Positions 1-64,000 of a stretch of 64,000 bases of DNA are shown one piece after another. This DNA comes from Nitrosomonadales bacterium. Lineage in GTDB: Bacteria; Pseudomonadota; Gammaproteobacteria; Burkholderiales; Gallionellaceae. The stretch's first letter is position 1. The number at the start of each line of letters is the position of its first letter. Under the pieces are notes generated by a model. That model had not been told where the DNA came from and searched no databases. It saw only the letters and a program-made list of their open reading frames with translations. Made by a program: the position numbers and the translations under genes. The stretch lies in contig JACRAT010000032.1 in NCBI GenBank assembly GCA_016234685.1, forward strand, positions 1 to 64,000, written 5' to 3'.

Positions 1-198
1 CACCTTGGCCTTGAATCCCGGTGCGTGATTCCTTCTCGTCCTTTTCATGTGCTTGCTCCTCTGGTTGCCGTGCTGTTCACGGCTTGGGTTAAGCAAGGCT
101 ATCACTTATCGGACTGTCCGAAATTACGGCGCCACCTCTGTCGGTGCATCTACCTGCTGTCGCATAAATGGATTCTTCATATTTACTTCCAGTGCGGT

Positions 199-227
199 AA
201 GGTGCGCTGAAGTACGAAGCGCACCTT
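199..227. terminator. Perfect 10-bp inverted repeat (AAGGTGCGCT / AGCGCACCTT), terminator-like hairpin downstream of rlpA
   Basis: Inverted repeat 199-208 / 218-227, 9-nt loop; just beyond the 3' end of the minus-strand rlpA gene. Confidence 0.4.
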
Positions 228-267
228 TGCTTGGTGCGCCTCCTTAGTCGCCCCCCCTACAGGCCGA

Positions 268-1416
268 TCAGTGGATGCTGACCAGCGGCTTGAAGCCTAG
301 CTGGGATTGCAGTTTTTCGGCTGCGGCCCGGGCGGCTTCGGGGCTGGAGTATGGGCCTAGATGCACCCGGATCAGCCCGTCCTGCCGCGAATACAGGCTG
401 CTGTTCTTGCCTAGCTCACCCATTTCGGAGTGCACTCTTGCGAGGAAACTTTCCGCACCTTGCTGCGAACGGAATGCGCCGAGTTGCAGGTAGACACCAC
501 CCTTGGCGGTTGCGACCGGTGCTGTCGCCACCGGAGCGACAGGCTTGGGCGCAGGTGCCGCCACGGGCGCGGGCGCTACGACCGGCTCGGCGCGCACTGG
601 GGCAGCGACAGCTTCACGGCGAGTCACCGGTTGCACCGGCTCGTTGCGCACGACCACGGCGTGTTGCACCGGGTTGCTGCGCGCCGGGATCGGTTCGCTG
701 GTCACGGCCTCGTTACGGATAGGCACGGTCGCGGAGACCGGGAAGGTGCGTCCGCTGGAGTGAACCAGCGTGCCATCGTCACTCGATGCGAAGCTCGTGT
801 CGCCGGGGACTGAGCCATCTGGGGCGATGCTGACGACTTCGACCTCAGCGCTGCCGTTGCCGATGATCCCCAGCTTGAAGGCCGCCGTGTAGGAAAGGTC
901 GACTATGCGATCGTGCAGGAACGGACCGCGATCATTGATGCGCACGATGATGGCCTGCTGCGTCCCCATATTGGTGATGCGGGCATAGCTGGGGATGGGC
1001 AGCGTGGGATGCGCCGCCGTCATCTTGTACATATCGTAAGCCTCGCCGCTGGAAGTCTTCTCGCCGTGGAACTTCGTGCCGTACCAAGAGGCGATGCCGC
1101 GCTCGCGGTATTTTCCGGTCTCGCTGAGCGGCGTGTAGTTCTTGCCCAAGGCGACGTAGGGTCGGTTGGCGTAAGGATGCAACGGTTCTGCGCGCGGCGC
1201 AGCATTGGGGATGCTGGCGAGGTTCGCCGGGATGTTGGCTCCCGGGCCGTCGCCGGGCAGATAACCGCCACGCCCGGCAGTGCTTGCCGGAGCGGGTTTC
1301 GCAGCAGGCGCATTGGCATCGCGCACTTCCGCCTGACGGGTGGGCGCACTCCCGCACGCAGTAAGCAACAGCGCGGCTGCGATGAGCGTCAGTCCATTCT
1401 GTCTGGTCATTCTCAA
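268..1416 (-). CDS. rlpA: Septal ring lytic transglycosylase RlpA family lipoprotein with C-terminal SPOR domain
   Basis: Lipobox LLTAC; RGIASWYGTKFHGEKTSSGEAYDMYKMTAAHPTLP and VRINDRGPF (DPBB/RlpA) motifs; C-terminal SPOR-like LQLGAFRSQQGAESF. Confidence 0.95.
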   Translation of the reverse strand: MRMTRQNGLTLIAAALLLTACGSAPTRQAEVRDANAPAAKPAPASTAGRGGYLPGDGPGANIPANLASIPNAAPRAEPLHPYANRPYVALGKNYTPLSETGKYRERGIASWYGTKFHGEKTSSGEAYDMYKMTAAHPTLPIPSYARITNMGTQQAIIVRINDRGPFLHDRIVDLSYTAAFKLGIIGNGSAEVEVVSIAPDGSVPGDTSFASSDDGTLVHSSGRTFPVSATVPIRNEAVTSEPIPARSNPVQHAVVVRNEPVQPVTRREAVAAPVRAEPVVAPAPVAAPAPKPVAPVATAPVATAKGGVYLQLGAFRSQQGAESFLARVHSEMGELGKNSSLYSRQDGLIRVHLGPYSSPEAARAAAEKLQSQLGFKPLVSIH

Positions 1417-1419
1417 CTC

Positions 1420-2517
1420 CTATGTCTTCATCAGTTTTTGGTGCGTGTGTATGCTCATCAGCATACCAAAACCCAGCAGCAAAGTGAGCATCGACGTTCC
1501 GCCATAGCTTACCAGCGGCAAGGGGACACCGACCACCGGCAATATCCCGCTGACCATGCCCATGTTCACAAAGGCGTAGGTGAAGAAGGTCAGCGTGATC
1601 GAGCCTGCCAGCAAGCGGGTGAAATAGGTCGGCGCGTTGGCGGTGATGACGAAACCGCGCGCGATGACGAAGAGGTACAGAGTCAGCAAGACGAGGTTGC
1701 CGATCAGTCCGAACTCTTCGGAATACACGGCGAAGATGAAGTCGGTGGTGCGCTCAGGCAAAAAGTCGAGGTGGGTCTGCGTGCCATTGAGGTAGCCCTT
1801 GCCCAACACGCCACCCGAGCCGACCGCGATCATGCCCTGAATGGTGTGGTAGCCTTTGCCCAGCGCGTCCTTGGTCGGGTCGAGCAACATCAGAATGCGG
1901 TGGCGCTGGTAGTCGTGCAACATGCTCCACAAAAAGGGCGCGCTGGCGGCAGCGGTGATCGCCATGCCCAGCATCACGCGCCAGGACAGCCCAGCGAGGA
2001 ACAGCACGTAGAAGCCGCTCGCGCCGATCAGGATGGCGGTGCCAAGGTCGGGCTGGCGCGCAATGAGCGCCACCGGCAACAGCAGCAGCAATGCAGCGAT
2101 GGCGAAGTTCTTCATCGACAGCGAGGCCTCGTACTTATCGAAATACCAAGCCATCATCAGCGGTACGGCGATCTTCATCAACTCGGAGGGCTGGATGGTG
2201 GCGACACCGATGTTCAGCCAGCGCCGCGCGCCGTGGCTGATGTCGCCGAACAGCGCCACGCCGATCAGCAACAACATCCCCAACACATAGATCGGCACGG
2301 CGGCGCGCATCAGGTAGTGCAGCTGCATGTTCGCCACCAGCCACATCAGGGTGAAAGCCACCGCGATGTTGCCGAGCTGCGAGAACACCCTCGACCAACT
2401 CGCCTCACCCGCGCTGTAGAGCGTGACCAAGCTGGCCAACATCAGCAGCCCGATACCCGCCAGCAACACCAGATCGAGGTGGGCGCTGAAGCGCTGCCAA
2501 AGCTCACGTCTAGTCAT
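1420..2517 (-). CDS. rodA: Rod shape-determining protein RodA (SEDS glycosyltransferase)
   Basis: Polytopic SEDS protein; GARRWLNIG..QPSELMKIAVPL, LPERTTDFIFAVYSEEFG, PLPLVSYGGTSML motifs; next to mrdA. Confidence 0.96.
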   Translation of the reverse strand: MTRRELWQRFSAHLDLVLLAGIGLLMLASLVTLYSAGEASWSRVFSQLGNIAVAFTLMWLVANMQLHYLMRAAVPIYVLGMLLLIGVALFGDISHGARRWLNIGVATIQPSELMKIAVPLMMAWYFDKYEASLSMKNFAIAALLLLLPVALIARQPDLGTAILIGASGFYVLFLAGLSWRVMLGMAITAAASAPFLWSMLHDYQRHRILMLLDPTKDALGKGYHTIQGMIAVGSGGVLGKGYLNGTQTHLDFLPERTTDFIFAVYSEEFGLIGNLVLLTLYLFVIARGFVITANAPTYFTRLLAGSITLTFFTYAFVNMGMVSGILPVVGVPLPLVSYGGTSMLTLLLGFGMLMSIHTHQKLMKT

Positions 2518-4453
2518 TTTCCGTTTCCTCCTCGGCAGGGGCGGTCACAGCTGCTGGCGCTACCGGAGCGACGCCTGACGCAGGCAAGGCAGGCGGTGTA
2601 GGCACTTTGCCCAGCAGGTAGTAATCCATCACCTTGCGGGCGATAGGTGCGGCAATGGTGCCGCCGTGTCCGCCATTCTCGGCCAGCACCGCCAGCGCGA
2701 TGCTGGGGTTGTCAGCAGGCGCGAAGGCGATGAACCAAGCGTGGTCGCGGTGACGCTCTTGCACTTGGCTTTCGATGTACTTCGCGCCCTGTTTGATGCC
2801 GACCACCTGCGCCGTGCCGGTCTTGCCAGCGATGGCGTAAGGCGCACCCGCACCGGCAGCGGAAGCGGTACCGCCGGGCAACGTCACTGCCGTCATCGCA
2901 CTCCTGACCAAGGCAAAATGGTCGGGATTGAGTTTGACGGTGAAGGCCGGCTCGGTGACCAATGGCTTACGTTCGCCGCTCTTCACGTTCTCGACCTCCC
3001 TCACCAGATGCGGGCGATAGGCCACGCCGCCATTGGCCAGCACGGCAGTGGCAAAAGCCAGTTGCATGGGCGTGACCAAGGTGTAGCCCTGACCGATGCC
3101 CGCCGAAACGGTATCGCCGGTGTACCACTTTTGTTTGAAGCGGCGCTGTTTCCATTCCTGCGAAGGCAACAGGCCGGGCTGCTCGCCGTCTAGGTCCAGA
3201 CCGGTCTTCTCGCCGAAGCCGAATTGCGACAGGAAGGCGTGCATGTTGTCGATGCCAAGATCGACCGACAAGCCGTAGTAGTAGGTGTCACAGGAGATGA
3301 CGATGGAGCGGAACAGATCGACGCTGCCGTGGCCGCCGGTCTTCCAGTCACGGTACTGGTGGCCGCTGCCGGGCAGATTGAAGTAGCCGGGATCGCTGAT
3401 GGTGTAGCCCGCCGTGCGCTTGTTGTAGTGCAGACCGGCCAGCGCCATGAACGGCTTGATGGTCGAGCCGGGCGGATACTGGCCGCGCAGGGCGCGGTTG
3501 TTGAGCGGCGTGTCGGGCGAGTTGTTCAATTCGTCCCAGCTCTGTTGGTCGATGCCGTCGATGAACAGATTGGGGTCGTAGCCGGGTTTGCTGACAAAGG
3601 CCAGCACTTCGCCGTTGCGCGGGTCGATGGCCACCAGTGCGCCGCGATAGTTGCCGAAAGATTGCTCGGCGATCTGCTGCAACTTGGCATCCAGAGTGAG
3701 GATGAGATTGTTGCCGGACTGAGGCGAAGAGCTGGACAACACCCGCACGCCGCGCCCGCCTGCATCCACCTCGATCTGCTCGACGCCGGTCAGGCCGTGC
3801 AGCTCCTGCTCATAACTCTGCTCGATGCCCGCCTTGCCGATGTAGTCCGAGCCACGATAGTTGGCCAGCAGCTCTTCTTCATCCAGCCGTTCGCTGTCTT
3901 TCTTGGTGATGCGCCCGATATAGCCGATCAGGTGCGACGTGCCTTCGTGGTAAGGGTATTCACGGAACAGCCGGGCTTTGACTTCGACACCGGGGAAGCG
4001 ATAACGCTGGGCGGCGAACTTCGCCACTTCTTCGTCAGAGAGCCGATTGCGGATGGGCAGGCTCTCGAAATCGCGATTCTCGGCCAGCAGCTTTCTGAAA
4101 CGCTTGCGATCTTTGGGCTGGATGTCGATCAGGCTGGACAGCTCTTCGATGGTCGCATCCAGATTGAAGACCTTGCTCGGCGTGATCTCCAATGTGTAAG
4201 CAGAATAGTTGTGGGCCATCACTACGCCGTTGCGATCTAGGATCAGCCCTCGGTTGGGCACGATGGGGATGACGGAGATGCGATTGTTCTCGGCCAGCGT
4301 CTTGAAATAGTCGTGGCGCACGACTTGCAGATACAGGAACCGCGCCAGCAGCGCCGTCATCAGTAACAGCACGAAGCCGATGCACAGTGCCAGCCGCAGC
4401 CGGAAGTTGTGGATCTCGCGCTGGTGGTTCTTGATCTCGATGCGCTGGCTCAT
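2510..4453 (-). CDS. mrdA: Penicillin-binding protein 2 (peptidoglycan DD-transpeptidase MrdA)
   Basis: PGSTIKP (SxxK), SCDTYYY, AGKTGTAQV motifs; overlaps rodA start. Confidence 0.96.
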   Translation of the reverse strand: MSQRIEIKNHQREIHNFRLRLALCIGFVLLLMTALLARFLYLQVVRHDYFKTLAENNRISVIPIVPNRGLILDRNGVVMAHNYSAYTLEITPSKVFNLDATIEELSSLIDIQPKDRKRFRKLLAENRDFESLPIRNRLSDEEVAKFAAQRYRFPGVEVKARLFREYPYHEGTSHLIGYIGRITKKDSERLDEEELLANYRGSDYIGKAGIEQSYEQELHGLTGVEQIEVDAGGRGVRVLSSSSPQSGNNLILTLDAKLQQIAEQSFGNYRGALVAIDPRNGEVLAFVSKPGYDPNLFIDGIDQQSWDELNNSPDTPLNNRALRGQYPPGSTIKPFMALAGLHYNKRTAGYTISDPGYFNLPGSGHQYRDWKTGGHGSVDLFRSIVISCDTYYYGLSVDLGIDNMHAFLSQFGFGEKTGLDLDGEQPGLLPSQEWKQRRFKQKWYTGDTVSAGIGQGYTLVTPMQLAFATAVLANGGVAYRPHLVREVENVKSGERKPLVTEPAFTVKLNPDHFALVRSAMTAVTLPGGTASAAGAGAPYAIAGKTGTAQVVGIKQGAKYIESQVQERHRDHAWFIAFAPADNPSIALAVLAENGGHGGTIAAPIARKVMDYYLLGKVPTPPALPASGVAPVAPAAVTAPAEEETEND

Positions 4454-4456
4454 GGG

Positions 4457-4960
4457 CTAGAGCGGGTCTTGATTGGCCGGCGGGCGACCTATGTTTTGCA
4501 GCAACACCGTCAGCGGCATCCACAGCAAGGCGGTCAAAGCACAGCCGATGAAATACAACCAAGAGAAACTCTCGTTCACCAGCCAATGCACCAGCGCGAA
4601 CAGCAGATAGCTGCTCAGCAGCAGCGGGAATATCTGCATGGTCTGCTGGAACAGGTTGAGCATCTGTACACGACGATGCAGCACGTTGCCGCCGAACGCC
4701 ATCATGGCGTAAGCCCAAGCGTGCTGGCCGAGCAAGCTGGCATCAGCCACGTCGGCCAGCAGGCCGACGCCCCAGGCGATGCCGACGCTGACGCGGTGCG
4801 GGCTGTAGATGCTCCAGTAGAGCAGCACCAGCGCCACGAAATCAGGACGCAACGCCAGTCCGACGCCGTGCCAAGGCAGCCAGCTCAGCAGCATGGCGAA
4901 CGACAGACTGACGGTGACCTGCACCCAACTGGTGCGCTGATAAGGCAGCGACGAACTCAT
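4457..4960 (-). CDS. mreD: Rod shape-determining protein MreD
   Basis: Small polytopic protein between mreC and mrdA; RPDFVALVLLYW motif. Confidence 0.93.
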   Translation of the reverse strand: MSSSLPYQRTSWVQVTVSLSFAMLLSWLPWHGVGLALRPDFVALVLLYWSIYSPHRVSVGIAWGVGLLADVADASLLGQHAWAYAMMAFGGNVLHRRVQMLNLFQQTMQIFPLLLSSYLLFALVHWLVNESFSWLYFIGCALTALLWMPLTVLLQNIGRPPANQDPL

Positions 4961-5874
4961 GGCTTCATACTCGCTTTATTGCGCTTGCCAAGATGTCCGT
5001 CACCACCCGCCACCTCAGCCTCAGGACGTTCGGGCAAGACGGGTGCGCCGGACAGGATCATCAAAAAGCGCTGTTTATCGACGCCCGCCAAAGGCTCACA
5101 CTCGATGCGGGCAAAGGGATAAGCCGGGTCGCGCACGATTTTGCTGACGCGGGCGACCGGCAACCCGGGTGGATAGATGCCGTCGATGCCGGAAGTGACC
5201 AGTACGTCGTTCTCCTGTATGTCCGCGCTGACCGGCATGTAGCGCAAAGCCAGATGACTGATGTCGCCCGAACCGAACACGATGGTGCGCAAACCGTTGC
5301 GCAGCACCTGCGCTGGAACCGATTGATCCTTGTCGGTAATCAGCGTGATCTCGGACAACCAAGGGTAGACACGGGTGACCTGCCCGACCACGCCTGCGGC
5401 ATCGACCACCACTTGCCCGGCCTGCACGTTCGCCTGAGTGCCCTTGTTGACCAACACTTTGCGCTTGAACACATCGCGCTCGGCATACACGATCTCGGCG
5501 AACAAGGCGGGATAGCTGGAATGCGCCTGCACGTCCATGAGCTTGCGCAGTTGCTGATTCTCCGCGACCAACGCCCGTACCTGCTGCAACTGTGAACCAT
5601 CGAGCGCATGTTGCTGTTGCAGGCGGGCGCTTTCGCGGGTCAGGCTGGATTGGGTGTAGAGGAAATCGCTAGCCTCCTGCCATACCGAGGAAGGCATGGT
5701 GACGAGGCGCTGCACCGGCTGAACGAAGGCCGACAGCACGTAGCGCAACGCTCCGAGATATTGATAGCGGGCGTCCATGAACAACAGAGCCAACGACAAC
5801 AGCGAGAAGAATGCGATCTGGACGGATGGGGAATATCCGCGTTTGAAGAATCGGACGGGCTGCGAATTATCCAT
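4957..5874 (-). CDS. mreC: Rod shape-determining protein MreC
   Basis: N-terminal TM helix, coiled coil, GVVGQVTRVYPWLSEITLITDKDQSVPAQVLRNGLRTIVFG; mre cluster context. Confidence 0.95.
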   Translation of the reverse strand: MDNSQPVRFFKRGYSPSVQIAFFSLLSLALLFMDARYQYLGALRYVLSAFVQPVQRLVTMPSSVWQEASDFLYTQSSLTRESARLQQQHALDGSQLQQVRALVAENQQLRKLMDVQAHSSYPALFAEIVYAERDVFKRKVLVNKGTQANVQAGQVVVDAAGVVGQVTRVYPWLSEITLITDKDQSVPAQVLRNGLRTIVFGSGDISHLALRYMPVSADIQENDVLVTSGIDGIYPPGLPVARVSKIVRDPAYPFARIECEPLAGVDKQRFLMILSGAPVLPERPEAEVAGGDGHLGKRNKASMKP

Positions 5875-5940
5875 GCGGAATCAGAAGACTGCCGGATGGC
5901 GCAGCGGGAATCATCACTTCCGCTGCGCCATGTCGCACTA

Positions 5941-7044
<1,104 letters not shown>

Positions 7045-7078
7045 CTATTTCTATAAAGCAGAATCAAGCCTAATCACC

Positions 7079-7366
7079 ATGTCACTGACCGAGCAAGACG
7101 TAAGCAAAGTGGCCCGGCTGGCGCGCATCGCCATGTCTGAGGCCGAGATCGACGCCGCACAATCCCAACTCAATGGCATCTTCGATCTTATCGCCGAGAT
7201 GCAGGCGGTAGACACCAGCGGGATCGAACCGATGTCGCACGCCCAAGACGTGACTCAGCGCCTGCGCGCCGATGTCGTGACCGAGGCCGACCAGCGCGAG
7301 CTATTCCAGTCCATCGCGCCGCAAGTCGAAGCAGGGTTGTATCTTGTGCCCCAAGTAATTGAATAA
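7079..7366 (+). CDS. gatC: Asp-tRNA(Asn)/Glu-tRNA(Gln) amidotransferase subunit C
   Basis: MSLTEQDVSKVARLARIAMSEAEID and C-terminal LYLVPQVIE; upstream of gatA and gatB. Confidence 0.96.
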   Translation: MSLTEQDVSKVARLARIAMSEAEIDAAQSQLNGIFDLIAEMQAVDTSGIEPMSHAQDVTQRLRADVVTEADQRELFQSIAPQVEAGLYLVPQVIE

Positions 7367-7367
7367 G

Positions 7368-7452
7368 TAAAGGGAGAAGGGGGAAGGGAGAAGGGTAAAA
7401 AAACGGCGCGGAGGTCTTTCCCTTCCCCCTTTTCCCTTTCCCCTTCCCCTCC
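7368..7452. repeat. Purine-rich/pyrimidine-rich imperfect inverted repeat between gatC and gatA (G/C-rich palindromic element family)
   Basis: gggagaagggggaagggagaaggg ... tttcccttcccccttttccctttccccttcccc, arms complementary. Confidence 0.7.
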
Positions 7453-7457
7453 AGAAA

Positions 7458-8912
7458 ATGATAAACGCCACACTCAAACAACTCGGCGACGCGCTGCGCG
7501 CCAAACAGATCTCCAGTGTCGAGCTGACCCAGCTCTACCTCGACCGCATCGCCCGCCTCAATCCCGAGCTGAACGCCTACGTCACGCTGAACCCTGAGAC
7601 CTCGCTGGCGCAAGCGCGCGCCGCCGACGCTCGGTTCGCCGCTGGCACGGCGGAAGCGCTGACCGGCATCCCCATCGCGCAAAAAGACATCTTCTGCGCG
7701 AAAGGCTGGCTCACCACCTGCGGCTCCAGAATGCTGCACAACTTCGTGTCGCCTTACGATGCGCACGTCATCAGCCAATTCAATAACGCAGGCGCGATCA
7801 ACCTCGGCAAGACCAACATGGACGAGTTTGCCATGGGCTCGTCGAACGAAACTTCGTATTTCGGTCCAGTGAAGAACCCGTGGGACGTGTCGCGCGTGCC
7901 CGGCGGCTCGTCCGGCGGTACAGCAGCGGCAGTCGCGGCGCGGCTGTGTGCGGCAGCGACTGGCACCGACACTGGTGGCTCGATCCGCCAACCGGCGGCG
8001 CTGTGCGGCATCTCTGGCCTCAAGCCGACCTACGGCACGGTGTCGCGCTACGGCATGATCGCCTTCGCTTCCAGCCTCGACCAGGCCGGCCCGATGGGAC
8101 GCAGCGCGGAAGACCTGGCGCTGCTGCTCAACACCATGGTCGGCTTCGACGAGCGCGATTCCACCAGCTTGCAGCGCGACAAGGAAGACTACGCGCGTGA
8201 TTTGGCGAAGCCGCTGAACGGCCTGCGCATCGGCCTGCCGAAAGAGTTCTTCGCCGAAGGCTTGGGCAGCGACGTGGCGCAAGCCGTAGAAGCCGCCATC
8301 GCCGAATACAAGAAACTCGGCGCGACCGTGGTCGATATTTCGTTGCCCAACACCCGTTTGTCCATCCCGGTCTACTACGTGCTGGCGCCGGCGGAAGCAT
8401 CCAGCAACCTGTCGCGCTTCGACGGCGTGCGCTACGGCTATCGCGCCCCGGAGTACACCGACCTCGCTGACATGTACGAAAAGAGCCGCGCGCAAGGTTT
8501 CGGCGCGGAAGTGAAGCGCCGCATCATGATCGGCACTTACGTGCTGAGTCACGGCTACTACGACGCTTACTACCTGCAAGCGCAGAAGATCCGCCGCCTG
8601 ATCGCACAGGATTTCGTCGAGGCATTCAAGCAGTGCGACGTCATCATGGGCCCGACCAGCCCCTCCACCGCATTCAAGCTGGGCGAAAAGGGCGACGATC
8701 CGGTGCAGATGTACCTCTCCGACATCTACACCATCGCGGTGAATCTGGCTGGCCTGCCGGGCATGTCCATCCCGGCAGGTTTCGGTGCGAACAATATGCC
8801 CGTAGGCTTGCAGATCATCGGCAACTATTTCGACGAAGCGCGCATGTTGAACGTCGCGCACCAATATCAACTGGCGACCGACTGGCACAGCCGCGCGCCA
8901 CAGGCGCTGTAA
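7458..8912 (+). CDS. gatA: Asp-tRNA(Asn)/Glu-tRNA(Gln) amidotransferase subunit A
   Basis: Amidase signature [38 protein letters not shown]. Confidence 0.98.
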
Positions 8913-8921
8913 GGAAACGAC

Positions 8922-10466
8922 ATGACTTGGGAAATCGTCATCGGGCTGGAAGTTCACACCCAGCTCTCCACCGACACAAAGATCTTTTCCGGCGCTTCGA
9001 CCAAGTTCGGCGCGGAGCCGAACACGCAGGCCGATGCGGTGAGCTTGGCGCTACCGGGCGTGTTGCCGGTGTTGAACCGTGGCGCGGTCGAGCGAGCCAT
9101 CAAGTTCGGCTTGGCCACCGGCGCACACATCGCGCCGCGCTCGGTGTTCGCGCGCAAGAATTACTTCTATCCCGACCTGCCCAAGGGCTACCAGATCAGC
9201 CAGATGGATCTGCCGGTGGTGGGGCAGGGCGCAATCACCATCCAGGTCGAGCCGCTGTCGGGCAATGCCAAGCCCTACGAAAAGACCGTGCGCCTCACCC
9301 GCGCCCATCTGGAAGAGGATGCGGGCAAGTCGGTACATGGCAGTGCGCTCAGCGGAGTTGCAGGGTTAGGTATTGCTGGACTTGCGGTTGTAGGCAAACC
9401 ATTGGTTGATGAATACAGAGACTTAACTAGATTAACGGGCATTGACCTGAACCGCGCCGGTACGCCCTTGCTGGAGATCGTCTCCGAGCCAGACATGCGT
9501 TCCGCCGCCGAAGCCGTGGCCTATGCCAAGGCGTTGCACTCGCTGGTGCGCTGGATCGGCATCTGCGACGGTAACATGCAGGAAGGCTCATTCCGCTGCG
9601 ACGTGAACGTGTCGGTGCGCAAGCCGGGGCAGCCGCTGGGCACCCGCCGCGAGATCAAGAACCTGAATTCGTTCAAGTTCATGCAGCAGGCCATCGACTA
9701 CGAAGTGCAATGGCAGATCGACACGATAGAAAATGGCGGCAAGGTGCAACAAGCCACCATCCTGTTCAACCCGGATACCGGCGAGACGCGCGCCATGCGC
9801 AGCAAGGAAGATGCGCACGACTACCGCTATTTCCCCGACCCCGATCTGCTGCCGTTGGAGATTTCGCCGGAGTGGATAGCAGAGGTGCGCAACACCATGC
9901 CGGAACTGCCGCAAGCCAAACAGGCACGCTATGTCGGTGAGCTGGGGCTGTCGGCTTACGATGCCAGCATCCTGACTTCGTCGCGCGAGATGGCGGATTT
10001 CTTCGAAGCGGCGCTCAAAGCGTGTTTCCCTTCCCCCGATAGGAGAGGGGAGAAGCTTTGTGCCAACTGGATCATTGGTGAAATCAGCGCTCAGCTCAAC
10101 CGCGACGGTCTGGACATGGCGCAGTGCCCGATTTCCGCGCAGCAACTGGGCGGAATGCTGGCGCGCATCGCCGACGGCACCATTTCCAACTCAGGCGCGA
10201 AGGAAGTGTTCCGCACGATGTGGGCGGAAGGCGGCGATGCCGATGCCATCATCGAAGCCCGTGGGCTGAAGCAGGTCTCGGATTCCGGTGCGATCGAGGC
10301 GCTGGTGGACGAGATCATCGCGGGCAATGCGGAAAAGGTGGCGGAATATCGCTCTGGCAAGGACAAGCTGTTCGGCTTCTTCGTCGGCCTCGCCATGAAA
10401 GCCAGCAAGGGCAAGGCCAACCCGGCGCAACTCAACGATATTCTGAAGAAAAAGCTGGCAGCTTGA
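8922..10466 (+). CDS. gatB: Asp-tRNA(Asn)/Glu-tRNA(Gln) amidotransferase subunit B (contains a short palindromic insertion)
   Basis: [38 protein letters not shown]; gatCAB order. Confidence 0.98.
10027..10055. repeat. Short G/C-rich palindromic element inside gatB
   Basis: cccttcccccgataggagaggggagaag; encodes FPSPDRRGE in a region normally without this peptide. Confidence 0.6.
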
Positions 10467-10542
10467 TCTGCAATCCGTCATCCTGTCGCAACGGATGACG
10501 TGACGCCCGCGCCGAATCAAACCGTCTTCAGGTCATAGTCAG

Positions 10543-13500
10543 ATGAAACCGATAGTCGAGTTGAAGCTTTCAGACATCATGCACACGCAGGTACTGGGGA
10601 TCGCCCCCACCCGGCGAATAGAAGAAGCGGCGCTGCTCATGGCCGAAGCGCATGTCTCTTGCTTGGTGGTGCAGGTCGATCAACTGCCGGTCGGCATTCT
10701 GACCGAGCGGGATGTGGTGCGGATGCTGCATCAGCATATCCGCCCCGAGGCCGAAGTGATCGAGGTGATGAGCGCGCCGGTACTGACCGCCTCGCCCGAT
10801 CTCGACTTCCGCTCTGGCTTCGCCCTGCTCTCCAAACACAATGTCCGCCATCTGGTGATCGCCGACGAGGACGGACTGCTGATCGGCATCGTCAGCGAGA
10901 CCGATTTCCGCACCCATCTGGGCATGGATGTATTTCTCAAGATTCAGCATGTCGGCTTTGCCATGGATCGCAAGGCCGCCAGCCTAGCGCCCGACACGCC
11001 GGTTTCCGTGATGTTGGAAAGAATGTCCAGCGAACGCTGGGATTACGCCGTGGTCACCCGGCACGAGGTTCCCGTCGGCATCGTCACCGAGCGCGACATC
11101 CCCAAGCTACTCGCCAAACACATCGACATTGAAAGCACGCAGGTCAAAGATGTGATGAGCGCGCCAGTGCTGACCATTCCGCTCACCGCTTCTGTCGCCG
11201 ACGCTGTGGAGTGCATGGCCCAACACCGTATCCGCCACATCATCGTGGTGGACGAGCAAGAACATTTCATGGGGGCGATCAGCCAGCATGGGCTGCTGGA
11301 GCGGCTGGGTATCCAGATCACCTCTAGCGGCTGGCAGGATCAACAACTCATCGTGCGCGAAAAAGCGGCGCTGGAGTCGCGCCTGCAAATGGTGCTCGAC
11401 GCCACCGGCATCGGCACTTGGGAATACAACCACCACACCAATCACAACGTCTGGAGCAGCGGCGTGAACGCCATGCTGGGATACGCCCCCAACGACGAAG
11501 CAGCCACGCTGGAAGAATGGATGGAGCGTATCTATCCTGAAGACCAGCCCAAAGTGCTGGCCAACATGCAGCTCGCCCTGAGCGCAGACAATCCGCTGTT
11601 CCGCACCGAATATCGCTATCTGCGTGCCGATGGGCGCTGGTTGTGGGTGTATGCGCTGGGACGGGTGATCCAACGCGATAGCCGGGGTGAGCCGCTACTG
11701 ACCTCTGGCATCATGGTCGACATCTCCGCGCGCAAACAGGACGAATTGCTGCTGCAAGCCCAGCATGATTTCGCTCAGGTCGCCGCCGTCAGCCCTTCGC
11801 GCGCAACCTTGCTGGACGCCATACTCGACAGTATGCTCAGCCTGCCCGATCTGGATGCCGGACTGATCTATGCGCGGCAAACCGATGGCAGCTACTCGAT
11901 CAAAAAAGAAGCGGGATTTTCACCCCAGTTCAGCGCAGGCCACCAGAATCTATCCGCCCAATCAGCGGAAGTCATTTCGCTCAACGCCTGCCCCTCGCTG
12001 CATTCATGCCTGAATCCCTGCAAGGATGGCCCGACTTGCAGCCAGCCGCTGGATCAGCGCCTGCTGTCCGAGGGAATGCAGGCACTGATCCGCCTGCCGG
12101 TACGGATCGGCGGCGAAGTCGCCGTTTTCCTGTATCTCGCCAGCCGACACATGGCAAAGGTGCGCGCCAACACCCTGATCGCGGTCGAAACGCTGGCGGG
12201 CTTGTTCTCTCAGGCTCTGGAAAAGTTCGAGCGCGACCAAGCGCTGCGTGAACGCGAAGAGATCTACAGTGCCATCATCAATCAAGCTGCCGACGCCATC
12301 GTGCTGATCGACACCGAGACCCTGCGTTTTGTCGAGTTCAACGATGCCGCCTGTTTGCATCTGGGCTACTCGCGCGAGGAATTCGGTCTGCTCAGCCTCG
12401 CCGATATTCAGTCCGGTGCGTCGAGCAAGCAAAACTTTCGGGAGCACGTACAGAGCATCATCATGGCGGGCGGCTCACGCTTTGAGTGCAAACATCGCCG
12501 CAAGGATGGCTCACTGCGCGACACCCGCATCAGCACTCGCGTCATCCACATCCGCAATCGCGATTACTTCGCCGCCATCTGGTCGGACATCACCGAGCAG
12601 AAGCGTGCGGAAGAGAAGCTCAAGCTCGCCGCCAGCGTGTTTCAGGAGGCCGGCGAAGGCATCGTCATCACCGACGCGGATGCCAACATCATCGACGTCA
12701 ATCGTACTTTCACCGAATTGACTGGCTACGCGCGCGACGACGTGATCGGCGCAGGCCCGAACATGCTCAAATCCGGTCAGCAGGACGAGAGTTTTTACCA
12801 GCGCCTGTGGGCCAGCCTGCTGAGCAAAGGCTATTGGCGCGGCGAGATGGTGGATCGCCGCAAGGATGGCAGCTTGTTCGTCGAACGCACCAGCATCATC
12901 GCCATCAAGGATGACGCCGGGACGATTAGGCATTACATCGGCATCTTCTCCGACGTGACCGAGGAAAAACAGCAGCAAGAACGCATCGAGCGACTGGCTT
13001 ATTACGACTCGCTGACCCATCTGCCCAACCGTATCCTGCTGGCGGATCGCATGGCGCAAGCGCTGTCGCGGGCAGACCGGCTGGGGCGCTCGGTCGCTGT
13101 CTGCTATCTCGACCTCGATGGCTTCAAGCCGGTGAACGACCAGTTCGGCCACAAGGCGGGCGACAAGGTGCTGGTCGAGATCGCCCACCGCCTCTCCGAC
13201 ACCATACGCGCCGATGACACCGTCGCGCGTCTGGGCGGCGACGAATTCGTGTTGCTGCTCACCGATATGCAGGAGACCAGCGAAAGCGATCAGGTGCTGG
13301 CGCGAGTACTGGAGCGCGTCGCCCAGCCCTGCGACATCAACGAAGAGACCGAAGTGACGGTCTCCGCCAGCATCGGCGTGGCGATCTATCCCGGCGGCGA
13401 AAACGACCCGGACATTCTGATGCGCCACGCCGATCAGGCCATGTATCAGGCCAAGCAGCTAGGGCGCAACCGGGTACACCGTTTCGACCCCGAGCATGAC

Positions 13501-14313
13501 CGACAACTGCGCGAACACCGCGAGTTCAAACAACAAGTACGGGCCGCGCTGAGCCGCGAAGAATTCATACTGCACTGGCAACCGAAGGTAGACACGCAGC
13601 AGGGCCGGGTCATCGGCGCGGAGGCCCTCGTCCGCTGGCGCAACCCGGAGACCGGCGCACTGGCGATGCCGGATGAGTTCTTGCCGTTTCTGGAGCATGA
13701 CGACCTGATCGTGCAACTCGGCGATTACGTGCTGGATCACGCATTGAGCGCGCTTTCGCGCTGGCGCGTACAGGGGCTGGATCTATCCATCAGCGTCAAC
13801 GTCGCTGCCCGTCAGCTGCTCAACACCGATTTCAGACGCAAGCTGGCTCTGGCGCTGGAGAAACACATCACGCCTCCACATCGGGTGGAACTGGAGATAT
13901 TGGAAACTGTTGCGTTGGAAGATCTGGAGCGCGTCAGCCAGCTCATCATCGAGTGCGAGAAGCTGGGGGTGAGTTTTGCGCTGGATGATTTTGGCACGGG
14001 CTATTCGTCAATGACCTACTTCCGCCGTCTGCCGGTGACTACGGTCAAGATCGACCAGTCTTTCGTGCGCGACATGCTGATCGACCACGAGGACCGCGCC
14101 ATTGTCGCCGGAATCTTGGGCATGACTACGGCATTCGGCAAGATCGCCGTGGCCGAAGGGGCCGAATCGCTCGAACATCTCGCCGCCTTGCGCGAAATGG
14201 GCTGCTGCGTCGTGCAAGGCTACGCCCTGACTCAGCCCATGCCGGAGCAGGAGTTCTTGCAATGGTTGGCGAACTTCCGGCCAGAAGAACTCCGAACTCC
14301 TGTCTCGGTCTAG
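10543..14313 (+). CDS. Multidomain c-di-GMP signalling protein: four CBS motifs, PAS, GAF-like (Cys-rich insert), PAS, PAS, GGDEF, EAL
   Basis: Repeated '[10 protein letters not shown]....GI(V/A)TE(R/T)D' CBS segments; PAS/PAC segments; RADD-x5-GGDEF (I-site present); EALVRW and [12 protein letters not shown] motifs. Confidence 0.93.
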
Positions 14314-15797
14314 CGATGCACCTTCGCATCCAAGCCGTCTAGCACCATCTCAGCCGCACGCAGTACGGCGCGAGCCTTGTTCTGTGTTTCCATCCATTCG
14401 CTCTCAGGCACGGAATCGGCGACGATGCCTGCGCCCGCCTGCACGTACAGCGTCTCATTCTTCACCACTGCGGTGCGCAACGCGATGGCCACGTCCATGT
14501 CGCCGTTAAAGCCGAGATAGCCGACCGCACCTGCGTAGATGCCACGCTTGGACGGCTCTAGTTCGTCGATGATCTCCATCGCCCGCACCTTGGCTGCGCC
14601 GGATACCGTACCGGCCGGGAAGGTGGCGCGCAGCACATCCATCGCCGAGAGGCCGGGTTTGAGTTCAGCTTCAACATTGGAGACGATGTGCATCACGTGC
14701 GAGTAGCGCTCGATCACCATCTTGTCGGTGAGCTTGACCGTGCCGTTCTTGGCGACGCGCCCGATGTCGTTGCGGCCAAGGTCGATCAGCATCAGATGTT
14801 CGGCCAACTCTTTCGGGTCAGCCAGCAACTCGATCGCCAGCTCGGCATCCTGCTGCTGCGTCTTGCCGCGCGGACGTGTCCCGGCGATAGGGCGTACTGT
14901 GACGGTGTCACCTTCCAAGCGCGCAAGAATCTCGGGCGAGGAGCCGACCACGTGGTGGTCGCCCATGTCGTAATAGAACATGTAGGGCGAAGGATTGATG
15001 CTGCGCAGCGCGCGATACAGCGAGAGCGGTTGCGCCGGAAAGGGCTGCACCATGCGTTGCGCCAGCACCACCTGCATGATGTCGCCATCGAAAATGTACT
15101 GTTTGGCTTTCTCCACCGCCGCCTTGAACGCCGCTTCGCCGAACTCGGACACCGCCTCGTAGCGACGCATCTGCGGTGCATGGGGGATATCCACCGGCTG
15201 GCGCAGGCTGCGCAACAGACTGTCCAGCCGGTGCCGCGCCTGAACGTAAGCATCGGCGCGCTCGGGGTTGGCGTAAACGATGAAGGTCAGCTTGCCGGAC
15301 AGATTGTCCACCACCGCCAGTTGCTCGGTGAGCATCAGCAGAATGTCGGGCGTACCGATCACATCCGACTTTTGCGTCCTAGCCAGGCGAGGCTCGATGT
15401 AGCGCACGGTGTCGTAGCCGAAATAGCCCGCCAGACCGCCGGTGAAACGCGGCAAGCCGGGCAGCGGCGCGACCTTAAAACGCGATTGGTATTCCTGAAT
15501 GAAATCCAGTGGGCTTTCCACTTCATGACTGACCTCATGCGCACCATGCGTCAGCGTGACGGTCTTGCCGCGCACGCTGATGCGCATCTCAGCGGGCAGG
15601 CCGATGAAGGAGTAGCGCCCGAAGCGTTCGCCTCCCTGCACCGATTCCAGCAGATAGGAAAAGGGCCGGTTGGCCAGTTTGAGGTAGAGCGACAGCGGGG
15701 TGTCGAGATCGGCGAAAGTCTCGGCGACCAGCGGGATACGGTTGTAGCCCTCACGGGCTAACGCTTGGAATTCCTGTTCGGTGATGGGTGACTGCAT
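14310..15797 (-). CDS. trpE: Anthranilate synthase component I
   Basis: [70 protein letters not shown]. Confidence 0.97.
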
Positions 15798-15897
15798 AAT
15801 GACCTCTCAAATGATGGACGACGTGGGGCGATGCAAGCAAGGGTGCAGGATCACCATCGCCAGTTCGTCGTCTTTGTCAGATAGAGGGAGACCATGC

Positions 15898-16608
15898 TCA
15901 GGCGTGTCTGATTAGCGGTAGCACGCCCAGCAGATCAGGGATGACTGCATCCACGTCGAGCGTCTCGACCGGTTCGCCGTGGTTGTAGCCGTAAGGCACG
16001 CAGATGATGGGACAGCCAGCGGCACGGGCAGCCTGAGCATCGCTGAGCGAATCGCCGACCAACAGCAACTGCCCGATCGGGATGCCGAAGAACTGTGCTG
16101 CATGCAACAGCGGCAGCGGGTGCGGCTTCTTCTCCGGCAGGGTGTCACCCGCCAGCACGATGTCGAAATAGTCCGCCAGTCCTATGCCCTTGAGCAACGG
16201 CAAGGTGTAGCGCTCGACCTTATTGGTGATGCAGCCGAGACGAAAACCGGCGGCCTTCATCGCATCCAGCCCGGCGACCACATTGGGGAACGGTTTGCTC
16301 TCCAGCAGCAGCTCGGTGTAATGCTTTTCAAAGACCGGCAGCGCCTGATCGAACAACGCGGCATCCGGTTCGGCGTGCATATCGCCAGTCAGCGCACGCT
16401 TCACCAGCCAGTGGATGCCGTTGCCGATGTAGCTCATCAACAAGTCTTGCGACGCCGGTACACGCCCCATGTCGCGCAACATGCGGTTGGCGGATTCGGC
16501 CAGTTCGGGAGCGGTGTGCAGCAGCGTGCCGTCAAGGTCGATGACGATGGCGGCGATACTAAGAGGATTTGTCTGAAGACTTGCCTTTGGAGTCATTGGA
16601 ATGGTCAT
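15898..16608 (-). CDS. gph: Phosphoglycolate phosphatase (HAD family)
   Basis: AIVIDLDGTLLHTAPELAESANRML; VGDSLSDAQAARAAGCP; start taken at MTIPMTPK (ATG 16608) or MTPKAS (16596), not the full open frame to 16854. Confidence 0.92.
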   Translation of the reverse strand: MTIPMTPKASLQTNPLSIAAIVIDLDGTLLHTAPELAESANRMLRDMGRVPASQDLLMSYIGNGIHWLVKRALTGDMHAEPDAALFDQALPVFEKHYTELLLESKPFPNVVAGLDAMKAAGFRLGCITNKVERYTLPLLKGIGLADYFDIVLAGDTLPEKKPHPLPLLHAAQFFGIPIGQLLLVGDSLSDAQAARAAGCPIICVPYGYNHGEPVETLDVDAVIPDLLGVLPLIRHA

Positions 16609-17143
16609 TCTTGTTTGAGCCGGCTTTGCCGGAAGCATTGTCCGAGCCACCCGATTTCTCGGATTTCTCGGATTTACCCGATTTCTCGGACTTGCCTGAT
16701 TTGTCGGATTTATCCGACTTATCGGATGATTTCTCATGCTTGTCTGATTTTTCGTCAGACTTGGCGTTCTTGTCGCCGGACTTTTCCGACTTCGCATCAG
16801 CCGACTTCTCGTCCGACTTGCCCGAATCAGCCTCTGGTGCAGAGACCGCCGCAACCGCCGAAGCGACTAGCGGGATGTTGCTCATGTTCGGGTCTATCGT
16901 GCCGCCCTTGATGTCGGCGTCCGCCTTGCGCCAGCCATTCAGCACAGAAGACGGGCTTTGCGTATCGTTCTCTTTCATGCACCCCTCGGGCGCTTTTTGA
17001 GAGACGCGACAGGCGTAGCCGATGGCCTCGGCATCCATCTGTTGGGGCGTCAGCGTCTCGCCGCCCGTCAGCTCTTTCAGCTTGTCACACCCCGGCAGAG
17101 CCAAGGTGGCCAGCAGCAACAGCGTCAGGCGGCGGGCGTCCAT
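16559..17143 (-). CDS. Putative lipoprotein with C-terminal Ser/Asp/Glu-Lys low-complexity repeat, function unknown
   Basis: MDARRLTLLLLATLALPGCDKLKEL signal/lipobox; paired Cys in ACRVSQKAPEGC; C-terminal (SDK/SEK/SGK)n tail; start at ATG 17143. Confidence 0.8.
   Translation of the reverse strand: MDARRLTLLLLATLALPGCDKLKELTGGETLTPQQMDAEAIGYACRVSQKAPEGCMKENDTQSPSSVLNGWRKADADIKGGTIDPNMSNIPLVASAVAAVSAPEADSGKSDEKSADAKSEKSGDKNAKSDEKSDKHEKSSDKSDKSDKSGKSEKSGKSEKSEKSGGSDNASGKAGSNKNDHSNDSKGKSSDKSS
16650..16760. repeat. Imperfect 9-nt tandem repeat (gatttctcg-type) encoding the SDK/SEK tail
   Basis: cccgatttctcggatttctcggatttacccgatttctcggacttgcctgatttgtcggatttatccgac. Confidence 0.8.
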
Positions 17144-17148
17144 GATGA

Positions 17149-17835
17149 TTACTTGCCGACCTTGGACAACTCGGCACGCAACTCGCCGATGATGGTGTCG
17201 TAGTGGTTCTTGTCGTTGGCGTTGTACTTGCCGAACACCGCCGAGCCAGCCACGAAGGTATCCACGCCTGCTTCCGCCACTTCGCGGATATTGGCCGGGC
17301 CGACGCCACCGTCGATCTCCAGACGGCAGTTGTAGCCACCGGCGTCGATCATCGCGCGTACCTTGCGTGCCTTGTCCAGCACGTGAGGGATGAATTTCTG
17401 CCCACCGAAACCGGGGTTCACCGACATCAGCAGCACCATGTCCAGCTTGGGCAAAGTGTATTCCAGCACGTCCAGCGGAGTGGACGGATTGAACACCAGA
17501 CCGGCCTTGCAGCCCAATTCTTTGATGAGGCCGATGGTGCGATCGACGTGCTCGGAAGCTTCCGGGTGGAAGGTGATGTAAGTCGCGCCCGCCTTGGCGA
17601 AGTCGGGGATGATGCGATCTACGGGCTTGACCATCAGATGCACGTCGATAGCGGCGGTCACGCCGTGCTTGCGCAGCGCTTCGCACACCAAGGGACCTAT
17701 GGTCAGGTTGGGCACGTAATGGTTGTCCATCACGTCGAAGTGGACGATGTCGGCGCCGGAGGCCAAGACGTTATCGACTTCTTCACCCAGCTTGGCGAAG
17801 TTGGCGGAAAGGATGCTAGGTGCGATTTGATACAT
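17149..17835 (-). CDS. rpe: Ribulose-phosphate 3-epimerase
   Basis: [50 protein letters not shown]; start placed at ATG 17835. Confidence 0.97.
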
Positions 17836-18081
17836 GAGTGATTTCCTCGAAAATTCGTTCAGCGACCATTTTACCCGAATCGTTCCGCTTTGACCCCTGT
17901 CCTTGACAAATTCTGGCCACTGGTTCACTGCGCAATTCCTCGCGCTCCGCACCGAGCTCGACCTCGTTCCTGCTGCACGCAAGCGGTTGCCGTCGTATTA
18001 CCTCTGCGGCAGAGATCGAATCACGCGCCTCATCCGGCGTATTCGCTTGTCACCCGCTGCAAATTCGGGTGAAATGCGGCC

Positions 18082-18468
18082 ATGAACACAGACGAGAAGC
18101 TTCCCTCCATCGCCGTTTCGACGCAGGTGAGATATATGGCCGAGCAGTCGGATGAATCCTGCGACCGCTACATATTCTCCTACACCATCACCATCAGCAA
18201 TCTGAGTGAAGAGACGATCCAGCTCCTCAGCCGCCACTGGATCATCACCGACGCCAATCATCAGATACAAGAGGTGCGCGGTAAAGGCGTAGTGGGTGAG
18301 CAGCCCGTCCTCAAAAGCCGACAAAGTTTCGAATACACCAGCGGTACGGTGCTGCCCACGCCCGTCGGGACGATGCACGGCAGCTATACCATGCAGGCCG
18401 ATGACGGGACACGGTTCGAAATCGCCATCCCGCAATTCGTCCTCAGCGTACCACGCGTATTGCACTAG
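18082..18468 (+). CDS. apaG: ApaG (Co2+/Mg2+ efflux protein ApaG family)
   Basis: RYIFSYTITISNLSEETIQLLSRHWIITDANHQIQEVRGKGVVGEQPVL. Confidence 0.97.
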   Translation: MNTDEKLPSIAVSTQVRYMAEQSDESCDRYIFSYTITISNLSEETIQLLSRHWIITDANHQIQEVRGKGVVGEQPVLKSRQSFEYTSGTVLPTPVGTMHGSYTMQADDGTRFEIAIPQFVLSVPRVLH

Positions 18469-18474
18469 CCTCGA

Positions 18475-19068
18475 ATGTCACTGAAAACCAGCTACCGTTT
18501 CATCGCCCCGTTCTATGACTACGCGATCCGGCGCGCCACACTGGCGGCACGCCGACGCAGCCTGCTGCGCTTGCCGTCCATCCCGGCGCGCGTACTCATC
18601 AGCGGCGCAGGAACTGGCTTGGACTTTCCCCTGCTGCCATTGCGACACGACTATGTCGCGCTGGACATCACCGCTGCCATGCTGGCGAAAGCGCAGCCGC
18701 GCTGCATCGGACTGAACATGGCTCTGACGCAAGGCGACAGCATGGCCTTGCCTTTTGCCGACCATAGCTTTGACTGCGTGGTGCTGCACCTCATCGTCGC
18801 CGTCGTGCCGCAACCGGCGCGCTGCCTAGCCGAAGCGGCACGGGTGCTGAAACCGGGGGGGCAACTGTTGGTGTTCGACAAATTCCTGCGCCCCGGACAG
18901 CTCGCCCCGCTGCGTCGTCTGGTCAGCCCCCTGCTCGGACAGTTGGCGACGCGCACCGACGTGATATTCGAAAACGCCTTACAGGGATCACCCTCACTGC
19001 ACATGATGTCGGACGAACCGGCACTGGCGGGCGGCTGGTTCCGCTTGATCGAGTTAAGAAAGGAATAG
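18475..19068 (+). CDS. Class I SAM-dependent methyltransferase
   Basis: VLISGAGTGLDFPLLP..DYVALDITAAMLAKA (motif I region), ARVLKPGGQLLVFDKF. Confidence 0.85.
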   Translation: MSLKTSYRFIAPFYDYAIRRATLAARRRSLLRLPSIPARVLISGAGTGLDFPLLPLRHDYVALDITAAMLAKAQPRCIGLNMALTQGDSMALPFADHSFDCVVLHLIVAVVPQPARCLAEAARVLKPGGQLLVFDKFLRPGQLAPLRRLVSPLLGQLATRTDVIFENALQGSPSLHMMSDEPALAGGWFRLIELRKE

Positions 19069-19069
19069 G

Positions 19070-20236
19070 ATGTACAAGAATCTCCCCTGGCTGACCGCAC
19101 TAGCTATGCTCATGCTCTCCGCCTGTCAGGCCCCCTTGCCGCCTGCGGTGATCCCGCCGCCAGCTCAAAAAGAAATCAAACCGACGCCGACTTACAACCT
19201 CAGCACGTGGGAGGCGTTGCCCAACTGGCAGACCGTGGAGCTGGCCTCGTCTTGGGCGGCGTTTCAGCAAGGTTGCCACGCGCTGAAGAGCAAGCCCAAC
19301 TGGCAACCTTCTTGCGCCCGCGCCGAGCAACTCAGCCAAACTGATAACGCGACGCTGCACGCCTTCTTCGAAGAATATTTTTCGCCTTACCAGCTCATCA
19401 ACCCGGACGGCACGGAGCAAGGGCTCATCACCGGCTATTACGAACCCAAGCTGCACGGCAGCCGCACCAAGACCGCGCGCTTCCGTTATCCGCTCTATGC
19501 CACACCGGAAGATCTGCTGGAGATAGACCTCAGCGAGGTCTATCCGCAACTGAAAGGGATGCGTTTACGCGGGCGACTGCAAGGCAAGCGCATCGTGCCT
19601 TACTTCAACCGCAACGACATCGACGCAGGCAAAGCCCCGCTCAAGGGCCGCGAACTGTTCTGGGTGGATAACGCCGTGGAGCTGTTCTTCCTGCAAATCC
19701 AAGGCTCGGGACGAATCGAGCTGCCGGACGGTGCGATGATGAAGATAGGCTACGCCGACCAGAACGGCTACCCCTATATCTCCATCGGCAAAAAACTCAT
19801 CGAGATGGGTGAACTGAAACCGGAAGAAGCCTCAATGCAAGGCATCAAACAATGGGGCGAACGCAACCCGGACAAACTCCCGGCGCTGTTGGGGCAGAAT
19901 CCAAGCTATGTGTTCTTCCGCGAATTGCCGGACACCCTTTCCGCCCCGCTGGGCGCGCTGGGCGTGCCGCTCACCGAGGAATACAGCATCGCCATCGACC
20001 CGCGCAGCATCCCGCTCGGCTCACCAGTGTTCCTCGCCACCACCTTCCCCAACAGCGACGCTCCACTCAACCGGCTGATGCTGGCGCAAGATACCGGCGG
20101 CGCGATCAAGGGGGCAGTCCGGGCCGATTTTTTCTGGGGATTCGGCGAACAAGCAGGCAATCAGGCCGGACGCATGAAGCAACGCGGCCGGATGTGGGTG
20201 CTGTTCCCCAAGGGCGTGACGCCCAGTGTGAATTAA
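19070..20236 (+). CDS. mltA: Membrane-bound lytic murein transglycosylase A (lipoprotein)
   Basis: Lipobox MLSAC; LITGYYEPKLHGSRT; LFFLQIQGSGRIELPDG; RLMLAQDTGGAIKGAVRADFFWGFG. Confidence 0.95.
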   Translation: MYKNLPWLTALAMLMLSACQAPLPPAVIPPPAQKEIKPTPTYNLSTWEALPNWQTVELASSWAAFQQGCHALKSKPNWQPSCARAEQLSQTDNATLHAFFEEYFSPYQLINPDGTEQGLITGYYEPKLHGSRTKTARFRYPLYATPEDLLEIDLSEVYPQLKGMRLRGRLQGKRIVPYFNRNDIDAGKAPLKGRELFWVDNAVELFFLQIQGSGRIELPDGAMMKIGYADQNGYPYISIGKKLIEMGELKPEEASMQGIKQWGERNPDKLPALLGQNPSYVFFRELPDTLSAPLGALGVPLTEEYSIAIDPRSIPLGSPVFLATTFPNSDAPLNRLMLAQDTGGAIKGAVRADFFWGFGEQAGNQAGRMKQRGRMWVLFPKGVTPSVN

Positions 20237-20251
20237 GCGCTGCGCAAAAAC

Positions 20252-20279
20252 AAAAGGCCGGGTTCTCCCGGCCTTTTTA
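20252..20279. terminator. Bidirectional rho-independent terminator between mltA and the outer membrane protein gene
   Basis: aaaaggccgggttctcccggccttttta: GC stem with A/T runs on both sides; genes convergent. Confidence 0.9.
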
Positions 20280-20293
20280 GTGAGACAGTCCGA

Positions 20294-20851
20294 TCAGAAC
20301 TGGTACACAGCACCTACGCTCAACACACTGGCGTTGACGTTGGTCTTCACGCCGGCAGCGTTGGCAGTCGCCGCGCCGTAGCTATCCCAACCTGCACGCA
20401 GACCCAATTGCGGCGTCACGTTGTACTGCGCGCCGATGCCATAAGTCAGGCCGGTACGGCTCACGCCCGTTACGCCCAAACCCGCAGCAGTCGTAGTCTT
20501 GACGCTCGCCACGCCCAGCTTGCCGTACAAACTGAAACTGTCGTTCAGCGGCAAGAAACCGACGCCGGTCAGGCTCAGTGCATCACCCTTGGACTTGTTG
20601 CCAGCGGCATCCTTGACGCTACCGACGCCAGTGAACTGGCCTTCGACCGCGAAGCTCTTGTTCAACTGGTAGCCCAGTAGACCACCGTAGATGAAGTCGG
20701 AATTCTTGCTCAGTGTCACACCAGCGGGCGCGACGCCGGGCTTGCCGCTGCCCAGAGTCAGACCAGCATAGAAACCTTCATCGGCCGCGAAGACCGGAAC
20801 GGTCAAAGTGGAGAGCAATGCGATAGCAGCGATTTTCTTCATAGTATTCAT
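20294..20851 (-). CDS. Outer membrane beta-barrel protein (OmpA-like barrel)
   Basis: Signal peptide MKKIAAIALLSTLTVPVFAA; alternating beta-strand pattern; C-terminal aromatic VGAVYQF. Confidence 0.85.
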   Translation of the reverse strand: MNTMKKIAAIALLSTLTVPVFAADEGFYAGLTLGSGKPGVAPAGVTLSKNSDFIYGGLLGYQLNKSFAVEGQFTGVGSVKDAAGNKSKGDALSLTGVGFLPLNDSFSLYGKLGVASVKTTTAAGLGVTGVSRTGLTYGIGAQYNVTPQLGLRAGWDSYGAATANAAGVKTNVNASVLSVGAVYQF

Positions 20852-20936
20852 TCCTTGGATAAAGATTAAACGAGTACAGCGGCGATAAGATGACCGCCAT
20901 TCATTTAAGTTCCCTGAGACGTGAAAAGTCCAAGCC

Positions 20937-22331
20937 TCACTGGAATTGCAGCCAGTCGATCAGGGCATCTTGAGCGGCACGGCCAGCCGCTGCACCCGGT
21001 TGATTGATGATGAAGACCACGATCCATTGCCGCCCGCTCCTCGCCTGCACATAGCCAGCGATGGCGCGAGCTTCGTCCAGCGTACCGCTCTTGAGATGGG
21101 CATGGCCCGCGACAGCTTGTTTGAGGAAGCGTTTCTTCAGCGTGCCATCCACGCCGACTATGGGCAGCGAAGCCTCGAATTCCGGCTGATACGGGCTGCG
21201 CGCCGCCATCTGCAACAACTGCGCCAGATGCTGCGGCGTAATGCGCTCCTGACGCGACAGCCCAGAGCCGTTCTCCAGCAACAGTTCCGGGAAAGCCAAC
21301 CCAGCCGATTCCAGCCAGGCCTGCATGGCCTGCGTGCTGCGCGCGATGGAAGTCGGCGTGCCGTCACGCAAGCCCAGCGTCAAAAACAACTGCCGCGCCA
21401 TCACGTTGTTGCTGTATTTATTGATGTCGCGGATGACCTCGGACAGCGGCGGCGAAACATGAGTGGAAAGCAAACGTGCCGAGTCAGGAACTACGCCGTC
21501 GCGCGTACCGCCACGCAATGCTCCTCCCAACTCCTTCCACAACGATCTGAACGCGGCAGAGACATAGTCGCGCATCGGCAAGGGGCAAACAAAGTAGTTG
21601 CGCTCACCGCAACTAACGGCGTAATCACCTTCCAGCGTCAGCGTGGAGGCTTTCACGCCCGCCCGTATCTTGTCGTCCCACTCGCCACAGTCGCCCGACT
21701 TCGCCAACCGCAAACGATTGTCCAGCGCCAGCCCCTCCAGCGGCGGCTCGGCCAGCAGCCCGACCTGCCGCCCGTTCGGCACGAGCCGCAGATGCAGCAC
21801 ACCGCCGTTCAGCAGCAGCGCATCCGCTCCGCCGTTGTAGGGGCGCAGGGGATCATTGTCGAAGGCGGCGGGATCGAACGGTGGCAGATCAAAGACACTG
21901 CGATCCAGCACCAGATCGCCCTCGATCTCGCGCAGCCCGCGATTGCGCAACTCGCGCAACCACAGCCAGAACTGTTCCAGCGACAGCTTGGGATCGCCCG
22001 AACCCTTCAGGATCAGGTCGCCATGCAGCACACCGTTGGCATCCAGCTCACCCGTAAGCCAAGCCTCGGTCTTCCAGCTATACGCCGGGCCGAGCAACTC
22101 CAGCCCAGCATAGGTGGTGAGCAGCTTCATCACCGAAGCGGGATTCATCGGTTTCTCGGCATTCAGTGAGATCAGCGGTGAGCGGGCATTCACCTCGCGC
22201 ACCTCGATGCCGACGTTGCCGAGCGGGACTTGCGCTTGCTTCAGCGCAGTCAGCACGGCAGGCGGCAACTCGTTAGCCTGAGCGCTGACGAGCAGACCAA
22301 AGGCGAGCAATAAGAAGCGGAAGATGTGCAT
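20937..22331 (-). CDS. dacB: D-alanyl-D-alanine carboxypeptidase/endopeptidase (PBP4)
   Basis: MNPASVMKLLTTYAGLELLGP (SxxK), KYSNNVMARQLFL (SxN), HLKSGTLDEARAIAGYV (KTG-type); start at MHIFRF. Confidence 0.94.
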   Translation of the reverse strand: MHIFRFLLLAFGLLVSAQANELPPAVLTALKQAQVPLGNVGIEVREVNARSPLISLNAEKPMNPASVMKLLTTYAGLELLGPAYSWKTEAWLTGELDANGVLHGDLILKGSGDPKLSLEQFWLWLRELRNRGLREIEGDLVLDRSVFDLPPFDPAAFDNDPLRPYNGGADALLLNGGVLHLRLVPNGRQVGLLAEPPLEGLALDNRLRLAKSGDCGEWDDKIRAGVKASTLTLEGDYAVSCGERNYFVCPLPMRDYVSAAFRSLWKELGGALRGGTRDGVVPDSARLLSTHVSPPLSEVIRDINKYSNNVMARQLFLTLGLRDGTPTSIARSTQAMQAWLESAGLAFPELLLENGSGLSRQERITPQHLAQLLQMAARSPYQPEFEASLPIVGVDGTLKKRFLKQAVAGHAHLKSGTLDEARAIAGYVQARSGRQWIVVFIINQPGAAAGRAAQDALIDWLQFQ

Positions 22332-22333
22332 GG

Positions 22334-23734
22334 TCAACACAATGTTTCGATCACGATCAGTGTGTGCGCCACCAGCAAGCGCCACTCATCCGCGCCGATC
22401 ACATAGGGAGGCATGAAGTACACCGTGTCGCCCATCGGGCGCAGCAGCAATTCATGCTGCAAGCCGAGGCTGAAACAGCGCTGGGCGAAATCCCGGTGCG
22501 GCGTCTCCACCTCGAACGCCCAGATCATGCCAGTGTTGCGGAAGTGCTTTACCTTGGGATGTTCGCGCAACGGCGCGGCGAGTTGGTTGAACAGCGCCGC
22601 CTTGCGTTGGTTGGCAACGATGACGTCGTCCTCGACGAAGATGTCCAGCGTCGCCAGCGCCGCGCGGCAGGCCAGCGGGTTGCCAGTGTAGGAGTGCGAA
22701 TGCAGAAAGCCACGCGCCACCTCGTCGGCGTAGAAAGCCTGATAGATGGCGTCGGTGGTCATCACCACCGACAACGGCAGATAGCCGCCGGTGATGCCTT
22801 TGGAGAGGAGGAGGAAGTCGGGGGTGATGCCTAACCCCTCCCCAGCCCTCCCCTTGTGCGAGCATCCGCTACGCAGATTGCCTGCTTGCCCCTCTTCAGG
22901 GGGGGGCGCTTGTTCGCACGCGAACAGCGTCCCTGTTCTGCCCACCCCCACCGCGATCTCGTCGGCGATCAGGTGTACGCCGTACTGCGTACACAGCTCG
23001 CGCGCCCGGCGCAGATAGATGGGGTGATACATCGCCATGCCTGCCGCGCCCTGCACCAGCGGCTCGATGATGAAGGCGGCGAGGCTCTGATGATGCTGTT
23101 GCAGATGCGCTTCCAACGCGGCGGCGCAGCGCAGGGCGTAGTCCTCGGCGGACTCGCCGGGGGCGGCGTCGCGCCAGTCCGGGCTGGGGACGGTGGCGTT
23201 CTGGCGCACCAGCACGCCGTAGGCCTCCTTGAACAGCGCCACATCGGTGACCGACAGCGCGCCCAGCGTCTCGCCGTGGTAGCTGTTGGCGAGGCTGATG
23301 AACTGCGATTTCTCAGGCTGGCCGTGGTTAAGCCAGTAGTGGGCGCTCATCTTTAGCGCGATCTCGGTGGCCGAAGCGCCGTCCGAAGCGTAGAAGCAAT
23401 GCCCCAATCCGGCGGGGGCGAGGCTGCGCAGCCGTTCGGACAACTGCACCACCGGCTCGTGGGTGAAGCCCGCCAGCATCACATGTTCGAGTTTGCCTAG
23501 TTGGTCGGTGAGCGCTTCGTTGATGCGCGGATTGCAATGCCCGAACAGATTCACCCACCAGGAACTGACCGTATCTAGGTAACGCCGCCCATCCGCATCG
23601 AACAGCCATACGCCTGCGCCGCGCGAGATTGGCACCAGCGGCAAGGTCTCGTGGCGCTTCATCTGCGTGCACGGATGCCAGACAGAGGCGAGCGAACGGG
23701 CGAGTAAATCAGAGTTGGACATGGTGAACGTCAA
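22334..23734 (-). CDS. bioA: Adenosylmethionine-8-amino-7-oxononanoate aminotransferase (contains an in-frame palindromic-element insertion)
   Basis: VWHPCTQMKRHE, LDTVSSWWVNLFGH, LIADEIAVGVGRTGTLFACEQA ... GITPDFLLLSKGITGGYLPLS; true start possibly MSNSDLL. Confidence 0.96.
   Translation of the reverse strand: MTFTMSNSDLLARSLASVWHPCTQMKRHETLPLVPISRGAGVWLFDADGRRYLDTVSSWWVNLFGHCNPRINEALTDQLGKLEHVMLAGFTHEPVVQLSERLRSLAPAGLGHCFYASDGASATEIALKMSAHYWLNHGQPEKSQFISLANSYHGETLGALSVTDVALFKEAYGVLVRQNATVPSPDWRDAAPGESAEDYALRCAAALEAHLQQHHQSLAAFIIEPLVQGAAGMAMYHPIYLRRARELCTQYGVHLIADEIAVGVGRTGTLFACEQAPPPEEGQAGNLRSGCSHKGRAGEGLGITPDFLLLSKGITGGYLPLSVVMTTDAIYQAFYADEVARGFLHSHSYTGNPLACRAALATLDIFVEDDVIVANQRKAALFNQLAAPLREHPKVKHFRNTGMIWAFEVETPHRDFAQRCFSLGLQHELLLRPMGDTVYFMPPYVIGADEWRLLVAHTLIVIETLC
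22832..22906. repeat. 75-bp G/C-rich palindromic element inserted in frame in bioA
   Basis: Encodes [25 protein letters not shown] between the BioA motifs ACEQA and GITPDF; ctaacccctccccagccctcccc ... cccctcttcaggggggg; core shared with 37928-37966. Confidence 0.8.
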
Positions 23735-23819
23735 AGAGGGGTAAGCGGGCGTTTTACACCATTGACGCTATTTCCGACAATAGCTAGAGTCCTCCGCCCC
23801 ATCAACTCAGGAGTCTGCC

Positions 23820-24005
23820 ATGCCTTACGTCAACATCCGCATCGCCGGGACACTCAGCCGCGACCAGAAAGCCCGCATCGCCGCAGAGATCACCGACACG
23901 CTGGAGCGCATCGCGCTCAAGCCGGCGTCCTACACTTACATCGCCTTCGACGAACTGCCCGACGAAAACTGGGCCATCGCTGGCAAACTGCTGGATGAGG
24001 AATAA
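23820..24005 (+). CDS. 4-oxalocrotonate tautomerase family small protein
   Basis: MPYVNIRIAG with N-terminal Pro after Met; 61 aa. Confidence 0.8.
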   Translation: MPYVNIRIAGTLSRDQKARIAAEITDTLERIALKPASYTYIAFDELPDENWAIAGKLLDEE

Positions 24006-24081
24006 ATCGCCCTAAAGGAATCTCAAGTCGCGCCGATACACAGTCGTTGGCGTAACAGATTTCAATTCAGAGGGAGCTATC

Positions 24082-24294
24082 ATGGCTATCAGTTCCGTTT
24101 CATCCGGCTATACGCATATCCCAGCCGCAGCAGCAAACCGGGCGGAAGAAGCCCGCGTGAACGAAAGAGAGAATGACGGCGACAAAGACGACCAAAGCAC
24201 CAAGGTTCAAGCCCAATCGTCCGCAAAACCGCCTGAGCCGACCATCAACACCAGCGGTCAGGTGATCGGAGGCATCATCAGCGTACAAGCCTGA
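24082..24294 (+). CDS. Small hypothetical protein (70 aa)
   Basis: Preceded by agagggagct RBS-like sequence and followed by a strong terminator; hydrophilic middle, C-terminal TSGQVIGGIISVQA. Confidence 0.65.
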   Translation: MAISSVSSGYTHIPAAAANRAEEARVNERENDGDKDDQSTKVQAQSSAKPPEPTINTSGQVIGGIISVQA

Positions 24295-24309
24295 TTCAGG
24301 TGGAACGCA

Positions 24310-24345
24310 AGGAAAAGGCTCCTGAATCAGGAGCCTTTTCCTTTT
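24310..24345. terminator. Strong rho-independent terminator (bidirectional)
   Basis: aggaaaaggctcctgaatcaggagccttttcctttt. Confidence 0.92.
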
Positions 24346-24383
24346 ATGTAACCTGCTGCCCGCTAATAGTCATTGAAAGGAAC

Positions 24384-25025
24384 TCATATCGAGAACCAGC
24401 GATGCGGAATAAACCCCGGCGTAGCATTCCGATAACGCTGATAAGCCTCGCCGAAGTCTGCCAACGCTTCCTGCTCCTCCGCCCGCGCCAGCCGCACGTA
24501 CATCCACACCAGCACTGGGAACATCAACAGCGTCAAGATGGTCGGCCACTGCAACAGGAAACCGAACATGATGAGGATGAAAGCGTCGTACTGAGGATGG
24601 CGCACTCTGGCGTAAGGCCCGGCGCTTGCCAGTTGATGCCGACGTTGTGCCTGATAGAGCACCTTCCAAGCCGCCGACAGCAGAATAAATCCCCCGGCGA
24701 TAAACGCGATACTTAATAAGTGAAAGAAGTCCGTGTGGGGATCTCCTTTCCAGCCCAACAGGGTGTACCAGAGGTGTCCTGCGTCATGGGAGAGCAGGTT
24801 GACTTCAGGGTAGTTAGTTTGTAGCCAACCAGCCAGCAAATAGATAGTAAGCGGAAAGCCATACATCTCAACGAACAGCGCCACGATGAAAGCCGAAAAT
24901 GCACTGAACGAGCGCCAGTCGCGGGAGGTCTTCGGCTTGCTGAAGCTGAAGGCGAACACGATGAACACCAGCGAATTGATGAAGACCAGCGACCAAAGCC
25001 CGTAGCCGTTGGAATCTGCGTTCAT
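24384..25025 (-). CDS. Isoprenylcysteine carboxyl methyltransferase-like (ICMT/PEMT fold) integral membrane protein
   Basis: GPYARVRHPQYDAFILIMFGFLLQWPT and C-terminal ARAEEQEALADFGEAYQRYRNATPGFIP motif typical of the family. Confidence 0.85.
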   Translation of the reverse strand: MNADSNGYGLWSLVFINSLVFIVFAFSFSKPKTSRDWRSFSAFSAFIVALFVEMYGFPLTIYLLAGWLQTNYPEVNLLSHDAGHLWYTLLGWKGDPHTDFFHLLSIAFIAGGFILLSAAWKVLYQAQRRHQLASAGPYARVRHPQYDAFILIMFGFLLQWPTILTLLMFPVLVWMYVRLARAEEQEALADFGEAYQRYRNATPGFIPHRWFSI

Positions 25026-25234
25026 TTTCCCTCTCCTTCCGATGCATCGTGATGATGCTGACCGTGATGCATGAACAGATGCATCAGCGGACAGGCCAGC
25101 AGGAACAGATAGGGCAATACTCCCAGTACGTGCGCGCGGTGCTCCGTAAACAGCAGGAACCCGGCCATGGCAAGGAAGCCGTAGAACACCCAGCGCCCTC
25201 TGGAAAGGTGTTGTATTTCGTGCGATTCAGACAT
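25022..25234 (-). CDS. Small membrane protein, DUF2933-like
   Basis: FLAMAGFLLFTEHRAHVLGVLPYLFLLACPLMHLFMHHGQHHH. Confidence 0.75.
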   Translation of the reverse strand: MSESHEIQHLSRGRWVFYGFLAMAGFLLFTEHRAHVLGVLPYLFLLACPLMHLFMHHGQHHHDASEGEGK

Positions 25235-25275
25235 GCCAGCCTCCTTGCCGTGGATTGCGATTAAGCAACAACGCT

Positions 25276-25521
25276 TCAGCCCTCCAGATCGAGCCTCTTC
25301 TGCTCGAACTCCTCACGCCCGATTTCGCCGCGCGCATAACGCTCCTTGAGGATGTCCAGCGCCGTCTTTTCCCTAACATCCCCGGAATTGCGATATTTGA
25401 TCAAAAGCATAACCAAGCCCACCATCAGTAGCACCCACATCAGTGCCGTGATCATGCCGCCCCAACCATGATTATCAAAATGCTCCCACATAATTCCTCT
25501 CCTTTCGTCCTTAAAAATCAC
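25276..25521 (-). CDS. SHOCT-domain small membrane protein
   Basis: TM segment plus TALDILKERYARGEIGREEFEQKRLDLEG. Confidence 0.85.
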   Translation of the reverse strand: MIFKDERRGIMWEHFDNHGWGGMITALMWVLLMVGLVMLLIKYRNSGDVREKTALDILKERYARGEIGREEFEQKRLDLEG

Positions 25522-25531
25522 CCGTCAATCA

Positions 25532-27991
25532 CTACAAATCCGCACGCCGCAACCGCAGTGCATTGCCTATCACCGACACCGAGCTGAAGCTCATCGCCGC
25601 TGCTGCGATAATGGGCGACAGCAGCAGGCCAAACCATGGATACAGCACGCCCGCCGCGATAGGAATGCCCAGCACGTTGTAAATAAAGGCAAAGAACAGG
25701 TTCTGGCGGATGTTCTTCATGGTGGCGCGCGACAGGCGCACCGCGCGGACGATGCCGCGCAAGTCGCCCTTCACCAAGGTAACGCCTGCGCTCTCCATCG
25801 CCACATCAGTTCCCGTTCCCATAGCGATGCCGACCTGTGCTTGCGCCAGCGCCGGTGCATCGTTGATGCCGTCTCCCGCCATCGCCACAAAATGCCCTTG
25901 CGCTTGCAGTTGTTTGACGATGGCGGATTTTTGTTCGGGCAATACTTCCGCTTCGACCCGGTCGATTCCCAACTTTCTCGCCACCGCCTCCGCCGTGATG
26001 CGGTTGTCGCCGGTCAGCATGATGACTTGCACGCCTTCATCGTGCAGCGCGCGGATGGCTTCCGCTGTGGATTCCTTGACCGGGTCGGCCACGCCTATCA
26101 ATCCCGCCGCCTTACCGTCGATTGCCAGCAGCATCACCGTTTGCCCGTCTGCACGCAGAGCATCAGCGCGCAAAGGCAATTCGCCTGTGACTATGTTCAA
26201 CTCTTCGAACAATTTGAGATTGCCCAACGCGACTACGCGCCCTTCGACCACCCCTGCCACGCCCTTGCCGGTGTAGGAACGGAACTCGGCAACATTCGCC
26301 AGTTGCAACGCTTTCTCCTGCGCACCACTCACAATAGCCGCCGCTAGAGGATGTTCGCTGGCGCGCTCCAGACTGGCGGCCAGACGCAACACTTCGTCGG
26401 CGTCGAATCCGGTCAGAGGGACAATCGAGGTCAGCTTCGGCTTGCCCTCAGTCAGCGTGCCGGTCTTGTCCACCACCAGCGTATCCACCCTCTCCAGCGT
26501 TTCCAACGCTTCGGCATTCTTGATCAGCACCCCGGCCAGCGCGCCGCGCCCGGTGCCGACCATGATGGACATCGGCGTGGCCAGCCCCAGCGCGCAGGGG
26601 CAAGCGATGATTAGCACCGCCACCGCATTGACGATGGCGTGCGCCAGTCGCGGTTCCGGCCCGTACAGGCCCCACACCGCCAACGTGGCGAGTGCAACGC
26701 CCATCACCACCGGTACGAAATATCCGGCCATCACATCGGCCAGCCGCTGGATAGGCGCGCGGCTGCGCTGCGCCTCGCTCACCATGTGCACGATCTGCGC
26801 CAGCAGGGTGTCCGCGCCGACGCGCTCGGCGCGCATCAATAAACTTCCGGTGCCGTTCACCGTGGCGCCAATCAGCCGCGCGCCCGTCGTTTTTTCCACC
26901 GGGATGGATTCGCCGGTGACCATGGATTCGTCCAATGAGCTCGTGCCTTCCAGCACCACCCCGTCCACCGGCACTTTCTCGCCGGGGCGCACGCGCAGCA
27001 CGTCACCCGGCTGCACCAGTTCCAGCGGGATGTCCTCTTCGTTGCTGTTATTGAGAAATTCGCGCAGCGATTCGATTGCTCCCTCGCCCAGGGATTCAAG
27101 ATTGCCTTTCTCGTTTGTCCTTTCTCCCGCTTGCGGGAGAGAGTTAGAGAGAGGGGTTCTTTGCGGGGGAGGGTTGGGGTGAGGGGAGCGCACGATGCGC
27201 GCGGTCTGCGGCGCGAGTCCCAGCAGCAGCTTGATCGCCGCGCTGGTCTGGCTGCGCGCGCGCAGTTCCATCACCTGACCCAGCAGCACCAGCGCCATGA
27301 TTACCGCCGCCGCCTCGAAATACACCGGCACCGTATCCATCATGCTGCGCATCGCGGGCGGGAAAATGCCCGGCAGCAGCATCGCCACCACGCTGTAGCT
27401 CCACGCCACGCCGACGCCGAGCGCGATCAGGGTGAACATGTTGAGACTGCGGTTAGCCACCGATGCCCAGCCACGCTGGAAGATCGGCCATCCGGCCCAC
27501 AACACGGCCGGGGTGGCCAGCATGAATTCGATCCATTGCAAGGCGGGCATCGAAACGGATTCGGGCAAGAGCTGCGGGAAAAGGTCGGTTGCCATCGCTA
27601 GAATGAAAACCGGCAAGGCCAGCACCGCGCTGATCCAGAAACGTCTAATCATGTCGTTCAATTCGGCACTGTCCGCCGCCGGAGCATTGCGCGGCTCCAG
27701 CGCCATGCCGCAGATCGGGCAGTCGCCCGGTTCGCTGCGCACCACTTCGGGATGCATCGGACAGGTGTAAACCGCAGCAGCGGGAACACCCTTGGGCGGC
27801 GCCAAGTGCGGGTGGAGATAGTTCTCGGGGGCTGCCTGAAACTTGGCCAAGCACTTCGCACTGCAAAATCGGTAGTTTTCTCCTTCGTACAGATGGCGAT
27901 AGGAACTGTCTGCGGACACCGTCATGCCGCACACCGGGTCTTTGTTTACGACCACTTCCGGGAGAATTGCTTCAGGTGGATGGTGGTTCAT
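25532..27991 (-). CDS. copA: Copper/silver-translocating P1B-type ATPase with N-terminal YHS and heavy-metal-binding domains; contains an in-frame palindromic insertion
   Basis: [14 protein letters not shown] (YHS), [55 protein letters not shown]; start placed at MNHHPPE. Confidence 0.94.
27118..27190. repeat. G/C-rich palindromic element inside copA
   Basis: Perfect TCTCCCGC-tt-GCGGGAGA (27123-27130/27133-27140) plus agagaggggttctttgcgggggagggttggggtgagggg. Confidence 0.8.
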
Positions 27992-28016
27992 ATCAAGCCT
28001 CCGATTGTCGTTACGA

Positions 28017-28310
28017 TTAAGCCTCTTGGTCTCGGGCCGAGCTGCTCCCCACCAAGTTGTAGAAAACAGCGAATACCGCGCCGCCCAAGAACCCAATCAC
28101 GGTCACCCCGCATACGCCATAGATGAATTCATCCAGCACCCACGGCTTGTTGCTCTTGATTAGCGTCAAATCCAATCCATGAAACCACGCATTAACAAAA
28201 CCTATCATGCCATCTGGGAACAAGAAAACGGCCAGCGCACCAATCAGACCAATAGCGCCTGTCGTCAAGGCCAGCGCACTCCCCGTGCGCATGGGACTCA
28301 ATCTATCCAT
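28017..28310 (-). CDS. Small membrane protein, DUF5676-like
   Basis: [40 protein letters not shown]...[24 protein letters not shown]. Confidence 0.75.
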
Positions 28311-28434
28311 GATTCACTCCTGTGCATTTGAACAGCCCAATGCACGAAAATGGTTGATCTCTGCTTCTTGCCCGAAAAAGTTAAGTGACGCGACAGTAAA
28401 GAACCATGCCATCGCGTCACCGACTCTCGATATT

Positions 28435-28725
28435 TCAGCGCTTCTCTTTCATGTGGTCATGCTTATCCATCTTCATCATATCTCCCTGCTTCCCCGAATT
28501 CGGCATCGGCTCGGACATGGGCATACCGGTCTTCTCTTCCATGTGGTTATGTTTCTTCATCGGCTTCTTCGCCTCAGTTTTTTCGGCAGGTGCGGAGGCA
28601 GGCGCTGCCTCGGCTTTCCCAGCCTTATCGTCGGCATGGTGTTCGTCAACAGCCCATGCAGTAGTAGTGAAAGCCAGCAGGCTGGCCGCAAACAACACAG
28701 ATTTCAGTTTCATTCTTTTCTCCAA
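28435..28725 (-). CDS. Periplasmic His/Met-rich small protein, putative metal-binding
   Basis: Signal peptide MKLKSVLFAASLLAFTTTAWA; HNHMEEKTGMPMSEPMPNSGKQGDMMKMDKHDHMKEKR; sits in the copper cluster. Confidence 0.75.
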   Translation of the reverse strand: MEKRMKLKSVLFAASLLAFTTTAWAVDEHHADDKAGKAEAAPASAPAEKTEAKKPMKKHNHMEEKTGMPMSEPMPNSGKQGDMMKMDKHDHMKEKR

Positions 28726-28791
28726 AAGTTAGGTTAAACAACGTCTTTGCATAAACCGCATAAGCAGTTAGAGATACCTCCTTTCGCTTCG

Positions 28792-29310
28792 TCAATGTAT
28801 GTGCTCATGGCTACTCTCTTCAGAATGATGATGCCCAATATCCATACCCACCTCATGGGTCGGCAAGGCCATCACGCCCAAACCATAGCGATAAACCAAT
28901 TCCCCTCCATGCCAAGCAGTAATACCAACCATGCCCCACCCCGCAACAACGGCCAGCACAAACCACCCGGAAGGTATCGTATCCAACTTGTTACGCCATA
29001 CATCCCAGCCTGCTAAAGCAGCAAGCGTTCCTAACGTCACCAGCGCCCATGCACGATGCACCTCCATTGCGGCATGGCTTACTTCATCGTGAGCAACGCT
29101 ATTGAATGCCAGCCAACCCAATATAACCGCTGGCACTGCCGCCACAGCACCCAGCCAAAGCGTGGCATGGGCAAGAATGGAGCAGTACGTGGTACAACGC
29201 CCCCTCCCTTGCCACAGCCGAGCAACCAGATGAAAAAAGGCCGAGGTACTGAGCAAGGCAATCGGAAAATGCACCAGCAATGGGTGTCCGTTCGGAATGA
29301 TTTCAGGCAT
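28792..29310 (-). CDS. DUF2231-like membrane protein with His-rich C terminus
   Basis: NGHPLLVHFPIALLSTSAFFHL motif, four TM segments, C-terminal GHHHSEESSHEHIH; start at MPEIIPNGHP. Confidence 0.8.
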   Translation of the reverse strand: MPEIIPNGHPLLVHFPIALLSTSAFFHLVARLWQGRGRCTTYCSILAHATLWLGAVAAVPAVILGWLAFNSVAHDEVSHAAMEVHRAWALVTLGTLAALAGWDVWRNKLDTIPSGWFVLAVVAGWGMVGITAWHGGELVYRYGLGVMALPTHEVGMDIGHHHSEESSHEHIH

Positions 29311-29373
29311 ATACCCTTCTCCTTCTGCCTTGCGGCGAGCCTCACCGCAAGACGTCACTCAATGTACTCTCTC

Positions 29374-29538
29374 TCAGTGCTGGCCCTCATGCCCAGACGA
29401 GTCTTTTGTATCGGACTTCTCGGTGTGTTCACCACCTTGCCCATGGCCCATCATCCCGTCATGCATCATCTTTCCCGGCCCGACCATCATGCAGCCCTGC
29501 AACACCACCGCCAGCAATATCCCTGTTACGTATTTCAT
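29374..29538 (-). CDS. Putative 54-aa Met/His-rich lipoprotein
   Basis: Read by eye (below the track's size limit): MKYVTGILLAVVLQGCMMVGPGKMMHDGMMGHGQGGEHTEKSDTKDSSGHEGQH*; lipobox-like VLQGC; in the copper gene cluster. Confidence 0.7.
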   Translation of the reverse strand: MKYVTGILLAVVLQGCMMVGPGKMMHDGMMGHGQGGEHTEKSDTKDSSGHEGQH

Positions 29539-29632
29539 CTTGTCTTCCTTACGTTGCTTGTTTACCTGGAAAGAGCCAGATACTCATGGCGCGGATACAC
29601 GCATCCGCTAGCCATCCGGTCGCGCAGATACC

Positions 29633-29965
29633 CTACTTACGCTCAATCTTGCTGATAACCCACTTCTTCGCTTCAGTTCTTCCCAACTCGAAACGCACGC
29701 TGTCGCCTACCTGAATGCCATCAGGCAACGGCGCTTGCAACGTGAACCACATCGTCATGCCCGGCCAGCCCAGACTGGGGATCGCCTCGTGCGCGAGCTG
29801 CACCTTGCGCTCTTTCATATTGATCGCCTTCAGCACGCCTATACCTTCGTGTATGGCGGCAGCTTGTGACATCGTTTGATGCTGCGCCATGTCGTGCTCA
29901 TGTGGTGCAGCTTGAGTCAAACCGATCATGGACGCTAAAGCGATTGCGAGTGAGATCGTCTTCAT
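29633..29965 (-). CDS. cusF: CusF-like periplasmic copper/silver-binding protein
   Basis: Signal peptide; GVLKAINMKERKVQLAHEAIPSLGWPGMTMWFTL with conserved H, W, M, M ligands. Confidence 0.88.
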   Translation of the reverse strand: MKTISLAIALASMIGLTQAAPHEHDMAQHQTMSQAAAIHEGIGVLKAINMKERKVQLAHEAIPSLGWPGMTMWFTLQAPLPDGIQVGDSVRFELGRTEAKKWVISKIERK

Positions 29966-29977
29966 GGCGGCTCACTT

Positions 29978-32900
29978 TCAAAGTGATTTGTGGGTTGAGG
30001 AGAGTTCACGCTGTTTGACCAACGCATAGATCACCGGGATCACTAACAGCGTGAGTACGGCAGATGACACCATGCCGCCAACCATGGGCGCTGCGATACG
30101 ACGCATCACTTCGGAGCCCGTGCCGCTACTCCACAGGATGGGCAGCAGTCCGGCCATGATCGCCACCACTGTCATCATCTTGGGACGCACACGTTCCACT
30201 GCGCCTTCCATGATGGCATCGTGCAAATCCTCGCGGCTGACCAGCCGCGAAACGTTTGCCCCCTCTCCCTCCCTCACCCCATGCCCTCTCCCGGGGGGAG
30301 AGGGGGGCAATTGAGGGTTGGGGAGGCGGCGCTTTGAACATTCAGCCAGCTTTTCCTGCCAAGCCTTCTCCAGATAGATGAGCATCACCACGCCGGTCTC
30401 CGCCGCCACGCCCGCCAATGCGATGAAACCGACCGCTACTGCCACGCTCAGGTTGTAATCGAGCAGCCACAGCAGCCACACGCCTCCGACCAGTGCGAAC
30501 GGGACGGACAGCATGACCACGACGGATTCAGTCACCTTCTGAAAGTTGAGATAAAGCAGTAAGAAGATGATGAGCAGGGTGACGGGGATGACGATCTTCA
30601 TCTTCGCTGCGGCGCGTTCCATATATTCGAACTGCCCGCTCCAAGTGGCGTAATAGCCGGGCGGGAACTTCACCTGATCGGCCACTGCTTTGCGTGCCTC
30701 GGCCACATAGGAACCGATGTCGCGATCACGGATGTCCACATAGATATAGGCGGAGAGCAGGGCGTTCTCGGTACGGATGGACGGTGCGCCTTTGCTGAGC
30801 TCTACCTTGGCGAGCTGCCCTAAAGGAATCATTGCGCCATCCATCGTTGGAACAAGCACTTCGCGCGCAATTTGCTCCGGCGTACTGCGTAACTCACGCG
30901 GATAGCGCACATTTACGCCAAAGCGTTCCAAGCCTTCCACCGTGGTGGTGACATTCTCCCCACCCAGTGCGGTGGCAATAACCTCTTGCACTTCACCCAC
31001 GGTCAGTCCGTAGCGCGCCAATGCCAGCCTGTCTGGTTCGATGTTGAGGTAGAACCCGCCAGTGATGCGTTCGGCGTAGGCGCTGCTCGTGCCTGGCACT
31101 TTCTTCACGACCGCTTCGATTTCTTTGGCGAGGCGTTCCATCTCAACCAAATTTTTGCCATACACCTTAATGCCGATGGGCGTGCGGATGCCAGTTGAGA
31201 GCATGTCGATACGTGCCTTGATCGGCATCGTCCATGAGTTCGCCACACCGGGGAATTGCAGCGCCTTGTCCATCTCGGCGATCAGCTTGTCGGTGTCCAT
31301 ACCGGGGCGCCATTCTTCCTGCGGCTTGAGATTGATCACCGTCTCGAACATCTCCAGCGGCGCAGGATCGGTGGCACTCTGCGCACGTCCTGCCTTACCG
31401 TACACCGATGCCACTTCGGGGAAGCTCTTGATGATTTTGTTCTGCGTTTGCAGCAGCTCGGCAGCCTTGGTCACCGACATGCCGGGAAGTGAAGCGGGCA
31501 TGTAAAACAGCGTGCCTTCATTCAGCGTCGGCATAAACTCACTACCCAATTTCATGGCGGGATACAGAGATAGCAACATCACCAATCCCGTTGCCACCAG
31601 CGTGGTCTTTTTGTGTTGCAACACCGTGGTAATGAGTGGCCGATAGGCGGCGATCAGCCAGCGATTCACGGGGTTTTCCGCCTCAGGCATGATTTTCCCT
31701 TGGATGAACAGCAGCATCAGCACCGGTACCAACGTCACGGAAAGGAGTGCCGCACCCGCCATGGCAAAAGTCTTGGTGAATGCCAGCGGCGCGAACAATC
31801 TTCCTTCCTGCGCTTCCAGCGTGAACACCGGCAGGAAGGAGACGGTAATAATGAGCAGCGAGAAGAAGAGGGATGGGCCGACTTCTTTGCAGGCGGTCAA
31901 TATCGCATCGAAGCGCGACCCCCCCTCTTTTAGTCGCTCGATATGCTTATGCGCATTCTCGATCATCACAATCGCTGCATCCACCATCGCACCAATCGCA
32001 ATCGCAATGCCACTCAAGCTCATAATGTTGGAGTTCATGCCCAATGCGCGCATGGCGATGAAGGCGATAAGGATGCCGACAGGTAACATCAATATCGCGA
32101 CTAGCGCACTGCGTGCGTGCATCAGGAACACCAAACATACGACTGCCACGATTACACCTTCTTCGAGTAGTGTGTGTTTGAGCGTTTCAATTGCACGCTG
32201 TATCAGTTCAGAGCGGTCGTACACCGCTTGTATGCTCACCCCTTCAGGCAGTCCGGGCGTGATCTCGGCGATCTTCGCCTTGATGTTCGAGATGACTTCC
32301 AGCGCGTTCTGTCCGTAGCGCGCCATGACGATACCTGACACCACCTCACCTTCGCCGTTGAGTTCGGAGATACCGCGCCGCTCATCAGGTGTCAGTTCGA
32401 CCCGTGCCACATCACGCAATGACACGGGTGTTCCTTTGTCCGCCTTCACCACTAGATTCTCGATGTCGTTGATGCCGTGCAGGTAGCCTTTGCTACGCAC
32501 CATATACTCGGTCTCCGCCATCTCCACCACGCGACCACCGACGTCGCGGTTGCTATCTCGAATCACTTGAGTCACTTTGCTCAAGGGGATGCCGTAAGCG
32601 CGCAGTTTTACAGGATCGACCGTCACTTGATATTGCTGCACGAAGCCGCCGATGCTGGCCACTTCAGCCACACCGTGCGCCTTGGTGAGTTGGTAACGCA
32701 GATACCAGTCCTGCATGGTGCGCAGTTGAGCGAGGTTGTGCTTCTCGCTCAGCACAGCGTATTGATACACCCAGCCCACACCCGTTGCATCAGGGCCTAA
32801 TTGTGGCGCGACATTTTTCGGCAAGCGCCCAGCGATACTGTTGAGATATTCCAGCACACGCGAGCGCGCCCAGTAGATGTCGGTGCCGTCCTCGAAAATG

Positions 32901-33184
32901 ACATACACGAATGACGCACCGAAGAAGGAGAAGCCGCGCACCACCTTGGATTTCGGCACAGACAACATCGCTGTAGTGAGCGGGTAGGTCACCTGGTCTT
33001 CCACCACTTGCGGTGCTTGTCCCGAGTATTCCGCATAGACGATGACTTGCACGTCGGACAAATCGGGCAGCGCATCCAACGGTGTCCTGAGCAGAGCAAA
33101 GATGCCGGCCAGCGTGATGAATAAAGTCGCCAGCAAAACCAAGAAACGGTTGCGCGCCGACCAATCAATGATGGTATTCAGCAT
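29978..33184 (-). CDS. cusA: Heavy-metal efflux RND transporter, Cu/Ag type (CusA); contains an in-frame palindromic insertion
   Basis: HME-RND: LDALPDLSDVQVIVYAEYSGQAPQVVEDQVTYPLT; GMNSNIMSLSGIAIAIGAMVDAAIVMIENAHKH; LPGMSVTKAAELLQ; RIDMLSTGIRTPIGIKVYG. Confidence 0.95.
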   Translation of the reverse strand: MLNTIIDWSARNRFLVLLATLFITLAGIFALLRTPLDALPDLSDVQVIVYAEYSGQAPQVVEDQVTYPLTTAMLSVPKSKVVRGFSFFGASFVYVIFEDGTDIYWARSRVLEYLNSIAGRLPKNVAPQLGPDATGVGWVYQYAVLSEKHNLAQLRTMQDWYLRYQLTKAHGVAEVASIGGFVQQYQVTVDPVKLRAYGIPLSKVTQVIRDSNRDVGGRVVEMAETEYMVRSKGYLHGINDIENLVVKADKGTPVSLRDVARVELTPDERRGISELNGEGEVVSGIVMARYGQNALEVISNIKAKIAEITPGLPEGVSIQAVYDRSELIQRAIETLKHTLLEEGVIVAVVCLVFLMHARSALVAILMLPVGILIAFIAMRALGMNSNIMSLSGIAIAIGAMVDAAIVMIENAHKHIERLKEGGSRFDAILTACKEVGPSLFFSLLIITVSFLPVFTLEAQEGRLFAPLAFTKTFAMAGAALLSVTLVPVLMLLFIQGKIMPEAENPVNRWLIAAYRPLITTVLQHKKTTLVATGLVMLLSLYPAMKLGSEFMPTLNEGTLFYMPASLPGMSVTKAAELLQTQNKIIKSFPEVASVYGKAGRAQSATDPAPLEMFETVINLKPQEEWRPGMDTDKLIAEMDKALQFPGVANSWTMPIKARIDMLSTGIRTPIGIKVYGKNLVEMERLAKEIEAVVKKVPGTSSAYAERITGGFYLNIEPDRLALARYGLTVGEVQEVIATALGGENVTTTVEGLERFGVNVRYPRELRSTPEQIAREVLVPTMDGAMIPLGQLAKVELSKGAPSIRTENALLSAYIYVDIRDRDIGSYVAEARKAVADQVKFPPGYYATWSGQFEYMERAAAKMKIVIPVTLLIIFLLLYLNFQKVTESVVVMLSVPFALVGGVWLLWLLDYNLSVAVAVGFIALAGVAAETGVVMLIYLEKAWQEKLAECSKRRLPNPQLPPSPPGRGHGVREGEGANVSRLVSREDLHDAIMEGAVERVRPKMMTVVAIMAGLLPILWSSGTGSEVMRRIAAPMVGGMVSSAVLTLLVIPVIYALVKQRELSSTHKSL
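30256..30329. repeat. G/C-rich palindromic element inside cusA
   Basis: ttgccccctctccctccctcaccccatgccctctcccggggggagaggggggcaattgagggttggggagg; encodes RLPNPQLPPSPPGRGHGVREGEGANV. Confidence 0.8.
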
Positions 33185-33185
33185 G

Positions 33186-34736
33186 TCAGTGTCCCTCGTG
33201 AGCTGCGGGCGGCTTCGCTTGCAGTTTAGTAATTACATATTCGCCCTGCTTACGTTCGACGAGCTCGAAGGTAATTGCTGCACCCGGCTTGATGCCAGTT
33301 GCCAACGAAGAGTTGGCAAGCGCGAAGTTCATGGTCATGCTCGGCCAGCCCAGCGTTTTGATCGCTTCATGAGTGATACTGGCGGTGCCATCTGCATTGA
33401 TCGCATCCAACGTTCCTTGCGCCTGATGCCCTATTACGGCAGGTTTGGCTTGCTCAGCCGCGCCCTGTGTGTCATACCCAGCATGTGCTGTAGCAGGCAG
33501 AGCGCTTTCCGTCCTACCCCCTTTGGGTGCTGCGCCGCCATGCGCGTGCCCAAACCCGCCAAGCGCCGCCTTGAGGTTGCTCTCGGCATCGATTAGGAAG
33601 TTAGCCTTGGTCACCACGCGCTCGCCTTCAGTCAATCCATCCAGCACTTCGGCGAACTCGCCGTCGCGCCGTCCTAGCTGCAAGGTGCGCGGTTCGAATC
33701 GACCTTCGGCGATCTGCACCAGCGCCAGTTGCCGCACGCCGCTGTCCAACACTGCCGACAGCGGGATGCTCAGCACCGCTGCGGCGTGGCCGGTGGCCAA
33801 CTCCACTTTGGCGTACATCGCCGGGCGCAGTCTGCCTTGCAAATTGGAAAGCTCGACGCGCACTTGCACGGTGCGGGTCTGCGGGTTGAGCACCGGAGAG
33901 ATGAAGCCGACCTTGCCGCTGAACACCTCGCCGGGATAGGCGTCCACGCTCACTTTGGCGGACTGACCAAGGCGCAGCGCACCCTGATCCTGTTCCGCCA
34001 CCTCGGCTTGCACCCAGACGCTGGACAGGTCGGCGATGCGGTACAGCACTTCGCCTGCCGCAAAGCGCGCGCCGTTGACGGCGGTCTTTTCCAGCACCAC
34101 GCCGTCGATCGGCGAACGCAGCACGCGGTTGGCCATGCCGTGGGTCAGATGGGCGAGGTCGTCGTCACTGATCTCCCAGTTGCGCAGGCGCTGGCGCGTA
34201 CTCTTGGCGAGGTCGGCCAGACCGGATTCCTGCGCCAACTGGTATTCGCGCAGCGCGCTCTCCAATTCCGGGCTGTACACCTCCAGCAGCGGCTGACCGC
34301 GCCGCACCGCCTGGCCGGTGGCGTTCACCTGCAACTGGCGCACCCAGCCTTCGAAGCGCGGCGCGATGAGTTGCTGGCGGCGCTCGTCCACCTCGATCAC
34401 CGCCGTGCTGCGCAGGCTGGCCGCCAAAGTGCGCAGCGCGACAGGCTCGGTGACTACGCCCAGCTTCTGCACCTTGTCGGGACTCAGCACCACTGTGCCG
34501 GGTGCAGCCGCTTCGTCGGCATACACCGGCACATAGTCCATGCCCATGCCGTCCACCTTGGGCACCGGCGAGGTGTCGGGCAGACCCATCGGGTTGCGGT
34601 AATAGAGGATCTTGCGCTCGGCGGGCACAGCGGCGGATTTTTCAGCCACGGGCACTTGCTGCTTGCCCCAGAAATATCCGGCGCTGCCAGCAAGGGTGGC
34701 CGCGACGAGGGCAGCGATCAAGGGAATAGGTTTCAT
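33186..34736 (-). CDS. cusB: Efflux RND periplasmic adaptor CusB with C-terminal CusF-like domain fusion
   Basis: YYRNPMGLPDTSPVPKVDGMGMDYVPVY; membrane fusion core; C-terminal GTLDAINADGTASITHEAIKTLGWPSMTMNF. Confidence 0.94.
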   Translation of the reverse strand: MKPIPLIAALVAATLAGSAGYFWGKQQVPVAEKSAAVPAERKILYYRNPMGLPDTSPVPKVDGMGMDYVPVYADEAAAPGTVVLSPDKVQKLGVVTEPVALRTLAASLRSTAVIEVDERRQQLIAPRFEGWVRQLQVNATGQAVRRGQPLLEVYSPELESALREYQLAQESGLADLAKSTRQRLRNWEISDDDLAHLTHGMANRVLRSPIDGVVLEKTAVNGARFAAGEVLYRIADLSSVWVQAEVAEQDQGALRLGQSAKVSVDAYPGEVFSGKVGFISPVLNPQTRTVQVRVELSNLQGRLRPAMYAKVELATGHAAAVLSIPLSAVLDSGVRQLALVQIAEGRFEPRTLQLGRRDGEFAEVLDGLTEGERVVTKANFLIDAESNLKAALGGFGHAHGGAAPKGGRTESALPATAHAGYDTQGAAEQAKPAVIGHQAQGTLDAINADGTASITHEAIKTLGWPSMTMNFALANSSLATGIKPGAAITFELVERKQGEYVITKLQAKPPAAHEGH

Positions 34737-35983
34737 GGTTGACCTCCGATCAAGCGTTCGATCTCTGCCAGATGCAGCTGCTGCGCGACTTCCGCGCCCA
34801 GTTCATCCAGCCTTGTCTTTTGCAATTGGCGACGCGCTTCCAGCAAGGTGGCGAAGTCCACGCGCCCGCTCTGGTTGCCCGCCAGTGCGCCCTTGAACGC
34901 CAGCTCCGCAAGTGGCGAGACGCGCTGGTGAAGCAGCGCCTGCTGGGCGCGGGCAGCTTCGAGGGCGGCGAGGTGTTCGCGCAGCTCACCCAGCAAGCGG
35001 GTCTCTGCCGCCTGCTGACGGGCGCGGCTGGCGTCGACCATCTCGCTGGCTTCGTGCTGGTGGGCGTGGTGGGCGACCTGTTGCAGCGGCAGGGTGAACT
35101 CCAGCATCGCATCCAGACTGCGGATGCCGTTGCCGCGTTGCACTGGGGCGATGCCGAGGATGAAATCAGGGCTGAGATTGCGCTGCGCCAGTTCGGCGTT
35201 GCGCTGGGCAAGGTCGGTCTGCGCCGCTTGCCCAGCCAGTTGCGGATTGGCGTCGCGCAGGCGTTGCTCCAGTGCGGATCCTTCCAGTCGGGCGGCAGCA
35301 GGCGGCTCAGGCAAGACCTCCGGGGATGCCAGTGCGGCGTGTGCCGGGCGGTTCAGCAAGGCGTTGATGCGCGCCTGCGCCTGCGCCAGATCGGATTGCA
35401 GTTGCAAACGCTCGGACTGCTGCGCCGCCTGTTCCAGTTGCGCGCGCACCAGTTCCTGCTGAGTCGCCGCGCCCGTTTCATAGCGCGACTGCACCAGTTT
35501 CGCGGCGCTGTCGGTGAAGCCGCCAAACTCATCGTTGAGCGCCAAGGCGCGCTGCGACTGGTAATACTGGGCAAAGGCCAGCGTCATCCGCGCCCGCAGT
35601 TCCGCCCCGACGGCGCGCTGTTGCGCCCCGGCCAGCGCCGCGCCCGCCTGCGCCGCCTGCTTCTGCGCGTCGCGCTTGCCCCAGCCGGGCACGGGTTGCA
35701 GCACGGTGTACTTGGTCGCATCCACCCGGCTCGGGTCTAGCGGCACGCCGCTGCGGTTCAGCCCGCCCCACTCGATACGCAAGCTAGGGTCGGGCAGCGC
35801 GCCCGCCGCTTCCGCCCGCAGCTCGGCTCCCGCCGCTTCGTGCCGCATGGCGGCGAGTTCAGCGCTGTCCTGCTCCAGCCATTGCAACAAGCCGGGCAGC
35901 GTCGCGCCCGGCACGGCTACGTCCGCCCACGCGACCGGCGCGAACAGCAGCGCCATGAATAACAATTTGATTGAGTTGCCCAT
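34733..35983 (-). CDS. cusC: TolC-family outer membrane efflux protein (CusC/CzcC-like)
   Basis: Two coiled-coil OEP repeats; ALPDPSLRIEWGG; adjacent to cusBA. Confidence 0.9.
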   Translation of the reverse strand: MGNSIKLLFMALLFAPVAWADVAVPGATLPGLLQWLEQDSAELAAMRHEAAGAELRAEAAGALPDPSLRIEWGGLNRSGVPLDPSRVDATKYTVLQPVPGWGKRDAQKQAAQAGAALAGAQQRAVGAELRARMTLAFAQYYQSQRALALNDEFGGFTDSAAKLVQSRYETGAATQQELVRAQLEQAAQQSERLQLQSDLAQAQARINALLNRPAHAALASPEVLPEPPAAARLEGSALEQRLRDANPQLAGQAAQTDLAQRNAELAQRNLSPDFILGIAPVQRGNGIRSLDAMLEFTLPLQQVAHHAHQHEASEMVDASRARQQAAETRLLGELREHLAALEAARAQQALLHQRVSPLAELAFKGALAGNQSGRVDFATLLEARRQLQKTRLDELGAEVAQQLHLAEIERLIGGQP

Positions 35984-36078
35984 TTCGATTCTCCAAGTAA
36001 AACCACGCCAGACGGCGACAGAAAATCAGCGCGTAGCGAAGCATCCGCACCAGCGGAAGCATCACCCGCGCGGGCAGG

Positions 36079-36471
36079 CTAATTCAGAAGGGAGCAGAAA
36101 CGGATGGGGAGGGACGGGCCGGTATCGAGCGCGACTTGCTCGAATCTGGCCTTGGGAAAACTGGCAGGAACGACCGGCTGCGGCGACACCCGCACCGCCA
36201 CGCTGACTGGCGCAGCCAAGGGCGCGACATGTTGGTCGGCACTGATCTGATCGGACTGGGTGCAATGCGCCAAGCAAGCATTGGCGTTAGAAGACTGCGT
36301 CTCATGCTCGTGACAAGAACCCATCCCCTCATCCGCCGCCATCGAATAGGCATGGGTCGCACTCACCTCAGGCGCGGTGCAAGCGTTCGCCGCCACCACT
36401 CCCTGAGTGAACAGCATCAGCCCCAGCATCAGCCGGGCCAGCCATTTCATTGTGCGTTGGGTAAGAGTCAC
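36079..36471 (-). CDS. Putative exported Cys/His-containing protein at the head of the copper cluster
   Basis: Signal-like MKWLARLMLGLMLFTQGVVAANA; GSCHEHETQSSNANACLAHCTQSDQISADQH; likely start ATG 36450. Confidence 0.65.
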   Translation of the reverse strand: MTLTQRTMKWLARLMLGLMLFTQGVVAANACTAPEVSATHAYSMAADEGMGSCHEHETQSSNANACLAHCTQSDQISADQHVAPLAAPVSVAVRVSPQPVVPASFPKARFEQVALDTGPSLPIRFCSLLN

Positions 36472-36557
36472 GGGGTTCTCTAGCTAGTTAGTGCAATTCA
36501 CTATAAACGATGCCACAATCCCGCTCAACCTTTTTATTCGCCCACAGTGAGTCGCCC

Positions 36558-37886
36558 ATGCCTTCTCGTTCCACCAAGCCGCTCGATTTCGTCGTCTGGT
36601 TCCGCTCCGTCGCGCCCTACATCAATGCCTTTCGCGGGCGGACGTTCGTGGTGGCGTTCGGCGGCGAGGTGGTGGCGGACGGCAAGTTCGTCGAGTTGAC
36701 GCATGATTTCAATCTGCTGGCGGCACTGGGTATCCGACTGGTGCTGGTGCATGGCGCGCGGCCACAGATCGAGCAGCATCTTTCGCGCAACAACATCGCC
36801 GACCATTATCACCAGAACATCCGGCTGACCGACGCGGCGACGATGAAGTGCGTGAAGGAGGCGGTGGGGCGGGTGCGGCTGGAGATCGAGGCGCTGCTGT
36901 CGATGGGGCTGGCGAATTCGCCGATGGCGAACGCCGACATCCGGGTGGCGGGCGGCAATTTCATCACGGCGCAGCCGATGGGCGTGATCCACGGTATGGA
37001 TCTGCAACACACCGGGCGGGTGCGCAAGGTGGATGTCGCCGCCATCCGCGACCGTATGGAGTTCGGCGAGGTCGTGCTGTTGTCGCCGCTGGGATATTCG
37101 CCCACCGGTGAGGTGTTCAACCTCACGCTGGAGGATGTAGCCTCCCGCGTGGCGGTCGAACTGGATGCGGACAAGCTGGTGTTCCTGATGGATACCGACG
37201 GCGTGTTCGATGCCGCAGGGGAATTGCTGCGCGAGTTGACGGTGCATCAGGCCAATGCGGTGCTGGGCTCGGGCCAGCCGCTGACCGATGACGCTGCGTT
37301 GTTTCTGCCCTGCGCGGTGTGGGCCTGCGAAGCGGGCGTAGCACGCACTCACCTCATCAGCCGCCACACCGACGGCGCGCTGTTGCAGGAGCTGTTCACC
37401 GACGAGGGCATAGGCACGATGGTGGTGGAGACCACACTGAACACCTTGCGCGATGCCAGCATCGAGGACGTGGGCGGCATTCTGCAACTGCTGCAACCGC
37501 TGGAGGACGACGGCATTCTGGTGCGCCGCTCGCGCGAGTTGCTGGAACGCGAGATCGAGAAGTTCGTGGTGCTGGAACATGACCACCGCATCATCGGCTG
37601 CGCGGCACTCTATCCCTTTGCGGACGAAGAGGCAGGCGAGCTTGCCTGCCTCGCCATCCAGCCCTCCTGCCGCCGCCACGGCTACGGCGACGCGCTGCTC
37701 AAGCACATCACCGCCGAGGCGCAGGCGATGGGGCTGAAGCGGCTGATCGTGCTGACCACTCGCACCGCGCACTGGTTCATCGAGCGCGGTTTCAAGGAGA
37801 TCGACGTATCCGAGCTGCCTTCGCAGAAGAAGGAGCTGTACAACTACCAGCGGCGCTCCAAGGTGTTCGCCAAGAATATCCGGTAA
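36558..37886 (+). CDS. argA: Amino-acid N-acetyltransferase (N-acetylglutamate synthase)
   Basis: FVVWFRSVAPYINAFRGRTFVVAFGGEVV; C-terminal GNAT CLAIQPSCRRHGYGDALLKHI; TARTAHWFIERGF. Confidence 0.95.
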   Translation: MPSRSTKPLDFVVWFRSVAPYINAFRGRTFVVAFGGEVVADGKFVELTHDFNLLAALGIRLVLVHGARPQIEQHLSRNNIADHYHQNIRLTDAATMKCVKEAVGRVRLEIEALLSMGLANSPMANADIRVAGGNFITAQPMGVIHGMDLQHTGRVRKVDVAAIRDRMEFGEVVLLSPLGYSPTGEVFNLTLEDVASRVAVELDADKLVFLMDTDGVFDAAGELLRELTVHQANAVLGSGQPLTDDAALFLPCAVWACEAGVARTHLISRHTDGALLQELFTDEGIGTMVVETTLNTLRDASIEDVGGILQLLQPLEDDGILVRRSRELLEREIEKFVVLEHDHRIIGCAALYPFADEEAGELACLAIQPSCRRHGYGDALLKHITAEAQAMGLKRLIVLTTRTAHWFIERGFKEIDVSELPSQKKELYNYQRRSKVFAKNIR

Positions 37887-37910
37887 AATCCGGTGAGCTG
37901 AATCAACTTC

Positions 37911-38032
37911 GCCCCAACCCCTCCCGACCTCCCCTTGTGCGAGCATCCGCTACGCGGATTGCCTGCCGAAAACACCACAGGGGAGGAGCAATTCGGATTC
38001 CCGCCCTTATCAGCGGGAGTTGGAGGGGAGCT
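37911..38032. repeat. G/C-rich palindromic element(s) between argA and yggX
   Basis: gccccaacccctcccgacctccccttgtgcgagcatccgctacgcggattgcctgc ... aggggagg ... gcgggagttggagggga; 39-nt core at 37928-37966 matches bioA 22847-22885 with one mismatch. Confidence 0.8.
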
Positions 38033-38063
38033 AATGAATCAACCGAACCGACTGGAGAGCAAC

Positions 38064-38336
38064 ATGGCAAGAATGGTGAACTGCGTGAAACTGGGACGTG
38101 AAGCCGAAGGGCTGGAGCGTCCGACCTACCCCGGCCCGCTGGGCCAGCGCATCTTCGACAATGTTTCCAAGGAAGCCTGGCAAGGCTGGATCAAGTTCCA
38201 GACCATGCTGGTGAACGAGAACCGCCTCAATCTGGCCGATGCCAGCGCGCGGCAATATCTGGTGCAGCAGATGGAGAATTATTTCTTCGGACAGGGCGTG
38301 CAAGCGCCGCAAGGTTTCGTGCCACCCAAGGGCTGA
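38064..38336 (+). CDS. yggX: Oxidative damage protection/Fe(2+)-trafficking protein
   Basis: [66 protein letters not shown]; start at ATG 38064. Confidence 0.96.
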
Positions 38337-38465
38337 GCCAAACCGCCTCACCGAAGGGAAACCTCGAAAAACCTACCGCGCACCTTACACTCAAGCCGCT
38401 CGCTACGGTTTTTCAAGGCTTCCAGCGGTGTCTCTGCACACTGCTGCTTCCCCCGAATTTGTTTG

Positions 38466-41400
38466 CTATTTCCCGCGCTTGCGCTTGCTGGCGTGAGATG
38501 TTGCGGGCTTCACATCCGGGCCGTTCGACAATTTCACGAACTGCCCTTCTGCGCCGAACCTCAGCGTCTGTCCGCTCGCCACGTCGTACACCAAGGCCGT
38601 GCGGATGATGTCGCCCGGCGCGAAGGCTTTCTTGTCGAACGCGGGATCACCGCTGTTCAGTACGGTCAGATCTCGGCTTTGCGGATACAGGCCGCGCGTC
38701 TCGCTCAGGCCACTGATGTGGAAGACGCAAGTGCCATCTTCAGCGGTATCTTTGCACCCAGCTTCCGCCGTAGCGGTGCGCAACTGGAAGCTGTAATCGT
38801 GGAGGTACTGCGGCGTGCCGCTGGCATTCTTCAGCTCGGCGTACACCACCACCCACTCGCCTTCAGCCGTCACCTCCTTCGCGCCTTCCGACTTCAGAAT
38901 CTTGCCGGGATGGGCCGTACCGATGACCGACACTTCCCAGCCCGGTAGCTTGAAGCTGCTCTTGCCATGCGACTTGGCGTAAGCATCCTTGACCTCGGTC
39001 GGCGCAGGGGCGGGATCGACCTGGATCGTCGGCGCAGCTTCGACCACCGGCGTCGGCTCGACCTTGGCGACAGGCTCGGGCGCGGGCGGTGCAACGGGCA
39101 TCGGCGCGACCAGCGGCGTGACGTGCTTCAGGTTACCGATGTCGACGAAGCTCTCATCCAAGCCGAACTTGACCGGCTTGCCGTTCAGCGCCAGATCGTA
39201 GACCAGCGCCGTGCGGATCACCGCGCCCGGCGCGTAAGCCAGCTTGTCGTAACTCGGCTCACCCGAATTCAGCACCGGCAAGCCACGGCTGGTCTGATAC
39301 TGCGCGCGCGCCTGACCGAATCCGCTCAAAGTGTAGCGGCAGCCTGCCTCGACCGGGGTCTTGCAGCCGGGCGTGCGCCCGCTGGTGATGGCCTGGAAGC
39401 TGTAATCGTGGATGTACTGCGGCAGGTCGCTAGCGTTCTTCAGTTCGACGAACAGCACCAGCCATTCGTTCTCGGCGGTCGCATTGTCCACCTGCTCGGA
39501 GAGCAAAGTCTTGCCGTAGCGCGTAGCCCCTAGGATGGAGACGTTCCACGCCTCGGACTTGATCTTGCCGTTGATCTTGAGCGGTGTGTAAGGCGTTTTG
39601 ATCTCGACCAAAGGCGGCGTCGCCTCGACTTTCTCGATCACCGGCGCGGCGACCGGCTCTGCTTGGGGAATCGGCGCGACGGGCGCAACGACCACCGGCG
39701 GCTCGACCACAGCGGCAGGCTCGGGCTGAACTCGTGCCATGAGCTCTCGGCTAGGCACTGGCGGTGTTTCGACCACTGGCGCGGCGATAACTTCGACCTT
39801 GATCTCTGGAGCAGGCGTCGGAACTGGCTCGACCTTGATCGGCTCGACCTTGATCGGCTCGACAGGCGCTTGGGCTGGCTCGGCCTGTACCGGCGCAATC
39901 TTCACCGGCTCGACCGCAGGGGTGGGAGCTGGCTCGACGACAGGTACGATCACAGGAGTCGGCGCAACGACGGGCTCAGGCTGCGCAACTGGTTGCACCG
40001 CTTCGACCTTGATCTCGGGCACAGGCAGCGCTGGTGCAATGACTTCGGGCACGGCTTGCGGCGCAGGAACTGGCAGCGCCAGCGGCGCGATGTTCTTTAG
40101 GTTACCCAAGTCGACATAGCTCTCGCCCAGACCGAGCTTGAGTTGCTTGACCGCCAGCGACAGGTCGTAGACCAGTGCGGTGCGGATCACCGCGCCCGGC
40201 GCGTAGGCCAGCTTGTCGTAACCCGGCTCGCCGGTGTTCAGCACCGTCAGCCCACGGCTCTCCTGATACTGCTTGCGAGCCTCTCCTGCGCCGCTGATGA
40301 AGCTGCGGCAATCCCCCTTCTCCAGCGGATTTTTGCAGCTCAGCTTACGTCCGTTGGACAGCAACTGGAAACTGTAATCGTGGATGAATTGGGGACGTGT
40401 GCTGCTGTTCTTCAATTCGACGAACAGCACTAACCATTCGTTCTCAGCTGTCGCATCGCTGACCTGCTCCGAAGTCAGCGTCTTGCCGTAACGCGCCGCG
40501 CCCAGCACGGCGATGTCCCAGCCCTCGGCCTTGAGCGCATCCTTCAGCTTGAGTGGGGTGTAGGGCACTTTGATCTCAGCCAACGGCGGAGTCGGCGCGA
40601 CCCGCGTGATAACGGGAGCGACTGGCTCAGGTGCGACTTCGACCGGCTTGCTCACCGGAGCCGGCGTCGGCACGACTTCAGGCACGACCGGAGGCACGGG
40701 ACGCGGCGCTTCTTCGGCCAACTTGACTATCGCCACCGGCGCTTCCGGCTGAACCTTGACGATGGAAGGTTTGGGCGGCGCGGGCGAACGCGGCACGTTG
40801 CGCAGATTGCCCAAGTTCACCCAGCTGTTGGTCTGACCGAATCTGAGCGACTGCCCCGACAGTGGCAGATCGTAGATCAGCGCTGTGCGCAGGGTCGCGC
40901 CCGGTTCGACCTCGCGCTTGTCGAAATCCGGTGTGCCGGTGTTTAGAATGCTCAGCCCGCGCATCTGCTGATACACGTTGCGAGCCTCGATCTGTCCATT
41001 GATGAAGTGGCGGCAACCGCCATCTTCGGCAAGGCTCTTGCAGTCTGGCCCGGAGTCGGCAGAAATGATCTGGAAGCCGTAATCGTGGACGAATAGCGAT
41101 GAATCGCTGACGTTCTTGAGTTCGACGAAGACCACGACCCACTCGCCTTCAGCCGTCACCTCGCGGGTCCGCTCCGAAACCAGAGTCTTGCCGGGGCGTG
41201 CCACCCCCAGTACGGCGATGTCCCAGCCCGGCGACTTGATCGTCTCCCGCGACTTCAGATGTGTGTATTTTTCAGTGATCGCAGCGGGCGGTGGCGTGAC
41301 GATATGGGCCTTGCGCTCTGCGACAACCGCTCGCGGACGGATGTCTGCCGCACCCAGCGTCAATCCCATCGAGGTGTGCAGCGGCAGCGCCTCGCCATTC

Positions 41401-41693
41401 TTGAGTGCGCGCATTGCCGCGTAAGAGGCTGGCTCCCGAACCGGCAGCAGCTCTTCACTCGGCTGCAACGGCAGGCCCGGACGGGTGCGCGAACGCAAAA
41501 TGGATGTGTACGAAGAGCGAGAAGTCAGCGCTTTGGCGGGTCTTTCGCGGGGTTCTGCGGGGGGGCGGACTTGCTCGGCTTCTGCGGGAGGATGTCCCAT
41601 CGCCCGATCATACAATCGACCTACGGTCGAACAACCGCCGAGCGCGGAGGCGCACAGCAAGGTGAACAGGGAATATCTAATACGCTTCTGCAT
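38466..41693 (-). CDS. Large lipoprotein with four related beta-rich modules separated by Pro/Ala/Val/Glu linkers, function unknown
   Basis: Lipobox LGGC at residue ~21; four copies of a 'GW(D/E)(I/V)(A/S)V(L/I)G.A(R/H).GK.L.SE....TAE.EW(V/L)V(V/L)(F/Y)(V/A)ELKN.......HDY.FQ' module. Confidence 0.85.
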   Translation of the reverse strand: MQKRIRYSLFTLLCASALGGCSTVGRLYDRAMGHPPAEAEQVRPPAEPRERPAKALTSRSSYTSILRSRTRPGLPLQPSEELLPVREPASYAAMRALKNGEALPLHTSMGLTLGAADIRPRAVVAERKAHIVTPPPAAITEKYTHLKSRETIKSPGWDIAVLGVARPGKTLVSERTREVTAEGEWVVVFVELKNVSDSSLFVHDYGFQIISADSGPDCKSLAEDGGCRHFINGQIEARNVYQQMRGLSILNTGTPDFDKREVEPGATLRTALIYDLPLSGQSLRFGQTNSWVNLGNLRNVPRSPAPPKPSIVKVQPEAPVAIVKLAEEAPRPVPPVVPEVVPTPAPVSKPVEVAPEPVAPVITRVAPTPPLAEIKVPYTPLKLKDALKAEGWDIAVLGAARYGKTLTSEQVSDATAENEWLVLFVELKNSSTRPQFIHDYSFQLLSNGRKLSCKNPLEKGDCRSFISGAGEARKQYQESRGLTVLNTGEPGYDKLAYAPGAVIRTALVYDLSLAVKQLKLGLGESYVDLGNLKNIAPLALPVPAPQAVPEVIAPALPVPEIKVEAVQPVAQPEPVVAPTPVIVPVVEPAPTPAVEPVKIAPVQAEPAQAPVEPIKVEPIKVEPVPTPAPEIKVEVIAAPVVETPPVPSRELMARVQPEPAAVVEPPVVVAPVAPIPQAEPVAAPVIEKVEATPPLVEIKTPYTPLKINGKIKSEAWNVSILGATRYGKTLLSEQVDNATAENEWLVLFVELKNASDLPQYIHDYSFQAITSGRTPGCKTPVEAGCRYTLSGFGQARAQYQTSRGLPVLNSGEPSYDKLAYAPGAVIRTALVYDLALNGKPVKFGLDESFVDIGNLKHVTPLVAPMPVAPPAPEPVAKVEPTPVVEAAPTIQVDPAPAPTEVKDAYAKSHGKSSFKLPGWEVSVIGTAHPGKILKSEGAKEVTAEGEWVVVYAELKNASGTPQYLHDYSFQLRTATAEAGCKDTAEDGTCVFHISGLSETRGLYPQSRDLTVLNSGDPAFDKKAFAPGDIIRTALVYDVASGQTLRFGAEGQFVKLSNGPDVKPATSHASKRKRGK

Positions 41694-41971
41694 CTTGAGT
41701 TATTGCGCGCAAGGCGATGACGCCATCACGCATGAGGGCTGGAGAAGCGATCTCGTTTCCCGGCGATCCGAACTACTAGAAATCTGCCCAAGACACACCG
41801 CACACCCAGCCCATTTAGTAATAATTCGCGAAGGCTACCGGAATTCGCCCTGTAAAGCCAGATTTCCGGCTCAGCCGGACGAAAAAACCACGCTTTTCTG
41901 TCGACCTTTACTAGTCGAGGCAAGTCGTTGTTCTCAATGCGCTTGATTTCCGCCCGAACGAGCGGATGAGA

Positions 41972-42907
41972 CTAGTTTGCCAAATTGACCTGACGGGCGC
42001 ATTCCAGCAGGTCGTACAGCACGCCGTCCTGTAAAGCGCCCTGTGCGGGCCGCATCTGCTCAATGCCAAGTTCACAGAAAAGGGTGTACAGGATGGCAAA
42101 ACCGCCGGGTAGCGCCAGCACTCGGTCAGGCTTGATGCCGGCGATGTTCAGCGCAGTCACATCTCCCGCCGCCAGCAGGCGCTCACGCAGGCATTCCAAG
42201 GCGGAACGGGTGATGCCGCTATCGCTGAATCCGTTCTGGGACAGGATCTCATTGACCACCTTCGCCGTGCCAGACGAGCCATGCGCCGTCTCCCATTGCG
42301 AGGCGACAAAACGCGGCGCGATGGTTTGCAACTCGTGGCGCACCGCTTGTTCGGCGGTAGCCAGATTGATCGCAGTGATCTTGCCGCCGGGAAAGTAGCG
42401 CAGACTGTAACTGACGCTACCCATGCGCAGGCTTTCCAACTCCAGCGGGATAAAACCCTCTCCGATGATGAATTCGGTGGAGCCGCCACCGATGTCGATC
42501 ACCAGCCGACGCTCCGCCGAAGGCGGCAGACCATGCGAGACGCCGAGATAGATCAGCCGCGCCTCTTCGCGTCCGGCGATGGTTTCGATGGGATAACCCA
42601 GAGCCGCCTCAAATTTGGGCATGAAGTCGGCGGTATTGCTGGCGATGCGCAAAGTGTTCGTGCCGACGACCCGCACCGCCGCAGCTGGCAATCCGTTCAG
42701 ACATGAATTGAAATGCCGCAGACAGTCCAACGCCCGCTGCTGGGCTGCCTCATCGAGGGTGTTGTTGGCGTCGAGGCCTGCGGCCAACCGCACGGGCTGA
42801 CGCTGACCGTCGATCAGGGTGAGCTGATCGCCCTCGACTCTCGCCAGCTGCAAACGAAAGCTGTTCGAGCCGAGGTCAAGCGCGGCAATGACGGAGGGTT
42901 GTTGCAA
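41972..42907 (-). CDS. ppx: Ppx/GppA family exopolyphosphatase/phosphatase (short form)
   Basis: IAALDLGSNSFRLQLARVEG; RLVIDIGGGSTEFIIGEG; beside phoU. Confidence 0.9.
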   Translation of the reverse strand: MQQPSVIAALDLGSNSFRLQLARVEGDQLTLIDGQRQPVRLAAGLDANNTLDEAAQQRALDCLRHFNSCLNGLPAAAVRVVGTNTLRIASNTADFMPKFEAALGYPIETIAGREEARLIYLGVSHGLPPSAERRLVIDIGGGSTEFIIGEGFIPLELESLRMGSVSYSLRYFPGGKITAINLATAEQAVRHELQTIAPRFVASQWETAHGSSGTAKVVNEILSQNGFSDSGITRSALECLRERLLAAGDVTALNIAGIKPDRVLALPGGFAILYTLFCELGIEQMRPAQGALQDGVLYDLLECARQVNLAN

Positions 42908-42922
42908 GAAATGCCTGCTGGT

Positions 42923-43630
42923 TCAGTTCTGGACTTCGCGCTCGATCTCTTCCACAGTGACGTGACGCACGTCGCGGCCCTTGACCATGTAGACCACATA
43001 TTCGGACATGTTCTTGGCGTGGTCGCCGATACGTTCGATGGCCTTGGCCACGAACAGGATCTCCAGCGAGGTGGAGATGGTGCGCGGATCTTCCATCATG
43101 AAGGTGATGAGGTAGCGCATGATGGCACGGAACTCTTCGTCCACCTGCTCGTCCTGACGCACCACTTGCGCGGCGGTGGAAAGATCGAGGCGGGCGAAGG
43201 CGTCCAGCGATTTGCGCAACATATCCAGCGCGATGTCGGCGGCGTGCTTGATCTCGTTATAGCGCGGCAGATTCAGGCGCTCGCGCTGCGACAGTAGCTT
43301 GGCCATACGGGCGATCTTTTCGGCTTCGTCGCCGATGCGCTCCAGATCGGTGATGGTCTTGATGACGGTCATCACCATACGCAGGTCGCCTGCGGCGGGC
43401 TGGCGGCGGGCGATGATCTGGCTGCAAGTCTCGTCGATCTCGACCTCCATCGCGTTGACGCGATGGTCGTCAGCGATGACGCGGTTCATCAGCTCGACGT
43501 CTCCGCTGGTCAACGCTTCGACCGCCAAGCGGATCTGGTTCTCCACCAGCCCCCCCATCTGCAACACGCGGGAGCGCACGGCTTCAAGTTCGGTGTCAAA
43601 CTGCTTGGACGTATGCTCGGTGGTAATCAT
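42923..43630 (-). CDS. phoU: Phosphate signalling complex protein PhoU
   Basis: EHTSKQFDTELEAVRSRVLQMGGLVENQIRLAVEAL; TDLERIGDEAEKIARMA; RIGDHAKNMSEYVVYMVKGRDVRH; start at MITTEH. Confidence 0.96.
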   Translation of the reverse strand: MITTEHTSKQFDTELEAVRSRVLQMGGLVENQIRLAVEALTSGDVELMNRVIADDHRVNAMEVEIDETCSQIIARRQPAAGDLRMVMTVIKTITDLERIGDEAEKIARMAKLLSQRERLNLPRYNEIKHAADIALDMLRKSLDAFARLDLSTAAQVVRQDEQVDEEFRAIMRYLITFMMEDPRTISTSLEILFVAKAIERIGDHAKNMSEYVVYMVKGRDVRHVTVEEIEREVQN

Positions 43631-43697
43631 GGTCTTCCTCAAGAATTTTCGGCCTGACCGAAAATTGTAATCTCGCAATGTAAAGTTTTTATGACAC

Positions 43698-44357
43698 TCA
43701 GGCGGTCATCGTCTTCACGCCGTCGGCCGTGCCGAGCAGCAGCACATCAGCCGGGCGGCGGGCGAACAGACCGTTGGTGACGATACCGGCAATGTGATCC
43801 AGCGTGGTCTCCAGCTCTACCGGATTCAAAATGTCCCAGCCGTGTACGTCGAGGATCAGGTTACCGTTGTCGGTGGTGAAACCTTCGCGCAGCGCGGGCT
43901 GTCCGCCCAGCTTGACGACTTCGCGCGCCACGAAGCTGCGCGCCATCGGGATCACTTCGATGGGCAGCGGGAACTTGCCCAGCACGTCCACCAGCTTGCT
44001 GGCGTCGCACACGCAGACGAATTTCTTGCTGGCCGCCGCGACGACCTTTTCGCGCGTCAGCGCGCCGCCGCCGCCCTTGACCATGTGCATGTGACGGGTG
44101 ATCTCGTCCGCACCATCCACATACACCGGCAGGTCGCCGGACTCGTTCAGGGTGACGACCTCGATACCGTGGCCTCTCAGACGCTTGGCGGAAGCCTCAG
44201 AACTGGCGACCGCACCACGGATCTTGTGCTTGATCTTGGCTAGTTCATCGATGAAATAATTAGCGGTGGAGCCAGTGCCGACGCCAACATAACAGTCAGC
44301 GGGGATGTGTTCGATAGCAGCCTTGGCGACCGCCTGCTTCAATTCGTCTTGTGTCAT
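43698..44357 (-). CDS. rpiA: Ribose-5-phosphate isomerase A
   Basis: [55 protein letters not shown]. Confidence 0.97.
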
Positions 44358-44502
44358 AACCTACCCTGTCGTGTCATTCTGATTTGTGCTCGGATTATTG
44401 CAGGAATCGGGGAATTTAGAAACCGTGGAATCCCCGAAATTCTTGGGAGGGCGGGCAATTCCTGCTAATCTTGCGGCCAATTCGACCGTCCACCGCCAGA
44501 TC

Positions 44503-46020
44503 ATGCAAGACTATCTCAAACGCATCCTTACCGCCCGCGTCTACGACGTGGCCATCGAAACTCCGCTGGAAGCTGCGCCCAACCTGTCCGCCCGCATCGG
44601 CAACAGCGTGCTGTTCAAGCGCGAAGACATGCAGCCGGTGTTCTCGTTCAAGCTGCGCGGTGCTTACAACAAGATGGCGCAGCTCACACCCGAGCAACTG
44701 GCGCGCGGCGTGATCGCCGCCTCGGCGGGCAACCATGCGCAGGGCGTGGCACTGTCGGCACATCGTCTGGGCTGCCGCGCCATCATCGTGATGCCGACCA
44801 CCACCCCGCAAGTGAAGATAGACGCAGTGCGCCATTTCGGCCAGGACGCCATCGAGATCGTGCTGCACGGCGACAGCTACAGCGATGCCTGCACGCGCGC
44901 CTACGAGCTGGAAAAAGAAAAGCAGCTCACCTTCGTCCACCCCTTCGACGATCCCGACGTGATCGCCGGACAAGGCACGGTCGGCATGGAGATCCTGCGC
45001 CAGCACCAAGCTCCGATCCACGCCATATTCTGCGCCATCGGCGGCGGCGGGCTGATCGCGGGCGTGGCCGCTTATGTCAAGCAGGTGCGCCCGGACATCA
45101 AGGTGATCGGCGTGCAGACCGTGGATTCCGATGCCATGGCGCGTTCGCTCAAGTGCCAGAAGCGCGTCACGCTGAACGATGTGGGCCTGTTCTCGGACGG
45201 CACGGCAGTCAAACTCGCGGGCGAGGAGACCTTCCGCGTCTGCCAGCAGTATGTGGATGAAGTCGTGCTGGTGGACACCGACGCCGTGTGTGCCGCCATC
45301 AAGGACGTGTTTCAGGACACCCGCTCCATCCTCGAACCGGCGGGTGCGCTGGCCGTGGCGGGTGCCAAGCTGTATGCGCAACGCGAGAATCTCAAGCACA
45401 AAGCGCTGGTCGCCGTGTGCAGCGGCGCGAACATGAACTTCGACCGCCTGCGTTTCGTCGCCGAACGCGCTGAGATTGGCGAGAAGCGCGAAGCCATTCT
45501 GGCCGTCACCATCCCCGAGACGCCGGGCAGCTTCCGCAAGTTTTGCGCGCTGCTGGGCAACCGAAACATCACCGAGTTCAACTACCGCTATTCCGACCCG
45601 AAAGCGGCGCAGGTATTCGTCGGCGTGCAGGTGAAAGACCCGTCCGAGACCGTCCGACTGGTCGCCAGCCTGCAACACAACGAGCTGCGCACCTTGGATC
45701 TCACCGACAACGAGATGGCCAAGCTGCACCTGCGCCACATGGTCGGCGGCCACGCAGCAGGCGTCGGCGACGAGATTCTGTTCCGCTTCGAGTTTCCCGA
45801 GCGTCCCGGCGCGCTGATGAACTTCCTCAACCGCATGAACCACACCTGGAACATCAGCCTGTTCCACTACCGCAACCACGGCGCGGACTATGGCCGCGTA
45901 CTGGTCGGGATGCAGGTGCCGGACCACGACAAGGACGCGCTGAAGACCTTCCTCGACACGCTCGGTTATCCCTACTGGGATGAGAGCGAGAATCCGGCTT
46001 ACCGCCTGTTCTTGGGTTAA
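44503..46020 (+). CDS. ilvA: Threonine ammonia-lyase, biosynthetic (PLP domain plus two C-terminal ACT-like domains)
   Basis: LFKREDMQPVFSFKLRGAYNKM, SAGNHAQGVALSA, AIGGGGLIAGVAAYVK; start at MQDYLKRIL. Confidence 0.96.
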   Translation: MQDYLKRILTARVYDVAIETPLEAAPNLSARIGNSVLFKREDMQPVFSFKLRGAYNKMAQLTPEQLARGVIAASAGNHAQGVALSAHRLGCRAIIVMPTTTPQVKIDAVRHFGQDAIEIVLHGDSYSDACTRAYELEKEKQLTFVHPFDDPDVIAGQGTVGMEILRQHQAPIHAIFCAIGGGGLIAGVAAYVKQVRPDIKVIGVQTVDSDAMARSLKCQKRVTLNDVGLFSDGTAVKLAGEETFRVCQQYVDEVVLVDTDAVCAAIKDVFQDTRSILEPAGALAVAGAKLYAQRENLKHKALVAVCSGANMNFDRLRFVAERAEIGEKREAILAVTIPETPGSFRKFCALLGNRNITEFNYRYSDPKAAQVFVGVQVKDPSETVRLVASLQHNELRTLDLTDNEMAKLHLRHMVGGHAAGVGDEILFRFEFPERPGALMNFLNRMNHTWNISLFHYRNHGADYGRVLVGMQVPDHDKDALKTFLDTLGYPYWDESENPAYRLFLG

Positions 46021-46028
46021 CTCGGGTC

Positions 46029-46334
46029 ATGCCCGCCGACTCCTTTCTATCCTTTGCCCTAGAACAACTCGCCACCCTGCCCGACCTGCGCAGCAAGCGT
46101 ATGTTCGGCGGCTATGGCCTGTACTCGGGCGAGGCGTTCTTCGGCATCGTTTTCGATGGGCGTTTGTACTTCAAAACGCATCCGGCGACCCTCGCTGAAT
46201 ACCTTGAACGTCACGCCGAGGTGTTCGCGCCTTCCGAAAAACAGGTTTTGAAGAATTACCGCGAAGTTCCAGTCGAGATACTGGAAGATGCCTGCGCGTT
46301 GGCGGCTTGGGCGAGAAAGGCGGCGCAGCCGTGA
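46029..46334 (+). CDS. TfoX N-terminal domain-containing protein
   Basis: LPDLRSKRMFGGYGLYSGEAFFGIVFDGRLYFKT. Confidence 0.88.
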   Translation: MPADSFLSFALEQLATLPDLRSKRMFGGYGLYSGEAFFGIVFDGRLYFKTHPATLAEYLERHAEVFAPSEKQVLKNYREVPVEILEDACALAAWARKAAQP

Positions 46335-46933
46335 GTACGCGGGCTATGAAGCAGGGCATCAGGCAAAGTATAATCGCGGGCCGGGAGGCTTTTTCAACGG
46401 CGCAGCGGGCGCAAGCCAGTCATCGAATATCTCGACGCATCATGGAGTTGCCAGCATATTTGCCGGCACGGACGGTGATGGGGATTCTGGGTTTCGGCGC
46501 AGAGTTCGAGAGTGACGACTGGGTGCGGCGGGTGCTGGCCGATGGCAAACAGCTTTGCCTGCCTCGGGTGAGTCGGGCGACGCAGCAACTCGATGTCTAT
46601 CGAGTGAGCGACCTCGATAGACAGATAGAGATCGGCAGTTACGGCATCCGCGAGCCGATACCGGCGCTTTGCGAATTGGCCGATCTGGCGGAGATTGATT
46701 TCATCCTGCTACCGGGCGTGGCATTCGGTCGTGACGGTTCACGACTGGGCTATGGTGGCGGGTTCTACGACAAGCTGATCGCGCGGCTACCGCATCAGCC
46801 GGTTCTGGTGGCAGCGGCGTTCGCGCTGCAATTGGTGGAAGGTATTCCGCAGGAAGCCACTGACCGCAAGGTCGATTGGCTGATTACCGAGAACGAGACT
46901 ATCCATTGCGCTGCTGGGTCAGAGCGCACATAA
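46331..46933 (+). CDS. 5-formyltetrahydrofolate cyclo-ligase
   Basis: IDFILLPGVAFGRDGSRLGYGGGFYDKLIARLP; probable GTG start overlapping the upstream stop (GTGA). Confidence 0.9.
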   Translation: MSTRAMKQGIRQSIIAGREAFSTAQRAQASHRISRRIMELPAYLPARTVMGILGFGAEFESDDWVRRVLADGKQLCLPRVSRATQQLDVYRVSDLDRQIEIGSYGIREPIPALCELADLAEIDFILLPGVAFGRDGSRLGYGGGFYDKLIARLPHQPVLVAAAFALQLVEGIPQEATDRKVDWLITENETIHCAAGSERT

Positions 46934-46957
46934 CAGGTTTTTTGGAGAGAGTGGAAG

Positions 46958-49618
46958 ATGGCGACACAACAACCCGATTACGATCCGCAGGAAACGCAAG
47001 AGTGGCTGGAAGCGCTCAAATCCGTGCTGGATAACGAAGGTGCAGAACGCGCCCATTTCCTGATCAATCAACTGGTCGAAGAGGCTCGCAAAGCAGGCAC
47101 CGACCTGCCGGTCAGCGCGACCACACCCTACCTCAACACCATTCCGCTGGACAAGGAAGAGCGCTCGTCCGGCAACAAGGAACTGGAGCACCGCATCCGC
47201 GCGCTGATGCGCTGGAACGCGATGGCCATCGTGATGAACGCCAACAAGGAATCGTCCGAGCTGGGCGGCCACATCGCCAGCTTCGCCTCGGCGGCCACCT
47301 TGTATGACGTGGGCTTCAACCACTTCTTCCACGGCAAGACTGACACCCACGGCGGCGATCTGGTGTACTTTCAGGGCCACTCCTCGCCCGGCATCTACGC
47401 GCGTGCCTTCCTCGAAGGCCGCATCACCGAAGAGCAACTCTACAAGTTCCGTCAAGAAGTGGACGGCGGCGGCTTGTCTTCCTATCCGCACCCCTGGCTG
47501 ATGCCGGATTTCTGGCAGTTTCCTACCGTGTCGATGGGACTCGGTCCGCTGATGGCGATCTATCAGGCGCGCTTCATGCGCTACCTGCAACATCGCGGTC
47601 TGGCCAGCACCGATGGCCGCAAGGTCTGGGCCTTTTTGGGCGACGGCGAGACCGACGAGCCGGAATCGCTGGGTGCGATCTCGATGGCCGGGCGCGAGAA
47701 GCTGGACAACCTGATCTTCGTCATCAACTGCAACCTGCAACGTCTGGACGGCCCGGTGCGCGGCAACGGCAAGATCATCCAGGAACTGGAAGGCGTGTTC
47801 CGTGGCGCAGGCTGGAACGTCATCAAGGTGATCTGGGGCGGCAAGTGGGATAGGCTGCTGGCCAAGGACAAGACAGGCCTGCTGTTGAAACGCATGGAAG
47901 AAGTCGTGGACGGCGAGTACCAGACCTACAAGGCGCGCGATGGCGCATACGTGCGCAAGCACTTCTTCGGCAAATATCCCGAACTGCTGGAACTGGTCGC
48001 CGACATGACCGACGACGAAGTCTGGCGCCTGAATCGCGGCGGCCATGACCCGATCAAGGTATTCGCGGCTTACACCGCTGCGATGAAGAACAAGGGCAAG
48101 CCGACCGTGATCCTCGCCAAGACGGTGAAGGGCTACGGCATGGGCTCGTCCGGCGAGGCACAGAACCCGACCCACCAGCAGAAGAAGATGGATGGCGAGT
48201 CGTTGCGTCTGTTCCGCGACCGCTTCAACATCCCGGTCAGCGACGAGCAACTGGCCGACCTGCCTTTCGTGCGCCCTGCCGAAGACAGTCTGGAAGCCAA
48301 ATATCTGAAGGAACGCAGCGCCGAGATGGGCGCCGTACCGTGCCGTCGCCCGGTCGCCAGCCCGTTGCCGATGCCGGCCAGCGAAGCCTTCGACCCGCTG
48401 CTGAAAGGCACCGATGGCCGCGAGATTTCCACCACCATGGCGTTCGTGCGCCTGTTGGGTGCGCTGGTCAAGGACAAGCAGATCGGCAAGCAGGTCGTGC
48501 CCATCGTGCCGGATGAATCGCGCACCTTCGGTATGGAAGGCATGTTCCGTCAGTTGGGCATCTTCTCGCAGGTAGGCCAGTTGTATACGCCGCAGGATGC
48601 CGACCAGTTGATGTACTACAAGGAAGACAAGACCGGCCAGATTCTTCAGGAAGGCATCAACGAAGCGGGCGGCATGGCCGACTGGATCTCGGCGGCCACC
48701 GCTTACGCCAACCACGGCGTGGCGATGATCCCGTTCTACATCTACTACTCGATGTTCGGCTTCCAGCGTATCGGCGACCTAGCTTGGGCGGCGGGCGATC
48801 TGCGCGCACGCGGCTTCATGGTCGGCGGCACCGCTGGCCGCACCACGCTGAACGGCGAAGGCTTGCAGCATCAGGACGGCCATAGCCACCTGATGGCCGC
48901 GACCATCCCCAACTGCGTGAGCTACGACCCGACCTTCGCCTACGAACTGGCGGTGATCGTGCGTGACGGGATGCGCCGCATGTATGTGGAACAGGAAGAC
49001 GTGTTCTATTACCTCACGGTGATGAACGAGAACTACGCCCACCCGGCCATGCCGCAGGGCGCGGAAGACGGCATCATCAAGGGCATGTACCTGTTCAGCG
49101 AGAGCGAATCCGCCCAAGACCAACCCAAGGTACAACTCTTGGGCAGCGGCACGATCTTGCGCGAAGTCATCGCCGCTGGTGAGTTGCTGGCGCAGGATTT
49201 CGGTGTCGCCTCCGATGTGTGGAGCGTCACCAGCTTCAACGAACTGCGCCGCGAAGGTGTGGAATGTGAACGCTGGAACATGCTGCATCCAGAAACTGAT
49301 CCGCGCATCAGCTACGTCGAACAGTCTCTGGTCAATCGCAATGGCCCGGTGATCGCTGCGACCGACTACATCAAGAGCTACGCCGACCAGATCCGTGCTT
49401 TCGTGCCCGCGCTGTACACCGTGCTGGGTACGGACGGTTTCGGTCGTTCCGACACGCGCAAGAAGCTGCGTAACTTCTTCGAGGTGGATCGTCACTACGT
49501 CGCAGTCGCCGCGCTCAAGGCACTGGCCGACGAAGGCAGCATCGCCGCCAGCGAAGTGAGCCGCGCCATCGCGCTGTACAACATCAACCCGAACAAGCCG
49601 AATCCGGCCACGGTCTAA
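46958..49618 (+). CDS. aceE: Pyruvate dehydrogenase E1 component
   Basis: QETQEWLEALKSVLDNEGAERAHFLINQLVE; FLGDGETDEPESLGAISMAGREKLDNLIFVINCNLQRLDGPVRGNGKIIQELEGVFRGAGWNVIKVIWG. Confidence 0.98.
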   Translation: MATQQPDYDPQETQEWLEALKSVLDNEGAERAHFLINQLVEEARKAGTDLPVSATTPYLNTIPLDKEERSSGNKELEHRIRALMRWNAMAIVMNANKESSELGGHIASFASAATLYDVGFNHFFHGKTDTHGGDLVYFQGHSSPGIYARAFLEGRITEEQLYKFRQEVDGGGLSSYPHPWLMPDFWQFPTVSMGLGPLMAIYQARFMRYLQHRGLASTDGRKVWAFLGDGETDEPESLGAISMAGREKLDNLIFVINCNLQRLDGPVRGNGKIIQELEGVFRGAGWNVIKVIWGGKWDRLLAKDKTGLLLKRMEEVVDGEYQTYKARDGAYVRKHFFGKYPELLELVADMTDDEVWRLNRGGHDPIKVFAAYTAAMKNKGKPTVILAKTVKGYGMGSSGEAQNPTHQQKKMDGESLRLFRDRFNIPVSDEQLADLPFVRPAEDSLEAKYLKERSAEMGAVPCRRPVASPLPMPASEAFDPLLKGTDGREISTTMAFVRLLGALVKDKQIGKQVVPIVPDESRTFGMEGMFRQLGIFSQVGQLYTPQDADQLMYYKEDKTGQILQEGINEAGGMADWISAATAYANHGVAMIPFYIYYSMFGFQRIGDLAWAAGDLRARGFMVGGTAGRTTLNGEGLQHQDGHSHLMAATIPNCVSYDPTFAYELAVIVRDGMRRMYVEQEDVFYYLTVMNENYAHPAMPQGAEDGIIKGMYLFSESESAQDQPKVQLLGSGTILREVIAAGELLAQDFGVASDVWSVTSFNELRREGVECERWNMLHPETDPRISYVEQSLVNRNGPVIAATDYIKSYADQIRAFVPALYTVLGTDGFGRSDTRKKLRNFFEVDRHYVAVAALKALADEGSIAASEVSRAIALYNINPNKPNPATV

Positions 49619-49630
49619 AGGAACACGAAC

Positions 49631-50932
49631 ATGGCTGAACTACAGGTTTTGGTGCCGGACATCGGCAATTTCAAGGATGTGGCTGTCATCGACGTAGCGG
49701 TCAAAGTGGGCGACACCGTGAAAGCGGAAGACACCCTGATCACCGTCGAGACCGACAAGGCGACGATGGACGTGCCCGCGCCGTTCGATGGCGTGGTCAA
49801 GGAGCTTCGAGTCAAGGTGGGCGACAAGGTGTCGGAAGGGGTGTTGATCGCTGTGCTGGAAGGGAATGCCGCTGCATCAGCCGCCGCTCCCGCAGTAAGC
49901 GCGCCCGCTCCCGTTGCAGCGCCAGCGGTCAGTGCGCTGGCCCCTGCGGCACAAACCGTCCCCATCCCCTCCTCGTCAGGAGGGGCGACTGTCGCTCCCG
50001 CCACAACGCTAGCCGCGCCAGTCGGCAAGTCGCACGCCAGCCCCTCGATCCGCCGTTTCGCCCGCGAACTCGGTGTCGATCTGTCGCTGGTCAAGGGCTC
50101 CGCACCCAAGGGCCGCATCACCAAGGAAGACGTGCAGAACTACGTGAAAGCTGCGCTCTCCACGCCGCGCGGCACGGCCAGCGGCTTGGGCGGCGTGCAA
50201 CTACTGGACATGCCGGTGGTGGATTTCGCCAAATTCGGCGAGATCGAAAGCAAACCACTGTCGCGCATCAAGAAAATCTCCGGCGCGAACCTGCATCGCA
50301 ACTGGGTGATGCTGCCGCACGTGACGCAATTCGACGAAGCCGACATCACCGAGATGGAAGCTTTCCGCAAGGAGATCGGCCCGGAGTATGCCAAGCAGAA
50401 CGTGAAGATCACCCCGCTGGCCTTTTTGCTCAAGGCCGCTGCGGCAGCGCTGCAACAGTTTCCCGAGTTCAACGCCTCGCTGGATGCAAGCGGTGAGAAC
50501 CTGATCCTGAAGAAATATGTCCACATCGGCGTCGCCGTCGATACCCCGGACGGACTGATGGTTCCGGTGATCCGCGACGTGGATCAAAAGGGCTTGGTGC
50601 AACTGGCCAAAGAGTTGGGCGAGATCAGCCAGAAGGCGCGCGACAAAAAGCTCACCGCCGCCGACATGCAGGGCGGCTGCTTCTCCATCTCCAGCTTGGG
50701 CGGCATCGGTGGCACGGCGTTCACGCCTATCATCAATGCACCTGAGGTCGCCATCCTCGGCGTGTCGCGCTCCAGCATGAAGCCGGTCTACAAGGACGGC
50801 GAGTTCGTGCCGCGCCTGATGTTGCCGTTGTCGCTGTCCTACGACCATCGCGTCATCGACGGCGCATCCGGCGCACGTTTCACCACCTTCTTCGCACAAT
50901 TGCTGACGGATGTGCGGCGACTGGTGCTGTAA
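49631..50932 (+). CDS. aceF: Pyruvate dehydrogenase dihydrolipoyl acetyltransferase E2 (one lipoyl domain)
   Basis: [16 protein letters not shown]; peripheral subunit-binding [50 protein letters not shown]. Confidence 0.97.
49966..49985. repeat. Short perfect palindrome in the aceF linker
   Basis: CCCCTCCT-cgtc-AGGAGGGG, encoded [11 protein letters not shown] in the Ala/Pro linker. Confidence 0.5.
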
Positions 50933-50970
50933 ACAGCGTTCGTTCGCCGGTCTGCGGACAGGAGAGCATC

Positions 50971-51651
50971 ATGACGGTTCGGCAACTCATTCGGCCGGTC
51001 GGTATCCTAGGCGGGACGTTCGACCCCATCCACTACGGGCATCTGCGTCTGGCGCAAGAAGCGCTGGAGCAATGCCGGATGCGGCGCGTCCGCTTCATCC
51101 CCAGTGGCACGCCGCCACATCGCTTGCCCGCGCAGGCCACGCCGCAGCAGCGGCTGGAGATGGTGCGACTGGCCACGGCGAGCAACCCCGCGTTCGAAGT
51201 AGATGAGCGCGAGGTGTTCCGCGCCGGGCCATGTTATTCGGTACACACGCTGGAATCCCTGCGCGACGAACTGGGGGCCCAGCAGCCGCTGTGTCTGCTG
51301 CTGGGCAGCGACGCTTTCCTCCAACTCCATACCTGGCATCAATGGGGGCGCTTGCTGCAACTGGCACACCTCGTGGTGATGCAACGCCCCGGGCGCCCCT
51401 TGGGCAACGCCATGGAAGAGGCCGACGAGGCCCTGCGCGCCGAATACTACGCCCGACTGGCCCCGTCACCGCAGCGCCTGCAAGAGCAACCGTCGGGGGC
51501 GATCGTCGCACTGGAGATGCCGCCATTGGACATCGCTGCCACTGACATCCGTCGCCGCACCGCTGAGCGCCGCAGCACCCAATACCTTTTGCCGGACAGT
51601 GTCGCCGAGTTCATCCAGAAGCATCAACTCTACACCCATGCTTACCGCTGA
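50971..51651 (+). CDS. nadD: Nicotinate-nucleotide adenylyltransferase
   Basis: VGILGGTFDPIHYGHLRLAQEALEQ; LLLGSDAFLQLHTWHQW; ATDIRRR. Confidence 0.95.
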   Translation: MTVRQLIRPVGILGGTFDPIHYGHLRLAQEALEQCRMRRVRFIPSGTPPHRLPAQATPQQRLEMVRLATASNPAFEVDEREVFRAGPCYSVHTLESLRDELGAQQPLCLLLGSDAFLQLHTWHQWGRLLQLAHLVVMQRPGRPLGNAMEEADEALRAEYYARLAPSPQRLQEQPSGAIVALEMPPLDIAATDIRRRTAERRSTQYLLPDSVAEFIQKHQLYTHAYR

Positions 51652-51693
51652 AAGGAAGCGCCGCGCCTCCGCTGGGTACGGCTGCGTGCGGGC

Positions 51694-52164
51694 ATGAAAC
51701 TCATCATCCTCTCCGTCGGTCACAAGATGCCGGGCTGGATCACCGAGGCGTTCAACGAGTACGCCAAGCGGATGCCGCGCGAGGCCAAGATCGAACTGGT
51801 CGAGCTGAAGCCCGAGCCACGTACCACCGGAAAGACCACCGCGCAGATCATGGAAGCGGAAGCGCAGCGCATCTTGGCAGCGCTGCCTTCCGGCTGTCTG
51901 CGCATCGCCTTGGACGAGCGCGGTGCGATGCCCACCACCAAGCTGCTGTCCGAAGAGATGAAGCACTGGCTGGGCGAGGGGCACGATGTGGCATTCATCA
52001 TCGGCGGCGCAGACGGGCTGCATGAGTCGGTGAAGCAAGCGGCGCAAAAACTCATGGCGCTCTCCGCGCTGACCCTGCCGCACGGCATGGTGCGCGTACT
52101 GCTGGCTGAGCAGTTGTACCGGGCGCACAGCCTGTTGCACAATCACCCCTACCATCGAGAATGA
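51694..52164 (+). CDS. rlmH: 23S rRNA (pseudouridine1915-N3)-methyltransferase RlmH
   Basis: KLIILSVGHKMPGWITEAFNEYAKRMP; FIIGGADGLHESVKQAA; LTLPHGMVRVLLAEQLYRAHSLLHNHPYHRE. Confidence 0.97.
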   Translation: MKLIILSVGHKMPGWITEAFNEYAKRMPREAKIELVELKPEPRTTGKTTAQIMEAEAQRILAALPSGCLRIALDERGAMPTTKLLSEEMKHWLGEGHDVAFIIGGADGLHESVKQAAQKLMALSALTLPHGMVRVLLAEQLYRAHSLLHNHPYHRE

Positions 52165-52171
52165 TCCGCCC

Positions 52172-52792
52172 ATGAGCTTCACTCAGCATCGCATCTACCT
52201 TGCCTCGCAAAGCCCGCGCCGCCGTGAACTGCTCAAGCAGATCGGGGTGAACTTCGGTTCGCTGCTACTGCGCAGTGAGATCGGCCGCTTGCAGGACGTG
52301 GACGAGACGCCACATTCTGGCGAAGCGCCCGCCGACTACGTGCAGCGCGTCTGCCGCGAAAAGGCGCGCATGGCGCTGGTCACCATGAAGCAGCGCAACC
52401 TGCCGCCCTTCCCCGTGCTGGTGGCTGATACCACGGTCACGCTGGATGGGCTGATTCTGGGTAAGCCAACCGACCGTGACCATGCCGCCGCTGTGTTGCG
52501 CCAGCTTTCCGGGCGCGAACATCAAGTGCTGACGGCGGTAGCCGTGGCCTTTGACGATCGCTGCGAACTGCGTCTCTCAGTCACCCGTGTGACCTTCACA
52601 GAACTCTCGGACGAGCGCATCCGCCGCTATCTGCTGACCAACGAATCGCTGGACAAGGCTGGCGGATATGGCATTCAGGGCCACGCGGGCGCATTCGTCC
52701 AACGCATCGACGGTAGCTACTCCGGTGTGGTCGGTCTGCCCTTGTGCGAAACCGTGGAATTGCTCGAACTATTTGGATACCCCGTACCATGA
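52172..52792 (+). CDS. maf: Maf/YhdE family nucleoside triphosphate pyrophosphatase
   Basis: IYLASQSPRRRELLKQIGVNF; VLVADTTVTLDGLILGKPTD; YGIQGHAGAFVQRIDGSYSGVVGLPLCET. Confidence 0.95.
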   Translation: MSFTQHRIYLASQSPRRRELLKQIGVNFGSLLLRSEIGRLQDVDETPHSGEAPADYVQRVCREKARMALVTMKQRNLPPFPVLVADTTVTLDGLILGKPTDRDHAAAVLRQLSGREHQVLTAVAVAFDDRCELRLSVTRVTFTELSDERIRRYLLTNESLDKAGGYGIQGHAGAFVQRIDGSYSGVVGLPLCETVELLELFGYPVP

Positions 52793-54243
52793 ACGACGAA
52801 ATCCTCATCAACGTCACCCCGCAAGAGACCCGCGTCGCGGTGATGCAACTCGGCGTGGTGAATGAACTGCACATCGAGCGCATCACCCAACGCGGGCTGG
52901 TCGGCAATGTGTATATCGGCAAAGTGCGCCGCGTACTGCCGGGGATGCAGTCGGCGTTCATCGACATCGGGCTGGAGCGTTCGGCCTTTTTGCACGTGGC
53001 GGACATCTGGGAGAATCGCAACAACGGCGACGCCGCCAAGCCCATCGAAAAAGTGCTGTTCGAAGGTCAGACGCTGCTGGTGCAAGTCATCAAAGACCCC
53101 ATCGGCACCAAGGGTGCCCGACTCTCCACCCAGATCAGCATCGCCGGACGGCTGCTGGTCTATCTGCCACAAGAGACGCACATCGGCGTGTCTCAGCGCA
53201 TCGAGGACGAAGCCGAGCGCGAGAATTTGCGCGCCAAAGTCGGCCAGTTAGTGCCTGCCGACCACGGCGGTGGCTACATCATCCGCACGCAGGCCGAAGC
53301 TGCATCGGACACGGAATTTCTGGCCGACATGAGCTATCTCGACCGGCAATGGCAGAAGTTGCAGGAAGACGCCAAGCGCAGCGCAGCACCCGCCCTGCTG
53401 TATCAGGAGCTAGACCTCAGCCTGCGCGTGCTGCGTGATTTCTTCGGCGAAAACACCACGCGCATTCTGGTCGATTCGCGCGAGACCTTCCAACGGATGC
53501 AGACCTTCGCGCAGGATTACATGGACAGCGCCCTGTCGCGGCTGGATCGTTACGCAGGCGAGCGCCCCCTGTTCGACATGTATTCGGTGGAGGCGGAGAT
53601 AGAGCGCGCCTTGTCGCGCCGCGTCGATCTCAAGTCCGGCGGCTACCTCATCATCGACCAGACCGAGGCGCTGACCACGGTGGACGTGAACACCGGCGGC
53701 TTCGTCGGCGGACGCAACTTCGACGACACCATATTCAAAACCAATCTGGAAGCCGCGCAAGTCATCGCGCGCCAACTGCGCCTGCGCAACTTGGGCGGGA
53801 TCATCATCTGCGACTTCATCGACATGGATAACGCCGAACACCGCAATGCCGTGTTGGACGAATTCAAGAAGGCGCTGGCGCGCGACCATACCCGCATCAC
53901 AGTGAACGGCTTCTCGGCGCTGGGGCTGGTGGAGATGACGCGCAAGCGCACCCGCGAGAGTCTGGCCCACATCCTGTGCGAACCCTGCCCCACCTGTCAG
54001 GGACGCGGCGAGGTAAAGACGGCGCAAACCGTGTGCTATGAGATCCTGCGCGAGATCGTGCGCGAAGCGCGCCAGTTCAACGCCCGCGAATACCGCATCC
54101 TCGCCTCGCAGCAGGTGATCGACCTGTTCCTCGACGAGGAATCGCAAAGTCTGGCACAACTCTCCGACTTCATCGGCAAGCCCGTCTCCCTGCAAGTAGA
54201 GACGCTCTACTCGCAGGAGCAATACGACGTGATCCTGATGTAG
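52789..54243 (+). CDS. rng: Ribonuclease G
   Basis: MNDEILINVTPQETRVAVMQLG; GNVYIGKVRRVLPGMQSAFIDIGLERSAFLHVADI; TVDVNTGGFVGGRNFDDTIFKTNLEA; CEPCPTCQGRG; start at ATG 52789. Confidence 0.97.
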   Translation: MNDEILINVTPQETRVAVMQLGVVNELHIERITQRGLVGNVYIGKVRRVLPGMQSAFIDIGLERSAFLHVADIWENRNNGDAAKPIEKVLFEGQTLLVQVIKDPIGTKGARLSTQISIAGRLLVYLPQETHIGVSQRIEDEAERENLRAKVGQLVPADHGGGYIIRTQAEAASDTEFLADMSYLDRQWQKLQEDAKRSAAPALLYQELDLSLRVLRDFFGENTTRILVDSRETFQRMQTFAQDYMDSALSRLDRYAGERPLFDMYSVEAEIERALSRRVDLKSGGYLIIDQTEALTTVDVNTGGFVGGRNFDDTIFKTNLEAAQVIARQLRLRNLGGIIICDFIDMDNAEHRNAVLDEFKKALARDHTRITVNGFSALGLVEMTRKRTRESLAHILCEPCPTCQGRGEVKTAQTVCYEILREIVREARQFNAREYRILASQQVIDLFLDEESQSLAQLSDFIGKPVSLQVETLYSQEQYDVILM

Positions 54244-54296
54244 GGCGTGTTAACACTTATTTCACCCCCAAGTAAGGGCGCAAGCTGCCCCTCCCC

Positions 54297-54710
54297 ATGC
54301 CAGACCTGAGCGGATTCTTCTCCAGCGACCTCAGCCTGTGGGGGCTGTTCCTCTCCAGCTTTCTGGGGGCGACGCTGCTGCCCGGCGGCTCGGAGGTAGT
54401 GTTGGTCGGCGTGCTCAAACTACATCCCGAACTGTTCTGGTCTGCCGTGTTGTTAGGCACGCTGGGTAACACACTGGGCGCGATGGTCTCTTTCGGCATG
54501 GGCTGGATGCTGCCCATGACCCAGCGACTCAGGCATGTGGACAATGTGCGCCGCTATGGCACGCCGGTGCTATTGCTGGCCTGGGCTCCGCTGATCGGCG
54601 ACGCGCTGTGCATGGCAGCAGGCTGGCTGCGGCTGAATCCTTGGCACGCCATGCTGTTCATGGCGCTGGGCAAGTTTAGTCGCTATTTGCTGATTGCCCT
54701 AGCGGCGTGA
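54297..54710 (+). CDS. yqaA: YqaA-family membrane protein
   Basis: SSFLGATLLPGGSEVVLVGVLKL; LGNTLGAMVSFGMGW; ALGKFSRYLLI. Confidence 0.88.
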   Translation: MPDLSGFFSSDLSLWGLFLSSFLGATLLPGGSEVVLVGVLKLHPELFWSAVLLGTLGNTLGAMVSFGMGWMLPMTQRLRHVDNVRRYGTPVLLLAWAPLIGDALCMAAGWLRLNPWHAMLFMALGKFSRYLLIALAA

Positions 54711-54719
54711 TGCCCTGAG

Positions 54720-55121
54720 CTAGAATGGAACCGCCGCGCTACGTTTGGAGAGCGCCTGTTGTAACTTCGCCTTGCCGTCATCCTTGAAGTGCAAAAAGTG
54801 CAGCCCGATGCGAAAGCGGTGATGATGAGATGAGAGCACGGTGTAGATCATGCGGCATTGGATCTCAACGGTGGTCTCGCTCTGCCCGGGATGTAGCGGC
54901 TGCATCGCCAGTAACAGGGTAATCGGCCCTTCCACGAAGATGTTGTGCTCCGAATACAGGCTGGCACCGCTGATGGAGATGTCGTAAGTGCGCCCCTGAA
55001 ATACTTCGCGCGTGCCGTCGTTTTTGTAGACCAAAGCGGCGCGCCAGTGAACGAGGAAGCGCTGATGCTTTCTGTGCTCAGCCAGTTTTCGCTGTTCTTC
55101 CTGAGTGGTTTGATCGGTCAC
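54720..55121 (-). CDS. PilZ domain-containing protein
   Basis: QRFLVHWRAALVYKNDGTREVFQGRTYDISISGASLYSEHNI. Confidence 0.85.
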   Translation of the reverse strand: MTDQTTQEEQRKLAEHRKHQRFLVHWRAALVYKNDGTREVFQGRTYDISISGASLYSEHNIFVEGPITLLLAMQPLHPGQSETTVEIQCRMIYTVLSSHHHRFRIGLHFLHFKDDGKAKLQQALSKRSAAVPF

Positions 55122-55163
55122 GGTCTGCTCTTTTGCTGTATTTGATCTGCATAATATCCCAAA

Positions 55164-56609
55164 TCAGTCAGCGCGCACCATCGCCAATCCCCAGCCCACG
55201 CCGAAGCCGTTCACATCCGCCACTACCGCGCCCAGCCCGCCTTCGCAGCGACTGGATGACAGATCGATGTGCAGCCAAGGCGTGTCGTGTTCGACAAAGC
55301 GTTGCAGGAATCGCGTCGCCAGAATGTGGTCGGCCTCGCCCGCCAGCGTGCATTGCTTGATGTCGGCGATCTTGGAATCCAGCTCGGCTTCGTAATCCTC
55401 ATCCAGCGGGAAGGCGCACAGCCGCTCGCCAGTCTCTTTGCCGACACGCACGGCGCGTTGCACTAACTTGTCGCGGTTGCCCAACACACCGGAGTAGCGC
55501 GCGCCCAGCGCGGTGGCCATGCTGCCGGTCAGCGTGGCGAAGTCGATCATCAGGTCGGGCTTGGCGCGCGAGGCCAGCGTCAGCGTATCGGCCAGCACCA
55601 TGCGGCCCTCGGCATCGGTATGGATGATCTCGATAGTCGTGCCGTTGAGCGCCGTCACCACGTCGTTCTGCTTATAGGCTTTCGGGCTGATGTGGTTCTG
55701 CGCCAGCGCCAGCCAGCAATCGAGATTCACCGCCAGCTTCTGCTGCGATGCGGCGAGCAGAATTCCCAGCGCCACTGCCGACCCGTTCATGTCTTCGTGC
55801 ATGTTGTGCATATAGCGCGAAGGCTTGAGGTTGTGGCCGCCGGTGTCGAAACAGATGCCCTTGCCAACCAGCGCCACGGTCTGCTGGGCGTCGGGATGGC
55901 GGTAGGACAGATGCACGATGGCAGCGTCCTCAGGCTCGCTGCCCTGAGCCACTGCGACGAACGCGCCTGCGCCCATGCCGCGCAGCGCCGCCATGTCGAA
56001 TTCCTCATGCGACCAGCCGCGCTCGACGGCCAGCTTGCGCACACGCTCGCGGTACAAGCCCGGCGTCAGCTCGTTGGGCGGCAAAATAGTCAGCTCGCGG
56101 CACAGCAGATTGCCGGCAGCTTGCGCCTGCAACGCTGCGAAGGCCGCATTGTCTGCCACACCGTACAGCTCGATCCGCTTCAGCGGCTTGCGCTCGTCCT
56201 TCTTTTTGCGTTGCGGCAACAGCGCAGCGTTCACCCATGCGCCGTACACCGCCAGCCCGGCAGCCTGCTGGCGCTGCGTCTCATCGCCCAGCACCACAAT
56301 GGCGAGCTTCTGCGGATACTCGTCCAGCAAGGTTTGCAGCACCTTGCGCACTTGGGTCTGGCGCGCAAAAATATCCTTGCTCGCATCCAGCATCGCCCAA
56401 CACACCAAGCCGCCATCGGCGGTGTTGGCGCTGACTGGTGATTTCGCCAACTCATCCGCCTTCATCTCGCGCCGCGCCAACACCGCCGCCAGCAATTCGC
56501 CATGCGGGACTCCGTCTGGCAGCACATCAGATTTGGGTAGCAACACCAGCAGATGGGGAACGGACAGTTCGTCCGGCAAGGAAGGGAAAACAGCAAGGGA
56601 TGCCAACAT
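55164..56609 (-). CDS. M17 family leucyl aminopeptidase
   Basis: LVGKGICFDTGGHNLKPS, NTDAEGRMVLADTL-type IHTDAEGRMVLADTLTLAS, LTGSMATALGARYSGVLGN. Confidence 0.95.
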   Translation of the reverse strand: MLASLAVFPSLPDELSVPHLLVLLPKSDVLPDGVPHGELLAAVLARREMKADELAKSPVSANTADGGLVCWAMLDASKDIFARQTQVRKVLQTLLDEYPQKLAIVVLGDETQRQQAAGLAVYGAWVNAALLPQRKKKDERKPLKRIELYGVADNAAFAALQAQAAGNLLCRELTILPPNELTPGLYRERVRKLAVERGWSHEEFDMAALRGMGAGAFVAVAQGSEPEDAAIVHLSYRHPDAQQTVALVGKGICFDTGGHNLKPSRYMHNMHEDMNGSAVALGILLAASQQKLAVNLDCWLALAQNHISPKAYKQNDVVTALNGTTIEIIHTDAEGRMVLADTLTLASRAKPDLMIDFATLTGSMATALGARYSGVLGNRDKLVQRAVRVGKETGERLCAFPLDEDYEAELDSKIADIKQCTLAGEADHILATRFLQRFVEHDTPWLHIDLSSSRCEGGLGAVVADVNGFGVGWGLAMVRAD

Positions 56610-56771
56610 GGTTGCGCCTCAGAATCGATCAAGGACGAGATTATACGTTGCGGCGAAGGCTGGAGCGGCATCGCCCGAACTGGCTTTACGCGCACTTCGC
56701 GCCGAACAAGCAGTTAGCCTTTCTCGCCCATCCGCTATAATCCGCGCCAGTTCTCAACCAAAATCCGCGCC

Positions 56772-57581
56772 ATGACTGACCGTTACGCCGTACTCGGACA
56801 TCCCATCTCTCACAGCAAATCGCCGCTGATCCATCGCCAGTTCGCCGAGCAAACCGGGCAGGACATCAGCTACGAAGCCATCGACGCGCCGCTGGACGGC
56901 TTTGCCGCAATGATCGAGCGCTTGCGTGGCGAGGGTTACAGGGGTTGCAACGTGACCGTGCCGTTCAAGTTCGAGGCGTTCAAGCTGTGCGCACAACTGA
57001 CCGGACGCGCACAGGCAGCGCAGGCGGTGAACACCTTGTTCTTCCGCGACGGCAAGATACTGGGTGACAACACCGACGGCGCAGGGCTGGTGACCGACAT
57101 CGAGCAGAATCTGGGCTTTCGCCTGCTGTTCAAAAAAGTGCTACTGATGGGCGCGGGCGGCGCAGCGCACGGGGTGATCTGGCAGTTGTTCAACGCCGGA
57201 GCGAGCATCGTAGTGGTGAACCGCACGCCGGAGAAAGCCCAGAAGATGGTCGAAGACTTCGCCAGCTACGGCACGGTGTTCGCCAGCAGCTACGAAGGGC
57301 TGGCGGGCAAGCAGTTCGACGTGGTGGTCAACGCGACATCGAGCAGTCTGTCGGACGCGCTGCCGCCGCTGCCGCCCGGAATCTTCTCGGCCAACTCGCT
57401 GGCCTACGACATGATGTACGGGCGCGACACGCCGTTCTTGAAGTTCGCCCGCGAACAAGGCGCGGCAAAGCTATCCGACGGGCTGGGGATGCTGGTCGAG
57501 CAGGCTGCCGAGGCTTTCTGCAAATGGCGCGAAGTGCGCCCAGAGACCGCGCCAGTGCTGGCGGCGCTGCGGCAGGGCTGA
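56772..57581 (+). CDS. aroE: Shikimate dehydrogenase (NADP+)
   Basis: YAVLGHPISHSKSPLIHRQFAEQ; GCNVTVPFKFEAF; GDNTDGAGLVTDIEQN; YDMMYGRDTPFLKFAREQG. Confidence 0.97.
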   Translation: MTDRYAVLGHPISHSKSPLIHRQFAEQTGQDISYEAIDAPLDGFAAMIERLRGEGYRGCNVTVPFKFEAFKLCAQLTGRAQAAQAVNTLFFRDGKILGDNTDGAGLVTDIEQNLGFRLLFKKVLLMGAGGAAHGVIWQLFNAGASIVVVNRTPEKAQKMVEDFASYGTVFASSYEGLAGKQFDVVVNATSSSLSDALPPLPPGIFSANSLAYDMMYGRDTPFLKFAREQGAAKLSDGLGMLVEQAAEAFCKWREVRPETAPVLAALRQG

Positions 57582-57583
57582 AG

Positions 57584-58276
57584 ATGCGCATCTGGTACTG
57601 GACTTGGCGCATCACAGCCGTGCTGTTTGGGCTGCTGCTGGCCTATCAGCTGTGGATCTTCGCGCATGTACTGTGGTGGACGAAGTACAACCCCTCGACC
57701 AGCGCCTTCATGGAAGAGCGGCTGGAAGTGTTGCAAGATAAGAATCCGAACGCCGAGTTGCAGCACAAGTGGGTGCCCTACGCCAAGATCTCGCCCAACC
57801 TGAAACGCGCGCTGATCGTCTCGGAAGACGCCAAATTCGTCGATCACGAAGGCTTCGACTGGGACGGTATCCAGAAGGCCTACGAGAAGAACCTAAAGAA
57901 GGGCAAGATCGTCGCGGGCGGCTCCACCATCAGCCAGCAACTGGCGAAGAACCTGTTCCTCTCCGGCAAACGCACGCCCTGGCGCAAACTCGAAGAGGCC
58001 GCCATCACGGTGATGATGGAGGCGGTGATGGACAAGCGACGCATCTTCGAGATCTACCTCAACGTCATCGAATGGGGCAACGGCGTATTCGGCGCAGAAG
58101 CCGCTGCGCGCCACTATTTCAAGATCAGCGCCACCCAACTCACCCCCGCGCAAGCCGCCAAACTGGCCGCGATGGTGCCCAACCCGCGCTACTACGACAC
58201 CCACCGCGAAGCCAGCGGCCTGCAACGCAAGACCGGTATCATCCTCAGCCGCATGGATCAGGCGGAAACGCCGTAA
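57584..58276 (+). CDS. mtgA: Monofunctional biosynthetic peptidoglycan transglycosylase
   Basis: ALIVSEDAKFVDHEGFDWDGIQKAYEKN; GGSTISQQLAKNLFLSGKRTPWRKLEEAAIT; EIYLNVIEWGNGVFGAEAAARHYF. Confidence 0.97.
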   Translation: MRIWYWTWRITAVLFGLLLAYQLWIFAHVLWWTKYNPSTSAFMEERLEVLQDKNPNAELQHKWVPYAKISPNLKRALIVSEDAKFVDHEGFDWDGIQKAYEKNLKKGKIVAGGSTISQQLAKNLFLSGKRTPWRKLEEAAITVMMEAVMDKRRIFEIYLNVIEWGNGVFGAEAAARHYFKISATQLTPAQAAKLAAMVPNPRYYDTHREASGLQRKTGIILSRMDQAETP

Positions 58277-58434
58277 GCAGTCAGGCTGCCGGGAGTTAGT
58301 CGGTAGCCTGTTGCAGCTAGCTCATGCGGCATAGCGGAACTCGGGGCGACGGGTAATATCAAGGCCGCGCCGGATTTCATTGCACCCGGGACACCCTCTG
58401 CGATGGAACGATCAAAGAGATAAATACACGCAAA

Positions 58435-58460
58435 AATCCCCCGGTGTTGCCGGGGGGATT
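58435..58460. terminator. Rho-independent terminator-like hairpin between mtgA and pepP
   Basis: aatcccccggtgttgccggggggatt. Confidence 0.75.
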
Positions 58461-58484
58461 AAGGTAAATCCGCCTTATCGGGAT

Positions 58485-60519
<2,035 letters not shown>

Positions 60520-60524
60520 TCACG

Positions 60525-60624
60525 TTTGCTCCCTCCCCCACGGGGGGAGGGCTGGGGAGAGGGAGTAGCCCTAGCACCTGAAACAGCAAATCCTCCCTGC
60601 CCCCCTTTGATAAAGGGGGGTAAG
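60525..60624. repeat. Two G/C-rich palindromic elements between amgK and murU
   Basis: gctccctcccccacggggggagggctggggagaggga, and cccccctttgataaaggggggta. Confidence 0.75.
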
Positions 60625-60655
60625 GTCAGGCTAGGCGCAGGGGACAACGGGAGCA

Positions 60656-61660
60656 TCAGAAGGAATAGCCTTCCTGCACGTCGTTCGGGTGCAGTTCGTC
60701 GAGCAGATTGAGCAGCGGCTTGAGGTCGATGTAGCGGGCGCAGGCGCGATGCAGGTATTCGAACACCAGCGGGATGTCTTTCAGGTAGCCGTCCTTGCCG
60801 TCGCGGTGAGACAGACGGGCGAAGATGCCCAGCACTTTGATGTGGCGCTGTACGCCCATCATCTCGTAGTCGCGGTAGAACTCGCCGAAATCCTCACGCA
60901 CTGGCAGCCCGGCAGCACGCGCTTTTTCCCAGTAGCGAATCAGCCAGTCCATGATCTCCGGCTCTTCCCACTGGATGTAGGCGTCCTTGAACAGCGAGGC
61001 GAGGTCGTAGGTGATGGGGCCGTAGACGGCATCTTGAAAGTCCAATATTCCTGGATTCGGCTCGGTCAGCATCAAATTGCGCGAGTGATAATCGCGGTGC
61101 ACATATACGCACGGCTGCGCCAGATTGTTGGCGAGGATGGCCTTGAAGGCGCGCTCCAGATTGTGGCTCTGCTTGTCGCTCAGCGTCTTGCCCAGATGCT
61201 TGCCGATGTACCACTCGGGGAACAGGTTCAACTCGCGGCGCAGCAAGGCTTCGTCGTAAGGTAGTAGTTCGTTGGGCTTAGATGCGAGCTGAATCTTGAT
61301 GAGCGCATCGGTGGCAGCGCCGTAGAGTTTCGCGGCGTTGCCACCATCCTTCCCGCGCAAGGCTTGCAGATAAGTCGTATTGCCGAGGTCGGACAGTAGC
61401 AGGAAACCTTGCTCCAGATCTTGCGCATACACATGCGGCACATGCGTTCCGGCATCCTCGAATAACTTGCCGATATGCAGGAATGGGCGGCAGTCCTCGT
61501 GCTGGGGCGGGGCATCCATCACCACGCGCGTCTCGCCGTTGGGGAACGTCGCACGGAAATAGCGGCGGAAGCTGGCATCGGCGGAGGCGGGGGCGAGGGT
61601 GAAGGTTTCGTTCGGATACAGGCTGGAGAGCCAATCGCTGAGCTGTTTCTGGCGTTGCAT
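60656..61660 (-). CDS. amgK: Anomeric MurNAc/GlcNAc kinase AmgK (aminoglycoside phosphotransferase fold)
   Basis: CVYVHRDYHSRNLMLTEPNPGILDFQDAVYGPITYDLASLFKDAYI; between murU and lptD. Confidence 0.93.
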   Translation of the reverse strand: MQRQKQLSDWLSSLYPNETFTLAPASADASFRRYFRATFPNGETRVVMDAPPQHEDCRPFLHIGKLFEDAGTHVPHVYAQDLEQGFLLLSDLGNTTYLQALRGKDGGNAAKLYGAATDALIKIQLASKPNELLPYDEALLRRELNLFPEWYIGKHLGKTLSDKQSHNLERAFKAILANNLAQPCVYVHRDYHSRNLMLTEPNPGILDFQDAVYGPITYDLASLFKDAYIQWEEPEIMDWLIRYWEKARAAGLPVREDFGEFYRDYEMMGVQRHIKVLGIFARLSHRDGKDGYLKDIPLVFEYLHRACARYIDLKPLLNLLDELHPNDVQEGYSF

Positions 61661-61722
61661 TATGAATTGCCTTAATTGTGGATTTGTGCGATTTTAGCAC
61701 CTTAATTTATCAACCCCGCATC

Positions 61723-63945
61723 ATGCATTTCCGCCTCAAGCCCGTTGCCCTTTCCCTGCTGTGTCTGTTCTCCGCTGTCGCTTATGCGGAAGAGGACGGG
61801 CGACCGTCTCCGCCGGAACAGCGTTTTCAAAAGGTGCCGGAGTCGCCACAGGATGCGCCCATCTTCTTCTATGCCGATCGCGTGGAGGATAGGCAGGACG
61901 AGCAGATCGAAGCCACCGGCAATGTCGAAGTGCGCAAGCTGGACCAGTCGGTGCGGGCCGATCATATGCTGTATCTCAAGGGGCCGCGTGAATTGCAGGC
62001 GGACGGTTCGGTACGTATCGAGCAGAACGGCAGCACTGTCGAGGGTACTCGGATGAGTATCAATCTCGATTCTGGCATCGGCAGTATGGAAAAACCGGTG
62101 TTCTACATCCGCGAAAACAAGAGCCACGCGCGAGCGGATAGTCTCAAATTCGAAGGTAAGTTGAATTACACCCTGACCAATGCGGAGTACACCACTTGCC
62201 CTGCGGGCAAGGAAGACTGGGTGATGAGTACGACCCAGTTGGACATGGATCGGAGTCGCCAAGTGGGCGAGGCGGAACATGCTTGGGTGACTTGGAAGGG
62301 CATTCCGCTGCTGTATTCTCCCTGGATGGACTTTTCTCTGGGCGGGCAGCGCAAGTCAGGATTCCTCGGGCCGGTGTTCGGCAGCACGGCGCGTGGCGGC
62401 AGCGAGGTGGTCGTGCCTTATTATTGGAGCATCGCGCCTAACCGGGATGCGACGGTTTCCCCCCGCGTGATGCTCAAGCGCGGCCTGCAACTGAGCAACG
62501 AATTCCGCTATCTGGAGAGCGACTATGTGGGTGAGGCGCATCTGGATGTGTTGCCGAACGATCAAGTCGCCCGTTCGACGCGGACGCGCATGGCGTTGAA
62601 ACACGCACAGCAATTCGGGCACGATTTTTCAGGCAAGCTGGATTTCAATCAGGTATCCGACGATGCCTACTTCCGCGACCTCTCCAACTCGATCACGGGT
62701 ACGGCACAGGTAAATCTGATGCGCGAGGGCGTGCTGTCGTATGCGCCTAGCGACTGGTGGAATGCGAATCTGCGCGTCCAGCGGTTCCAGACTTTGCAGG
62801 ATCCGGCGGCTCCAGTCGTTGTCCCTTATTACCGCACGCCGCAGCTCACTGTGCTGGGGCAGCATCCTCTGGCCGGGGCGAATGTGGCGTTCTCCGGCGA
62901 GTTCGTTGATTTCAGCCATCCTTCTGCTGTGAATGGGCGGCGCTTGGTGATGTACCCCAGCGTGAGCTATCCACTGGTGAAAACGGCAGGCTATCACCTG
63001 ACCCCCAAAGTCGGGGTGCATAGCACCAGCTATTCGCTGGGGGTGAATAATCTGGCGGGCTTGCCTGCGACGGCGACGCGTACCCTGCCCATCGCTAGTC
63101 TGGATGGCGGCGTGGAGTTCGAGCGCGATGCCAATTTCTTCGGACAAGACTATGTGCAGACGCTGGAGCCGCGCCTGTATTACGTCTACATCCCTTATCG
63201 CAACCAAAATAGCTTGCCGGTCTTCGACACGGCGCAGGCCGACTTCAATTTTGCGCAAATATTCACCGAGAATCGCTTCTTCGGTAGTGACCGTATCGGC
63301 GACGCCAATCAGGCGACTCTGGCGTTGACTTCGCGCATGATCGAGCCGGAGACCGGTGCCGAACGCCTGCGGCTGGCGATGGGGCAGCGCTTCAGCGTGA
63401 AGTCGCCGCAAGTGACACTGAATACGCCAGTCTCGACCAACCAATCGTCGGACGTTCTGCTGGATGCGTTTGGTCGGGTGAGCCGGGCATGGTCGTTGAA
63501 CAGCACGCTGCAATACAACCCCAGCCAGTCGCGCAGCGAGAAACTGAATCTCTCCACCCGTTACCAACCCGAGGTCGGCAAGGTGCTCAATCTCGGTTAT
63601 CGCTACACGCGGGCCAGCTTGCGGCAAGTCGATGTTTCGGCGCAATGGCCTTTGAGCAGCCGCTGGCACGCGGTGATGCGATGGAACTATTCCTTGCAGG
63701 ACAGCCAATTGTTGGAGGCGCTGACTGGCGTTGAGTATAATCAGGACTGTTGGACGGTTCGCTTGGTCGCGCAGCGCTTCACCACCTCCACGCAGCAAAC
63801 CTCGACCGGCATCTTCGTCCAATTGGAGTTGAACGGTCTGGTGCGCGTCGGTTCCGATCCGCTGAATGCCTTGCGCCAGAGCATCCCCGGCTATACCAAG
63901 CTCAACCAGACACACGAAGACGTGCCGGTGCAGGGTTTATATTGA
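61723..63945 (+). CDS. lptD: LPS-assembly protein LptD
   Basis: Signal peptide; FYADRVEDRQDEQIEATGNVEVRKLDQSVRADHMLY; TTCPAGKEDWVMSTTQLDMDRSRQVGEAEHAWVTWKGIPLLYSPWMDFSLGGQRKSGFL; start at ATG 61723. Confidence 0.96.
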   Translation: MHFRLKPVALSLLCLFSAVAYAEEDGRPSPPEQRFQKVPESPQDAPIFFYADRVEDRQDEQIEATGNVEVRKLDQSVRADHMLYLKGPRELQADGSVRIEQNGSTVEGTRMSINLDSGIGSMEKPVFYIRENKSHARADSLKFEGKLNYTLTNAEYTTCPAGKEDWVMSTTQLDMDRSRQVGEAEHAWVTWKGIPLLYSPWMDFSLGGQRKSGFLGPVFGSTARGGSEVVVPYYWSIAPNRDATVSPRVMLKRGLQLSNEFRYLESDYVGEAHLDVLPNDQVARSTRTRMALKHAQQFGHDFSGKLDFNQVSDDAYFRDLSNSITGTAQVNLMREGVLSYAPSDWWNANLRVQRFQTLQDPAAPVVVPYYRTPQLTVLGQHPLAGANVAFSGEFVDFSHPSAVNGRRLVMYPSVSYPLVKTAGYHLTPKVGVHSTSYSLGVNNLAGLPATATRTLPIASLDGGVEFERDANFFGQDYVQTLEPRLYYVYIPYRNQNSLPVFDTAQADFNFAQIFTENRFFGSDRIGDANQATLALTSRMIEPETGAERLRLAMGQRFSVKSPQVTLNTPVSTNQSSDVLLDAFGRVSRAWSLNSTLQYNPSQSRSEKLNLSTRYQPEVGKVLNLGYRYTRASLRQVDVSAQWPLSSRWHAVMRWNYSLQDSQLLEALTGVEYNQDCWTVRLVAQRFTTSTQQTSTGIFVQLELNGLVRVGSDPLNALRQSIPGYTKLNQTHEDVPVQGLY

Positions 63946-63969
63946 TTCGCCGATTTTTGAGAGGCTTTT

Positions 63970-64000
63970 ATGTTGCGTAACAAAATTGTGCAGGCCAGCC
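63970..64000 (+). CDS. surA: Start of the next gene (probably surA, periplasmic chaperone), truncated by the window edge
   Basis: ATG at 63970 and MLRNKIVQAS...; surA commonly follows lptD. Confidence 0.45.
   Translation, partial: MLRNKIVQAS

Follow-up and report, generated by a model that had tools for sequence, protein, structure and literature searches.

In-frame palindromic repeats of unrelated families recur at a single loop of BioA in Gallionellaceae

The bioA gene described here raises the question of how 25 additional residues came to lie within a conserved enzyme, and why at this particular position. The window, that is, the whole stretch of 64,000 nucleotides that was analysed, belongs to an incomplete draft genome (87.7%, 43 contigs), and its host was assigned to the Gallionellaceae from the nearest BioA relatives. 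The minus-strand ORF at 22334-23734 is identified as BioA by a score of 519 bits against NCBIfam TIGR00508. It reads FACEQA, then 25 residues, then GITPDFLLLSKG, the corresponding 75 bp being in frame and devoid of stops. In BioA sequences of the PDB and in close insert-free relatives, FACEQA is directly followed by (G/N)I.PD. Likewise, the BioA of G013, a genome of the same genus whose protein is 91% identical across the core columns, reads ACEQG-GIAPD and thus has an empty site. Together, this empty site and the direct join of FACE.A to.I.PD in PDB BioA and relatives confirm the clean 75-bp in-frame insertion claimed by the initial annotation, with exactly 25 residues relative to G013; the length is a net value, the precise ends being ambiguous by 1-3 bp. 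An assembly artefact or chimera could be invoked for a genome in so incomplete a state, but one continuous in-frame ORF spans the insert, and inserts at the same site occur in many independent assemblies, including the single-contig genomes G049 and G068 (L135, L136), which makes this explanation exceedingly improbable. The features of the window are compiled in Table 1.

Table 1 Features of the window related to the bioA insert and to similar repeats.
Feature	Position	Strand	Basis or remark
bioA (adenosylmethionine--8-amino-7-oxononanoate transaminase), host gene of the insert	22334..23722	(-)	remainder of protein intact
In-frame palindromic repeat element, 75 bp, 25 codons	22832..22906	(-)	repeat-copy matches; absent in G013
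C-rich terminal arm of the element (CCCCTCCCCAGCCCTCCCC)	22835..22853	(+)	3 matches at <=3 mismatches in the window, 0 expected by chance
In-frame insertion of related palindromic repeats, ~135 bp (~45 residues), in CopA-type P-type ATPase	27050..27184, ORF 25535-28096	(-)	absent in G013 ortholog
In-frame repeat (RLPNPQLPPSPPGRGHGVREGEG) in CusA/CzcA heavy-metal efflux transporter	~30255..30320, ORF 29981-33232	(-)	sequence motif; ends approximate
Second, partial copy of the bioA-insert element, intergenic	37912..37966	(-)	sequence match in window
In-frame repeat (14 residues) in MurU	~60165..60210, ORF 59833-60519	(-)	sequence motif; ends approximate

A discrete repeat of ~72 bp, of which the insert is one copy, was matched in 63 of 120 Gallionellaceae genomes by a search with an 87-bp query. 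Four further good copies, all degenerate or partial, are present in the same genome. Full-length matches of the family span positions 8 to 80-83 of the query, while the insert occupies positions 7-81; since the matches stop at these points, the repeat's own ends are the ends of the bioA insert. These copies lend support to the earlier proposal of a small mobile palindromic element analogous to the Rickettsia palindromic elements (RPE). The consensus, read from the alignment of copies, is TCCTCCCCTGAAGTGGGGTAAGCAGGCAATCCGCGTAGCGGATGCTCGCACAAGGGGAGGTTGGGAGGGGTT (72 bp). Its terminal inverted repeats, the arms CCTCCCC...GGGGAGG, pair with each other, and it is clearly palindromic (fold z = -3.0; 1 of 200 shuffles as good). 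The palindromic nature ascribed to the insert thus holds for the family consensus, but the window copy, when folded as single-stranded DNA, shows this property only weakly (z = 0.02 including flanks, -0.30 by itself); it has diverged from the consensus and contains two additional G's. The consensus carries a TAA in the BioA frame; in BioA, and in a short-chain dehydrogenase (SDR) of another genome (L290) whose copy is read in the same frame, this codon is CAA. In many other copies, a second module resembling the first lies on the left, and the 72-bp form may therefore represent half of a larger element. No match was returned when the window was scanned against Rfam, and plasmids searched at blastn sensitivity contained no match to the element.

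At the protein level, the AlphaFold2 model of the window BioA has a mean pLDDT of 84.9 and falls below 50 in one segment only, residues 279-295, which lies within the insert. The remainder of the model agrees with solved BioA structures, and the PLP lysine and other invariant columns are retained. Compared with G013, bioA shows a dN of 0.05 and a dS of 0.60 (dN/dS ~0.08) and is under purifying selection. The simplest reading is that the insert forms a tolerated surface loop.

The position of the insert is shared widely within the family. In an alignment of 110 Gallionellaceae BioA proteins with 435 core columns, 39 proteins carry 7-34 extra residues at exactly the same junction, after residue 271 of the window protein, and no insertion was found elsewhere in the 435 core positions. 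The remaining 71 proteins are insert-free, so that a loop common to all near relatives does not account for the segment. The junction is constant to within a few bp over all inserts. Among 79 named relatives, mostly betaproteobacteria, BioA insertions of more than five residues are confined to the same loop, with Thiobacillus, Hydrogenophilales and Methylotenera among their carriers. The inserts of L082 and L100, judged by eye, look like remnants of other known repeats. Some mitochondria possess mobile bypassing elements, which the GC-rich hairpins resemble, and the element might by that likeness be skipped by splicing or by the ribosome and never be translated. Bypassing would require neither a length divisible by three nor freedom from stops, yet all 39 inserts have both properties in frame, and we regard skipping as hardly credible.

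At least five families of palindromic repeats, unrelated to one another, are represented among the larger BioA inserts. Insert classes (A to H) were assigned by eye: class A has the form SPLSLTLSPKGRG...GRG, class B is LSPNPSPACGRG, class C is LPASGEAAVALSPSGG, class D is NPPCPPFAKGG, class E contains CCTTCGACAGGCTCAGGACGAACGG, class F is the insert of the window, and the remaining inserts are shorter and eroded types. Each of the classes A, B, C and D is also an abundant repeat of its carrier genomes, and part of the class E insert recurs in its own genome. An 11-residue loop of constant length, of the EKSLSRDSAKE type, is found in 12 genomes of genus g9 (L148-L164); the named matches with this loop type, L056 and L058, are Nitrotoga. 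This loop is probably an old insert maintained at fixed length.

Similar insertions affect other genes of the same genome. Motif searches, whose genome-wide tally of in-frame elements is a lower bound, gave in-frame matches in PolA, HrpA (twice), a DinG-like helicase, Mpl, LeuRS, aconitase (AcnA) and FolC, the gene names being based on inspection of the sequences and on orthologues from the same genus. Against these orthologues, the insertions align cleanly in most genes and less so in PolA. Within the window, the CusA/CzcA and MurU repeats are likewise short, C/G-rich and palindromic. In FolC (L309, G000 C30:3439-4908), two loops contain repeat elements that are read in frame. Each loop is a recurrent site, holding different elements in about 14-15 sequences from 30 family genomes and same-genus copies, an insert fraction biased upward by ranking the set on similarity to an insert-bearing query. 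In HrpA and LeuRS, the same or a related element occupies the same site in this genome and in G021 (L242, L244, L240) and is absent from the nearer G013, a pattern that suggests loss or gene exchange.

Could the BioA inserts all descend from one insertion in the family ancestor, diverged beyond recognition and lost many times? Such a model was proposed for Rickettsia RPE-4/6/7 (PMC3767692). Some clades do share a single eroded insert, namely the loop of the 12 g9 genomes and the PRPHTKHRQER insert common to L136 and L137, and losses seem to happen, as the HrpA and LeuRS inserts missing from G013 illustrate. On the maximum-likelihood BioA tree, however, insert presence and absence change 19 times, or at least 18 times when weakly supported forks are resolved towards fewer changes; under one-way models, 20 independent gains would suffice, whereas an ancestral insertion requires 34 losses. 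Moreover, the large inserts can be assigned to separate repeat families, of which further copies exist in the respective genomes, and the tight clade L140/L141/L143/L204 combines two insert families with one empty site. Because of these independent element identities, a single ancient insertion is largely refuted, and we hold it to be decidedly unlikely.

A second possibility places the specificity in the DNA: a transposase would recognise the hairpin-like GCCTGCGAACAGGC just upstream, with protein tolerance being secondary. The fixation of the junction to a few bp and the frequent presence of the GCCTGCGAACAGGC hairpin there would fit such targeting. The perfect hairpin nevertheless shows no association with the insert (20 of 39 genes with an insert versus 27 of 71 without, Fisher p = 0.23), and it is broken upstream of the window bioA. 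Several unrelated families, in addition, share the BioA site, and FolC has sites of its own. We therefore consider DNA targeting unlikely. Of similarly low probability is a reading in which the BioA and FolC loops are true docking sites, to which an integrase or repair process preferentially delivers unrelated palindromes, the loops sometimes being kept for function. Such retention might be indicated by the 11-residue loop that has a constant length in one genus, and, if true, docking would constitute a route to new protein segments made from repeats.

We consider it highly probable instead that the insert is a non-autonomous, RPE-like palindromic element that entered a loop of BioA in frame, and that the hotspot reflects loop tolerance combined with selection. 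Short non-autonomous palindromic elements would spread through Gallionellaceae genomes as copies mobilised by a transposase supplied elsewhere, with insertions landing at many places. Those that break the frame or the fold would be purged by selection, an outcome that is visible in the alignments, and intergenic copies together with in-frame copies in permissive loops would be left over. One such element would have entered the BioA loop between FACEQA and (G/N)I.PD with the frame kept and CAA replacing the consensus TAA stop. It would be translated as a disordered 25-residue loop of an expressed and active BioA. The site would be a hotspot because the loop tolerates additional residues: different repeat families may survive there if they preserve the frame and are stop-free, and copies elsewhere in BioA would be removed.

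With regard to mobilisation, no consistent target-site duplication was found among 15 flanked copies, as judged from their flanks. The same genome, in its incomplete assembly and searched for PF01797 (Y1 transposase) alone, contains two such genes, and the repeats flanking them are unrelated to the element; one of the two loci is flanked by GTAG-type repeats. The RAYT genes of the genome were accordingly rejected as mobilisers, having no repeats in common with the element. At one locus (L269, G000 C24:82191), a truncated copy of its 5' end lies in front of the Y1-transposase gene, which is surrounded by TCGAGTCTGACCC repeats. At another (L273, G000 C15:56937), a RAYT-like gene is flanked by REP repeats of the GTAGGATGCGCC type, apparently a classic REPtron.

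As a whole, the BioA hotspot illustrates how junk repeats turn into protein. The Gallionellaceae offer a natural insertion-scanning experiment that maps the loops of conserved enzymes tolerating 7-34 foreign residues, and odd peptides in predicted proteins, such as LTPTLSQRE or LSPNPSPACGRG, are explained as repeats read in frame.

Protein-coding palindromes as such are already known from Rickettsia, from Wolbachia and, as REPs, from several bacteria; a dense hotspot at the same codon, in which unrelated families are intermingled with empty sites, was not found described in a limited literature search. In several bacteria, REPs have been reported inside ORFs, with PolA, helicases and tRNA synthetases as frequent hosts; in one case, the recB gene of Xanthomonas, different REPs occupy nearly the same position (2013, PMC3733652). 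The present elements resemble the GTAG/CGTC-tagged REPs as short palindromes inside ORFs with overlapping types of host genes. They differ in that the terminal GTAG/CGTC tag is absent, the consensus being TCCTCCCC...GGGGTT, and in that the element does not flank a RAYT gene at the two PF01797 loci of the incomplete assembly; the BioA hotspot is also far denser than the recB case. In-frame fusion to genes is also possible for bacterial MITEs (PMC2229807), and MITEs such as ERIC and Correia/NEMIS are likewise small and non-autonomous with inverted-repeat ends. Neither a target-site duplication nor a parent transposon was found here among the 15 flanked copies and in the PF01797 search.

The closest parallel is provided by the RPE and WPE of Rickettsia and Wolbachia, which are short palindromes of several families, in frame and stop-free in conserved enzymes, with co-located inserts in orthologues (PMC2229807, PMC10969869, PMC3767692). 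A palindromic element with in-frame copies in conserved protein genes is common to both systems. The host, however, is a betaproteobacterial member of the Gallionellaceae, and the elements are very GC-rich and measure ~72-100 bp (consensus ~72 bp) instead of the 100-150 bp of RPE. The analogy holds for the way of working; the element is no RPE in its host, nor in its sequence as far as the Rfam scan of the window goes. A study of R. japonica reported, for RPE-4/6/7, that every Rickettsia orthologue carried the insert at one site, and favoured a common origin with hotspots not excluded (PMC3767692); in BioA, unrelated families and empty sites are interspersed at one codon junction. Protein-coding palindromes are thereby extended family-wide to iron-oxidising and related betaproteobacteria, and the question left by Rickettsia, whether such a site is a hotspot or the relic of one old insertion, becomes separable here through the distinct families, the empty sites and the tree.
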